Below are positions 1 through 64,000 of a stretch of DNA of 64,000 nt, in pieces. The stretch is from positions 3,370-67,369 of the forward strand of contig KV748294.1 in NCBI GenBank assembly GCA_001692895.1. Reading direction: 5' to 3'. Position numbers and translations under genes: made by a program. This DNA comes from Cenococcum geophilum 1.58 (Eukaryota; Ascomycota; Dothideomycetes; Gloniales; Gloniaceae). Below the pieces are notes generated by a model. The model saw only the letters and a list, made by a program, of their open reading frames with translations, had not been told where the DNA came from and did not search any database. The stretch's first letter is position 1. Each line of letters opens with the position of its first letter.

Positions 1-2335
1 GGTATTGTAAAGAGCAGGTGCGTTGGACTAGAAAGTGTGTAGTCTTTGACGCGCGCTGTGATAATCGTAGGGGCGTAGTAGTCTCGCGTTGTAGAAAAGG
101 GGCCTTAATGTAGAACTAGCATATGGGTTACTGCCTCTTTCGTAAGCGGTATATCCCCTTTTAGGGTATGAAAAAAAAGCAATTGACAAAGCTGTCTTGC
201 CGGCGGCTTCGTAGCAAATCAGTTAAAATAACCAATAACGGCGCTAGGCCTTCTCTACTAAAAAGCCCCGACTGCATACTATGAAATTAGCAGAATTAAG
301 TAGTTATTCACGGAAACTTGTACTATACTGAATTTAGATCTTAGCCTTGAATTAGGCCTCTAGAAAAAAAGAACGATTATTGGCTACTAAAAAATAGCCT
401 TATCTTAACTACTAGTACATTTTTAACTAGTATAAGCCCAAATTCTATCTATAACCTGTCTTCTACTCCTATTCATAAGTATATTGTATATTTTTTTAGC
501 GCTCTTACTTATACTATAGAATAGCTATAGGCGAGTACCTAGGATTGATCTACGGCTATTATAATTTAGCCGGGTTTAAAGCCTATATATCCGTAATTCT
601 GCTTTATAAGGGGTTTCCCTATAGCCTAGAGGGCCTGGGCTTATATATTAGGGCCTAGCTATTTTACTTTAAGGTCTTTATGGTTAGTAGTATTTGCTTA
701 TATAGATTATAATTTTATTACTTTTTATAGGCTTATAAGCAGTTTATCTTATAGCTTAGGGCATTTAAAGTATAGTGGGCAGTAATATATATATTATATT
801 ATAGGACCTATAAACGCTGGGTCCTAGCCCTTATTAGCTATTATTATAGCCCCTCTAAAAGGCGCTAATTCTATTTAAATTACCTTAGTATTTTAAGGCG
901 GCGTATTATTTTTAGGTCCCTTAGGTTTAGATAAGCTTTCGCTAATATATAACGGCTAATTTAAGGGGTTATAATTATAGTATATACTTCTTGTCTATAT
1001 TAAGAATTGCTTCTAATAGTACTTAACTAGGGTTTATTTTACGGGCTTATATAGTTTATAAAAAAACGCGGTCCTAAGGGCACCGGGCTGTTTTAATTAG
1101 GTTTATTAGGAATTAAGGGCTTATTTATTTTATTATAAGTCTAGCTTTTAGGGCTGTATACTGAAAAATACTATATATATACCCTCTACTAACGCTAAAT
1201 TAAGGGTGTATAGTATTAATAGGAATAATTTTTATAGTCCTTTAGCGGCCTATAGAAGCTCTATTTAGCTAGTTTTAAAGGGCTTATTAGTAGGTAACTG
1301 CATTATATTTATATAGAGTATAAGTTAAATATTTTATAATAGTAACTTAGTAAGATACCTAAGGTCCTATAGATTTAATTATTAATTTTACTTAGCTAAC
1401 CTTAGAGATAGCCTTTATTACTAGTTAATATATTAGGTCTATCCTCTAATAACAGGGTCTATAAACCTGCTAATAACCTATTAGTATAAAACCTATACTA
1501 AATATAACTAAAGTTATAAGGCGGCCTTTTTAGGCACCTATACTATAGCTATTAAAGGTTTAATAATATTAAGCCTATATACCCTTAAGGTATAGTATTA
1601 CTATAGCTGTTACGGGGACTAGCACGCGTTATAACTTGGCTTATAAGCGTACGCGGTATACACAAGCACGGACCTAACCCTAAGGCGACACGTATATATA
1701 CCGCCTCACCTCTATACATAGATCCTTATATAAACATTATTTATTAATAATATACAGTTACCTCGTACCTTATACCTTAACAGTTAGCATATACTATAAT
1801 AATAGCTTCGTCTAATCTGCGCTTTTAAAGTCTAAGAAATAGGGTATTATACCTAAAGATAGTTATTATTAAAGGGAGGTATTATTAGGTAATAGAGTTA
1901 TATTATTTATATATATTATTCTATATAGCTATACTTAGTATCTTACTAGTTACTTACTTACCTTTTAAGATTTTATCTATACTAATAGCTATAGTATAGA
2001 GCTTATNGTTTTNTNATACTATTAGTATAAATATACTTATAAAATATATATTAGCTATACCTCTACTAGGTAGGTGTCCTAGTAGGTAGCCTAAGATGCA
2101 AATGTAGCTGGCCAAGACAGACACCAAAGCACGTAATACTGCTATGCCCCTTACGTACCAACTGAGAAGCAATGCTTTTAGCAGCTGGCATAGAGAACTA
2201 TAAGACACTGCTCTTAATACAAAAAGGCCTTAAGGCGGTTACCTAGTGGCTTATTAGCCAAAATGTACTAAACCAGTTCTGGGTTATAAAGGAAATAGCA
2301 ATAAAAGGCAGGGGGGCGAGCAACGGGTGCCCCCT
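1..2335. other. AT-rich RIP-decayed repeat DNA, no intact gene
   Basis: The stretch is dominated by TATA/TAG-type words with stops in all frames, as expected of transposon DNA mutated by RIP. No open frame of convincing protein content is present. Ambiguous bases lie at 2007, 2013 and 2015. It may be the body of the LINE-like element whose 3' end lies just downstream, but I could not recognise a reverse transcriptase motif. Confidence 0.6.
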
Positions 2336-2627
2336 AATGACTCTATAGCAGTAGAGTAAAGTTTACAATACTAGCGCGTCCGTAGGCTTATTACGGCAGC
2401 AGTGGTTCCTAAGGAGGTTAAAAAGTAAGGTAGTAGGAGCACCACAGGTGACTCGCAGGCGCCTCGCAGGCGCCCCGCAGGCGAGTCCTAAAAGGCGGGG
2501 AAATGGATTACGGGGTTTTCTTAAATAGAGTTTTCTCCCCATATATATATAAGGAGTAGTCCGCGTGGGCCCAATAGGGATCCGAATCNGACGTTAAGCA
2601 ATGAATTATTATTATTATTATTATATT
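2336..2627 (+). mobile_element. LINE-like element 3' end with (ATT)n tail
   Basis: This segment shares two blocks with the insertion at 4986-6003. The first is around 2398-2418 (core GTTCCTAAGGAG). The second is around 2553-2597 (core AGTAGTC/TGCGT...GGATCC...GACGTTAA). Both copies then end in a short simple-repeat tail, here (ATT)n at 2605-2625. A shared 3' end followed by a simple-repeat tail is typical of fungal non-LTR retrotransposons. The 5' limit is unknown and no coding region is recognisable. Confidence 0.5.
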
Positions 2628-3516
2628 AGCTATACCTATAATAGTATTAAGGTATACTANCTACTAAATACTACTATCCCCTACTATTAGCTCGCCTTCT
2701 ACTAGCGCCTTAGCGGCTAGCTCTCTATATTTATTTATACTAGCCTTAGCGGCCCCTTTTCCTTTTCCTTCTCTTTAGCTTAGTATCTTTATAATATAGT
2801 ATTTATTTAAGCTTTAGTTTAGAGGCATTTATTTAAGCCATAATAATTTTAAATTTTAGCTTAAATAGGTAATTATATACTTAAGCCTAAAGCTTTACTA
2901 ATATATAGTACTAATATATAAAAAAAGCTATATAAATAGCTCTATAAATATCTATATAATTAATTCTATTTATTGCCTAATTTGGTCCCTCTTTTAGGTC
3001 TATATAGGCTTTTACCTTCTATATATAGGAAAAAACCCCTANTAGGGGAAAAGCCTAAGTATATCCTTCTAGCTAGTCTTATACGCTCCGCCTTTGCCTA
3101 GCCTATATATCTTTATAATAAGTCTACCTTATATACTATACTTCTAAGGTATCTTTAAAAGATCTAGGGTAGGAGTAAGTAAAAGGGTTTAGTAATTCGC
3201 CTATAAGCTACCTTTAGCTAGGTAGAAATATCTAGTCCCTAAGGAATTAGAAGGGGGCGTATCTATAGGTGTCCTCCTATTAGATCTTATATACTGCCCA
3301 GAATTACTAAAGGACTCCTTAGCCTATAAGCCATTATAATTAATTAATTAGTTATTTATATAAATGCCTATATAAATGCCTATATAAATGCCTATATAAA
3401 TAAATAAATAAATATTTATATAATTTCCTATATAATTATCTTTATATACTTTGCAATTAATTGCTAGTATAAATATATACGTCTATATACCTATATATTT
3501 ATATAAAGCCCTATAT
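2628..3516. other. AT-rich decayed DNA with a short 12-bp tandem repeat
   Basis: RIP-like AT-rich DNA without a supported gene. Ambiguous bases lie at 2660 and 3042. At 3357-3392 there are three head-to-tail copies of a 12-bp unit (TATATAAATGCC), followed by a TAAA run. Confidence 0.5.
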
Positions 3517-3987
3517 AAGGCTCTGCACGAGGCTCTGCACAAAGCTCTACACGAAGCTCTGCGCGAAGCTCTACACAAAGCTCTACACGAAGCTCTGCAC
3601 GAAGCTCTACACGAGGCTCTACACGAAGCTCTGCACGAGGCTCTGCAGAAGCTCTGCACGAAGCTCTACACAAAGCTCTGCACGAGGCTCTGCAGAAGCT
3701 CTGCACGAAGCTCTACACAAAGCTCTGCACGAGGCTCTGCAGAAGCTCTGCACGAAGCTCTACACGAAGCTCTGCACGAAGCTCTGAAGAAGCTCTGCAC
3801 GAAGCTCTGAAGAAGCTCTGCACGAAGCTCTGCACGAAGCTCTGCACGAAGCTCTGCACGAGCTCTGCACGAAGCTCTGCACGAAGCTCTGCACGAAGCT
3901 CTGCACGAAGCTCTGCACGAAGCTCTACACGAAGCTCTGCACGAAGCTCTACACGAGGCTCTGCAGAAGCTCTGCACAAGGCTCTAC
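3517..3987. repeat. 12-bp minisatellite array (unit GCTCTGCACGAA)
   Basis: About 39 head-to-tail copies of a 12-bp unit with single-base variants (ctgcac/ctacac/gaagct/gaggct) and occasional 9-bp short units. Because 12 is divisible by 3 and the unit lacks stops in most frames, the array is open in several frames on both strands. The resulting apparent proteins (repeats of ALHE, CRAS, AELR) are by-products of the repeat. It is much more GC-rich than the DNA on either side. The same unit, read from the other strand, forms the array at 21535-22050. Confidence 0.9.
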
Positions 3988-4491
3988 CTAAGCTTACCCC
4001 CTTCTACGAAGCAAATCTATACCTACTAGCAGTCCTTAATTATTATTAAAGCTAGCTTATCAGTTTAGGTACTCTAGCTGCAGTAAGAAGAGGGCGGTGG
4101 GAGGGGTACGGCTGCTACGACTTAGGGTCGTCGGGCGCAATAATGAGACAACGAATTGGAATCGGGCAAATCGGGCAACGTAGTCTTCTTCGCCAGGTTT
4201 GATTTGGTAATTCTGGCCATCAGGAATAGCCTAGGGAGCTGTAGAAGCTGAGACAATTTGGCTCAAAGTAGGTGTATATAGGCCTAAATACCCCGCGCGG
4301 GACTAACAAAAATCCGAACCGTGTACCAGACCTTCTAACGAAGGTCTTGCCAAAAGCGGCTAGCGTCTTGGCAAGGTAAGCCTTGGCAAGAAGGTCTGGG
4401 AACGAGACAAGTTTGTATGGCTGATTTAGCGGCTGAGTCACAATTACGCAGGCGAGGAGGCCCGTGCGTTCAGCTACTGTAGATGTTACCC
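3988..4491. other. Less decayed spacer with an inverted repeat
   Basis: Moderate-GC DNA between the minisatellite and the first tandem unit. It contains an imperfect hairpin with 11-bp outer arms (CCAGACCTTCT at 4326-4336, complement at 4389-4399) and inner arms rich in CTTGCCAA/TTGGCAAG. One open frame on the minus strand (4220-4537) runs through the hairpin and into the neighbouring repeat. It has no recognisable protein features, so it is not called as a gene. Confidence 0.5.
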
Positions 4492-4971
4492 CATATCCAC
4501 AGTCGATTTTTAATCGCCAGCGACACCGCGCTCTCAATACCTATCGAGCGCTATGCGTAGAGCCTACTAAGCGCTTTCTACTTGCGCTAGAATGGTAAGA
4601 ATCGGCCGTGGGTTAATGGAGATATTCGCGTTTTAAGTTGCGCGCCGCCATTATACGAGCACCCTAAAGCACCCCATTAAACTTATATCGCACTAAAATA
4701 AGCCCCTAGGGGGCTATAGATAAAGGCTATAATAGGACCCCTAGGCTTAATAAAATCAGCCTCTATACCTTTACGCGGTAGAGCCTAGGAACCTAGTAGC
4801 TACTATTAATATTCTATTTAGATTATGTTAATAGACTACTAGAGTAAACGTAGAGATATATATACGGCTGCGTAGCGCCTACACAGTGATATAGTAGTAG
4901 TAGTAGTATAAAAAATTTTTGCTAGGGGGTAAGCTTTAGCAAAAGTTTAAATATAGCTACTATATCTTTAA

Positions 4972-4985
4972 TATATACGTTCGGT
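4972..4985. repeat. Left 14-bp target-site duplication of the LINE-like insertion
   Basis: TATATACGTTCGGT here is repeated exactly at 6004-6017 on the other side of the insertion. It occurs once, uninterrupted, in tandem unit 2 at 17852-17865. Confidence 0.85.
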
Positions 4986-6003
4986 GGCCGTCGAAATCGG
5001 ACTCTGCACCTGTACGTGGTGACGGCTACAAACCTAGTCTTTGAAGTTCAGATCCAGAGCCAACGCAGAGACGTCGCACAGCGTACGGACAGGACCTGGT
5101 GGTGGTTGTGGGCGTCAAGGGTGGTGGTAAAAAGTTTTCGGATGGTGAGATCTTAAAAACCACTACTGTTGGCCCTCTACAATACGATAACTACTACACT
5201 ATTCTATCCAGGGCACCTGTACGATCCAACATAGATAAGTAGTTTTCGATAACATCCCCAAAAACCCCAATGGAAAGCATTAACGACCTTATATTAACGA
5301 ATAGATAAACGCGAACAAACGAACGAGTAAATATACGGCCCCTCCTAACCTTTAGGGCGATCGCCCGCGGAGCATGCGGTCACTCGCCGTACTACCGTAA
5401 TACTACTAAAAGGCAGCTAGATAACCCCGTATAGTTTTCCTTATCTCCTCTTAACGGAGTAGTGCCCTTAAAGAGGGCCTAGTGACTGGGGCTTAGGCGC
5501 AAAAGATACCTAGATATACATATACACACATCCTGCTTTTGCCTTTTAGTATTAGGATAATAGAACGGATAAATCCCCCTTACGCCTTTAATAGGCCTTA
5601 GGGGGGGGAGGCAAGGCGTATATAGCAATGGTCAATAAGAGATAGCATATAGGGGGTGGTTAAGATACGGGACATAACTATATACAGCAATTAATCGGCA
5701 AGGCCTAGCTAGGACGTAGTGAACCCTAGCTCTAGATAAGCTAGAGAAGGAAGCAGTAGTTCCTAAGGAGTTCAAAACATCTAAGGAGGAGGACGTAGCT
5801 ATAGGCCTATAGGGCCGCTGCTACGTGCAGGCATGGCAAATCAGAGTTTTTCATCCTACTAAGGTAGCTCATAGGGTTTTTCCTTCCCCCCTAATAGCAA
5901 GGGTTTTTTTCCCATTAATATTACTTTTCCCTTATGTACGGAGTAGTCTGCGTAAGCCTAGATAGGATCCGTATTAGACGTTAATTAAAGAATCTACTAC
6001 TAC
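4986..6003 (+). mobile_element. 5'-truncated LINE-like insertion with (CTA)n tail
   Basis: A 1018-bp block is present in unit 1 and absent from unit 2. It is flanked by a perfect 14-bp direct repeat and ends in a short CTA/ACT tail (about 5994-6003). Its 3' end shares blocks with 2336-2627. A variable-length target duplication, a simple-repeat tail and a short body are the marks of target-primed reverse transcription by a non-LTR retrotransposon. No open reading frame survives. Its 5' part (about 4986-5290) is only weakly RIP-mutated compared with the surrounding units, which suggests a later or less repeated insertion. Confidence 0.75.
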
Positions 6004-7624
6004 TATATACGTTCGGTTATTTAAATTAACAAGCATTATCCTCTAACGTACCCCCTCCCTCCTATAAATACTATAAATACTATATAGCACCCATATATAT
6101 ACGCATATAATCCGCGCCCTAAGCGTAGTAGAGGCCCCCTATTTTAATATTACCTAGTAACCTAGGTATCTAGTTAATAGGAACTGGTCCCCCCTAAATA
6201 CTAGAGTGTCCTCTTATACCTTATAAATAGGTATAAGGGCCTAGGTTTAAGCCCTAGGGTAAAAGCAATACTAAGTTATATATACCCCGTTATAGAAACC
6301 CTTTAATAAAGGAATAGATAAAAGACCTTAGTATATAGGCCTAGGCGGAACGTAAAAGCGTTATTATTATTAGGAGATATTTATAGGAGACTTAAAAAAG
6401 GAGCTAGGGATAGGTATATAACTTTATATAGGTAATATATAGACGTGGCAAAAATAGTTTAAATAGTAGATAGGGTAAGATAGGTATTTTAAACATTCTT
6501 ATAGAGTCTTAGAGCAGTAACCTAATAATGTTTTTCCTCTTATTAATATAGTACGGATACTATCTAAAAGTATTACCTCTTATATTTCCCCTAGAGGTTT
6601 TTTATACACCTAAAAAATAGGGGTTTTCTTAGATAAGGAGGTTTTTCCTATAAAAATTAGTCTGTATGGACCTATTAGGGGGACTAGGTTAAACGGTAAA
6701 TTAAATCTATTATTAATAGGACCCCTTAGTATTTTATTAGAAGTTAGATATAGATAATATATATAACTATTTTAAAGCTTTTCTACCCGCTTAAAGCCGT
6801 TTATAAAGCTAATCTAGTAAGTACTATATTTACTTTTACTATAAATTAACCTACTATATAGCTACTTCCTTACTAACCTTCTAGGCCTACGTAACCCGCT
6901 TAATCTCCTTAATAACCTTAAGCTATAGGGAGTACTATTAGACCTCCTTTTGCTAACTAGCCCGCTATTTACTACCCTATTTAGAATCTAGCGCTATTAT
7001 AAAGGGGTTACCTTCTAGCCCTTCGGTCTACTTATATTAAAAGGCCTATATAAAGTTTACTATGCGGCTTATATAGTATATAGATAGAGACTTAGACCTT
7101 AGCTCTAGCTAGGACTATAGCTCTAGCTATAGTTACGGCTGTAGCTATAGCTGCGGTAGTAATAGCGGTAAAGCTATATAGGAAAGAGAGCCTATAGCGC
7201 TTACCTAAGCAGATATATATTTGCTAAATCCTATAATAGATAGAGCTAAAGGGGCTACTTCTATAGGCGGACGTAAGGGGTTAGTAGACTGGCCCTAAGG
7301 CTATATAGCTACTACCGCTACTACTACCGCAGCTATAGCTAAAGGGGCTTTTAGTTGAAATATAAGGCCGCTAAATATTAGTAATTAAAGCTATAAAAAC
7401 TAAGCCCGCTAGGACTTATCTAGATAGTCTAATAAGCCCTTAACCTCGCTAGCTATTTACTTATTTTTAGTATATAAAGCCTTTAGTTAATTAATAAGAA
7501 GTGGTATAGCCTAATAAAGAATTAATAGCTAGTTTAGGCTCCCCTTTTCTTTCTATAGGTAGGGCTCTAGCTCCTATATAAAGGCTTTATACGCTTTATA
7601 CTAAAAAATAGGGTAGCTCTATAC

Positions 7625-8050
7625 TGTAACGGAACCTTATAGTAGAGACTACGATGGGTTCTGTCAATGGGCTAGGTGTATAGAAAATGCAAAGACAATA
7701 GTCAACAACGTAATAATAACTAGTAGAGTGGTTGCCTAATAGATTAACTCTAATTATATTCTAAGAATCACTATAAGGAAGGAACTATCTAGGTAGGGAC
7801 TAAAGGTCCTTAAATACATAACCGTACTCCTATGAAATCCTTCTTATACGTAATGTACGTCTTATATATAAGGTATATAAGTTCCTCTTATTCCTCTTAT
7901 TTAATATATAGCATATTATATAACCTCGGTTACTATTCCTTATCACATAGCTCTACCGGTTCTATCCTGGACTATACTTAAATTAACTAACTAGCTTCTT
8001 TTAACTCCTCTCCTAGTAGTCGTAATATTATACTTAAAGCGTCCGTAACA
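7625..8050 (-). repeat. 3' LTR of the chromovirus
   Basis: A 426-bp LTR, identical in length to 15229-15654 and similar throughout, with mostly C-to-T and G-to-A differences. It starts TGTAACGG and ends CGTAACA. Confidence 0.88.
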
Positions 8051-8859
8051 CTATCTCCCTCCTCTTTATCTTCGTCCTTAAAGATTTAAAATATCTCTAA
8101 GTTGTTTACTAAAGGTATAATGTCCGTCTAATTAATTTAGTTAATATTGTTACTTATAATACCTAAAGCAATTTCTTCTTTATACGCCCAACATCGTGCT
8201 CGCACTATTACTGTAATATTATCTCTTAGTAAGATTATACCGTCTCCATGTTCTTGTTATGCGAAAGAGGGGTTAGTTTATATTACGTTAGCGAATCCTT
8301 TTTTGTAACAACCGTCCTCTTACTTAAAGTATACTAAAGCAAATATTCGTTCGTCCTATAACGTTTACTCTACCTCTAATGCTAAATATACGCGACTTAT
8401 TACTCTTAATAGTCATCTAGTTCCCTAATTAATTTATCTTAGGGTCTTATATTTAATCTGCTGCTGCGCAGCTAAATAGTAAACTATCTTAAGCCCTTAC
8501 TAAGTTAGAATGTTCTTATAATGCGGAACAGAAGGCCCTAAATGCTCGCATTGCGGCGTCTACTTAATTACTTCGCCTTAAGAAGGTTCATAAGAAGGTT
8601 CGTTTTAAGGATTAGAAACTTATAAAATAAGGTCTTTAGGAACTGGGTAATAAGAGAACTAACTCTCCTCCTATAGTAAAGGGAACAACTCTAAGTAGTT
8701 CAGCAGTCGCTCTTCCTAGGTCCCCTTTAGGTAACTCATTTTTTAATAATCCTTCTTTATTAATATTACCTAACCTATTTTCTTCTAATACTTCTATACC
8801 TTTTCTATAGCGTTCTTTAAATTCTCTAGTAGCTCCTAGGTAGTCTTAGTATAGCCTAT

Positions 8860-11800
8860 CTACTTAACCTTATACTATATTTTATTGTCAATATCCTTAT
8901 AACTAATAACTCTTAAAACTTGCCATTTATCTTCTTCCTATCCTCTATACATATCTGCTTTATAGGCTAATAGCTTAACATTCCTATATACTGGCTCTAG
9001 TATCGCAATATACTATATAGGGTAGATCTTTATCCTAGCTAGTAGGTTCAACTTAAATATAACCGGTGAAATTCTTTTCTTAATTTTAAAAGGTCCTAGT
9101 TTAACGTAGTCTAACTTCTTGCTTAGTCGTTAACTCTTGAAATTTTTATATAGTAGCTATACTTTATCTCCCTCCTTAAGATCTAGTCCCTTAGATCTCT
9201 TAGCATTATAGTACTTTTTTATTCTTTACTGTACCACCTTAGCTGTTTCCGTAAGGTCTGTATAAAGATTCATTAGTGTCTCCATTCTTTATTTAGCTGT
9301 ACTACTTATTTTCTTCACTTATCTTAGTAATAATAATATTCTAGGCTTATATCCGTAATTTGCCTTAAATAGTAATATACCCATTCCTTCCTGCGGTATT
9401 ACATTATATGCGAATTATATAATTAGTAATAGCAATACCTAATTGTTCTGTATGTGATTAATATAATGCCTTAGATACTATTCTAGTATCTAGTTTAGCC
9501 TTTCCGTTTAACTGTCTATCTGCGGATAATATACGGTAGAAGTTGCTACTTAAACTCCTTATTCCGCCAAGAATACCTCCTAAAATACTGCTATAAATCT
9601 TGGATCTCTATCTAATATAATTTTACTTAGTGCTCTATATCTTATAAATACTTTTTTAATATAGATTCTAGTAATATCTTCTAGTAATATTTCTTCTAAA
9701 TATGCTATAAAGTATCCCTACTTTATAAGCTTGTCTACTATTACTAAAATTATATTATAATCTTATCTAGTAATAGGATCTCTTAATTTTAGCAACTTAA
9801 TAATAAAGTCCTATAATATGACCTCCTATAGTCTCTCTAGTATTTTAATAGGTTGTAGCCCTCTATATAGCTTATACCTTATTAGTTTATTCCTTTAGTA
9901 ATCTAAACACTCCTTAATGACCTTTCTGGCTATCCTTTAGATTCTGTTAATAATATACTCCTCCTAAAGTCTTAATACTAAGCCCGTAGCTCCATTATAT
10001 CCTTAAGTTAGTCCCTTATAGAAGCTTTTTATAAACTCCTCTGCTATACTTCTTAGGATATACTTTGCTTTTTAGTTTTTATATATATCTAACTATAGAT
10101 CTTTTAGTTATACTTCTAGAATTCTTTATACCTAAAAGCTTTCTAGTATCTTATAGACCTTCTCTAACTTATTCTCTTAAGTTGCTGCGATCTTTAGATA
10201 ATTATATCTAATTAATCTATTTATGTCTTTTCGCAGTAAAGCCCCTAATGGCTTATTATTATTTTATAATTTAGTCTTTCTGCTTAGAGTATCTGCCCGT
10301 GCATTCTTTATACCCTTAGTATGCTAAATCTTAAAATGGTATTCTGTAAGCATTTCTGCCTATCTAACCTATCTTTGGTTAAGTTCCTTTATTATTAGGA
10401 ATCCTATTAGGTTCTTATAATCCGTCTTAACTATAAATGGTTTCTCTATACCTTGTAAGAATACTCTCTATTCCTTTAGTGCTATAACTATACCTAATAA
10501 CTCCTTGTTGTAGATATTATAGTTTAACTCTAGTGGTGTTATCTTTTAACTGTAGTATGCTACTAGGTGCCATCTATTCTTATATTTCTATAGAAAGCAC
10601 GCTCCTAGTACATAGTCTAATATATCCATTTCTACAACCGTCTTTAGTCCTAGTTAATAGATTTTAAGAACTGGCTCCTAGGTAAATAACTCTTTAATTT
10701 TCCTAAAGAGTTCCTTTTATTCCTCTTCCTATTCCTATAGTTCTTCCTTCTTTGTTAATCTTATAAATGGCTTAATGTCCTTTAACTATTAAGCTATAAA
10801 CCTTCTATAGTAATTGCAAAACCCTAGGAATAATCTTAACTACGTAATGTTCTCTAGTTTTTACTAATTTACTATAACCTTAATCTTCTTTAGATCTATA
10901 CTAAGTTAGCCTAGTTTAATAATGAATTTAATGAAATCGGTTTTCCTTATAAAGAACTCGCATTTTTTAATTGCTACTAGTATTTATTCTTCTTATAGTC
11001 TCTTTAAGACCCATTTAATATGTTCTCCATATTCTTCCTTATTTATTAAGTAGATAATAATGTTATTAAGGTATACTATAACAAATTTATCTAAGTATTC
11101 TCTTAATATATTATTAATACGCTTCTAGAACGTTACTAGTACGTTTATAAGCCTGAATTGTATAACTAATGGTTTATATAGTCCTTCCTTTAATTTAAAG
11201 GCTGCCTTCTATTTATTGCCTTCCTTAATTATAATCTAATAGTACGCCTATTTTAGATCTATCTTTATAAAGATTTGCGCATTGTTGATCCTGTCTTAGA
11301 TTTTGCTAATTAAGGGTAAAGAATACCTATCCTTTCTGGTAATGCTATTTAACTGTCTATAGTTAATATACAGCCTTAGTTTGCTATTCTTCTTTAGTAC
11401 GAATAGTACTGGATAACCTACTAATGACTGTAATAGTCTAATATATCCCTTTTATAAGTTTTCTTAGATAAACTCTTTTAATACTTTACCTTCTTTTTTA
11501 GTAAGCTTATAGATTGGAAAGAACTTTAGACTTATCCCTTCTTCTAACTCTATCTTATAGTCCTATGCTATATACTCTAACAGCTTTTTACTCTTAGGTG
11601 ACCATAGTTTCTTGCCATACTTATAGTATCTCTTTAGTATATAGCTTAGCCCTTTTTCCGTTTCTTTATAGGTTGCTCCTACTTAGTACTATACTAACTT
11701 GGCTTATTATCGCATCTTATGGCGTTAAGTATCCCTAATATCGACCTGACCTATAATCTAATTAATCCTTAGATTATATTTCTGTAACTAAGGCATTCCT

Positions 11801-14190
11801 AATACTGCCTTATTATTCCCTAATAGTAATATATTAAAAGACATCTTAATCTATCTCCCTTTAATAGTTAGCTAAATAGGTCCTGTTTTAAGATTAATGA
11901 TACCTCCTCTATAGGCTATTAGATCTCCTAAAATTATCACTAATAGGTAAGGACGTTCCTTCTGCCTATATAGTAACCCTATTCTTTTAACTACTGTTGG
12001 TAAGATATAGTTCCTTATTACTCTACTATCTATTAGTGCCTTAAACTATTAATCTTGCCATTTAATTTATAAATTTAGGTATTGTTCTTAAATTCCTTTA
12101 AGGGTCTAAGGCTCTATTACTAGTTCCCTCTAGTCCTATAGGCCTCTACTTTTCCTAACTATTGGCTACTAGATCCTATTTATACTTAGTCCAACTTAGG
12201 CTAATACTTAGTTCGTTTTTTGTCTTTAATATACCATAAATAGGTGTTCTCTAGATATTCCCACTATTGTCGTCCATCTAGGCATTTTTCTATAAGGAAT
12301 CTTCCTAATTAAAGTATTAAGTCCCCTTGTTCTTAAACTTCTACTAGATGCTAACTATATATATACTTAGCGTTTTAGTATTTTGCCTTATCCGTTATCT
12401 AATATATCCTTATTAGATACTTCCGATTTTTATCCTTTAGTGCCCTATATATATTACACGCATTATCCACGTATGCTATCTATAATAGTATGTAATATGC
12501 TTAATGTCTTAGGTCAACTCTCGGCTTATCCTCGTCCTTAAGTTTAAATATCTCTTATATTAATCTAAGCGTTACAACTTTGTTTGTAGGTACTAAGATA
12601 CGTCTTTTACTTCTCTAGTCCTCTAATTACTTCTCTAGATCCTTTAACATTATAATTAAGGCTCCCTTAATATAAGTTATAGCCTTTTCTATAATCGGGT
12701 AGTCTTGGATAACTTTTTCATCTAACCACATATAGAAATCCTCCTACTTATCATTATGCCGTTACCTATACTACTTTTAATATAGCTGCTTAAGTGTATA
12801 CGGCTCGTCCGTAAGGAAATATCTCTTTATTACTATATCATAACAGCCTTTAGTATGTCGTTCCTTAAACCTAGTAGGAATCCCTAGATCCTCTTCTTAT
12901 TCTAGTTTAGTAAGCCACTTAGCTCTTAGTGTGCCTGCTTTAGGCCTATTAGTAATCCTTTATACTAGCGCTTTATCCCTTATACGTCCCAATATACTAG
13001 ATCTCTTATCTAGTTTCTATTCTTACTATAAGGTAATCTTTACTCTAAATTCCTCTATGGTTTCCTTTATGTCGCGTCTTATAAGTAAATCCTTAAAGTC
13101 TCTCTGCTTCTTAATCTTAGTATTAACTTTTTAATCTTTAGGCTGAGCACTACGTTCCCCTAGTAAGTCTTCTGGGTTTATATATCTGTCTCCTAGTCTA
13201 ATTATGGTTTGCGCTATAGATTCTCTAATCTATAAAGAAGCTCTTTACCTCTTGCTTATAGGTGTCCTAATTCGTTCTCCGAATTCTTGGTCCCTTAGAT
13301 TCTTTAATCCTAAGCTTACTTTTAACTTAAGCTTAGCTCCTGCCTTAGTCTAACTAGGCGTCTATAGTATTCTTATCTTATCTTAAGAGTCTTAAATCTT
13401 ACTTATCTCGTCTTAAGAATCTTATACTGTTGGGAACTCTTATCCCGAGCTTATTTATATGTTACTAAACTAAGCTATTACCCTGCTCTATTGGTTTTCG
13501 TCTATTATAGGTCCTTAGGTGTGCCTTATCTTACTTTAAGAATCTTAGTTATCTCTTATCTCGTCTTAAAAATCTTAAGCCTTTAGCCTTTTACCTTTAT
13601 TAAGTGGTAAGCTAGCACTAGCAGTCGTCTGCTTGCTTAATCGTCTCTAGATATTACTCCTTCTATCTTATAAAGCGATAGATACCGTATCTAATGGTGT
13701 TATGATGCCCGTTACTAAACCTTGCTCTGTAGTGGTCTTAGTCTCTACTTTTATTGCGTTATTAAGGTTTAAATACCCCTAGTTAGTTCCTTTACTATCC
13801 TTATTACTGTTAATTAATAAGTACTCTAACTCTATTGTTATTATTGCTAATTATTATCCGTATATTGCTGTGATATCTTAATCTAGCTCGTAGAGTTAAT
13901 CTTATTCTTTATCTAACTCTATAGTTCCTTTAAGTCCTCTTAACTCTAGCTCTTATAGCTAATAGCTTATACCGTACTTGGCGTCTTTATAAATTTAGCA
14001 TGCGTTATTATAATAAAACGCAAAACTTTTAATTAAATACTTTTTTGTTCCTTACAGTGCACTATTATCCCTTTATACGTGTGTGTCTTCTATTATTAGT
14101 CTTATTCCCTTTATTATATGGTAATTCTAACTATCTTTATAATCCCTTGCGAAGTAACCCTATTTTCTATAATTTATATAAGCTCCGTCT
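8860..14190 (-). pseudogene. Decayed gag-pol of the chromovirus
   Basis: No frame is open for long, but conserved words can be read through the RIP changes. These are a zinc knuckle with the pattern CxNCGKxGxFARDxK (two Cys now Tyr), a protease motif ALIDS, a reverse transcriptase motif with the two catalytic Asp read as Asn (GAT to AAT), and a chromodomain with EEDKWQVLRVI followed by YKVK-IGY. Typical damage is CAG/CAA/TGG to stop and Asp to Asn. Read with the LTRs it is one gag-pol unit. Intact expression is ruled out by the stops. Confidence 0.85.
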
Positions 14191-15228
14191 CTAAACTATT
14201 AACTTTGTTATAGAGTCCGCCTAAATGTCTTCTGCTATTAAGATCCCTGGTTTAGCCTCTACTCCTTAGTCCTATAATCACTAGATCCTTAACCTCTAGG
14301 TTTTTATAGTTTCTTACTCCATCTTTTATAGGCTTCTTTAGTACCACTTAGGTCTATTAGCTCTACGCCATACCATAGTTTCTAATTTAGCTTTAGTTGT
14401 TGCGTACTCTACGTCTTATACAACTATAGAACTCTATCCTAACCTCTCTTAGTCTATTCCCTTTAGTAGATCCTATTGTTAATCTTTATCGCTTAATCTA
14501 TTAATTCCCTTAGGGTATCCGCATCTTCTATTAGAATAATTACGTCCTAGACTTTAGCCTTAAGTCCCTGTTTGTACTATACTATAAGCGCCCTATTATT
14601 CTACTTAACTTATATTACTAATGTTTAAAACTACGTTATATACTTAATTGCTAATATTTACTACGTAATATCTTAGAGTTTTTTTTCCGCTGTAGTTACT
14701 ACCTCTAGATCTCCAAATATTTGTGTAAGTCGCTCTATAAATCCGTTCTAGCTTAAAAATATAAACTATACCTCTTAGTTCGTAGTTGTTATTCCGTTTA
14801 CTTATATCTCTATAAGGTAAGGCTTAAACCATTTAAGTGCTCTTCCTGTTAAGAATAATCCTGCATACGCTATTTAATCTATAGGTGTCGCCAGCTTTAC
14901 TCCCTCTTGTGTAACTTTAAAATGTATTTACGTAAGGAATCCTTTAAGCTTTAATCTCTCTCCTAAGAATCTTTTAATTAATGGTAACTTAACCTTTGCT
15001 ATGCCTATCCCGTTAACCCTTTATTTAAGTACTGCATTATTCTCTATTAACTAGTTAACTATTTCTTATAACTGTCCTACTGTTATAGGTTATTGCGAGT
15101 CAGTGTCCGCTATACTAGTGTTACCCCTTAACCTTAACGTAGTTGCCGCTGTCGATAGCGTTATAGTGGCTGCTTTTAGTAGCATGTTGTTTAACTTTAT
15201 ATTTAATACTATAACCGGGTAGTGATTA

Positions 15229-15654
15229 TATAACGGAACCTTATAGTAGAGACTACAATGGGTTCTGTTAATGGGCTAGGTATATAGGAAATACAAAGAT
15301 AATAGTTAACAACGTAATAATAACTGGTGGAGTGGTTGCCTAATAAATTAACTCTAATTGTATTCTAAGAATCACTATAAGGAAGGAACTATCTAGGTAG
15401 GGACTAAGGGTCCTTAAATATATAACTGTACTTCTATGAAATCCTTCTTATACGTAATATACGTCTTATATATAAGGTACGTAAGTTCCTCTCGTTCCTC
15501 TTGTTTAATACGTAGCATGTTATATGACCTTGGTTACCATTCCTTGTCATATAGCTCTACCGGTTCCATCTTGGACTGTACTTAAATTAACCAACTAGCT
15601 TCTTCTAACTCCTCTCCTAGTAGTCGTAACATTGTACTTAAAGCGTCCGTAATA
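15229..15654 (-). repeat. 5' LTR of the chromovirus
   Basis: A 426-bp partner of the LTR at 7625-8050. Its first two bases are TA rather than TG, a RIP-type change. It is followed by TATAT, the target duplication, and then by the continuation of tandem unit 1 (TAAATAGC). Confidence 0.88.
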
Positions 15655-18600
15655 TATATTAAATAGCTTAGGAATATCTTATAAAGGGCTACTAAGTCCT
15701 ATAGAATAACCTTATAAAGGTAAAAAAGAAGGTTTATAACCCCTATAATGGCGAGGTTATTAATCTAGTATAGCTATAGGCTAAAACGGCCCTTCTATTT
15801 GTCTAGTTTAGGCTATATTATTAATAGCAGTACGTTAGGTAGTGTAATACCTATATAGCGGATTTCGAAGCAGCCTATTTATAAAGGGTATTTTACTATT
15901 AACCTTATAAACTCTTACGGGAGAAAGTTTAAGTAATAGCCTACTATCTACTCTTAGTTTTACCTCCTAGTGCGCTAAATCTAGTCCTTACTAACCCCCT
16001 TTAGCTCCACTATTTTAGCGCTAGCGCTTTACCTAATATGCGTCTTCTTTTCTAAGAAGACGCTAATATACTAAAAGGCCTTTATAACCTAATATTGCTA
16101 TAAGTTATATAAGAGGGCTACCTCGCAGTTCCTTATACTACTTTTAATTAGGCATATATTATACTATACTAAGCGCCTACTAAAATCCAGAAATAGCTCT
16201 GTACTAAGATTCTAGTAGTATAAAAGATAAAAAGCTAGCCTACTAAGTATATAAATAAGCGGCTTTCTATTCTATAGGGCCCTAATAGTCTTAAAGCGGC
16301 TATACTAGTTCTACTTACCTATGCGTATAGTAAATATTAAGGGTATATAGCGCGTAAGGCCTTTACCTTTAAACTTAAAGGTAAATAAATCCGAGATCTT
16401 AGTGGAATATTTATTACCGCCGTAGGTAAGTATATAGTGGCTTAGTAGGATATTAATAAGCGTATAAAAGTAGCACTTTAGTAATAAGGTGGCGCCCCTA
16501 GCCTAAAGCTTATAGTAGACATTTTAAAACTTATCCTTAGTATAGCCGTTAAGGAGGGTATTTTTACCCTTATTAGCGAACTGCTTTTTCTTATACTATA
16601 CATCCCTCCGCTATAGCGTCTTTAGGTACTCCCTAATACTATCCTCCCACGGAAATAGGTAGCTATTTATTTTTATAGCTTTCTGCATTTAATAAAGGTC
16701 CGTTAAAATGGTAATATAGCTATAAACTAACTACTATAAGAGCTATGTTTCCTCTTAGGGTATATTAATATTAGCTTTATAGCTCTTCCCTTTTAAGGGC
16801 TAGCCTATAACCTCCTTAATAATAAAAAGAAGTAGCTTATCCTTTATAATGGTATTACTATTATAGTACTGCTTTTATTTATAAAAGGCCTAAAGCTAAA
16901 TAACGCGTTAGCTATAAGGCGCGATACTTTTAATAGGAGGGGGGAACTATACCCTTTTTACCTTAAACTCTTTCTACTTTAGGTTATACGCTAAAGATAT
17001 ATTCTTAGGCCTAGCGTTATATATAAGGGTAAGGACATACTGCGCGTTAGCGTGTAATTTGGTATTATTAGCGATATTAATCTCTACGCGGCTAGTTAGC
17101 GCTATCTTATATAGTAGGTATAATAGTAGACGTGCTGCCGCGATTAAGGATTATATAGGGAGGACTTTTCTATATATATTTGGGCCCTAATGGCCCTAAT
17201 TACCCTATAGTCGGCGTTAATTAGCGGCTTAATTAGTGGGCGGCCCTTAATACGTATATATCTATAGCTTAGCACTAATAGCGCTATAGATATACGCGAA
17301 TATCCTATAGGTAGCTGGCTAAATACTTAACTTTTTCGCTAACTAACGATTAGCCGAGCCTCGAATACTAATAGTATATCCACAGTTAATTTTTAATCGC
17401 TAGTAATACCGCGCTTTTAATACCTATTAAGCGCTATGCGTAGAGCCTACTAAGCGCTTTTTATTTATACTAGAATGGTAAGAATCGGCTATAGGTTAAT
17501 AGAGATATTTACGTTTTAAGTTGCGCGCCGCTATTATATAAGCACCCTAAAGCACCCTATTAAACTTATATCGTACTAAAATAAGCCCCTAGGGGGCTAT
17601 AGATAAAGGCTATAATAGGACCCCTAGGCTTAATAAAATCGGCCTTTATACCTCTATATGGTAGAGCCTAGGAACCTAGTAGCTACTATTAATATTCTAT
17701 TTAGATTATATTAATAAACTACTAGAGTAAACGCAGAGACGTATATACGGCTACGTAGCGCCTACGCAGCGATATAGTAGTAGTAGTGTAAAAAAATTTC
17801 GCTAGGGGGTAAGCCCTAGTAAAAGTTTAAATATAGCTACTATATCTCTAATATATACGTTCGGTTATTTAAATTAATAAGTATTATCCTTTAGTATACC
17901 CCCTCCCTTTTATAAATACTATAAATACTATATAGTACCTATATATATACGCATACAATCCACGCCCTAAGCGTAGTAAAGCCCCCCTATTTTAATATTA
18001 CCCGGTAACCTAGGTATTTAGTTAATAGAAACTAATCCCCCCTAAATACTAGAGTGTCTTTTTATACCTTATAAATAGGTATAAGGGCCTAGGTTTGGGC
18101 CCTAGGGTAAAAGTAATACTAAGTTATATATACCCTATTATAGAAACCCTTTAATAAAGGAATAAATAAGAGACTTTAGTATATAGGCCTAGGCGGAACG
18201 TAAAAGCATTATTATTATTAGGAAATATTTATAGGAGACTTAGAAAAGGGGCTAGGGATAGGTATATAACTTTATATAGGCAATATATAGATATAGTAAA
18301 AATAGTTTAAATAGCAGATAGGGTAAAATAGGTATTTTAGACACTCCTATAGAGTCTTAGAGCAGTAACCTAACGGTATTTTTTCTTTTATTAATATAGT
18401 ATGGATGCTATTTAGAAGTATTACCTCTTATATTTCCCTTAGAGGTTTTTTATATACCTAAAAAATAGGGTTTTTCTTAGATAAGGAGGTTTTTTCTATA
18501 GGAATTAGTCTATATGGACCTATTAGGGGGACTAAGTTAGACGGTAAATTAAATCTATTATTAATAGGACCCCTTAGTATCTTATTAGAAGTTAGATATA

Positions 18601-20481
18601 GATAATATATATAACTATTTTAAAGCTTTTTTACCCGCTTAAAGCCGTTTATAAAGCTAATTTAGTAAGCACTATATCTACTTCTACTGTAGATTAACCT
18701 GCTATATAGCTACTTCCTTACTAACCTTCTAGGCCTATATAACCCGCTTAATCTCCTTAATAACCTTAAACCGTAGAGAGTATTATTAGACCTCCTTTTG
18801 CTAACTAGCTTATTATTTACTACCCTATTTAGAATTTAGCGCTATTATAAAGGGGTTACCTCCTAGCCCTTTAGTTTACTTATATTAAAAGGCCTATATA
18901 GAGTTTACTACGCGGCTTATATAGTATATAGGTAGAGATTTAGACCTTAGCTCTAGCTAGAACTGCGGCTTTAGCTATAGCTATAGCTGCAGCTATAGCT
19001 ATAGTAGTAGTAGCGGCGAAGCTATATAGGAAAGAGAGCCTATAGCGCTTACCTAAGCGGATATATATCTACTAAATCCTATAATAGATAGAGCTAAAGG
19101 GGCTACTTCTATAGGTGGATATAAGGGGTTAGTAGACTAGCCCTAAGGCTATATAGCTACTACCGCTGCTACTACCGCAGCTATAGCTAAAGGGGCTTCT
19201 GGTTAAAATATAAGGCCGCTAAATATTAGTAATTAAAGCTATAAAAACTAAGCCTACTAAGACTTATTTAGATAGTCTAATAAGCCCTTAACCTTGCTAG
19301 CTATCTACTTATTTTTAACATATAAAGCCTTTAGTTAATTAGTAAGGAGTAGTATAGCCTAATAAAGAATTAACAGCTAGTTTAGGCTCTCCTTTTCTTT
19401 TTATAGGTAGGGCTCTAGCTCCTACATAAAGGCTTTATACGCCTTATACTAAAAAATAGGGTAGCTCTATACTAAATAGCCTAGGAATATCTTATAAAGG
19501 GCTACTAAGTCCTATAGAATAACCTTATAAAGGTAAAAAAGAAGGTTTATAACCCCTATAATGGCGAGGTTATTAATCTAGTATAGTGGCTAAAACGGCC
19601 CTTCTATTTGTCTAGTTTAGGCTATATTATTAATAGCAGTACGTTAGGTAGTATAATACCTATATAGCGGATTTTAAAGCAGCCTATCTATAAGGGGTGT
19701 TCTACTATTAACCTTATAAACTCTTATAGGAGAGAGTTTAAGTAACAGCCTACTATCTACTCTTAGTTTTACCTCCTAGTGCGCTAAATCTAGTCCTTAC
19801 TAACCCCCTTTAGCTCCGCTATTTTAGCGCTAGCGCTTTACCTAATATACGTCTTCTTTTTTAAAAAGACGCTAATATACTAAAAGGCCTTTACAACCTA
19901 ATTTTGCTATAAGTTATATAAAAGGGCTACTTTACAGTTCCTTATACTACTTTTAATTAGGCATATATTATACTATACTAAGCGCCTACTAAAATCTAGA
20001 AATAGCTTTATACTAAGATTCTAATAGTATAAAAGATAGAAAGCTAGCCTACTAAGTATATAAATAAGCGGCTTTTTATTCTATAGGGCCCTAATAGTCT
20101 TAAGGCGGCTATACTAGTTCTACTTACCTACGCGTATAGTAAATATTAAGGGTATATAGCGCGTAAGGCCTTTACCCTTAAATTTAAAGGTAAATAGATC
20201 TAAGATCTTAGCGGAATATTTATTACTACTATAGGTAAGTATATAATGGCCTAGTAGGATATTAATAAGCGTATAAAAGTAGCACTCTAGTAATAAGGCG
20301 ACGCCCCTAGCCTAAAGCTTATAGTAGATATTTTAAAACTTATCCTTAGTATAGCCGTTAAGGACATCGGCAAAATATGGTACCCTTTCAATGGCCTTAA
20401 TGGTTGGTGGTTGACGCAATTGGCGCGCAGTTGAGGTCATTTGGCAACTCGACCGACTAGCCTATATCGTGTTTTTTTGAC

Positions 20482-20530
20482 ACGCAGCCTGCGCGCAGCC
20501 TGCGCGCAACCTGCGCGTAACCTGCTAGTA
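20482..20530. repeat. 11-bp tandem repeat (CAGCCTGCGCG)
   Basis: Four to five head-to-tail copies with C-to-T variants (cagcctg, caacctg, taacctg), GC-rich in AT-rich surroundings. Confidence 0.75.
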
Positions 20531-20699
20531 ATCTGCGCATTTGGCAACCATAATTATATTTACCTCTTTTATACTAATAGCATATTTTAAATAAATAAAA
20601 GCTATTTTAAAGCTATTTATAAGGCTAGCAAAATAAATATTATTATTTTAGATAATTTAATATAATATAGCGATGGTTCTCTTCTACCTATCTACTATA

Positions 20700-21115
20700 C
20701 CTATTGACTTACCTACCTACCTGCATCGCCTACCTATCTGTATCTACCTACTTATCTACATCGCCTACCTATCTACATCTACCTGTCTGTATTTGCCTAC
20801 CTATCTATATCTACCTACCTATCTATATTTACCTACCCGTTAGCATCTACCTACCTATCTATATCTGCTTACCTATCTACATCTACTTACCTAATCTGCA
20901 TCTGCCTGCCTATTTACATCTACTTATCTATATCTACCTACCTATTTACATCTACCTACCCGTTAGCATCTACCTACCTATCTATATCTACTTGGCCTAT
21001 CTGCATCTACTTACCTATTTGCATCTGCCTGCCTATCTATATCTGCTTACCTGTCTGCATCTGCCTACCTGTCTACATCTACCTACCCTATTAGCATCTA
21101 CCCTGTTTATGCCTA
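20700..21115. repeat. CTACCTAYCTACAT-type microsatellite
   Basis: An imperfect pyrimidine-rich tandem repeat (CTAC/CTAT/CTGC words in units of about 12-16 bp). It runs open in one plus-strand frame as repeated Y-L-P-I words. That open frame is a by-product of the repeat. Confidence 0.85.
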
Positions 21116-21179
21116 CCTGTCTGTGCTACCTTAATTTCGATCAATCGATCGAATCGTTTTATAGTGTTGGCTGGCTAGT

Positions 21180-21415
21180 CGTTGTCGTCTGGCTCTGGCG
21201 ACGGTCGTCTGGTTCTGGCGACGGTCGTCTGGCTCTGGCAACGGTCGTCTGGTTCTGGTAACGGTCGTCTGGCTGGCGACGGTCGTCTGGTTCTGGCGAC
21301 AGTCGTCTGGTTCTGGCGACGGTCGTCTGGCTGGCGATGGTCGTCTGGTTCTGGTAACGGTCATCTAGTTCTGGCGACGGTCGTCTAGTTCTAGCAACGG
21401 TCCTCTGCTGGCTGC
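21180..21415. repeat. 20-bp minisatellite (GGTTCTGGCGACGGTCGTCT)
   Basis: About eleven to twelve copies of a 20-bp unit with ggttctgg/ggctctgg/ggctgg variants, including shorter units. GC-rich and free of RIP-like decay. Confidence 0.88.
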
Positions 21416-21534
21416 CGTTCTGGTGCCTCCCTAGGTAGGGAGGATATAAAGAAGGAAGGAAGGGTAAAAAATAAGGTGGTTACATAGGGTAGAGGCACGT
21501 GTAGAGGCTATCGGGAATATAGCGGGGACCCGAT

Positions 21535-22050
21535 GCAGAGCTTCGTGTAGAGCCTCTGTACGCAGAGCTTCGCGCAGAGCCTCGTGCAGAGCCTCTGTAC
21601 GCAGAGCCTCGTACAGAGCCTCTGTACGCAGAGCTTTCTCGCAGAGCCTCGTGCAGAGCCTCTGTACGCAGAGCTTCGCGCAGAGCTTCGCGCAGAGCTT
21701 CGCGCAGAGCCTCGTGCCAGAGCCTCGTGCAGAGCTTCGTGCAGAGCTTCGTGCAGAGCTTCGTGCAGAGCTTCGTGCAGAGCTTCGTGCAGAGCTTCGT
21801 GCAGAGCTTCGTGCAGAGCTTCGTGCAGAGCTTCGTGCAAGAGCTTCGTGCAGAGCTTCGTGCAGAGCTTCGTGCAGAGCTTCGTGCAGAGCTTCGTGCA
21901 GAGCCTCTGTACGCAGAGCTTCGTGTAGAGCCTCGTGAAGAGCCTTATGCGAAGCTTCGTGCAGAGCTTTGTGCAGAGCCTCTATGCGCAGAGCTTCGTG
22001 CAGAGCCTCTGTACGCAGAGCTTCGTGTAGAGCCTTGTGCAGAGCCTCCA
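21535..22050. repeat. 12-bp minisatellite (GCAGAGCTTCGT), second locus
   Basis: About 43 units of the same 12-bp family as at 3517-3987, on the opposite strand. A near-perfect core lies at about 21,725-21,900. Flanking it are higher-order units carrying the extra word CTCTGTACGCAGAG. Long frames on both strands (up to about 206 codons) arise from the repeat and are not called as genes. Confidence 0.9.
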
Positions 22051-22189
22051 AGTAATAAGACTATAAGATTGTATGAGATTGTATGAGATTGTATAAGATT
22101 GTATAGGATTATATATAATAGTTAAATATATAGTATATAACTTTACCTTAATCGCACGTCAAGAAATATACAGTTAGCTTTTAAAGTTG

Positions 22190-22575
22190 TTAAGTAGGTT
22201 AACTACATATTAAGTTAGTTAAATTGTATGTTAAGTAGGTTAATTACGTGTTAAGTTAGTTAAATTGCATATTAAGTAGGTTAACTGCATATCAAGTTAG
22301 TTAAATTGCATATTAAGTAGGTCAACTGCGTATTAAGTTAGTTAAATTACATGTTAAGTAGGTCAACTGCGTGTTAAGTTAGTTAAATTATATATTAAGT
22401 AGGTTAACTACGTGTTAAGTTAGTTAAATTGCATGTTAAGTAGGTCAACTGCGTGTTAAGTTAGTTAAATTATATATTAAGTAGGTTAACTGCGTGTCGA
22501 GTTAGTTAAATTGCATGTTAAGTTGGTTAATTGCGTGTTAAGTTGGTTAATTGCGTGTCGAGTTAGTTAAATTGC
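22190..22575. repeat. 20/40-bp higher-order tandem repeat
   Basis: Alternating 20-bp half-units (TTAAGTAGGTTAACTGCGTG and TTAAGTTAGTTAAATTGCAT types) form an approximately 40-bp higher-order repeat for about nine cycles. A short 10-bp array (AGATTGTATG) precedes it at 22065-22112. Confidence 0.85.
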
Positions 22576-23655
22576 ATGTTAATTACGCGAAACGCGAAAA
22601 CCAAAGTCTACTTGAATCTCATCCTGCGAATATTTTCCCGATGGAGGGTATCTCTACCCTTATCGGCGAACTGCTTTTTCTTACGCTATACGTCCCTCCG
22701 CTATAGCGTCTTTAGGTACTCCCTAATACTATCCTCCCGTAAAAATAGGTGGCTATTTATTTCTATAGCTTTCTATATCTAATAGAGGTCTATTAAAACG
22801 GTAATATAGCTATAAATTAACCTCTATAAGAGCTATATCTCCTCTTAGGGTACATTAATATTGGCTTTATAGCTCTTCCCTTTTAAGGGCTAGCCTATAA
22901 CCTCCTTAATAAGAAAAAGAAGTAGCTTATCCTCTATAACGGTATTACTATTATAGTACTGCTTCTATTTATAAAAGGCTTAGAGCTAGATAACGCGTTA
23001 GCTATAAGGCGCGATACTTTTAATAGAAAGGGGGAACTATACCCTTTTTACCTTAAACTCTTTCTGCTTTAGGTTATACGCTAAAGATATATTCTTAGGC
23101 CTAGCGTTACACATAAGGGTAAGGACATGCTGCGCATTAGCGCGTAATTTGGTATTATTAGCAATATTAATCTCTACGCGGCTGGTTAGCGCTATCTTAT
23201 ATAGTAGGTATAATAGCAGACGTGCTGCCGCGATCGAGGATCACGTAGGGAGGACTTTTCTATATACATTTGGGCCCTAATGGCCCTAATTACCCTATGG
23301 TCGGCGTCGATCAGCGGCTCGATTAGCGGGCGGCCCTTGATACGCGTATGTCCACAGCTTGGCGCTGGTGGCGCTGTGGACATACGCGAATATCCTGCAG
23401 GTGGCTGGCTGAACACGTGACTTTTTCGCTGACCGACGATCAGCCGAGCCTCGAATACCATTAAAGCCACCTATTGCTTGACGGTAAAGTCACGTGAAAG
23501 AAATACTCTGCATAATGATAATTAGTCTCTAAGAAAACAGAACGAGAAATAGATATTCGCTTGTAGTAGCTTATTGATGAAATTAGAATGTAGAGTTAAA
23601 TATAAAACGTTAATGCGGATAGAATTTAGCTGATATAATCACGTGGAAAAATTGA

Positions 23656-24102
23656 AATGCTTCTTCAGCTGCTTTCAATAACTTCACAGGCGTCGCGACA
23701 ATCTACCTCTCAACACCCTACGGCCTTCCAATACTCGTCTCGGTCTTGCGTAGGGGCAAGATAGTAAGGAATCTTCATTTTCGCTGGGCAAATTTAGCTT
23801 CGCTATCAATATCCTTACAGTCTGTTGGATCTGTTTGGCAGTAGTGCTATTTTGCATGCCGGTTAGTTTACCTGTTCAGGCGCAAACAATGAACTACACT
23901 AGCGTTGTTTTTGCTGGGTTTGCTACTATTAGTATCATTTGGTGCTTCATTCGTGGGAGAAAGGAATTCAATGCCGCAGGACGTTGAACCTAGAGAGGAA
24001 GTCGCGGTGCCTAGTATGTCAGTTGTTGAGTCAAATCATGCCAGAAATGGTGATGTCGAGAACAAGACTCTGCAGCATCTCTTAAATAGCCATACCAAGT
24101 AA
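23656..24102 (+). pseudogene. C-terminal remnant of an APC-type amino-acid/choline permease
   Basis: Translated pieces match the last part of fungal amino-acid/choline permeases of the APC superfamily. In order they are FNNFTGVATI, YGLPILVSVLRRG, then FSLGKFSFAINILTV, LFCMPVSLPVQAQTMNYTSV, and a hydrophilic tail DVEPREEVAVPS. The pieces are in different frames. The first runs in one frame to about 23,775; the middle, with two membrane segments, is shifted by one base and stops at 23985-23987; the tail returns to the first frame and ends at 24102. A stop at 23653-23655 and repeat DNA precede it, so the N-terminal three quarters (family length about 510-540 residues) are missing. It lies exactly at the edge of the repeat block. 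Confidence 0.75.
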
Positions 24103-24471
24103 AGCTAGGTAAATAGTACCACTGTGCATTATGTGTAATATATTGATAACCAAAGGTCTTTTCCAAGGCATGGAGAAGAACCACATCCAGATTCTTTGAT
24201 AGGCTGCCCTTATGCAGCCACTTGTGAATATTGATATCCAATTTAACTACGTGAAGGTCAAACCAACTACTCTTAGCTCAGTGATGTTAGTGAAGCAAAT
24301 GACTCCGTGTTTGCGCTTCATCTGGCGGGTCGGGGCGCAGGGCAAGAGGCACGCTAAAATTTAAAGTTGCTGGGACTCTTCCCGCGCCCAAGTAGATCCC
24401 AACTCCACGAAAGTCGCTATCACGAACTATTGTTTGACCGTTTAACGCGCCACAGGAAGGACTACAAACGC
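24103..24471. other. Intergenic, upstream of the WD40 gene
   Basis: No gene seen. It probably holds the promoter and 5' UTR of the following gene. A short GC-rich stretch lies at about 24,325-24,355. Confidence 0.4.
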
Positions 24472-27400
24472 ATGGACGCGTTTCGGAATACTAGAGCCAT
24501 ATGGCGGACAGGTGTGTTCTTTTGCTTCTTCCACACTCTTTCTTACCCATTTCTGAGTGTAATTCCTCAAACTCCACGCGTCGGTCTTCGTAGATTTTCT
24601 TTAAGGAAGCTCCCGCAAAGGCGTTTGTTTGCTACATTCTTGCTAACTAACTGAATAGTAGATCTTCTTCAGATGTTATAGATCTGACTGGGAGTAATGA
24701 TGACTCCGACGAGAGTCTGCCGTCCGCCGATATCTTTTTTAGCCCTCGTCCGCGAAATACGCCTGTGCCGTTGCCGAAGAACGTCAGGGGCCTCGTAGGC
24801 AAGACTCCGCCTACCCAAAAGTCAGCTCCGTCAAAGCATGATCGCTCAAACCATCGTAAATCACCAGCGGTGAACAGCGACTCAGAGGATAAAATATGGA
24901 AACGCAACTCCGTGGTTCTGGAGAGGTTAGCTCGGCAAGGGACACAGGCAGAAAAGCGAAGGAAACTTCATTCTGCGATGAGGAACTCGGAAGGTCGTCC
25001 AAACTTTGGTCGTAATATTAGCGAAGGACTGGGGAAGGAAGAGGGCAACGAGGCGTACAGCAGTTTTTCAGAAAATGATGCTGCGAACGAAAAGACCAAA
25101 AGGTCTTCGATTAGGAATGGTACACGGGGCAGTCCTCTTACTGTTCATCAGACTACTAAGAGTAACAAAAATGTCCTCACTGAAGGCGCATCTGGAGGTG
25201 ATCAAGATTGGATAAGTTCAGATTTGGCTGATCTTGAGGAGAGCACTGCGGGGCTTCAAGAAATCAAGAGCACAATCAGAACCTCTAATAAGGGCCTCGA
25301 ATATTTCCCACCCGGGTCGGAGATTCCCGATGAGACTGAAAGAGCTAGCTTGCTTGAAGCATTCAAATCAAGAGCGGAGCCACTACAAAAACCACCAAGA
25401 TTGTCCGCTTTAAATAAAACCGGTGAAATTGGTGCTGCTTCGTCATCCCTGATGTCAATGGGTGGGCACAAAACATTAAAAAGGAAAGCAGATGGCATAT
25501 TGAAAGAGAACGAGATATCCATAGCTCGTTCTAAGGAATACGACGATCTCACTCCTAATAGGACGTCTAGCCCTGATACTGCTGGTCTTACAGTTCCAGC
25601 CATATCTGCTCGGTTGACCCGAAGATCCTCCAGAAACAAATCCACAGGGTCAACCCAAACTCCACCTGAACTGCTTGCGGAGAACAGAAACGATAGAACG
25701 AACTCTAAAGTCGCTAGATATTCACTACCATACGAACCCATGGCGCCTAATAGTTCACTCGATCAATCTGGTGGTAATCCTAAAGGGAAAAAGTTCTCCA
25801 AAGAGGAGGATGATCGGATAATCTATATGAAAGAAGTTCTCGGATGGACATGGTCGGAAATTGGAAAACACGTCCCTGGCAGGAATGCTTATACTGTGCA
25901 AAGCCGATATTCAAGAGCGCTGTGCAATAATAGTGCGGGTGTATCAGATGTTCCTCTCGATTTAGTTCACCTGGCCTTTCCATCTGAGAACGATTCCGAT
26001 GACCCTAATACCACGCCCAAAGACACTCCTGGAATTTCTACAGCTCGACCAAGCTCTGAAGACTCAATTATGTCTGGCATTTCTCAGCCGACATACCCTG
26101 ATGATTCGGTAGTACCTAGCGCTACCCCAGCAACAGAGGACCTTCAACCCAAACACCTGGCGTTACGACGCGGTCGACCACCACCCGCGCTCGAAGCATT
26201 AAGGGAAAGCAATAAGTCTCAGCCGCAATTACGGAACAGGTCAGTCAGAGTACGATCGACTGAGGAACCACAGGGGACAAGATTGGAGCATTCGATTGAC
26301 TCAAGCTTTCCTGTTACAAAGAGAATCCTTCCTATGGACAGCCAGCGGGAGATTGCCTCGATCGCTATTTCAACGTCGGATCCATATTTCTACGCCGACT
26401 CTGAGAACAAATTACCTTATTTAAGGTTTGAAGAACGGCAGTCATTGCATCATGGCCTTGCAAATGGAAAGTGGAGCCCGCATGCCGTTTTGAAGTGGCA
26501 AGGCGCTGTTGTTCACGTTGATTTTCAGGAAGAAGAGATGGAGATATTGGAAAGCAGCATCATCAGAATCCTTTCACCATCCAAGTTACCAACATCTCGA
26601 TGTCTTCGCAAACGGATACAACGGATGTTGAAGAATGTCCCAGAAAACAGAATCTACCAGATTGCGTGGCATGGGAGAAAGGGCCGACGCTTGGGGACCC
26701 GTGACCGTGAAAGCGTTGAAGCATTTCTTAAGGATGCCGCTGCTGGCTTGCTTAATAGCCACTCGCATATTGAGAGGATTGGACCCGTCAAACCGGATCG
26801 GAGATCCGAGCAAAATGCTAAGATGTCGACTTCTACAATGCTGAGGCAGCGCGAACTGGGGATACAAGCAAGAAGAGGCTGGGCGACGGCGTCAAACCCT
26901 CTTTCTACTCGGATCAAAAATCACATGGCAGATACGATAGGGCCTGCATATTCTTTCACTGGAACTTCAAGTGATGTGAACACCGTAGCCTGGTCACCGA
27001 ATGGTCGGGTGTTTGCTGCAGGCTCTGCTTGTTTGGTGGACGACAACAGCATGCAGTATAATCGGCCGAACAATCTTCTCTTGGGAGATGTAGAGAACAA
27101 GACCTTGCTGGAGCTACCAGATCACCATATCATGCGAAAAAAGGCCCCAGCTGGCGTTAACTCTAGTCATTCCATGCATGTGTCTCAAGATCCACGCCTA
27201 TTTACGACAATATCGATGGTTGACTTCTCGCCGGATGGTGGGCGGATGTTTTCAGCCGGTTATGACAAAATTGTGCGAGTATGGGACACCACAAGCGAAG
27301 AAACGTTTTGCTGTGGCTCTCTTGAGCACAAAGCACCCGTCGACTTGATATCCGTAAGCCCCAAAGGACTTCTCGCCACGGGTTGTAGGCGCTCCTCAAA

Positions 27401-29135
27401 AAATGCCATTAAAGTGTTGGATTTTGATTATATCCTTAACACTGAAGAAGAGCGGTCAGGGATAACGTCCTACACGTCCCAAAAAGCAGTTGAAAGGTCT
27501 GACATGAAGATTATGCCGACTTGCCTCCGATTTGAGCCAATTTATGGCAGGCTGCTCCTAGCAGGCTTCGGCGCCAACTTCAAGGAAGATTGGCGCAATA
27601 CTAATGGAGAGATTTGTTTATGGGATGTCCAAACACAGCAGCAGCTCACGGTCCACGGCAATACTCGTAACGTTTTTGATTGCGCTTTTGATCCTCACCA
27701 GGTCCAAGCGCCATTGTTTGCAGTTGGATGCGTCGCTGGGACTAATGTGAATAGAGGGTGCCGTTCAATTGTCCGCTTCTATGACTGGCGGGCAGAATCA
27801 AAGTACGGTATGGTATTCGAGCTAGAATGTCCTGCACTGGACATGAACGATGTGGTATACTGGTTAGTACTGCTTCCAACGCCCTGTTACTGCTAGCTCT
27901 TAACAAACTACAGTCCTCACAATGATGTGTACTTTGCAGCCGGTTGCACTGACGGTAAAACTTACATCTGGGACATCCGCCGGCCGAATGACTTGCTCTA
28001 TACACTCTCTCACGGCGAACCGCTGCAGCCACTTGATGAACATGAACATCGTGAAATGCTTGATACAGGTATGCGATTTTGCTCTTGGGGCGACAACGCC
28101 ACGCGCCTCTACACCGGCTCGTCCGATGGCGTGGTTAAAGTCTGGGATATCACACGTTCCCCTGAAGATGTCTTTATCAAGGACCTCGTCACGCTTGACT
28201 CTGGCGTTATGTCTGGCGCTTTCAGCCCCGATAAAACCAGCTTACTTGTTGGCGAGGTTAACGGCTCGATTAATGTCCTCCAGGTCGGCCGAGAGGATTG
28301 CACTGTCAAGGAAATGGAACCTCTTCGCCTCATTTCAGCCTCTACTTACTCTCCAGAGTCTCCCACCCGTTCCAATTCACCGGCTTCCTCATCTACCTTA
28401 GACTTACTGGTTGACCCAGACTCAGGCGTTGCTATTGCAGCCGAGCTTGTTCGCTCAGACCAAATAGAAATCGTACCTTTCGGCGGTCTTCCAATCCGCC
28501 AAGCCATACAGGGTATCAATTACTCAGGGCCATACGACTCAGCCGATGATGCGTGGTTGCTCCGCGAGAAAGCACTTGATTCACAGCGCAATTTAGTCGA
28601 TAGCCCAGGAGAGCAATGCGATTTATTGGCCTGCAAAGACAGTATACTGAAGCTTACATGCGAAGAAGCCGGGGATTCGGGACGTAGCACTGACCGGATA
28701 CCCGATGAGTTAAGGAAAGCATGGAAGAAAGTGGGCTCGGATATCACCGTCGTGGCGGGAAAGACGAAATGTACAACTTGTGGGCGGCCTGCTCGGCCGA
28801 GTGTCGGCGGCGGACCGCAAACCATAACCGATCGCGAAGCGCTGTGTGAACGATGCGGATTCGAGTGCTTCCGGTGTGGGAACCGCGCCGTTGTGAGCTC
28901 CGAGACTGATGTGCTGTGGTGTTTGTCTTGTGATCGCGAGTGGGAGGTTGGAGCGTTGGGGTACGAGGCCCTTGAGCGCCGGAGAGGGTCCAAAAATGGA
29001 AGAGCGGCGAAGAGAGCGGAATGGAGGAGAGGCAGCGAAGAGTCCATTGAAGATGCAACTTTGGGAGATGAGATGAACGATTTGGCGGATTATTACCATT
29101 CGCTCTGGATAGATCGGCCGCCGTCCCCGCTCTAA
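24472..29135 (+). CDS. Large nuclear-type protein: Myb/SANT-like domain, WD40 repeats, C-terminal CxxC cluster
   Basis: Proposed exons 24472-24511, 24673-27862 and 27914-29135 give 1483 residues. Intron 2 (51 bp) joins MNDVVY to CPHNDVYFAAG cleanly. Intron 1 rests on the donor GTGTGT, branch GCTAAC and acceptor TTCAG, and joins WRT to DVIDLTG. Residues 1-380 are polar and probably disordered. A Myb/SANT-like helix set sits at about 386-430 (KEEDDRII...WSEIGKHVPGR). WD40-type blades run from about 775 to 1180 (SPDGG...VRVWDT; VKVWDI). The C-terminus (about 1363-1416) has four CxxC pairs: CTTC, CERC, CFRC, CLSC. Myb-like plus WD40 suggests a chromatin or substrate-receptor role. A DCAF-type heterochromatin factor (Raf1/DIM-9-like) is possible but unproven. 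First exon and start are the least certain parts. Confidence 0.8.
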
Positions 29136-30873
29136 CTTGAAAGGAAAGTATATTGCTATTTTACACGGCTTGGAAGGGGCGGGGCAAGCATGGCATGTTG
29201 ACACGGCAAGTATTCGAGGTGTCTAGAAGAGCTCTTCACACTGAAGACCTAAGTTTTGGTGCGGGTCTAATAGTTTTATGAAATCATCACTATCATCATT
29301 GGCATAACGATACCCATCCCTGTACTTAAAAAGAAAGGCCAAATCGTCTTGTTACTGCATGCAGCACGCATCTTTCACGTCATCCACAGTACTCTTGCAG
29401 CTAATCCTTATTTCATCCGCAGTTTTGCTTCATCTCCCTTCCTCATCCCGCTTTCTCGCTGCTCTGCGTACCGCGACACTAATACCGAGAACCAGAACCC
29501 ATACGGCCATACCGACTGATGAGACAGCACCAATGCACTTCACCACCGCGTGCACATCTTCCTCACGGCTGAATCCGGTCCTACAAGCTATTCGCTCCAT
29601 TGACTTAAATTAGATGTCCAACCACGACTCGAAACTGATCTCGCCAACCTCTTCCCGGCGCGTCAGCCGTAAATGGCGCAGCAGAGAGCTTGCACAGCGC
29701 CGCTTACAATGTGCTGTCGGTTTAGGAGCGATAGGTGATGGTGGAGGCGTCCTGGAGGCGTCCCAGAAAGAGCAGCGATGTCGTAGCTCGTCGGGCGCGC
29801 TTTGATTAGGACGAGGAGGTAGGTGAGGTCGGGGGGTCGCGGCGCATTTGGAGACACAGAAGAAGAGAATCAGGGCGGAGTTTTCGCTTCGTTCCAAGAC
29901 GAGGGTTTCATCGTGGTGCTCTCTTGCGGCGTCTGCGGGTCGCGTTGCTCTGGTCCTGCGACGCGGTACGTCTGGGTTCGAGCTGCTCGACTCCGGTCCC
30001 ATGGCGAGCTTCCCGTTGCATAAATATGTCGCATGTTTCAAGCTGGCTTTATCGGTCTTCCTGACTCGGATAAGAAGAAACAAGGATGATTATGATGCTG
30101 GTTCTGCCGTATCGAGATATTCTTTCACCCGGTTTCATCATCTTTTGTCCCCCAACGGTACCCAGCAGCGTGGATCAAGAGAAGAACAGCCGAGCACTGC
30201 GACCTCTGCGTAGAGCTGTCCAGGCCGTGGTTTGTCTCAGTGCTGCATGGCTAGACTGATAGTCTTTATTCTACGGTGTTGGGTTGAGATTGTGCGCTAG
30301 CTGGATCCGAGACTGCGACAGTGAATAGCGATCGGGTGGGCCTAGGGAAGGATAGAGGATCGAGGCCATGAGGGCAACGGGTAATGCGGAATATTTTTAA
30401 GGGGGTTAGACAAACTCACACGCTGCACAGCGCGTCACTCCACAATGGCGCCAAAATCGCATGCATTTCCCCAGACGCGGAATGCGCACGCTAGGGTTAT
30501 CTCAGGAATGTAGATCCTATGACAATTAAAGCGTGGAGCGGGTGTGCTGTGGGACGTGTAGATCCATTCCCGCCGGCTGTCAAAAGATTAGCCCTACCCC
30601 AATACTTCGTCCGCTGTTGAGAATAGGAATGGCAGACCAAGGCCGTAGTAGTAAACAAAACACCTTGCCTGCCCTGCCCAAATCACGTAAACCAAGAGAA
30701 ACAGGGCCGTTTTGATAGTTTTGAAATGAGACATATACGCTTTAGACCGAGACTCGTGACGTCAAGACTGGAAACCCATATGTGCACCCCTCCCCCCTCC
30801 CCCCTCCGCAAAGACGCAGGATATACATAAACAGCTCGACCAAAAACCCCTCAACGCTAACCTAACCAGCCCC
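29136..30873. other. 1.7-kb intergenic region
   Basis: Overlapping short frames occur on both strands (longest about 157 codons, minus strand 29610-30083), all low in recognisable protein character and rich in Arg/Pro/Ser, as expected of GC-rich non-coding DNA. It should hold the 3' end of the WD40 transcript and the 3' side of the convergent metalloprotease. No RNA gene was recognised. Confidence 0.4.
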
Positions 30874-31255
30874 CTACTTCCCCTCCCGATACATCCCCCA
30901 CATACTCGCCATCCGCGCCTGCTGCAGTGCCGTAAACACGGTATAACACGCATCAGCGCTATAATCCATATAATCGTGCACCGCATCCAGCCCGGAAACC
31001 CGCGGATAGCTATCCTTTGGGCGGGCTGGTCGGACACCCATCGGTGCCGGAGCGCTGCTGAGGCGTATCGGCGATGAAGTCGCCCTCGCCCTCGCCATCG
31101 CAGCTGTGCTCCTCGAAGACATGCAGCAGCCCGAGCCAGTGGCCCGTCTCGTGCACCGCCGTCTTCCCCTCGCTGTACCCCGCCACGGCGCCGTTGGGCA
31201 TCGTGCCGGCCTGGACGTTGCACCCGTCGTTGGCGTAGACGGACGCCGTGACGGG

Positions 31256-31301
<46 letters not shown>

Positions 31302-31842
31302 ACCCCCCCCCCCCCCCCCCCCCCCCAGCGCCGCCGCCGCTGCCGACGCTCGATGGCAGTGTGCACTTCCCCAGGATGCTGCCCGCCAGGTCCGTCTGGA
31401 AGTAGATGTTCAGGGTCGCGTAGGTGCCCTGGCGCAGCGCCTGTTTCATCGCGAGGTCGTCGGCGTCGGTGACGCTGAGGGCCCATGCGTCGTTGATGGT
31501 CCAGGTCAGGTTGGCGAGCGAGAATCGGATGTTGTAGGCGTTGTAGGCCCCGTTGAGCGCGTGCATCTGGTCCTGCGCCATCTGCGGCGTGATGTCGTTT
31601 TTCTTGGTCGTCGAGGTCACGATGTGGAAGATGGCGAGGACGGTGATGGGGCTGGCGTCACGGGCGAGAAGAGAGGCGGCGCGCGCGGCGGGCGAGCCGT
31701 GGGGCGTGTTACTGTGGAGGGATTGGACCGTGTCCAGGAAGTCTTTGGTTGCGGCTGATGAGTCGGTCCCGCAGTCGAAGTGCTTGTAGTCGGTTGCGCT
31801 AGCCAGGAGGCTGAGCGAGGCAAGGAGAAGCGGCTTGTACAT
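30874..31842 (-). pseudogene. Secreted M43-family metalloprotease, frame-broken
   Basis: The N-terminus has a signal peptide (MYKPLLLASLSLLASA) and the pre-domain ends near LNIYFQTDL. The zinc site HETGHWLGLLH fits HExxHxxGxxH of pappalysin-type (M43B) secreted fungal proteases, and the Met-turn region reads DYMDYSADACYTVFT. Signal peptide and C-terminus share one frame, but the zinc-site part is in another. The first switch is in a G tract (C tract 31257-31326 on the plus strand). The second is at about 31,010-31,025, where one extra G before GATAGC creates a stop. A Tyr stands where relatives usually have a Cys just before the Met-turn. Either the assembly is wrong in the homopolymer or the gene is dead. 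The second slip, outside any long homopolymer, favours a dead gene. Confidence 0.75.
31257..31326. repeat. 70-bp poly-C tract (poly-G on the coding strand)
   Basis: 45 C, one A (31302), then 24 C. It lies inside the metalloprotease coding region where related proteins have a few Gly residues. This is an extreme tract for coding DNA and a likely site of assembly or sequencing error. Confidence 0.95.
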
Positions 31843-32386
31843 GCTTGCAGGGATAGAGCAGGTTTGGAAGAATGTGTGTTAGTTCCAAGATAGTACTCTT
31901 TGGGCACTGCGTATATTGAAGCTGGCATCTGAAGGCGTCTGAAGGCTTGTGAGTGCTGATTTCCGCAAAGTCTGGCAAGGGATATCCGGTTTATATCTTC
32001 ACTATCATTGTGGTCTGGATTCTTAAATCTCTAGAAGGAGATCCAGACATATTTGGGAAACCTTCTGGAAGGTTGATAGTGGCGCTCTCTGGACTATCTG
32101 GGGTTAGCTGTAAACAGTTCCCCTTTATAATGTCTCATGGTCTTCGTCTACAAAGAGGTATTAGTGAAAGTCACAGCATGGCCGAATGGTCGAGAAGCTG
32201 TTGAAACACTTGTAAGCACCTAGACTCTCAAAACAAGGGAACTAAGAATAAGAAAATTTGTCTCATATTTGCGCAGAAGAATCCTGAACTCCATAGTACA
32301 GTACAACACCCAAACCCTGGAAACCGGTGTAATTTAAATAAAAGAATGAACTCCCGCCCTACCCTCATGAGAGGATGCCGTCATAA
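31843..32386. other. Intergenic between metalloprotease and Cdc50-family gene
   Basis: Holds the promoter of the minus-strand metalloprotease and the 3' end of the Cdc50-family gene. No gene seen. A plus-strand 83-codon frame (31953-32204) has no recognisable features. Confidence 0.4.
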
Positions 32387-33980
32387 TCATGCCGAGCCGC
32401 CCGGTCCAATGCTTCGCCCGGTTGCAGTTGCAGTACTGGGCTGTTCGTTATTCCAGGTAAGATATGTATGGTCACCAAGTTTTCTGGGTGAAAGAAGTCA
32501 GTGAATATATCCTTTGTTAGCGGTTCAAATAGGCCTACCTTGGTTTGATAAGGTGGGTAGCAGTGAATAGTGCGCCCAGTAATATACAGATACCTCCGAC
32601 GACAATATAAGCAATGCCTAGGAATGGGTTCTTTCCACCCATGACCGTCCTCGTGGAAAGGAGGATAGATTTCGTGCCACCAAATTCAGAGACGAAGAAA
32701 TCTAGAAACCCATTAGCCGGCTGCATTTCCATAGTAATAAAAGTGTAGCATACTGTCCCATATCTTGACCCTATAAGTTCCGGCTGGCATGGCATCATGA
32801 TCATTCCTCATTGCAAGTTTACTGAAAGTAGGTAGGCCAGCTGTTCTCATCCAAACCTGGAAAGCCTCATCCGTATGTAAATCCGGTAAGCCTCGCTCGT
32901 CGGTATAGCCATGCGGATATTTATCCCGCCAGTTCGGCGGCGGCACAACCTGGTCCGCCGTGTACTTAGTCTTCCCATAGAGGTCGGCTTCGCTACTCCA
33001 GGAAATACCGTTTTGCGTCATGTTGTACGTCTTTGCCGTGCCAGAGGGTGGGTTGAGAGCAGTCAGATTGTCAAAGGTATCGTTGAATATGGAATTCGCG
33101 ATTAAACCGCAAGGATAGTAAGGCTTCTTGGTGGCTGGGTCCAGCTTGAGAGGTTCACAATCTCCAGAGTTGATCTGCGATGCGCTTTGTGCATCTCCCT
33201 TCAACTGATTGGTATCCAGGGACTTGACATATCGGCGGTGATTTTGGTAGAAATTTGTAAGACGATAGTAGAACAGGATGGGAGGTTTAATTTCGTTCGG
33301 GATTGTGAACTCCACTATGCAAACATGTTCCAATTGTGTAACTTGCGAAGAATAGGTGTAGTTCTCGTCAGCATGACCCCATCTAGGAGCTTGGTTTGAA
33401 GCAGTGGCGGTTTTGAAATGAGCTGTAACTCGATTGGAAGGTATTGGGTCAAGATCTCCGCTTGCTTCAGTTATGTTAACATTGGCCGTTGTATTCGGTG
33501 ATTTGGTGTAGCAATCCGTATAGTCTATAGCGATCTCTTGAACCTAATAGCGCCTCCATGTGTAAGCATTCTGCCCACCATGCGGACCGGACGAAGGATA
33601 CTATCTAGGTAGTCAACGAACCTGTGAGCTGGCCCATATTAGAAGTCCTCCTATAGGTGCAAATAGGATGCCGATGACGAAGAAGAGAGGCAGCACGGTT
33701 TTCGGGGTTAGTATAGGCCTGAGGCCTCGTAGTTAGCTTTAGGCTCTCCGTTTGCGATGCTTTGAAGTACGGTATGGTATATACTTACTGCCAGGCTTTG
33801 AGACGCTGCTGCCGGAATGCAGTATCTTCAGAGCAGTTAGTATGGGTTCTGTCGATTCGGGGATTAAGAGTGGTATCGCGCACTTGCGGGCCTCCTGCTC
33901 TTCGTCTTCTTCTTATCCTCAGCACGTGGATCCTGGGCTTCTATCGAATCCGACTGCTGCACTGCTTGAGTTTGTGACAT
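32387..33980 (-). CDS. cdc50: Cdc50/LEM3-family P4-ATPase (lipid flippase) subunit
   Basis: Six exons on the minus strand: 33980-33884, 33825-33789, 33718-33622, 33543-32754, 32701-32539 and 32483-32387, giving 426 residues, normal for the family. All introns are GT-AG (48-78 bp range). Family landmarks in order: [18 protein letters not shown] before a first membrane span (about 52-74, [19 protein letters not shown]); a large lumenal domain with several N-glycosylation sequons and paired Cys; [24 protein letters not shown]; a second span (about 368-392); and the tail HLIKPRKLGD...YLTWNN. These proteins pair with P4-ATPases (Dnf/Drs2 type) for folding, ER exit and phospholipid flipping at Golgi, endosome and plasma membrane. 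The continuous reading across all six exons makes the model strong. Confidence 0.95.
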
Positions 33981-34782
33981 TTTGTCAAATCCGCGCAGAT
34001 CCGCGCATTCGACTGTGAAAGGTTTGGTTTGGTGGTGTCTGGCGTTGGTGATGCAGTTGTATGCAGCGTTTGAAGTTGACTGGGGTCTCAGCCATGTCCA
34101 ATTTTAGTTGCTGNCATGCTAGTGTCAAAGCCACAGCGTCAATCCCACCTAATCGCCGCAGTAAGATCCGGAGTTAGATCAATTCATTTGATATATCTAA
34201 TTCTGTAGAGTACGTTACAACGAAATAACAGTTTGTCAAGTATGAGCCACCTCGCATAGAGAAATAATGTGAACAATCAACTCGAGGAATTTGAGCCTCG
34301 TTAGAACATCATTCTTTATTCTAAGCCTAGCGATCGGGATCTAGACCCGGGTGCTCAACGTGAAGGGCTACATTCTGCAGGTCATATACTAAAGAGAAAT
34401 GCTTACTTGGAAGCATTGGTGGATAGAGTGTGGGTATCAGAAATCAAGGGGGGCATACAGACGCCAACAAAGAGAGATAGAAACGCCACCGTAACCAGAG
34501 CCATGGTCGTTCATGAGCTCATGCATGAGTGTCCATCCGTCCCGCCAGAAAGCAAAAGCGCCAGTCATAACACGTAGATGTATCGGGGAAGGCCTGGTCT
34601 CCTCCCTTCCCAGACATGAGTACCAAATTGATCCGAAAAAAGGATTCCGACGAACACCCTCGTTCATGTATATGCAATGAATAATCAAGGAAAAGTCGTG
34701 AAAGCGAATGATCGCCGAGGCTGCATCAGTCTAACGGGATGCATGGCCGGACATGCTCGGAAAATAAAAAGTTACAATTTAC
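33981..34782. other. Intergenic, promoter of the Cdc50-family gene and 3' region of the SWIRM gene
   Basis: No gene seen. One ambiguous base at 34114. A minus-strand 83-codon frame (34437-34688) shows no recognisable features and probably lies in the 3' UTR of the SWIRM gene. Confidence 0.4.
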
Positions 34783-35919
34783 TTAGATATATTTCTCAAA
34801 GTACTCTTTCCTAAACCAACCGACCTTCTCATAGGCAGACCAGAGCTTGCTAGCCTTGTTAACATCGATCTTGCAGGCTTGCTGAGCATCGGTCTTTCGG
34901 AACTCTTTGCCAATGCGAAGGGCTTCGATGCGAGCCTGGAAGATCCTTCGCTTACTGCATAGGTATGTAGCACAAGAGAGGCGAAGGGTGGCGGCGAGGT
35001 TGACCTCAGCCTCATGAAGAAGATGCCTGTCAGGGTCGTTGGAGAGATCAAGCATTTGACCCTTCCAGTCAGCCTTGAGCGCCTTGCTGTTGCCTTTCGG
35101 TAGGTCGACGGGTGGTGAGTAGTCCGACAATGCGTTGTAGTCGGTGTCGTCGCGGTTGGTTGGTAGCCTTGCGGGCTTGGGAGATGAGGCTGGGAGGAAT
35201 TGATCGAATGAGTCATAGACGCGAGCCTGTGGGGTTCGCTTTACAGGTCGAGGAGTGCGAGGTAGACGGGGAAGCGCAATCTTCTGTTTCTTTGGGCCTG
35301 ACGATGGCGCAGGGGCGAGTTTCTTCAACATTGGTCGCTTCTGCACCCTGCTGGGCTTTCCATATCGTTGCTCAAATTCGCGCTCCTGTAGAAACCAGGC
35401 AACTGGATCGCGACTGTAGCTCTTTCCCACGTTCGACACTAGAGAGATTGCCAGGAGGTAGTCTTCTCGCGCAGGTTTGCTTGCCAGGCTCGCAAATTGT
35501 GGCGAGCTCATATGCTCCCTGATCAAGTTTTCGGCAGTCGGGTCGACTGGGTCTGGTGGGAAGAGGGGTTCGTCCGGAGAAATTGAGGTGCCTGCATCGC
35601 TGGGGACGAACAGCTGCGGATCTCTAACCTCCACCTCCTCGCTGCAGTCAATGTTCTCCTTCTGTGAGTGTGGGTCGAACGGCGAGATTGGAGGCGAAGC
35701 GTATGCCTCTCGATTTGTTGACAGTACCGGCTGGTATGACAGTCGGTCGGCAATTGATGGTCGCGAGACATCAGAAGAGAAGGAGGAAAATGGTGTTCGT
35801 GCCATTCTGGGTGCCATTGGGGAACTGAACGACTCCGATCGCTTCATTTCCGGTGGTGAGAGGAGCGAGGACACGGTGAGCCGGTTGTCGCTGGACGGAG
35901 TATGCGAAGAAGACATCAT
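34783..35919 (-). CDS. SWIRM-domain protein (Fun19/Laf1-like)
   Basis: Single exon, 378 residues, starting at tandem ATG codons (MMSSSHTPSS). The first ~140 residues are Ser/Pro-rich and probably disordered. A middle segment (about 150-175, LLAISLVSNVGKSY...WFLQERE) resembles the conserved N-terminal block of Fun19-like fungal proteins. The last ~95 residues fit a SWIRM helical domain: AATLRLSCATYLCSKRRIF ... INVNKASKLWSAYEK-type ending, here DVNKASKLWSAYEKVGW. SWIRM domains bind DNA or nucleosomes in chromatin complexes. In fission yeast the related Laf1/Laf2 belong to the Clr6 histone deacetylase complex. A chromatin-associated role is therefore inferred. Assignment to Fun19/Laf1 rather than another SWIRM group is from overall layout. 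Confidence 0.85.
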   Translation of the reverse strand: MMSSSHTPSSDNRLTVSSLLSPPEMKRSESFSSPMAPRMARTPFSSFSSDVSRPSIADRLSYQPVLSTNREAYASPPISPFDPHSQKENIDCSEEVEVRDPQLFVPSDAGTSISPDEPLFPPDPVDPTAENLIREHMSSPQFASLASKPAREDYLLAISLVSNVGKSYSRDPVAWFLQEREFEQRYGKPSRVQKRPMLKKLAPAPSSGPKKQKIALPRLPRTPRPVKRTPQARVYDSFDQFLPASSPKPARLPTNRDDTDYNALSDYSPPVDLPKGNSKALKADWKGQMLDLSNDPDRHLLHEAEVNLAATLRLSCATYLCSKRRIFQARIEALRIGKEFRKTDAQQACKIDVNKASKLWSAYEKVGWFRKEYFEKYI

Positions 35920-38900
35920 TGTAGAGACTACAGTGGATGTGGTGGAGCGGAAGTCGAATTGGTCGAGGTCGCAAATAAATAGCCGCCTTCAGGCAGCAGG
36001 ATTGAGTTTGGAAGATAATTCGGAGCAATATTGCAAAAGGATGTGTTGTGCTGTGGCAAGGCGGACAATAGGTTATATACGTCTTGCTATTGTCAGAGCG
36101 TGATAATGGGGCGTGACCGTGGAACGCGGTGGAAAGTACCAATGACTGGACAATGCTTACACCATCCGATCGGGGTGAAAGCGTGTGCGATTAGTCAATG
36201 GCGACTGGAGTCAGACTTTGAATTGAGTTGGTGTGCGCGAGTAGCACGGAGAGCCAAAGGTTCCAAAAAGAAGGGGGACAAGGGCAGGTTTTTGAAGGGT
36301 GGTCAGTAGGGTTAGTAGGCTGTGTTTCAAAGAACCAGGCTGCAGCAAAGAATGACAGAGAAAGGCAGATGACTGGTTTCATAGCAGACAATTAGGCGGC
36401 GCTCAATGGGACAAAGAAGCGCCGCAAGGGCGGGCAGCTGCGACAGCACAGCTCAGCAGGATCTGTATCAGGCATCATCAATATCTTACGCGCGCTCTCC
36501 ACGGCCGAGTGCTGACGAATTGACAGTGGCCAGGAAGAAGGTGGAAGGCTAGCGAAAGGCTGCCCGACGGTGGCAGAGTCGGAGGCCATTGGGCCAATGG
36601 CGCGGCGATGGGGGAATTCCAAGCGGCGAGGCACACCAGGGAGACCAAGGCTGGGTCGTTGTTTCTTGCGAACGAAGCGGCCGTCAGAGAAGAGTGGTGA
36701 GTCAGGGCTGAGCAGTTTCTCCGCGATATGCTCCCTGTTTGTCGCCCTGCGCAAAGAGGCAAGGCGGCGCACACCCACGCCAAACACCTGGGCATCCGTC
36801 CGTGCAGCCAGCCCACCCACACCCAGCCTAACCTAGCCTGCACCCAGACTACACCCACTCCGGCACGCCCCAAACCCACCGCAATCCATCCAAATCCATC
36901 CAAACCCCGTCATCACCAACACCGAACAATGCTGCCCCAATGCTGCCCCAAAGCCAACCCCCAGTGCCGTGCCGAATTGGGCCTTCAATTGGCACTGCAC
37001 TTCGACAATTGCACTGTTGTGACTGCTCACAACGCCGCGCCCAGCTGTCGCACCTCAATTGGCCCCGCGGGACGGCCCTCTGGCACTGTAGTTACACGTG
37101 TCGCAGCAGTGCCCATGGGCAACCACACATTGCCCACATAAGTACGGTACCCGCCTAATATCAATCTCTCTCCACCTGCCAATAAGCTCCGGACCCAGGT
37201 TGCTCGTTTGCTCGCTTGTTCGTTTGCTGCCCAGGCCGAGCGCAGTCGCCATCATCAATGCATCCTTCTTCCCTCTGCGCCTGCAGTCCTGAGGGAATCT
37301 GCTGGAATGCAGGGAGCAAGCCTGACCGCTGCTGGGGCGATTGATGGGCTTTGATGGGCTCCACTTGGCCCTTTCGTGTCGCGAGTGCCTTCGCGGACGG
37401 TCTCCGAATCGTCGCTTGAATCAGTGCCTACCCAATTACTGCTGCCTTCCCTGGCAAATGCCGCTCACCAAGCACTAGTCCGGACATTGCGGGTTTTCAA
37501 AAGAGGGTGGTGTCTGGCGAAGTCTGGGGGCTAAAGTCCGAAAAGCCGCCATTTCGCAACACGAACAGCTCCATCATTTGTCCGATGAGGGGCAACTACG
37601 CGGTCTTGTGATTTCCGATCTGGGAGGGCCCTATTATAGCATACTGCCCATGGCCACCAGCCACGCGGCTTCAATTGATGCCGGCTTGTTAGGTGTTGGG
37701 CGAGTAAAACATGTCGTGCAGCGGGCAGCCTGCAGACTAGATGGGGCCTGCAGGTCAATTGCATCAGAGATTACAGCGGTCGCAGCAATTACAGCAATTA
37801 CAGATATTGCAGATATTGCCCATGACACGCCGACATGCCATCTGACGAGTCTTTGGCGTTGGTGGTTCCCGTGCCCTATGGCAAAATTCTACAGCGCTCA
37901 GAGAGAAGGTGAGTGTGTGTCGCATGTGAGAGATGGGGCCTGCCTCAACTGAGCCTTGAGACAAGCAGCAAGCCCCCACGGGCAGTGTCTGACAGGCGCG
38001 GTTCACGCCCTGACCCAATGGAGCAGCTGAAGGCCTCACGAGATGCTCAGGTCACACCATTATGGGGATGGTTCTATGGCTGTGGAGGGATAGGGCAGGA
38101 TACGGGGGGATATGGGGGGATATGGAGGGAGGAGGAGAGGGTCATGCTGCCCATGACCAGTTTCGGAGTCTGGGGCTTATCCTTATCGGAAGTTATCGAT
38201 GGCGACGATTACGACAAGTGTGGGGTTTAAGGTTATTTTGAGGCGGACAGAGCGCCTACGATGGGCTACATGGGCTGCGATGGGCGGCCTTGCTCGCGAA
38301 CACATAGGGCATCGTGCCCGCTCCCCATTTGGCCACCGAGACGGAGTCCCAACCTGTCTGCCCGTACTGTGTGTCTGCCCGTCTGCCTTTGGTGTTTTTC
38401 ACTGCGGGTCTGCGTGCTCAAGCCGACGGCAGCCGTCAGTCGGCCAATTTCAATCGTCGATGCCCGCAATTGGGCCTCGACCGCAAGCCGGGGACGATGA
38501 TCCTCCAATTTGCAATGAGATCCATCAGCTCCCGCCTACGCTACTTGTTCTAGCCCTCCCAGCTCATGGTCGCTTGACTCCACCATTGACGCATTAACAG
38601 CACTTTGAATCGAGAACACCCTCGCCCGTTTGTTTGGACGCGAGGGTCCAGGCCGGACTGGCCAGGCAATGCACGACACCAGCAGCGATCTGCGTTTCCG
38701 GGCCGCATATGATTGACGATCCCGATAGGCCAATGTCGGCTGCCACCCCCCGTGGTTTGCTGCCCTGACTTCTCCCAGGTTCCTGGGGGTGTTGTGGTGC
38801 AGCCCTCGGGGTCCCTGCATCCTGCCACGCTTCACAGCCTGTCGTCCAACAGTTGGCTTCATGCACTCTTGAATCCCGCGACAGGAATAGCAGCCGCAGT

Positions 38901-39496
38901 GCCTCCTGCAATTACGCCAACCGCAACCACGTCGTCAACGGCGTCTGGCTCGAGACGCGACCCCGACCGCCTGAACAGGCATCCGCGCGCCGTCCGGTCA
39001 GCACACCGGACGAGAGACTGCTGCAGTTGAGAGCCTCTGTAATATGTGTCATTCTGCACTGGACAAAGCGGACCAAGTATCAATGCATGCCAATGCTACT
39101 TAACGGAAGGGATTGCTCCTTTAGTTTGATGGAAAAGACACTGGATGGGTCGAATATGGTGGATATCGCAATAGGGCCTTAGGACCGCGACATGACGGTG
39201 CGCGTGTACACTAGGAGAAGCCGGGGAGCGGAGAACTCCACACCAGCAATGGCACATGTCCAATTCCATAATGCCAACTATTACAGACCCCGTGAACCCC
39301 GTGAACCCTCCAATACGCTCTCTTAATTAGTACCACACCTAAAAGCGATCGCTTGTGGCCCATAGATCGTGATCACGTGTGCACGCATTTCGAACACCAT
39401 CACGACTCACTCCAGAAGAAGAGAAGCTCACGCCAAACCAATTGCTCCATCCCACCCAACTCGTCCCCTCAGGATGCCCGCCACACCTCCACAGCA
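35920..39496. other. 3.6-kb gene-poor GC-rich region
   Basis: Many overlapping frames of 60-140 codons occur on both strands, all with low-complexity Arg/Pro/Ala/Gly composition and none with a recognisable motif. Short sequence features are a CCAATTG/CAATTGG-rich stretch (about 36,960-37,070), an approximately 9-12-bp ATTACAGCA/GATATTGCA repeat (about 37,770-37,820) and a GGGGGGATAT repeat (about 38,095-38,130). It separates divergently transcribed SWIRM and SWIM genes, so it may act as a long regulatory region or hold non-coding transcripts; nothing in the sequence decides this. Confidence 0.4.
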
Positions 39497-40453
39497 ATGC
39501 CACCTCCACACCCTCTCCCGGACCCGCGCACCCTCCTAACGGCCCTCGTGAATGCTCTCCCACCACCACAGCCCGCCAACACCACCGCCACCTCGAATCC
39601 TCTCGCAACCCTCCCTCAATCCTCCAAAAACCTCCTGCTCACACTGCACGTCCTGTTCCCGCACGAACTCCTACCCGCGCTCGACCTGCTCGACCGCCAC
39701 CTTGTGACGCGCCTCCGGATCCACACCCGCGCGTCCCGCAGCGACGTCAGCGCGGCGGCGGGCTCCAAAACCACCACCAACACCAGCACCAGCACCGCAC
39801 CAGCCCCTCGCGCAACATCGCCATCCGAGCAGCGCAGCAGCACCGACGCAGCGCCGAGCATCGTGCACACAGCCTCGCAGGACGCAAACGCATCCCCAAA
39901 CAGCCATGTCAGCGGCCTAATCCGCACGGCCGGCGCACCGGCGCAGGATGCGGAGACGGCGGGGGATTCGGGCGTGGAAGGAGTTGCAGGCGAGGATGCG
40001 GCGCCGCGGCCTCGCGGGGCTGTGCCTCGTAGCCCGGAGCTTGCATGCGGGTCTGCGCCGGTTGATGCTGGCCCGTATGTCTACTACGTGCGCTCGGCGC
40101 AGCGGCGCACCTCGCGGTACGGGACCTCGATCGATGCGACGAGTAGCTATGAGGTGCGGTTGCGGGCCTGGAATTGCTCGTGTCCGGCGTTTGCGTTTGC
40201 GGCGTTTCCGGCGAGCGTGGTGGGGACGGAGGGGGAGGCGGGGGCGGCGCTCGATGAGGGGGAGCAGGGGCGGGATACTGGGGCGGGGTGGAAGTTTGGC
40301 GGAGTGGGGCTGGGAGGGGGGACGCCGCCCGTGTGCAAGCATCTGCTGGCATGCGTGCTCGGGGAATGGTGTGAGCTGTTCAAGGGCTTTGTAGAGGAGC
40401 GGGATGTCAGTGTTGAAGAGGCGGCGGGGTGGGCAGCTGGGTGGGGGGATTGA
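39497..40453 (+). CDS. SWIM zinc-finger protein (Sws1/SHU-type candidate)
   Basis: The open frame starts upstream at 39353, but the ATG at 39497 (MPPPHPLPDPRTLL) is the likely start, giving 318 residues. The N-terminal part (about 8-80) is helical (LLTALVNAL, LLLTLHVLFPHELLPALDLL). A low-complexity Ala/Ser/Thr linker (about 85-190) follows, then YYVRSAQRR...YEVRLRAWNCSCPAF. The SWIM motif is CxC at 227-229 and CxH at 280-282, separated by about 50 residues rich in Gly and Glu. Short fungal SWIM proteins of this type include Sws1, which works with Rad51 paralogues in homologous recombination. That role is inferred from size, layout and motif only. Convergent with RPN8, 246 bp apart. Confidence 0.8.
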   Translation: MPPPHPLPDPRTLLTALVNALPPPQPANTTATSNPLATLPQSSKNLLLTLHVLFPHELLPALDLLDRHLVTRLRIHTRASRSDVSAAAGSKTTTNTSTSTAPAPRATSPSEQRSSTDAAPSIVHTASQDANASPNSHVSGLIRTAGAPAQDAETAGDSGVEGVAGEDAAPRPRGAVPRSPELACGSAPVDAGPYVYYVRSAQRRTSRYGTSIDATSSYEVRLRAWNCSCPAFAFAAFPASVVGTEGEAGAALDEGEQGRDTGAGWKFGGVGLGGGTPPVCKHLLACVLGEWCELFKGFVEERDVSVEEAAGWAAGWGD

Positions 40454-40699
40454 TTAGATCTCAGGTGTGTGAAGGGAGAGGGGGGAGCTGAATGCACGAG
40501 GGAGACGCATGCAGTTCGGTTTAATCTATATCATGCCATTGACGGCGCATGTAGAATGCAGACCAAGTCGACTAGACAACCAGATCGATGTCCCATCCGC
40601 CCAGCGCCAAAAGTGTCATATATTACACTCCTATGCACCCGTCCTTCTCCCTAACCAAGCTTTCCTAGTCATTCCCCTCATTCTATTTTTCTAATTCTC

Positions 40700-42019
40700 T
40701 CATCCCTTTTTCTTATCCGCCTCCTTTCCCTTTTCCCCTTCCTTCGCCTCGCCATTGCCTGCCCCGTTCGCCTTCTCCTTCTTCTCGCCTTCTTTCACCT
40801 CTTCCTTCTCCTTGCTCTTTCCCTCCTTCTCCTCCGCTTGCTGCCGATTCTGAATCTTATTCTCAATCAGATCATGGAATGCCGTGATCGCCCTAATCAA
40901 GCTGGACATATAAATTGCCATCAACTGATCATTCGTCTTAATACTCATAGCCCGCGCCAGCTCCGAATTATCCGCTGCGCTTGCTGCACCCGCTGCAGGC
41001 CCCACACCGTTCGTCGCGCCCCCCACCGGCACGGGCTTCGGCGTCGACAGGTTGGGCAGCAGATTGAAGACATCCTGCAGGTTGCCGAGGATGGCGTGGT
41101 TGACGGGCAGCTCGCCGTCAAGCACCTTCTGCAGGTACTGGCCGATGTCGCGCAGCCGCAGGTGCAGGCCCTGCAGCGACTGCAGCTGCGACGTTATGCG
41201 CGTGGACAGCGTGCCCACAGCCACATCGCGGATGTCACGCAGCAGGTGCTCCACGCCGATTTCCTCGGCTTCTTCGGCTTCGATTATCGAGGGCGTGTGC
41301 ACAAAGGTTTTGGACGTCGTCGTGCCGTCCTATAGAGTCACAAATCCGGAATTAGTTCTTCCGCCTCTAAAGTAGATTGCGTATGCGCAGTGCGTAACCG
41401 CAGGCCGCCGTGTCCGCGCGTCGGGAGAAGGGAATGGAAACGCATGGGCTGATAGCGGCGAACTCACATCCTTGATCTCCTCAACAGCGAAATACGCATC
41501 TGTCGGCACGCCGACCTCCTTGGGCTGCACGTCGATGATGACGAGCAGCGGGTTCGGCGTGTATCGCTTGAACAGCTCGTTGATTTCTAGATCCGACGCC
41601 CGCAGCTTCGGCCCCGTGTGATACCATCCGATGAGCTTCTCGCGCGCGTTCACCTTCTTGAACATGTCGTTCATCGACTCTACGTAGTTGTGGTCTAGAA
41701 ACCACACCGACGGGTCCTTTTCATCTTCCTCGAACGGTACTGTATAAGATGTTAGAAGTTGTTATAGCTCCGGGGAAAGCTGCCTTGGTGATTAGGTAGA
41801 TGAGTGAAAGGTGCATGTGAGGAAGCTAGACGCACCAGCGAAGCTGTTGGATACCCGCACGTTCTTCCCATCATTCTGCCCTAATAATACGCCGACGACC
41901 CGTTTCCTTGTGCCTTTTGCTTGCCGTCCATAGTGATCTGCTGCGGAGAGAAGGACAAGAGGTGCGACGGAGACGTTTCGTGTGACCAGCGATAATGTTT
42001 CTGCTGTGGTAGCAGGCAT
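40700..42019 (-). CDS. rpn8: 26S proteasome regulatory subunit RPN8
   Basis: Three exons: 42019-41836, 41739-41468 and 41329-40700, giving 361 residues. Introns are 96 and 138 bp. The N-terminal MPN domain reads [17 protein letters not shown], then [18 protein letters not shown] across intron 1, [29 protein letters not shown]. Like other Rpn8/PSMD7 proteins it lacks the JAMM zinc ligands, so it is structural: it pairs with Rpn11 in the lid of the 19S particle. The C-terminal helical part ([10 protein letters not shown] ... [16 protein letters not shown]) is typical. It ends in a Lys/Glu-rich low-complexity tail of about 55 residues ([12 protein letters not shown]...). The start at [20 protein letters not shown] is the only good ATG in frame before the MPN domain. 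Confidence 0.96.
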
Positions 42020-42428
42020 AGCTGCGGAATGTGAAGGGTAGAGGAGGTACTGAGGAAAGGCGGATGAAATGGGGAGATAGGGCGGTTGGAGTGGTTTGTG
42101 GTTAGAGTGTGTGGTTGATGTTGATTTGATGAGGCTCTGCGAGGTTCTCGAAGCTTGACGATTTTCGCACGGGCCACATCTAGAATCATGAATATATAAT
42201 ACTTTAGGACAGCATAGAATATGTTGCAAAGTGTTTATTATTACGCTCAGAACTGTTTCTACGAGCTGCACCTCTATTCCCAGGTCCAATGGTCTCAAGC
42301 CCAATTTCCCTACGGCTCTGAAGTCGAAAATTCGTACCCACATCAAGACCCATAATCTTACAAAATATCGAACTGCTTTCCAAAAGTGATAGCAGAACTA
42401 AAATTTAAATGATTTACCCAAAGGAAAT
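42020..42428. other. Intergenic between RPN8 start and PEX16 stop
   Basis: Tandem minus-strand arrangement, so this holds the RPN8 promoter and the PEX16 3' end. CT-rich on the coding strand close to the RPN8 start (about 42,030-42,110), common in fungal promoters. No gene seen. Confidence 0.4.
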
Positions 42429-43731
42429 TTATAGAGTTGCCGTCGGAAAGTAATATTGATCCCAAAGGAATTCGTAGTCTTCAATCACTCCTCCAACTAT
42501 ATCTAGGAGAGGTTTGTTGCGGAGTTTGCCGGTTAAAGAATGAATCCAGGCCCTGATATTTGTTAGCACTAACGGCAAACAACTTGTTATTGGTATAACA
42601 TACTTGGTGATGTTCTCATAGAACGCCCCACGCATCATCCACCAACCCAGGGCCCAGCCCCGTTTCCGCAGTTCCTCTCTCTCAAGTCCAGTCAAGCCCC
42701 TCAGCCCGCCGGCGAGTCTCTCTTGGAAGTCTTTCTTAGCTAGCTGCCTTGCTCCATACTCGATGCTCAGCCCAAGCAACCATGGACGCCAGCTCTTCCT
42801 ATCACCGCTCCAATGCTGCATCGCAAGGGCGTAAATTACCGGCCTGAGGATGAACAAGCATTCTGCAATTTCGCCCTTTCCGCTCACCCTATGCAGCAAT
42901 GATTTCGGGGGCTTAATATCATCGGCTGTAAGGACCTTAGACAGTAAATAGCTAGAAATATCAGAAGAATCCGGTAGACCCGGCATCGACAGTCCTGTCC
43001 TGGGCATGGTCCAGTTCTCGGCCTCCGCAGAGTGCTCACTCGGTGGAGTGTCCATCCCGTCTACCGACGATGAGGACTCTTCTAATGTGCTTGGGTCGAT
43101 CTCCCTCCGGGGAAGAGGGGGAGACAGGAGCGGTCTGAAGTTAGTCAATCTGAGCAGCAACAGCCGGCAGAGAGCCTTGATTGCCTCGAGGAGCACTACA
43201 ACGCGCCACCGTATTTTTTCTCCCTTTCTCTTTGCTGCCATCTCCCACAGCAACTCGGTGTATTGTATCATTTGAAGTACGATCGCGATGCGCTTATAAG
43301 TGGGGGACTTCTGCGACCAAAACTTTGTGTATCGATTGTGAGGCGTCGAATGGAGTCTTTGCGCACCGGGTAGGCGCGCGATCGCCTTCGATAGTAGGGA
43401 GTCATGGTAGAGAGAAAGGAGCTGAACCCCGCTATGCACTGTAGATATCGTTAGAGTGTACAACTTCCACGGGAAAGGATACCCACATGATTCCGACGCG
43501 ATTTCTGATTCACGAAACCGTCCTAAGAAACAATCAGTATGCTGTCTGAGTATAACAGGATTGTTCGAGTGGCGCACCTGGGATTATGTACGTCAAAGAA
43601 CGCAGCGCAGACTCAATCTGGGATACCGCGCTGGCGTTCTTGGTAATGAACTCGCCGTACATCCCCAGCAGTTTTGGAGGGAACGATAAGGCCGCAGGCA
43701 ATCGCTGAGATGCCTGTTTGTACATGCTCAT
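42429..43731 (-). CDS. pex16: Peroxisomal membrane protein PEX16
   Basis: Three exons: 43731-43578, 43522-43487 and 43438-42429, giving 399 residues. The tiny 36-bp exon 2 encodes RFRESEIASES and is needed to join SLTYIIPG to LHSGVQLLSLYHD, the Pex16 signature. Introns are 55 and 48 bp. Other landmarks are FITKNASAVSQIESALRSL (exon 1), WEMAAKRKGEKIRW, RPVIYALAMQHW, LGLSIEYGARQL and the C-terminal IEDYEFLWDQYYFPT. Pex16 acts in early peroxisomal membrane assembly as a docking site with Pex3/Pex19. The Ser/Pro-rich insert around residues 175-220 is a loop. The start could be the ATG at 43731 or 43725. Shares its upstream region with the divergent HD-hydrolase gene. Confidence 0.94.
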
Positions 43732-44493
43732 CACATCAAGATGTTGGCGGAGTGATTGCTGGTTGACGGGGAGGCGTGGAGGAGGTTGAGTAGAGATTCG
43801 GAGCTTGTACGCTTCGCTTCGCTCGCGCGGCCGAGGTAATACAAGGATTCCTTCTAGAGCTGGAATCGTCTTTTGTTCACAAGGGGCTCTGGGCCCTGGC
43901 GCCTTTTCATTTCATTTATACTTACTTCTATGAGATCTTTCTATCGATGGCCATATTGACATCCACTGCGCAGAAATCTTTATGAGTTTGTTTTTTTTTC
44001 TCTTCAACTGAGGGCCAGAGGGCTCTCCGGCTCCCAGGCAGCAATGCCTTCGATATGATGCTACTGATGCTTCCCAGAGAACCGTGGGCATGCACTTGTT
44101 ACCAAGTGTTACTTAGAGAACCAGGGAATTCTCCAATCGTTTTCCGAAATGTGACATCGCACCTCTCTCGTAACAAACACTGCTCCCTGAATTGAGTGGT
44201 ACAATGCAACACTGTATTGCTCTGCTCCGCTACTGTATTACTGTGAATTACAAAGCTAGTATCACCAATATGTACCTATGGCCCCTTGCCTCCTAGAAAG
44301 ACTAGTAAAAATCACTACTTCATTCTAGCTTCACCGCCGTCCCCAGCATTGGCGCCAAGGGCCGCCTATTCCTGCATTCACACTGACTCTTCTTCAAAAT
44401 CACTGCTTTTCATATTTCTAAGCTTCTAAACTTCTAAACTTGTAAAATTCCTAACACCGAATCTTCAACAATACTACAAAGATCTTCGGTAGA
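43732..44493. promoter_or_regulatory. Shared divergent promoter region, PEX16 / HD hydrolase
   Basis: A 762-bp region between two gene starts pointing away from each other, with no gene of its own. A T-rich tract lies at about 43,990-44,000, and a CT-rich stretch close to the HD-hydrolase start (about 44,380-44,470) fits fungal 5' leader composition. No specific binding site is claimed. Confidence 0.5.
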
Positions 44494-45295
44494 ATGGAGA
44501 ACTCTCTTCCAATTCCGACTGAAAGCAAAGAGCTTTTCATATCTGTAAATAACTTCGTCAAAGATTACATGTCTCATTATGATGCCTCTCATGATTATTC
44601 CCACATTTTACGTGTCACTTCGAACGCCAATCGCATTCTATCCTCGGAGCTGAAGGCCAATCCGGGTTTACAATACGATTTGACCGCCATCTTCCTCTCA
44701 ACGTAAGTCAAAACCCTGCTACAACTAATATACTCTCTTCTGAGGAGGGGATTGTAGCGTGTTCCAGGCATACTGAAGCTTCTCTAGGCTCTTACATGAC
44801 GTCGGCGACCACAAGTACACCCCACCAGGACAAGAGATCGAGAACCAGATCTCAGGGCTTTTGCTGGAAAGAGGAGCCAGTAAAGAGTTAGCAGAGAAGG
44901 TTCAAACCATCGCCAAATATGTTTCCTATACCACGGAAGTGAAGACTCCACACCTAACCAAAGGTGCACTGGAGCGATATCCCGAGCTGGCCATTGTTCA
45001 GGACTCGGACAGGCTCGATGCCATCGGTGCCATTGGCGTAGGTAGATGCTTCACGTATTGTGGTGCCAAGCAAGAAGGAAAACCTATGCAGGTCGCTATA
45101 GACCACTATAATGATAAGCTTCTCAAGCTCGAGCATATGATGAAGGTGTGATCTGCGATTATCCACTCTAACATTCTAACATTCTAATACTAATTTTTGA
45201 AGACGGGGACCGGAAAGCAAATGGCTCGTGAGCGTACTGAACGGCTTAAAACGCTTAAGTCTTGGTGGGAAGAAGAGACTGCTTTATCATTCTAA
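44494..45295 (+). CDS. HD-domain metal-dependent phosphohydrolase
   Basis: Exons 44494-44702, 44788-45145 and 45203-45295 give 219 residues. The metal ligands of the HD superfamily are visible: His in HDYSHILRV (about residue 34), the HD pair in LLHDVGDHK spanning intron 1 (about 73-74), and the distal Asp in QDSDRLDAIGAIG (about 144). The length and the DSDRLDAIGAIGVGR signature match the YedJ/YpgQ-type HD family, of which bacterial YpgQ hydrolyses nucleoside triphosphates to monophosphate and pyrophosphate. The fungal substrate is unknown. Probably soluble: no signal peptide or membrane span. Both introns are in consistent phase and the C-terminus (LKSWWEEETALSF) is typical. Confidence 0.9.
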
Positions 45296-45807
45296 AGGAG
45301 TTCTTGGATAACATGCAATCGAAAATTCTCATGGGGCTTCGAATATTGACGGCCAAAGCAGAAGTATCAGACATTGTGACGGAGGAGTGTTACCGCTGAC
45401 GATACACTATTTCATCACCGATAAAATGCGTACTCTGATGATGTCGACCGTTAATTAACTAATAGAAAGGGTCTGGTTTGTCGAGCTACTAGGATATGTA
45501 AACTTGAAAATATCATAATAATAGAATAGAAGCATGTCGTCTTTCAATGGTACAAAATGGTATGTTTTGCGACTATTTTACCTCTTTATTAGGTGTGTGC
45601 GTCTCTCTGTCGCGTTAGTCCTATGTCTTCATCATTCACACGTTTTGATGATGAATTCTACCGTGACTATAAGGTGCCGACAGGTGAATTCGAAAGCCAC
45701 AGACGGTCACAATTCTCCACGATGCGCCAAAAAATAGCGTCCTCTGCCTCTTTCTACCTTATTCCAACTTTCTACATCAAACGGAAACCTCCATCTATCA
45801 CCACGCC
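45296..45807. other. Intergenic between HD hydrolase and the next gene
   Basis: Tandem plus-strand arrangement. Short open frames overlapping the start of the next gene (from 45534 and 45593) have no recognisable content and are taken as leader sequence. Confidence 0.35.
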
Positions 45808-46914
45808 ATGCCTAAATTTAGATCTGTTGAGTGCAATATTTTCCAGTTGCGCTCTCCACCCAATCCTTCTAACCCATGGAGGGCGATTCGCGAAGTCGAA
45901 GAAATCGCCATGCCATCAGGTAAAGAGTGTACTGTGGCAATCGAAGACGGACACTTTGGCATCAAGTTCTTCTGGACCAACTTTATTTCCGAACGCATCC
46001 ACATGTATGCATGTTTCCAATTCCGATAGACCTTTTCCAAATAACTCACTAAGACCATAGAAAGTTTCAGATGGACGGCCGCAGCCACAACGCATGGAAC
46101 GAAGAACTACTACCTCGGGAAAGGATAGCTTGGGCATCAGTCATGATGGACAGCCTGGAATACTACAATGAGGCCAAAAAGCCATGCATCCGTAAATGGC
46201 GGTTCACCCCTGTTAACAAAATCGATTTGAACAATAATGAATGGGAAGGCTATGATCAATGTGGTACAATATGGGTCAAGGTATATCGGTGCAGGCTGAG
46301 GAAACTCGCCGAAAAAAGATCACTAAAAGCAACGGACGAAGACAGGCGCACGTGGGACGATCCTCCGAGCGTCTCTGCAGCCGATGTTGCACAAGAAAAG
46401 CTCTCTCACTTGATCACCTTAGATCCAGAGCTCCGCCAGGGTGGTGATGACGAAGAGAATGAGGACGGTGACGCGGTAGCTCCAAGAGCCTTATACGACG
46501 TCATTGACCTTCTTGAAGACGACGGACTTCCCTATGCTACTTTCAAGTTTAATTTTCGCTCACAAGGTATGACACTCTAGATACGTTTCGGAAATCGGTT
46601 GCCGACCTGTAGCAGAAGCGCTCCGGGATGGATATGTCCCTCCGATCGAAGTGCCTACTGAATACATACGGCACATTGAAAGCGAGCGCGAAGGCCAAAT
46701 TAAGGAGCTCAGAAAGGATATCGTCAAAACTCGACAGTTCCTTTGCCGCGCATGGGAGGACCGCCGAAGGTTTCCTTTACATGGTACTGATGGGGACCTG
46801 ACAAAGCCAATATTGGGAGCTCGCCGTTACCTAACAAAGATAAAACAAGATTATCACAGACTAAAGTATACGAAGCCAACAACGGGAAACGAGCGCAAAA
46901 GGCTACAGATATAA
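45808..46914 (+). CDS. Uncharacterised protein, three exons, coiled-coil C-terminus
   Basis: Proposed exons 45808-46004, 46061-46566 and 46616-46914 give 333 residues in one frame. Intron 1 (GTATGC...CCATAG, 56 bp) joins ERIHI to KFQMDGRSH. Intron 2 (GTATGA...TAGCAG, 49 bp) joins FNFRSQ to EALRDGY. Not recognised with certainty. Seen in it: an N-terminal half probably of beta-strand type (VECNIFQL, CTVAIEDGHFGIKFFW, GTIWVKVYRCRLR), an acidic linker (GGDDEENEDGD), a block YDVIDLLEDDGLPYATFKFNFRS, and a charged helical C-terminus (IESEREGQIKELRKD...) that may form a coiled coil. The layout recalls the DUF7918-type fungal proteins, but I cannot confirm it. No signal peptide. Confidence 0.7.
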
Positions 46915-47548
46915 GCCTAGTTTTCTCCTTACTTTAGATTTTCGGAACGTGGCTGTTCGGTGTCTGATAGGCGTTAATGGTACAGGGATGGCGTCTCATC
47001 TGGAATGTGGTCCAAAGTCTTCATTATCGATATCTGCTTTGAAAGCCTCCGCTGTCTATTCAGCACTTAATTCCCGGCCTTTCTATACAAGTTGGAGGAC
47101 TTTTTGGAGCTCTTCGATTGATGCTGGTAGATGGCCAAAGCAGAGAAGTTTCATCTGAGAATCTGTACATAGGATACCTACATTAATTCGGACGGATTGG
47201 ATTGAGAAGATGTCTACTATAGGACTAGGTTCGTTATGCGTGACGTTAGAGAAGTGATGGAAGAATGAAGTTGCTGAGCCTTGCGGTGATTTCGGACGTC
47301 ACGCCAATTAGGACCCTTGCTGGTGGACAACGAAAGGGCCAAGGATAACCGGCACCTTTCACATCATTTACAACCTTCACCTACTTCTACAGGCAACTGC
47401 CTACCCACACTTTCTTCTGTTCTCTACGTTCTCTCTAATATTTTTACTTAATTCTACTCGAAACACGGGCAGTAACTCGGCGTAATCCGCAGTTGTATTA
47501 TCTCCGTCTTCGGACGAACCGTAAGGCTGCGATGTTCTGTCTTCGAAG

Positions 47549-48025
47549 TTGGATACCCATCCTCTTTTTCCTGTGGGTTCCCGCCTTGCCGATAGAAGCG
47601 AAACTGCTAACTATGGCACCAGGACAAATGCCTCTCCCGTCTACCTTGTCCTCTTCATCTCCGCTACGTACTTCTTAAACCGCCCTTGCGTCTACTGCTC
47701 TCTACTACTTGCAATTCTCGTCGTCTCGCTCTTCGACTTCCACACAGCATGGTTCGAGCCTCGGCTTTCATCTGATCAGTTCTCGAGTTTACCATCAAAT
47801 GAGACAAGCCCGGTCCGAGACAGTATGTTTGAAACCGCATCTATTATTGTGTCAGCAGTGAATAGTACTGCGGAAATAATAGCCAAGGCTGCAGTGGACG
47901 GGGTACGTCGGAAGGCTCCCTCGGTATCGCAAGTGAGCGGAGGAACGGGCTTTGAATGGGCTAAGGGCTTGGTTGGCAAGAAAGAATGGAGAATCCCATG
48001 CCTGGATGTCCTCGTCCGGATATGA
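47549..48025 (+). CDS. Possible exon of a small membrane protein (doubtful)
   Basis: An open frame of 158 codons with a strong hydrophobic segment (VYLVLFISATYFL ... SLLLAILVVSLF) and a plausible ordered remainder (FETASIIVSAVNSTAEIIAKAA). There is no ATG before the hydrophobic part in this frame; the nearest good start (47532) is in another frame. A splice or frame slip would be needed. The frame at 48,157-48,441 could be a further exon. No family recognised. Confidence 0.25.
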   Translation: MDTHPLFPVGSRLADRSETANYGTRTNASPVYLVLFISATYFLNRPCVYCSLLLAILVVSLFDFHTAWFEPRLSSDQFSSLPSNETSPVRDSMFETASIIVSAVNSTAEIIAKAAVDGVRRKAPSVSQVSGGTGFEWAKGLVGKKEWRIPCLDVLVRI

Positions 48026-48628
48026 CTCTGAAATCCCTTACTATCTACAGATGGCTCGAGATCAGCGATAGCAAGTCTGTGCATTGCTTCAGGGTTCTCA
48101 TGACCTCGGTTTACTAGCAACGAACGTGGATTCTCAAATGCATTTGAGCGGGCACGGTGGGAACAAGGGGCACGGGCGGCGTTATGATTGCGGCTTACTG
48201 GGCTTTGAGTGGAATAATTGGGGTTTATTTGGCACAGGCGCTGGGTAATTTAGGCAGCTCGACTCGATTTCACAGAGAATTTCTCAACTATCAAATATTG
48301 TACAGTTGGTCAAGGCTTCTCAATACTCCATTTTGGATGAAACACAAGATTGACAAGCCTGAAAGAGCTCGAATGAGGCCTTCTCAGCTTCCTATTATGA
48401 AATATAATCTTCGCCCGCTTCATTACATTTTAGACATATAGTTTAAAAAAATTTATATACTGCATTTATATCCCGTCCAGGGTTGCTGAGATGATCTTAG
48501 CGGGGTCGCGTGAGCATACTAAGGCCCGCAACAAGCCGCAGGTGCGGGTAGACCGCCAAACAACTGAAAACGTTCGCCGGCTAACTGCATATTTTGCGCT
48601 TTTAGAGTTTTTAAAAGCCGTTTAAAAT

Positions 48629-48853
48629 CTGGCCTCATTATTGTTCTTGTTGAGGCATTGTCTTCGCGCTGGGATAGGTAACAAAGGTAGCTTTAGAAGA
48701 AGCTTTTGTTCCTCCACGGGGAATTTCAGTAGGCAACGGGTCTCCACACGAACCCCATCACGGCTCAAAGCTCCCTATCTAGAGCCTAGAAACACTCCTA
48801 TTAGCGCTCAAATCAGGTTCTATACTGCTGAGTTAAACCGTCACCGCACCATC
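48629..48853 (+). other. ATG-less mitochondrial-type leader in frame with APE2
   Basis: From a stop at about 48,623 the frame is open into the aminopeptidase ATG at 48854. It contains no ATG, only CTG (48629) and TTG codons. The would-be peptide is rich in Arg and Ser, nearly free of acidic residues and contains LLRHCLRAGIG and RRSFCSS, the composition of a mitochondrial presequence. Either a spliced upstream exon provides the ATG, or a non-AUG start makes a second, longer isoform. Confidence 0.55.
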
Positions 48854-51800
48854 ATGGCTTCCGATAGAGATATCCTCCCCGATTCGTGAGTCAGTCCGTA
48901 TCACAGTTGATACAGAAACTGACGCTTGTATACCCCATTTCAGGGTCAAGCCTTCTCACTATGCTATTTCCCTCTATGACCTCGAGCATGGTGGAGCTTT
49001 CAGTTACCAAGGGGCCGTCACAATTGACCTCGAGATCAAGAAGAGCTCCAAAGAGATAGTCCTCAATGCGAACCAGCTCAAAATCCACAGCGCGGAGCTC
49101 AAGACAGAGCACACAAAGACAGAACAATCATTCAAGGCTTCAGATATTTCGTACGGTGCGGGTAAACAGAGAGCTACGCTTGTATTTGGCGATGAGCTAC
49201 CCGTCACGTCCAAAGCCTCCCTTGTGATCAAATTCCAAGGGACCATAAACAATGTTCGTTGTTGAACAGAACTTATAACGTTAAAGAATAAGACTAATCT
49301 TACCCCTAGCTCATGGCAGGCTTCTACCGCTCGCGATACAAGCCCACAGTGACTCCAGCGCCGTCCGTCGCAAAGGACGACGAGTTCCACTACATGTTCA
49401 GCACCCAGTTTGAGTCCTGTGATGCCCGCAGAGCATTCCCATGTTTTGACGAGCCTAACCTGAAGGCTACCTTCGATGTCGAGCTCGAAATACCTGAAGA
49501 CCAGGTTGCGTTGAGCAATATGCCTGAGAAGGAGGTCAAGAAGAGCAGCAAGAGTAGGATGAAGGTCGTGGCCTTTGAGCGTACCCCCATCATGAGCACA
49601 TATCTTCTAGCCTGGGCCGTTGGAGACTTTGAATATGTCGAAGATTTCACAAGGCGCAAGTACAACGGCAAAAATCTTCCAGTGAGAGTCTATACCACCA
49701 AGGGGCTGAAAGACCAGGGTCGCTTTGCTTTAGAGAACGCCCATCAAATTGTTGATTACTTCTCAGAGGTTTGCAGTCACAGGAACTCAGCTTCACTCAG
49801 GTTATCTAACACGCCCAGATCTTCCGGATTGAGTATCCTCTACCAAAAGTTGATTTGCTAGCTGTTCATGAATTTGTAGGTCGCATCTCTCAGTCTCTCA
49901 TTGCCATCCTACGAGGCGTTGTCAGTGAGGTTTTGAGACCATTTCCCCTCTAATCCTCATACACCTATATAAAAGGATACGAGCCAATTCCCTAGCCAAT
50001 TATACGTCTTCCTCATTGGTGCCATCAAGTTGCATGTCTTTAGCTAACCGTTGTCTCCTAGTCTCACGGCGCTATGGAAAACTGGGGCCTCATTACTTAC
50101 AGGTAAATTATTGAAATTACAATGCTCAATGTCGCTTTATGCGAAACAACATGGGCTGGGCTACCCTCGTATAAACTATGCTAATAGACGAATGTTGCAG
50201 GACCACGGCTGTGCTCTTCAACGAAAAAGAGTCGGCTCAGGGCTACAAGAATCGTGTTGCATATGTTGTAGCACATGAGCTTGCCCATCAATGGTTCGGA
50301 AACCTAGTTACAATGGACTGGTGGAATGAAGTGAGTAACAGCTGGAATACCGAGGCTGGTGTTATTGCTTTGCTGACATTGAATACAGCTCTGGTTGAAC
50401 GAGGGTTTCGCAACGTGGGTCGGATGGTTGGCAATTGACCATTTCTATCCAGGTACGCTCTCTCATGCTTAAATATGCTCGTGACTAATTTATATCACAG
50501 AATGGAACGTCTGGGGACAGTTTGTCGTACGTTCAAGATCTAGAGGTAGCTTATATTCCGCGCAGATTACTAACGAACCAATCTCTAACGTAGTCTGAAT
50601 CTGTCCAAGCAGCCTTCCAATTAGACTCTCTCCGAAACTCACATCCAATTGAAGTTCCGGTTCGGGATGCTCTGGAGGTTGACCAAATATTTGACCACAT
50701 CAGCTACATGAAAGGCAGCTCCGTCATTCGCATGCTGAGCGCTCACCTTACTAACGATATTTTCTTGAAGGGTGTGTCTGATTACCTCCACGCCCACGAG
50801 TTTGGTAACGCTACAACAAACGACTTGTGGTCTGCGTTGAGCAAAGCGTCCGGGAAAGATGTGAACAGCTTCATGGATTTCTGGATTCGGAAGATTGGAT
50901 TTCCAGTCGTGACAGTAGCAGAGGAGCCTGGTCAGATCGGCGTTCGCCAAGAACGCTTCTTGTTGACTGGAGATATCAAACCTGAGGAAGATGAAACCAT
51001 CTGGTGGATTCCTCTTGGCCTGCAGACGGGCCCTAACGCTACTACCCATAAAGTCACCGCAATCACCAGCAAGGAAGAGACAATTCGAGATGTTGATGAA
51101 TCATTCTATAAGATTAACGTAAACCAGACAGGGTTTTATCGAACAAACTATCCTCCAGAGCGCCTGCGGAAACTGGGTGCGGCAAAGGGTCGTTTGAGCA
51201 TTGAAGACAAGATTGGACTCGTTGGTGATGCTTACGCACTCGGAGTATCTGGCCATGGGAAGACCACCGGTTTCCTTGCACTAATCGAGAGCTTCCAGGA
51301 GGAGGACAACTACCTGTATGTCTTGCAGTTTGCAAGTCACTAATATAACTATATGTGCTGACGCCTCAACAGTGTCTGGTCCCAGATCCTGACCAACCTT
51401 GGCAATATTCGCACGACCTTTTCCGGAGTTGACGACGTCAGTAACGCCTTGAAGAAGTTCATGTTGAAACTTGTGACGCCGGCTGTCGAGAAGATCGGCT
51501 GGGAGTTCAAGGACAGTGAAGACTATCTCACAGGTCAACTCCGCGTCCTGCTCATCGGCGCAGCCGGCGTCGCTGGCCACGAAGGGTAAGCCCTCTCCAA
51601 TATCCCCTATCCCCTTCCAACTAACCGATATATCCTTCCAGCGTCATCAAAGAGGCCACCCGCCGCTTCGAGCTCTACACCTCGGGCACCGACAAATCTG
51701 CCGTCCACCCCTCACTCCGTGGCGCCATCTTCCGCATCGCTGTGACGCAAGGCGGGCAAGCGGCCTACGACGCCGTCAAGACAGAGTACAGCACGACGAG

Positions 51801-52239
51801 CTCGATCGACGGCAAGGAGATCTGCCTGCAAGCGCTTGGGCGTGTGCAGACGCCCGAGCTGGCCGCCGAGTTCCTGGCCTTCCTCTTCTCGCCCGCCGTC
51901 GCGGTGCAGGACAAGCACTCGGGCGCCCTCGCTATGGCCACCAACTCTAAAGTGCGCTACGAGCTGTGGAGGTTCGTCCGCGACCGCTGGGACGACGTCG
52001 TCTTCCCCATCCTGAGCGGGAACATGGTCGTACTGGAGCGCTTCCTGCGCATGGGCCTGATTAAGTTTGCTAGTCTGGAGGTCGCGGATGAGATTAAGGG
52101 GTTCTTTGCCGGCAAGGATTGCAGGGGCTTCGATCGTGGGTTGGGCGTTGTGGATGATACGGTTAGAGGGCAGGCGCTGTATCGCATGCGGGATGAGGCG
52201 GTTGTGAGGGAGTGGTTGGGCGCGAATGGGTATTTGTGA
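48854..52239 (+). CDS. ape2: M1-family zinc aminopeptidase (APE2/AAP1 type)
   Basis: Eleven exons: 48854-48885, 48944-49253, 49310-49768, 49819-49875, 50062-50102, 50201-50330, 50389-50452, 50501-50526, 50594-51315, 51373-51585 and 51642-52239, giving 883 residues. All ten introns are GT-AG (48-186 bp). Sites: substrate motif GAMEN at 289-293, zinc motif HELAH at 325-329, and the third zinc ligand Glu348 in [13 protein letters not shown], 19 residues after His329 as required. The C-terminal helical ERAP1-type domain follows (from about 540; ends WLGANGYL). It removes N-terminal residues from peptides in the cytosol and, if the leader upstream is used, in mitochondria. The 26-bp exon 8 (WNVWGQFV) is needed for the frame. 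Note the unusual GTTCGT donor of intron 2. Confidence 0.95.
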
Positions 52240-53053
52240 GGTGTACGAAGGTGCAAAATAAGATACATGAGAGAGGTGCACAGAAAAAGACGTGTTACGA
52301 GTGGTGGAAATGATACGGTGTTTTGAATGTCCGGTGTTCTATTTACGTTCTGCTGTTTGTTCGTCTTGCTGCAAGACGGACGAGCTCCCAGGGGCTTCAA
52401 GCATTGGTTGACTTTGGCTGCCTACGATACCCGCAAGTATCGTGCCAGGTCTGCTGGTTGCGAGTGAATGATCCCGTCCTATTCATGCCAATGTCTGCCT
52501 AGAGCATTTAGAATATCCGTAGAATAAGCACATGACTCGACGAGTCTTCAGGTAGCAGCGTAATGAAAGACGCGAGTATGCGAAGTGGAAGAGCGAGACT
52601 TGTTAGGAAGCAACCCGTCTGCGAATGCTTCGAACGGATGTGATAAATCCAAGCGCTGGAAACCAGACTGGACGCATAATTGCAACAAGATCGGACGCAA
52701 TGCTGGTAGGATAGACCATTTCTGCCCATGCATGAGAGGAGCGGCCTTTCCTGCATGTCCCTTCCTCCGTTCTCTTTCCATTCGTCTGGATGGCGAGCCG
52801 GAATCGCTTGATGAGGTCGAACCCGCGGCGTGGAGCTCCGTTCTTAGATTCGGCTTGGGTGAAGTAGATGCAAGCTAGATGATAGTATGGCCGGTGAAAC
52901 CCAAGTCCTCTAGAGGTTGTAGCCTCCACGCAAGCCCGTCTCTTCCTTCCAGCGAACTAAGTCCCATCCCATCCCATTCACCTCTTTATCCTCCCGTCCG
53001 CGTAACCACCCCGACTACCCCTCTATCATTCATCCTCCTGAAGACTTGATCCC
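52240..53053. other. Intergenic between convergent APE2 and NCE101
   Basis: Convergent 3' ends. Short frames on both strands (about 65-108 codons) show no recognisable content. No gene seen. Confidence 0.4.
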
Positions 53054-53305
53054 TCATTTCTTTTCCGTTCCCGTACCCTCTCCAAAAGCAAGCCTTACCC
53101 TCTTCTTTAACACCTCCGCCGTCTCCGCCGTCGTACGCCCCTTTGCTTTCTCTTCGCGCTTTATCCGCGCCGCGGCTGCAGCGGCACCAACACCGATGGC
53201 GAAGAGTGGGTCGAGGGTCCTACGACAGGTCAGTATGCAGAAAGCCAAGCAGGCAGCTTAGTTGGGAGCTGGGACGGACTTGGAGATGAGGTAGGCGTAG
53301 GCCAT
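53054..53305 (-). CDS. NCE101: NCE101-like small membrane protein
   Basis: Two exons: 53305-53280 and 53219-53054, giving 63 residues. The 60-bp intron (GTCCGT...GTAG) joins the short first exon MAYAYLIS-K to TLDPLFAIGVG. The family pattern is a short N-terminus, SKTLDP, one membrane span (about 11-28), then RIKREEKAKGRTT and a helical tail. NCE101 was named from yeast for a role in non-classical protein export; its biochemical action is not known. The exon-1 length and the TLDP/REEK words make the assignment good despite the small size. Confidence 0.88.
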
Positions 53306-54072
53306 GGTTTGCGTTGAGCAGAGAAGGGAAGAGCTGCAGCTAGGTTGGCTGGGCTGGTACGAGACGTGGCCGCAGGGAGGCTGCAGAACGTGTATTCAGG
53401 CTAGTGGGATCGCTTTAAGACTTTTGGGTGTGCGGGAGTGTGGGAGTGGGTTGTGGAGAGGAACTTTTCTCGAGCGTTCGCGGGAACTGCCGAGGTGTGG
53501 AGCTTGGGGTTGAGCTTGTTTGCCAGGCCAGGCCAGGCACACGCACGTAACTGAATTCGGACGGTAGAGTAGTGGAGGGGTTAGGCAGGACTTATCGGAT
53601 CCAACGAGCCCTTCACGGTGGTTTCTGCTGCATGGCTGGACGCGCTGGGTGATAGGCGCCACGACAGCTTTTTGGAGTCGCTCTTGGGATGCTGGTAGGT
53701 CACAGTCACGGCATCACGGAGTCTGCTGCGCTATCTTCAGAGCTTGCGAGAGCAGGTTTAGAAACGCCGAGTGAGAATCCGATCTGATTTAGCCTATGTA
53801 GAGTCGCAGGGCAGATGCAAAGACAAGGAAAGCCATTTCATCCGCATCACCGGTCGCCCCCTCAGTCCTCAATCATGCTTCTCGTGAAAGGGAACGGATG
53901 GTGTACGTCAAAGAGAACCCTTACATGCCCTAGCGCTCCGTTGCATTCAGATAAGTTGTTATAGTGTTTGGTAAGAAGCAATCAAAGCTATATCCTACAA
54001 ACGCCCGTCACAGCGCCCTCTGCAGCAAGCAAAATGAAACCGGAATAATCAGGAAAAAGCTACAAAATTGAT
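53306..54072. other. Intergenic between NCE101 and ATG8
   Basis: Tandem minus-strand arrangement, so it holds the NCE101 promoter and ATG8 3' UTR. No gene seen. An 88-codon minus frame (53396-53662) is without features. Confidence 0.4.
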
Positions 54073-54593
54073 TTAGAGGGCTTCTCCAAAGGTGTTCTCG
54101 CCAGAATACGTGATATAAAGGAAGCCGTCCTCGTCCTATAGCCATAGTTAGCAGATAATCTTTGAAAGAGAGGCTGGATTTTCGTACCTTGTGCTCCTCA
54201 TAGATCGAGCTCATTAGCGCGGCGGTCGGAGGTAGGACCTCGTCGACGAAAATGAAGATGGCCTTCTCTGGGGAGAGCTTGATGCGTTTCCGGATTACGT
54301 AGACGAACTGGCCTACTGTGAGATCCGCTGGGACAAGATATTTCTTCTTGTCGATCGTCGCAATGTCGCTCTTCTCCACCTTCTCGCAGATTACCTGTAG
54401 GCAACGACAGTTAGCACAAGTCCTTTGGAAACCTTCATATCGGTAGAGCCGGAGAGGTGCGTCTGGTTGAAAATAGAGATGCAAAAGGAACTGTGAGACG
54501 TACTGGGATGCGGTCGTTGTACTTTTGTCGGATCCGCTCAGCTTCCGCCTTGCGCTTCTCGAAGGGGTGCTCGTCCTTAAACTTTGAGCGCAT
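54073..54593 (-). CDS. atg8: Autophagy ubiquitin-like protein ATG8
   Basis: Three exons: 54593-54504, 54394-54188 and 54135-54073, giving 119 residues. It is the highly conserved ubiquitin-like autophagosome protein: [32 protein letters not shown] across intron 1, [40 protein letters not shown] across intron 2. The C-terminus is NTFGEAL: Gly116 is the lipidation residue, exposed when Atg4 removes the last three residues, then joined to phosphatidylethanolamine. Introns are 109 and 52 bp. Divergent from HEM13 with a 787-bp shared upstream region. Confidence 0.98.
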
Positions 54594-55380
54594 ATTGATA
54601 GATTTGATGTTTGTAGTAGTGTGTGAAGTGTTTAAAGGGATTTTGGGCGTGGTTGAAAAGTTTGTGGTGGATGGAGAAGATGGCGGTGAGGAAGAGAAGT
54701 TGAAGTAGGTGGTGGAGGTTGGATGCGGGAAGGCAGCAGTGGAGGGGTAACTAAGAGTAAGGCAAGGCTGGTGAAAGTGCGCAACAAGGCGGCGTCGTCG
54801 CTGTCCGGAGGCGGTACCTTTTTAGTCAGCGACACTGTAGTGAACTGAGAGGTAATCAGAGGTAAAGAGCGTTGAAGATGACAAGAGAAGGGCTTTGTCT
54901 CTCAGTCGGGGTCATGCGCTTTTATTATGCCACTTGAGCCCTTTGATTCACCGTTAATCTGTTGCCCCATCGCCGCAATGACTCCCGCGGAAGGCTGTGC
55001 GAGCGCTCATTCACCGCACCATCCAAGTCACTTGTACGCCCTCTCACACATGACTATCCTGACTCACTCCGGTAGACATCACTTCTCCGATCAGGCCGCA
55101 GTCACACTCCCGCCCTCTCGATTATCCCATACTGTAGTTGTCCTTCTCCTCTATCATGTTCCCAAGGTATCCCACGTGACCTGGCCTCTGTTTGCTCTGT
55201 CTGCACCTGTGAGAAGCCCTAGTAAGTGTGATGAGGCGTCCATGTAAGCCGTATTTCTGCCCCATCTCTGTATTGTCCCACCACTATTTCTTACGTCGAC
55301 GGAGCTGCAGTCGACCTTCTTCACCCTCCAATGTGTAATTTATAGCGCCCATTACCTCTCCGCCAGCAATTGGATGCACC
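54594..55380. promoter_or_regulatory. Shared divergent promoter region, ATG8 / HEM13
   Basis: A 787-bp region between two gene starts pointing away from each other. Short frames on both strands are without recognisable content. CT-rich sequence precedes the HEM13 start (about 55,310-55,360). No specific regulatory site is claimed. Confidence 0.5.
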
Positions 55381-56712
55381 ATGGCTCCAGTTCGGCCCTC
55401 ATTCCGCCTCTTACGCCCTCCATTCTTCCGCCAGAACTATGGACGGAGGGGTCTACTTAGAGTAGACTTCTTCACCCCAAGATCAGTTGGGCAGACAGCT
55501 AGGCACATGTCCGATGTGCCTCCAAAGTCTCCTAATTCAGGCCGCTCAGGTTTTGGCAAGAGCACCGTATGGGCGCCGAAAACCCGCCTTTTCATCGGCA
55601 TCCCATTTATCGGCTTGCTAATCTACTCAATGGCAAGCCCCCCGACTCCGAACCTATCTTCCGCACCAGGCGCTAATGCCACCGATCAGGCCACTGGCGA
55701 CAAACCTGAACGACTCGATGGCCCTAGCATGGCGGAAAAGGACGCCCTCATCAAGCGTGAATCCGGTATTACAGACCAATCGCCAATGCGTCTGCGCATG
55801 GAAGAATTCATAAAGCAGCACCAGAAGCAAATCGTTGCGGAGCTGGAGGGGATTGATGGCAAGCGGTTTCACATCGATACCTGGGATCGACCGCAGGGAG
55901 GCGGAGGCATCTCGTGCGTGCTACAAGAAGGCAATGTGTTTGAGAAAGCCGGCGTCAACACTTCTGTCGTATACGGGCGCCTCCCACGCCCCGCTATTCT
56001 TAAGATGCGCGCGGACCACAAAGCTCTAGACCCAGACGTTGACTCACTCCCGTTCTTCGCCGCAGGCCTGAGCTTGGTCCTCCACCCCTCCAATCCCATG
56101 GCACCGACTGTGCATCTCAACTACCGCTACTTCGAGACAGCCGACGAGGCAGGCAACACAAACGCATGGTGGTACGGCGGCGGATCCGACCTCACGCCGA
56201 GCTACCTTTTCGACGAAGACGCAATCCACTTTCACAACACCATCAAAGCGGCCTGCGAAAAGCACGACAAGTCGTACTACCCGCGCTTTAAGAAATGGTG
56301 CGACGAATACTTCAACAACAAGCACCGAGGCGAGACACGCGGCGTCGGCGGCATCTTCTTCGACGACCTGGACGAGACGGAGAAGGACCAGGAGCAGCTG
56401 TTCGCCTTCGTGCAGGACTGCCTCTCCGCGTTCCTGCCGTCCTATGTCCCCATCATCAAGCGCCGCAAGGACCTCCCCTTCACCGAGAAGGAGAAGCAGT
56501 GGCAGCAGATCCGGCGCGGGCGCTATGTTGAGTTCAATCTCGTGCATGACCGCGGGACTGCTTTTGGGCTAAATACCCCGGGCAGCCGTGTCGAGAGCAT
56601 CTTGATGAGCTTGCCGCTTACCGCGAGGTGGCAATACATGCATTCACCTGAAAAGGGAAGTCGTGAGGAGAGGCTCGTTGATGTACTAAAAAACCCAAGG
56701 GAGTGGGTGTAG
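55381..56712 (+). CDS. hem13: Coproporphyrinogen III oxidase (oxygen-dependent)
   Basis: Single exon, 443 residues. The N-terminal ~60 residues are Arg-rich with few acids, followed by a hydrophobic segment (about 73-86, [15 protein letters not shown]), which fits import to the mitochondrial intermembrane space rather than the cytosolic yeast form. The catalytic domain starts at about residue 135. Signatures are [11 protein letters not shown] (about 263-273), the following HFH residues, [28 protein letters not shown] and SLPLTARW near the end. It converts coproporphyrinogen III to protoporphyrinogen IX in haem synthesis. The N-terminal part (1-130) is longer than in the yeast protein. No introns are seen and no frame problems. 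Confidence 0.96.
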
Positions 56713-57213
56713 AGACGCTCCGCAAGGAGATCAAAAAATAAAAATGTATATAGTAAACGCGGCGTGTATGAAATATATATATATGTACAAGTATGCATTT
56801 ACAGATCAGGAGATGAAGATGTCAAATAGATTTTAATCCTCAGATGTTATTATCTATCGCAAAATTAGCGTAAACTTTCCTGAAACTTCTTGATTCTTTG
56901 TCGTCTTTTGGGTTAACTATCCCTTGGCACGATAAATGGGTCCTACGGTTATCGATAAGAGGCAGCTAATCAAATCAATAGAATCAAATAGAATCAACAA
57001 CTCGTGCTCAGGAATTTAAGGCCGGTAATATTGCTTAAATCTTATACAAATTAATATATAAGTTTAATCTTTAGAGTTGAGTCGCTTAATATATAGTAGC
57101 TAGCAGCCGTCGTTTCTACAAAACGGTATTTCGCAAACACTGCGTTGTTTTGATCAGACCTGCGGAGGATAGGCCGGATAGGCCTCTCGGATAATAGACC
57201 TATCAGCTGATAG
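56713..57213. other. Transition from gene island to AT-rich repeat DNA
   Basis: HEM13 3' UTR, then increasing AT content with ATATAT stretches (about 56,770-56,785). No gene seen. A 78-codon minus frame at 57,051-57,287 overlaps the palindrome and has no features. Confidence 0.4.
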
Positions 57214-57245
57214 TATCCGGAGACTATCCGGATAGTCTCCGGATA
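57214..57245. repeat. 32-bp perfect palindrome
   Basis: Two TATCCGGAGACTATCC half-sites face each other with no spacer. The word ATCCGGA(T/G) repeats in the 60 bp around it (about 57,165-57,250). It could extrude as a cruciform or be a decayed recombination or terminal site; no function is assigned. Confidence 0.8.
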
Positions 57246-57416
57246 GTCTTGGTAAAAACCCCTAATATACTTACACTTGTAATGCACCCCCCAATATTAA
57301 ATAAATAATTTTTCTATTAGTATAGATTTATAGAGCTTATAAAGCGCTTTAAAATGGTACCACTTTTATCTAAATATCCTAAGGATAAGTAATATTATAT
57401 AGATATAAGGCTTATA

Positions 57417-57745
57417 AGAGCTCTGCGGGGGAGCCCCGCACAGAGCTCTACTAAAGCTTAGCAAAAGCTCCGCACGAAGCTCTACGGAGGCTCCGCTCGA
57501 AGCTCTGCGGAGGCTCTGCTTGAAGCTCTGCGGAGGCTCCGCTTAAAGCTCTACGGAGGCTTCGCTTAAAGCTCTACGGAGGCTCCGCATAAAGCTTTAC
57601 ACAAAGCTCTATATAAAGCTCTACACAAAGCTTTTATATAAAGCCTTTGTAGTAGAGCCGTTATATATAGAACTGTTATACGTAAAGCTGTTGTGCAGAG
57701 CCTCCGTATATAGAGCTTCGTATAGAGCTTTATATAGAGCCTTAG
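57417..57745. repeat. Hairpin followed by degenerate 12-14-bp minisatellite, third locus
   Basis: A strong hairpin (AGAGCTCTGCGGGG at 57417-57430 with its near-complement at 57434-57449) starts an array of GCTCTACGGAGGCTCCGCTT-type units. These resemble the GCTCTGCACGAA minisatellite but have diverged. Orientation switches within the block: GCTC words to about 57,620, then GAGC words to about 57,740. The block therefore looks like an inverted pair of arrays. Confidence 0.7.
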
Positions 57746-59392
57746 TAAATACCTTTAGCTTTCCTACTAATTAGATATCTTCTTTCTACCTTTTTATTTA
57801 TATTTCTCTTTATATAAAATACTATAAAATAAAATAAAAATAGGAAAAAAGAGAGAAGACCCAGTAGTTTAAATTTAGTAACTTTTTTCTACTTCTTATT
57901 ATCCCCTAGTTCCATAATCCGATCCTTACCCTCTAATACTCCCGCTGCCGCCACTATAGGCTAAGAATTTATATTATATAACAAATATTGAGCTCTATAA
58001 TCCCGCCACTTATAATTTCCACAGCACCCACTATAGAACCCTAGGAGACTCTAACATTCAGTAAAGGGGTAAGGGCTTACTAGACGACGTAAAGTCGCCG
58101 TATAAGCCTCGTAAGGCTAGTATTAATTAGCTCTCTGCCTTATATAAGTAATATAGATTACTTATAGTTATATTTAGAGACCTACGGCTCTAAATTAGAA
58201 TTATATTTATATATAAGGGCCTCCCTATCCATACCTACCTCTCTAACACACCCCCAACCTAAGCCTCTACATTAATCGCTAGTAAAGCTTCTACCCTCTC
58301 TTACTTATCCTAAGAGTAGTTAGTTATATAAGTATATTATATAGAAAGGAGAGTTTACTTATAGTATGGTAATATTACCAGAGAATCTATTATACGGTAG
58401 GACAAGAAGTATACTAGATAATTATATTTCCTAATTCTTAATAAAGGACGATATTAGTAGGATTTAAACTTATAATCTATTAAGTTTAAAGTTAGCATAT
58501 ATTTACCTATGCTACCTATATACCTTTAATGGTTACCTTTTACCTAAAATTATTTTATTTATATACCCCCCTACCCCCCTTTAGTATTATATAACATACC
58601 CCTTATATACTTTCCCTTATACGATTATAAGAGAATACTTAGAATCTTATAAGCTGCCTAGTCCTTCGCGCATTCTAATGCCTTAAGTATTTATAGAGTA
58701 GTACTCGTACGATCCCATAGAACGCGACATTAAAAACCTAAAAATACTCTCTTTAGCTTATTGCTTATTCTAGGTATTAAGAGAACTTCAATTATAAGCT
58801 ATAAGAGTTATGGAAATCTTATATACTAAAGAGGCTAGTTTTACTATTATATAGCTATTATATAGCTATTAAGCGGAATTAGATTTTTATTAATGTAGTT
58901 ATTAAACTTATTTAAACTCTATAGATAAGTATATTTTAAATAATACTAAAGATAAGCCTTATAGAAGGCAGAGAGATTTTCTTTAGACTCTAAAGGCAAC
59001 CTTTAAGTTTTCTTAGTTATGTATAATATAGTTAAACCTAAAAGTATTGCTTTCTTACGGAATCTCTCCTAGAGCTTTTATACGCTAAAAAGCTTCTTTT
59101 TTCCTTTAACGGTAATATAATCGTTCTAATCTTTTAAGAAAGCCGTATAACACTCTAAGTTAAGAACTCGTGCCGCTAGATAGTAGGGAGAATTATCTAG
59201 CTTCTTAATGTACTTTATAAGCCTTTCCTTAGTATATTAAAGTTAAGGAGTTATAAACTTATCCTTAGCCTTAGTAGCTATTACCTATAGAAAAGTTAGC
59301 TAAAGAAATATTAAGAGTATTATATAATATACTAATACGGTCTATATTATATCCTTAAGAATATTAACTAATTCCAGAACCCTCTCTAGTAT
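57746..59392. other. AT-rich RIP-decayed DNA with a tRNA-like relic
   Basis: No intact gene. At 58447-58520 the minus strand carries a tRNA-like stretch described among the findings. The remainder is decayed repeat of unknown type. A C-rich run lies at about 58,565-58,580. Confidence 0.5.
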
Positions 59393-59812
59393 TATTACGG
59401 ACGCTTTAAGTACGATATTACGACTACTAGGAGAGGAGTCGGAAGAAGCTAGTTGGTTAATACAAGTATAGTCTAGGATGGAACCCGTGGAACTATATAA
59501 CGAGAAATAGTAAGCGAGGTCATATAACATGCTATGTATTAAACGAGAGGAACGAGAGGAACTTACGTACCTTACGTATAACACGTATATCACGTATAAG
59601 AAGGATTTTATAGGAGTATAGTTGTGTATTTAAGGACCCTTAGTCCCTACCTAGATAGTTCCTTCCTTATAGTAATTCTTAGAATACAATTAGAGTTAAT
59701 CTATTAGGTAACTACTCCACTAGTTATTATTATATTATTAACTTTCTATATTACCTATATACCTAGCCTATTAACGGGTCTACCGTAGTTCTTACTACTA
59801 GACCCTATTACA
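59393..59812 (+). repeat. 5' LTR of the second chromovirus copy
   Basis: About 420 bp, reverse complement of the 426-bp LTRs at 7.6 and 15.2 kb with many C/T and G/A differences. It begins TATTACGGACGC and ends TTACA. Confidence 0.8.
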
Positions 59813-60153
59813 CAATTACTACCTAGTTACGGTATTAAAAGTTAAATAATATACCACCAAAAGCAGCCATAATAACGCCATTAACGGCAGCAACGAGCTT
59901 AGGGTTAGGTAATAACACTAGTATAGTAGATACTAACTTGCAACTAGTTACAGTTAAATAGTTATAGATAATAGTTAGTTAGTTAATAGATAATAACACA
60001 GTACTTAAAAATAGGGTTAATGGAATAGGAGTAGCTAAGGTTAAGTTACCTTTAATTAAACAATTCTTAGGAGAAAGATTAAAGCTTAAAGGATTTTTTA
60101 TATAAATGCACTTTAAAGTTATACAGGAAGGAGTAAAGTTAGTAATACCTATG

Positions 60154-60384
60154 TGTCTGTACGAGTAGAGGTTATAAATATTGTATTAAATGGATGGCGT
60201 AGAGCGTATACGGTAGGGGCTGTATGCGTAGCGTAGGTCACCTAACTACCTACGGCCCAACAGATAGCCCGACCTTTACTACCCCTTTCTTTCTCTTTTG
60301 GTAGACAACGAAGAAGACACGAATGAATTAAAGAACCTGTTACCTCATATTGCAATTACAGTACCCCCCTAGGTGATACCGACA
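60154..60384. repeat. Left 231-bp LTR of the compact element
   Basis: Matches 62164-62394 along the full 231 bp with about a dozen transition differences, mostly C/T and G/A. Confidence 0.85.
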
Positions 60385-60428
60385 CTAATTAGTTGATATC
60401 ATAGATTAGCCAGGTGTTATTACGAAGA

Positions 60429-60720
60429 GAGATAATACGCAATCACTCCTACTAAGGCCCGTCGATCATGTAGCGTTTGCTAAGGAGAACCCTTCCTATA
60501 TAGGCCCTAGGAACTTAAAGAACCGACTCCTACCAAGGCTTCGTTCGGTTTGCGTCCATTACGCAAAATAACCACTTAAGAGACAATACGCGATCGCTCC
60601 TACTAAGGCCCATCGATTACGTCGCGTTTGCTAAGGAGAACCCTTCCTACTAAGGCCCTAGGAACTTAAAGAACTAGCTCCTACTAAGGCTTCGTCCGGT
60701 TCGCGTTTATTATATAAATT
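60429..60720. repeat. Tandem duplication, period about 151 bp
   Basis: Two adjacent copies share the word order AATACGC, CTCCTACTAAGGCC, TTTGCTAAGGAGAACCC, CCCTAGGAACTTAAAGAAC, with period 151. They lie just inside the left LTR of the compact element. Confidence 0.75.
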
Positions 60721-62163
60721 AATACCTAGTACAACCTCTTTACTAAGCTAGTACACCTTAGTAGCGTTAGCAGCACCTACCTACCTATAATCCCAACACT
60801 GTTTGCTACCTTTATTGCAGATCCGCTACGTTAAAAATTACGTTAATAATACGCCCTAAACGCTAGCGTATCCCCTTCCCTCCTATGGCCTTTGCAAGCC
60901 ACGAACACTATAATCTACGCCAGTTATTATATTAATTAAACGTCTAAACTGGGCTAACGGAATAACCCTAACTAATAAGACTACTGCGGAAGATATTACT
61001 AACTATATTAATTTTAAAATTAATAAGTATACTAGCTATAACTTTAAAGATAAAAGCTTATAGGATTTATACTAAGAGGACTTTAATAATTTTAAGGTAT
61101 AAACATTTAAGGACGCTAATAGGTTTGTAATTAAAAGACTTAAATAGCTACTCCGACGTAATAGAGTATAGGTCTTTAATAAAAAGAGCAAGTTAGTACT
61201 ATAAGCACTATATAACGTCGCTTATAAGGACAACCGTACGGAATAGTTAGATAAAGAAATTAAACTATTTATTAATAACGAAGGACCCTTTAATTCGTAT
61301 GCCATAAACTACCGCCTTAAATCACGTTCATTAACTCCCTTAATATTGTCTACTGCTCTAGCTTTAGCTGTCTTAAATGACCTTCCTATAGCCGAGCTTC
61401 CCTTACCTATAAACGTTACAGCTTTGCCTGCATAAGCTCCGCCTACATAAGCCTTATCCGCGTAAGCTCCGCTAGTTTTACCCTCTTCCTTAACTAAAGC
61501 TAAGGATCTATGGCAGCTAAGCTCGCACAAACCTCCGCCTACGCAAGCCCCGTCTATATAAGCTCTGTCCGCGCAAGCTCCGCCTACGCAAGCCCCGTCC
61601 GCACAAGCTCTGTCTGCGCAAGCTCCGCCTATAAACGTCACGGCTCCGTCTACAAACGTTACGGTTTCCTTAATAAACGTTACAGCTCCCTCTATAAATA
61701 CCCCTATAATACCTTAACCACCTATTGCATCTATACCCCAGTAAGCTGCACTAACTGCTACTTAACAGTAGCACTACCCTTAAACACCCGTTGTACTTAT
61801 ACCCTAGTAACCTACCTAGTAATAGTATAATTTTTAGCAGCCTACCTAGTAGCAGCAGTACGACCCTTGGCAACCTAGCTGACAATAGTAACTAAACCTA
61901 GGAGGAGGAACAACCTTATATAATGCTTGGTTATCAGCCCTTCTACCTATTTTCCCCTATAAACACCCTAGTAACACCTTATACGCGCCTACCTATTTCC
62001 ACTATAATATCCGTAATATCCGCAACGATATCCGCAACGTCTGTAATATCCGTAATATTCGCAATACCTAAAACATCCGCGATTACTGCCCTAAGCACCT
62101 GTTGACCTATATACTTCTCCTTTATACTTTCTTACCTTCTTTCCTTTTTGTAAATGTTGCCAG

Positions 62164-62394
62164 TATCTATATAAGTAGAGGTTATAAATATTGTATTAGA
62201 TGGATGGCGTAGAGTGTATACGGTAGGGGCTGTATGCGTAGCGTAGGTCACCTAACTACCTACGGCCCGACAGATAGCCCGACCTTTACTACCCCTTTCT
62301 TTCTCTTTTAGTAGATAACGAAGAAGACACGAATGAATTAAAGAACCTGTTACCTTATATTGCAATTGCAGTACCCCCCTGGGTGATACCGATA
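62164..62394. repeat. Right 231-bp LTR of the compact element
   Basis: Partner of 60154-60384, followed directly by the duplicated target CTATA and then by the chromovirus gag region. Confidence 0.85.
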
Positions 62395-64000
62395 CTATAG
62401 ATTAAATAGCGTACGCAGGATTATTCCTAATAGAAAGGGCGCTTAAATGGTTTAAACCCTATCTTACGGAAATACAGAATAATGGTATAACAACTACTAA
62501 TTAGGAGGTATAATATATGTTTATAAGCTGGACTAGATTCGCGGAATAATTAATATAAATATTTAGGGACCTAGAAGTAATAACTATAGTAAAAAGAAAG
62601 CTTTAGGACCTAATATAGCAAACCTTAGCAATTAAGTATATAACCTAGTTTTAGACATTAGCTATATAAGTTAAATGGAATAATAAGGCGCTTATGGTAT
62701 AGTATAAATAGGGACTTAAGGCAAAAGTCTAGGATATAATTATTCTAATAGAAGATATAGATACCCTTAGGGAATTAATAGATTAAGCGATTAAGATTAA
62801 TAATAGGATCTTCCAAAGGGAATAGTCTAAGAAAGGTTAGGATAGAGTTTTATAGTTATATAAGGTGTAAAGTACGTAATAACTAAAGCTAAATTAGAAA
62901 CTATAGTATGGCGTAGAGCTAATAGACCTAAGCGGTACCAAAAAAAACTATAAGAGATAGAGAAAATAACTATAAAAACCTAGAAGTTAAGGATTAAGTA
63001 ATTATAGGACTAAAAAGCATAGGCTAAACTAAGGATCTTAATAGTAGAAAACGTTTAAGCGGACTTTATAGTAAAAGTAATAGTTTAAAAATAGAGCTTA
63101 CATAAATTGCGGAAAATAAGGTTATTTTACTAGAAACTATAAAAGTAGTTAAAGTTACTATGTAGTAAAGGGAACTAGACTAATAGTATATAATATATAC
63201 GTATAGAGGGATAATAGTATACTATAAGGAATAAAAGAGTGTTTAATTAAAAGCTTTACGTTTTGTTATAATAATATATACTAAATTTATAAAGACGCTA
63301 AGTATAGTGTAAGCTATTGGCTATAAAAGCTAGAGTTAAAAGGACTTAAAAAAACTAAAGAGTTAAATAAAGAATAAGATTAACTCTATAAGCTAGATTA
63401 AAATATTACAGTAATATATAGATAAAGATTAGTAACAATAATAATAGAGTTAGAGTACTTATTAATTAATAGTAATAAGGTAAAAAAGGGAACTAACTAG
63501 GGGTATCTAAACCTTAATAATGTAATAGAAGTAGAGACCGAAACCGCTATAAAGCAAGGTTTAGTAATAGGTATTATAACACCATTAGATACGATATCTA
63601 TCGTTTTATAAGATAAAAGGAGTAATATCTAAAGGTAATTAAGTAAGTAGATAACTGCTAGTGCTAGCTTACTACTTAATAAAGGCAAAAGGCTAAAGGC
63701 TTAAGATTTTTAAAATAAGATAAAAGATAACTAAGATTCTTAAAATAAGATAAGGTACGCTTAGGGACCTATAACAGACGATAACCGATAGAGTAGAGTA
63801 ATGGCTTAGTTTAGCGATATATAAATAAGCTTAGGACGAAGTTTCCTAAAGGTATAAAAATTTTAAAGCGAGATAAGTAAGATTTAAGACTCTTAAAATA
63901 AGATAAAAATACTAGTAAAGCCTAGTTAGACTAAGGCTAGAGTATAGCTTAAGAAAGAAGCGAGCTTAGGATTAAAGAATCTAAGGGACTAAGAATTTAG

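Follow-up and report, generated by a model that had tools for sequence, protein, structure and literature searches.

A non-autonomous DNA transposon family carrying ordered tandem arrays in a fungal genome

The block at 20365-22643 and its insertion site

The window, the whole 64,000-nucleotide stretch of DNA analysed here, contains at 20365-22643 (2279 bp) a member of a non-autonomous DNA transposon family, referred to below as family A, in a 177-Mb genome from the same fungal class as Mycosphaerella graminicola. The 14-bp inverted ends with GA on both sides that were originally predicted for this block are confirmed with exact coordinates: the 5' terminal inverted repeat (CATCGGCAAAATAT) occupies 20365-20378 on the + strand, the 3' repeat (CATCGGGAAAATAT on the - strand) occupies 22630-22643, and the two copies of the GA target site duplication lie at 20363-20364 and 22644-22645. 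The block interrupts one unit of a longer repeat, the sister of which (15655-17368, + strand) aligns with 19468-20364 and 22643-23458 and holds a single GA at 16554-16555. The sister unit reads ...gttaagGAgggtat... where the interrupted unit reads ...gttaagGA[element]GAgggtat, which bears out the claim that it represents the empty site, the one case of an empty target site found for the family. Ends, duplication and empty site together support insertion of the whole block as one piece.

Single-copy subterminal segments lie inside the terminal repeats, at 20379-20482 (5') and 22582-22629 (3') on the + strand, the former common to a 0.5-kb MITE subfamily as seen by alignment with copies L025, L030 and L032. 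Between them TRF identifies six arrays on the + strand, and places 1642 of the 2279 bp (72%) in tandem repeats. Array 1 (20483-20525) consists of about 4 copies of an 11-bp unit (CGCAACCTGCG), array 2 (20710-21102) of about 22 copies of a 17-18-bp unit (TACCTACCTATCTACATC), and array 3 (21184-21407) of about 11 copies of a 20-bp unit (GTCGTCTGGTTCTGGCGACG). Array 4 (21534-22045) has about 41 copies of a 12-bp unit (TGCAGAGCTTCG) that is also present in arrays of another transposon family, C; array 5 (22062-22115) has about 5 copies of a 10-bp unit (TATAAGATTG), and array 6 (22188-22558) about 9 copies of a 41-bp unit made of two halves of ~20 bp. Relative to the unit lengths first proposed (11, 12-16, 20, 12, 10 and 20/40 bp), the second is corrected to 17-18 bp and the sixth is refined to 41 bp with its two halves, while the others stand. 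The accompanying statement that arrays take the place of genes holds: nine open reading frames of at least 60 aa overlap the block, eight of them within or across arrays and one (68 aa) overrunning the 3' end, and the longest, a frame of 206 aa lying in the 12-bp array, has only Pfam matches that fall below every cut-off.

Family A across the genome and array loci away from its ends

In the single assembly to which all family A results refer, the exact 14-bp end occurs 667 times compared with 16 times for a reversed control; copy numbers from the DNA search are lower bounds. The search for other blocks with both termini, proposed with the original prediction, yielded further copies, and 28 copies were read at both ends. 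Each of these 28 has the same two bases on either side, a 2-bp target duplication whose sequence varies from copy to copy; at shifted control positions a matching 2-bp flank is seen in 1, 2 and 1 of 28 copies. The pair counts do not include copies L003, L004 and L007, for each of which the retrieved sequence showed only one end, and the outer of two consecutive 3' ends was taken in L008. TA accounts for 13 of the 28 duplications against 16.6% TA in the flanks, the other 15 being different dinucleotides, and a 3-bp duplication is readable in only one copy. In all 28 copies RIP marks are weaker in the element ends than in the flanks.

Inverted ends and a target duplication, present in all 28 copies, are also features of MITEs, which in addition are small (under ~0.8 kb). 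Array-bearing family A copies free of nested elements measure 1740-2980 bp and exceed this size; the 0.5-kb subfamily, 497-560 bp in three copies, falls within it. This MITE subfamily has family A ends but, of the arrays, just the short 11-bp one, so mobility does not depend on the others. Inverted similarity between the 5' and 3' subterminal sequences is distinct in two of three MITEs tested (shuffles as good: L025, 1 of 300; L030, 0; L057, 6), borderline in L022 (1 of 300) and absent from the window copy (151 of 300).

The 12-bp and 20-bp arrays occur across families A, B and C. Whether an array is linked to family A was judged solely by exact ends among the matches listed, which cover contigs 1 to 4 and part of contig 5; by this measure 12 of the 21 12-bp loci in the list have no exact A end close by, and five of these 12 were read. 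Nine array loci that lack an exact A end in their neighbourhood (both totals were grouped by hand) comprise one degraded A copy, four B or B-like elements, two C elements, and two 12-bp loci (L034 and L037) without family placement. The window itself holds a second 12-bp array (3517-4050, - strand), with ~50 bp of flank that resembles a family C flank by eye, and this array is probably a C-like remnant and not an A copy. The proposal that the element seeds free-standing satellites was pursued at the nine loci, where none was demonstrated, and no long free-standing satellite was seen among the array loci read.

The best explanation for the sharing of modules among families A, B and C, to which we assign about an even chance, is that array-bearing elements inserted into, and recombined with, one another. 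In the A copy L027, a C-like element flanked by an 8-bp duplication sits within the 12-bp array. Descent of all three families from one ancestor, with subsequent divergence of the ends, would also account for common arrays, and several features of family B are consistent with it. The ends of B (CGTCA..TGACG) align with those of A as CRTCRGSAAAA, and the 2-bp rule is common to both families, all 10 newly read B pairs following it. The two also share a module consisting of a spacer, the 20-bp array and a second spacer ending ...GGGGACCCGATG (21136-21535, + strand), which BLAST matches between element positions 772-1171 of the window copy and the L041 family B element at ~84% identity in two pieces, spacer included. 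However, A and B are unlike outside this module, and family C has other ends than A and an 8-bp duplication in two of two copies, a hAT-like length although not unique to hAT, which makes common descent unlikely for the 12-bp array in C. For the three families together we judge descent from one ancestor possible but doubtful.

Independent capture of an old host satellite by several transposons, which would then not have made the arrays themselves, is an unlikely origin of the modules. The presence of the 12-bp and 20-bp arrays in three families, the two 12-bp loci outside any family and the 12 of 21 listed loci away from exact A ends (five of the 12 read) speak for such capture. Yet of the nine array loci lying away from exact A ends seven are, or look like, transposon copies, the second 12-bp array of the window is probably transposon-related too, long free-standing satellites were not seen, and the module common to A and B includes non-repeat spacers. 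Exchange by nesting and recombination could extend to a more general, and at this stage tentative, picture in which array cassettes are an exchangeable module taken up by several families with different transposases (2-bp and 8-bp duplications), the arrays of one element acting as landing and recombination sites for the next and satellites spreading as traded cargo. Retention of the array module may be due to a benefit for mobility or for escape from silencing.

The search for a transposase and the lineage of family A

A full-length relative encoding a transposase between the same ends, the further check that had been proposed, was sought among long copies, 5' ends and DDE_Tnp_4 loci and was not found; no transposase was recognised between family A ends. 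The extra length of the long copies L011 (7.1 kb), L016 (5.6 kb) and L029 (5.6 kb) is due to nested insertions, and L032 is interrupted by an insertion within its first 200 bp. Exact ends joined to unknown subterminal sequence occur 3 times versus 10 for the control. Reading 27 of 48 T/C-class 5' ends (20 of them at 1.5 kb) gave no recognisable transposase; these ends are array-bearing, MITE or interrupted, one (L031) is apparently a chance match, and their frames contain many stops. Other family A copies contain only array-derived, nested or short frames, six of which were compared with Pfam with none over cut-off. The genome has 66 DDE_Tnp_4 matches, and neither the 15 loci scanned nor YqaJ provided a partner for family A. 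Where borders of the DDE_Tnp_4 elements are readable, the targets are TWA and GG-type ends follow them. L042, L043 and L055 contain loose end-like matches, none of which is a family A end belonging to the transposase element; L043 has one real family A end, and it lies beyond that element. YqaJ, a partner protein of ISL2EU, has 0 matches in the genome, which counts against ISL2EU membership.

A CMCT/PlavakaB-like lineage is our leading candidate for mobilising family A, held with a little less than even confidence. PlavakaB elements of the CMCT clade are reported to generate 2- or 3-bp duplications and to end in CATCA..TGATG (PMC12730594). Family A resembles them in its fungal host and in the 2-bp duplication found at all 28 copies; its ends (CATCG..CGATG) are close to theirs, agreeing in the first four bases and differing in the fifth. 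That fifth base argues against the assignment, as do the ends of family B, which are CG..CG and not the CA..TG usual in the clade. The PlavakaB families described in that source (PMC12730594) were reconstructed from Agaricomycotina and encode a transposase, whereas the analysis tied no transposase to family A.

Placement in the PHIS (Harbinger/ISL2EU) group rather than CMCT/Plavaka is improbable, although Harbinger-related elements are described with 0-, 2- or 3-bp duplications (PMC12730594) and DDE_Tnp_4 is well represented in the genome by its 66 matches. Against it stand the TWA and GG-type borders among the 15 loci scanned, the end-like matches that proved not to be A ends of a transposase element, and the lack of YqaJ matches. 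Three groups do not fit: Tc1/mariner elements (pogo/Fot) use strictly TA, and non-TA duplications are found in 15 of 28 A copies and five of 10 newly read B pairs; PIF/Harbinger elements make the 3-bp TWA duplication seen at the DDE_Tnp_4 elements of this genome and not in family A; and Helitrons, including the Helitron-type DINEs, lack both the TIRs and the duplication that family A possesses.

Inheritance of the arrays and comparison with known systems

Of 25 copies compared, 23 have the four main arrays (17-18, 20, 12 and 41/20 bp) in one common order at their different sites. Among these 23, the 11-bp array was detected in 18, the 10-bp array in 15, and all six arrays in 11. A duplicated array module is common to L015, L017, L027 and L028, which have four different target duplications. 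Units were compared in 23, 23 and 22 copies, leaving out those with fewer than four recognised units as well as L026, in which the element is mostly N. For the 12-bp unit, the difference within a copy is as large as that between copies (1.97 versus 2.00; 101 of 200 shuffles as low), which indicates that this array travels with the element. The 20-bp (3.47 versus 3.68) and 41-bp units (4.53 versus 4.91) are slightly more alike within copies, with 0 of 200 shuffles as low in either case, and some local turnover is therefore indicated. For none of the three units tested is any variant seen at least four times private to one copy.

Later local expansion of the arrays in ordinary MITE copies after landing, which the original prediction had named among the findings that would overturn it, is largely refuted and in our estimate very improbable: the MITE subfamily with only the 11-bp array, the range of 4 to 52 recognised 12-bp units per copy and the weak within-copy similarity of the 20- and 41-bp units lean toward it, but the constant order of the four arrays, the 12-bp variants that are not copy-specific, the lack of private variants among those seen at least four times and the duplicated module in four separate insertions speak against it. 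The order and the shared module likewise uphold the claim that a mobile unit transports these arrays.

In sum, family A is very probably a family of non-autonomous DNA transposons with an interior made up for the most part of tandem arrays passed on by inheritance. The family A ends, and perhaps subterminal motifs, would be recognised by a transposase that is now lost or whose gene lies elsewhere, and a reaction of the cut-and-paste type would move the whole block. The arrays would have originated in an ancestor and been copied along with the element, unit numbers shifting afterwards by slippage or unequal exchange, and the window copy appears to have inserted into a repeat unit already bearing RIP-type decay. 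A high-copy family with ordered arrays, modules of which recur in two further families, offers a direct and testable case of DNA transposons spreading and shuffling satellites. Many of the minisatellite loci dispersed through this genome may accordingly be cargo of transposons, which bears on repeat annotation and on the growth of the large repeat fraction.

Related arrangements are known from other organisms. In the Tetris foldback element of Drosophila virilis the repeats lie in long inverted ends, in contrast to the short ends and central arrays of family A. Tetris is described as a DNA transposon that gave building blocks for a satellite (PMC4079207). Nine of 13 MITE families of Mycosphaerella graminicola are reported with 2-bp duplications, some having common ends and different interiors; TA is duplicated in eight of these families and CT in the ninth, whereas family A uses several dinucleotides, and the portions of that report describing these families mention no internal array set (PMC4522978). 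Animal MITEs with satellite motifs and DINEs are, like family A, non-autonomous with internal tandem repeats and can found satellites, but one repeat is named per element in the source's account, whereas family A has several arrays, TIRs and a 2-bp duplication (PMC9659126). BrickBuilt, a MITE of Porphyromonas gingivalis, is likewise non-coding with small inverted ends and a minisatellite body; it is bacterial, with 19 copies in one strain and one array of a 23-bp unit, compared with the fungal host, hundreds of ends and several ordered arrays of family A (PMC4596501). The assertion that no fungal element of this make-up has been described stands within the open-access literature searched, with the qualification that MITEs containing one minisatellite are described in the sources at hand (PMC4596501, PMC9659126). 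A single internal minisatellite in a MITE is already known, and what is new is that array modules of family A are common to families B and C, which have other ends.

The window copy of family A and its insertion site

The block at 20365-22643 of the window is confirmed as a member of a non-autonomous DNA transposon family, family A, with an inherited array set comprising the six arrays of this copy. Its boundaries are as originally predicted: 2279 bp with ends CATCGGCAAAATAT and, read from the opposite strand, CATCGGGAAAATAT, and GA on both sides. The empty site proposed for the sister unit, the second copy of the surrounding repeat unit, is also present, as segments 15655-16555 (94% match to 19468-20364) and 16553-17368 (90% match to 22643-23458) join at a single GA and the element is absent there. 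Tandem repeats found by TRF occupy 1642 of the 2279 bp, with main unit lengths of 11, 17-18, 20, 12, 10 and 41 bp; the predicted units of 11, 20, 12 and 10 bp stand, the unit put at 12-16 bp is corrected to 17-18 bp, and the 20/40-bp unit is 41 bp made of two ~20-bp halves. The element was said to carry arrays instead of genes, and all nine ORFs of at least 60 aa that overlap it derive from arrays or cross its 3′ end, the longest having no Pfam match above cut-off. The flanks of the window element are strongly marked by a RIP-type pattern (CpA index 0.37-0.47), unlike its 5′ end (1.27), and the insertion is therefore probably younger than the decay of the surrounding repeat unit. The CpA index is likewise lower in the flank than in the element ends in 28 of 28 family A copies.

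Elsewhere in the window, two neighboring long plus-strand ORFs (24765-29135) both encode WD40 repeats, with a Myb-like domain in addition in the first, and have the appearance of a single large WD40-repeat gene; a 70-base near-pure C run (97% matches) lies at 31257-31326. The closest relative with a named organism of the coproporphyrinogen oxidase gene in the window is from Lophium mytilinum (84% identity over 78%); PMC5023957 gives Cenococcum geophilum a 178 Mb genome and a place in Mytilinidiales.

Family A copies and their inherited arrays

Across the genome holding the window (177,193,698 bases in 162 contigs) the exact 14-bp family A end occurs 323 + 344 times, versus 7 + 9 for the reversed pattern used as control. 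The suggested comparison with other blocks having both 14-bp termini could be made on 28 copies read at both ends, drawn from 20 listed pairs and from further searches, with up to two mismatches tolerated per end. Identical 2-bp flanks were found in all 28 and an identical 3-bp flank in one, and at shifted control positions such identity occurs in 1, 2 and 1 of the 28. The target dinucleotides are TA (13), AA (7), TG (3), AT (2), CT (2) and GA (1), against a TA frequency of 16.6% in family A flanks. Identical 2-bp flanks of mixed sequence thus indicate a 2-bp target duplication for which TA is favored and not obligatory; a strict-TA Tc1/mariner element is ruled out by the non-TA duplications. 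Array-bearing copies without a nested element measure 1740-2980 bp, the three longest copies, at 5.6, 5.6 and 7.1 kb, contain nested elements, as does L027 (3.5 kb), and the 22 main-subfamily copies compared have mean identities of 93.7% (5′ end) and 93.6% (3′ end). One copy, L008, has two successive 3′ ends, as if its final ~400 bp were tandemly duplicated, and at L029 a family A copy contains, at 2101-5607, a nested element decayed by RIP whose ends are GTGTGGCCAACAG / CTGTTGGCCACAC.

The arrays of family A are inherited cargo. When array content is compared among copies, as was proposed, the 17-18-bp, 20-bp, 12-bp and 41/20-bp arrays recur in constant order in 23 of 25 (TRF); among these 23, TRF detected the 11-bp array in 18 and the 10-bp array in 15, with the full six found together in 11. 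The two exceptions are L026, which is mostly N, and L025, which at 515 bp retains only about three 11-bp units and belongs to a MITE subfamily (13 near-full-length members among the matches listed) whose first ~150 bp and last ~30 bp are in common with the array-bearing copies. Among array-bearing copies, units of the 12-bp array differ at a mean of 1.97 positions within a copy versus 2.00 between copies, and 101 of 200 label shuffles gave a within-copy value as low. The 20-bp units (3.47 versus 3.68) and 41-bp units (4.53 versus 4.91; 0 of 200 shuffles as low for each) are slightly closer within copies, and some local turnover is therefore indicated there. No variant of the 12-, 20- or 41-bp units seen at least four times is confined to one copy. 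Four copies (L015, L017, L027 and L028) have in common a duplicated module of 20-bp array, TACC array, spacer and 20-bp array, and their four target duplications are all different; an altered array architecture is therefore itself transmitted by transposition.

Array modules in families B and C

Array modules recur in three transposon families, A, B and C, which follow at least two target rules. A 48-base stretch of the 12-bp array is matched exactly at 1365 places (30 in the control), the first 100 of which form 21 loci on contigs 1-2; at nine of these loci an exact A end lies no more than 3 kb away. For the 20-bp array, a 49-base sequence has 133 exact matches (1 in the control), and of the nine loci on the stretch covered by the list of A ends, three are near one. 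From the 18 loci that lack an exact A end close by, nine were taken for inspection (5 of 12 for the 12-bp array, 4 of 6 for the 20-bp array). L036 is a decayed family A copy, and at L034 and L037 12-bp arrays occur in repeats that have some of the family C interior in common or adjoin other inverted-repeat sequences.

Two loci, L040 and L041, hold complete family B elements; L038 resembles this family and has one decayed B end, and L039 does so by interior sequence alone. Family B ends are CGTCAGGAAAACGGGA (148 exact ends, 0 in the control), with at least 22 pairs of 1.4-2.2 kb among the matches listed. Among the 49 loci listed for the 20-bp array, 20 have an exact B end within 2.5 kb. The pairs L040, L041 and L083 each have a TA duplication, and all ten further pairs have a 2-bp duplication of any sequence, TA in five. 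Aligned A and B ends read CRTCRGSAAAA, and the families have in common, at ~84% identity, a TACC-type array, the 20-bp array and spacers through ...GGGACCCGATG, diverging on either side of this part.

Family C, represented by L033 and L035, has ends TTATCTCAG, perfect 8-bp duplications in both copies, and the 12-bp array. Within the family A copy L027, a C-like element with TTATCTCA ends, the 8-bp duplication CCTCTGTA and a 12-bp array of its own is inserted in the 12-bp array (element coordinates 1281-2725); this insertion shows one way in which arrays from different families come to lie together. In the window, the other 12-bp array, at 3517-3985, runs into ~50 bp in which visual inspection shows a resemblance to the family C flank. 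Degenerate AAGCTC-type arrays occur in the right-hand AT-rich region at 57453-57740, with ~73% similarity to the 12-bp arrays, and at 61533-61698.

Transposase search and relation to known elements

A full-length relative encoding a transposase with family A ends had been envisaged, and none was found among the stretches examined, which covered end neighborhoods, divergent ends, DDE_Tnp_4 and YqaJ. YqaJ is absent from the genome, and DDE_Tnp_4 elements gave no partner, having Harbinger-type TWA targets and other ends in the 15 of 66 loci examined. Three exact A ends lie beside an unknown neighborhood, fewer than in the control, and the 27 of 48 divergent 5′ ends that were read represent array copies, MITEs, copies interrupted by other elements or, in one case, an apparent chance match. 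We infer that CMCT/PlavakaB is the best named fit for family A. PMC12730594 describes predominantly CA..TG ends and duplications of 2-5 bp for the CMCT clade, and CATCA..TGATG ends with 2- or 3-bp duplications for PlavakaB, compared with CATCG..CGATG and 2 bp in family A; the CG..CG ends of family B fit these groups less well.

The original prediction knew of no described fungal element of this make-up, and none appears among the titles and abstract starts listed from an open-access library, which is weak evidence of absence as subscription papers are mostly outside it. Among fungi, Mycosphaerella graminicola has MITEs with 2-bp duplications (PMC4522978). PMC4596501 and PMC9659126 show that a single internal array is already known in the MITE BrickBuilt and in several animal MITEs, respectively. 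Family A differs from these in its inherited set of several arrays, and the wider finding is the recurrence of array modules in three transposon families.
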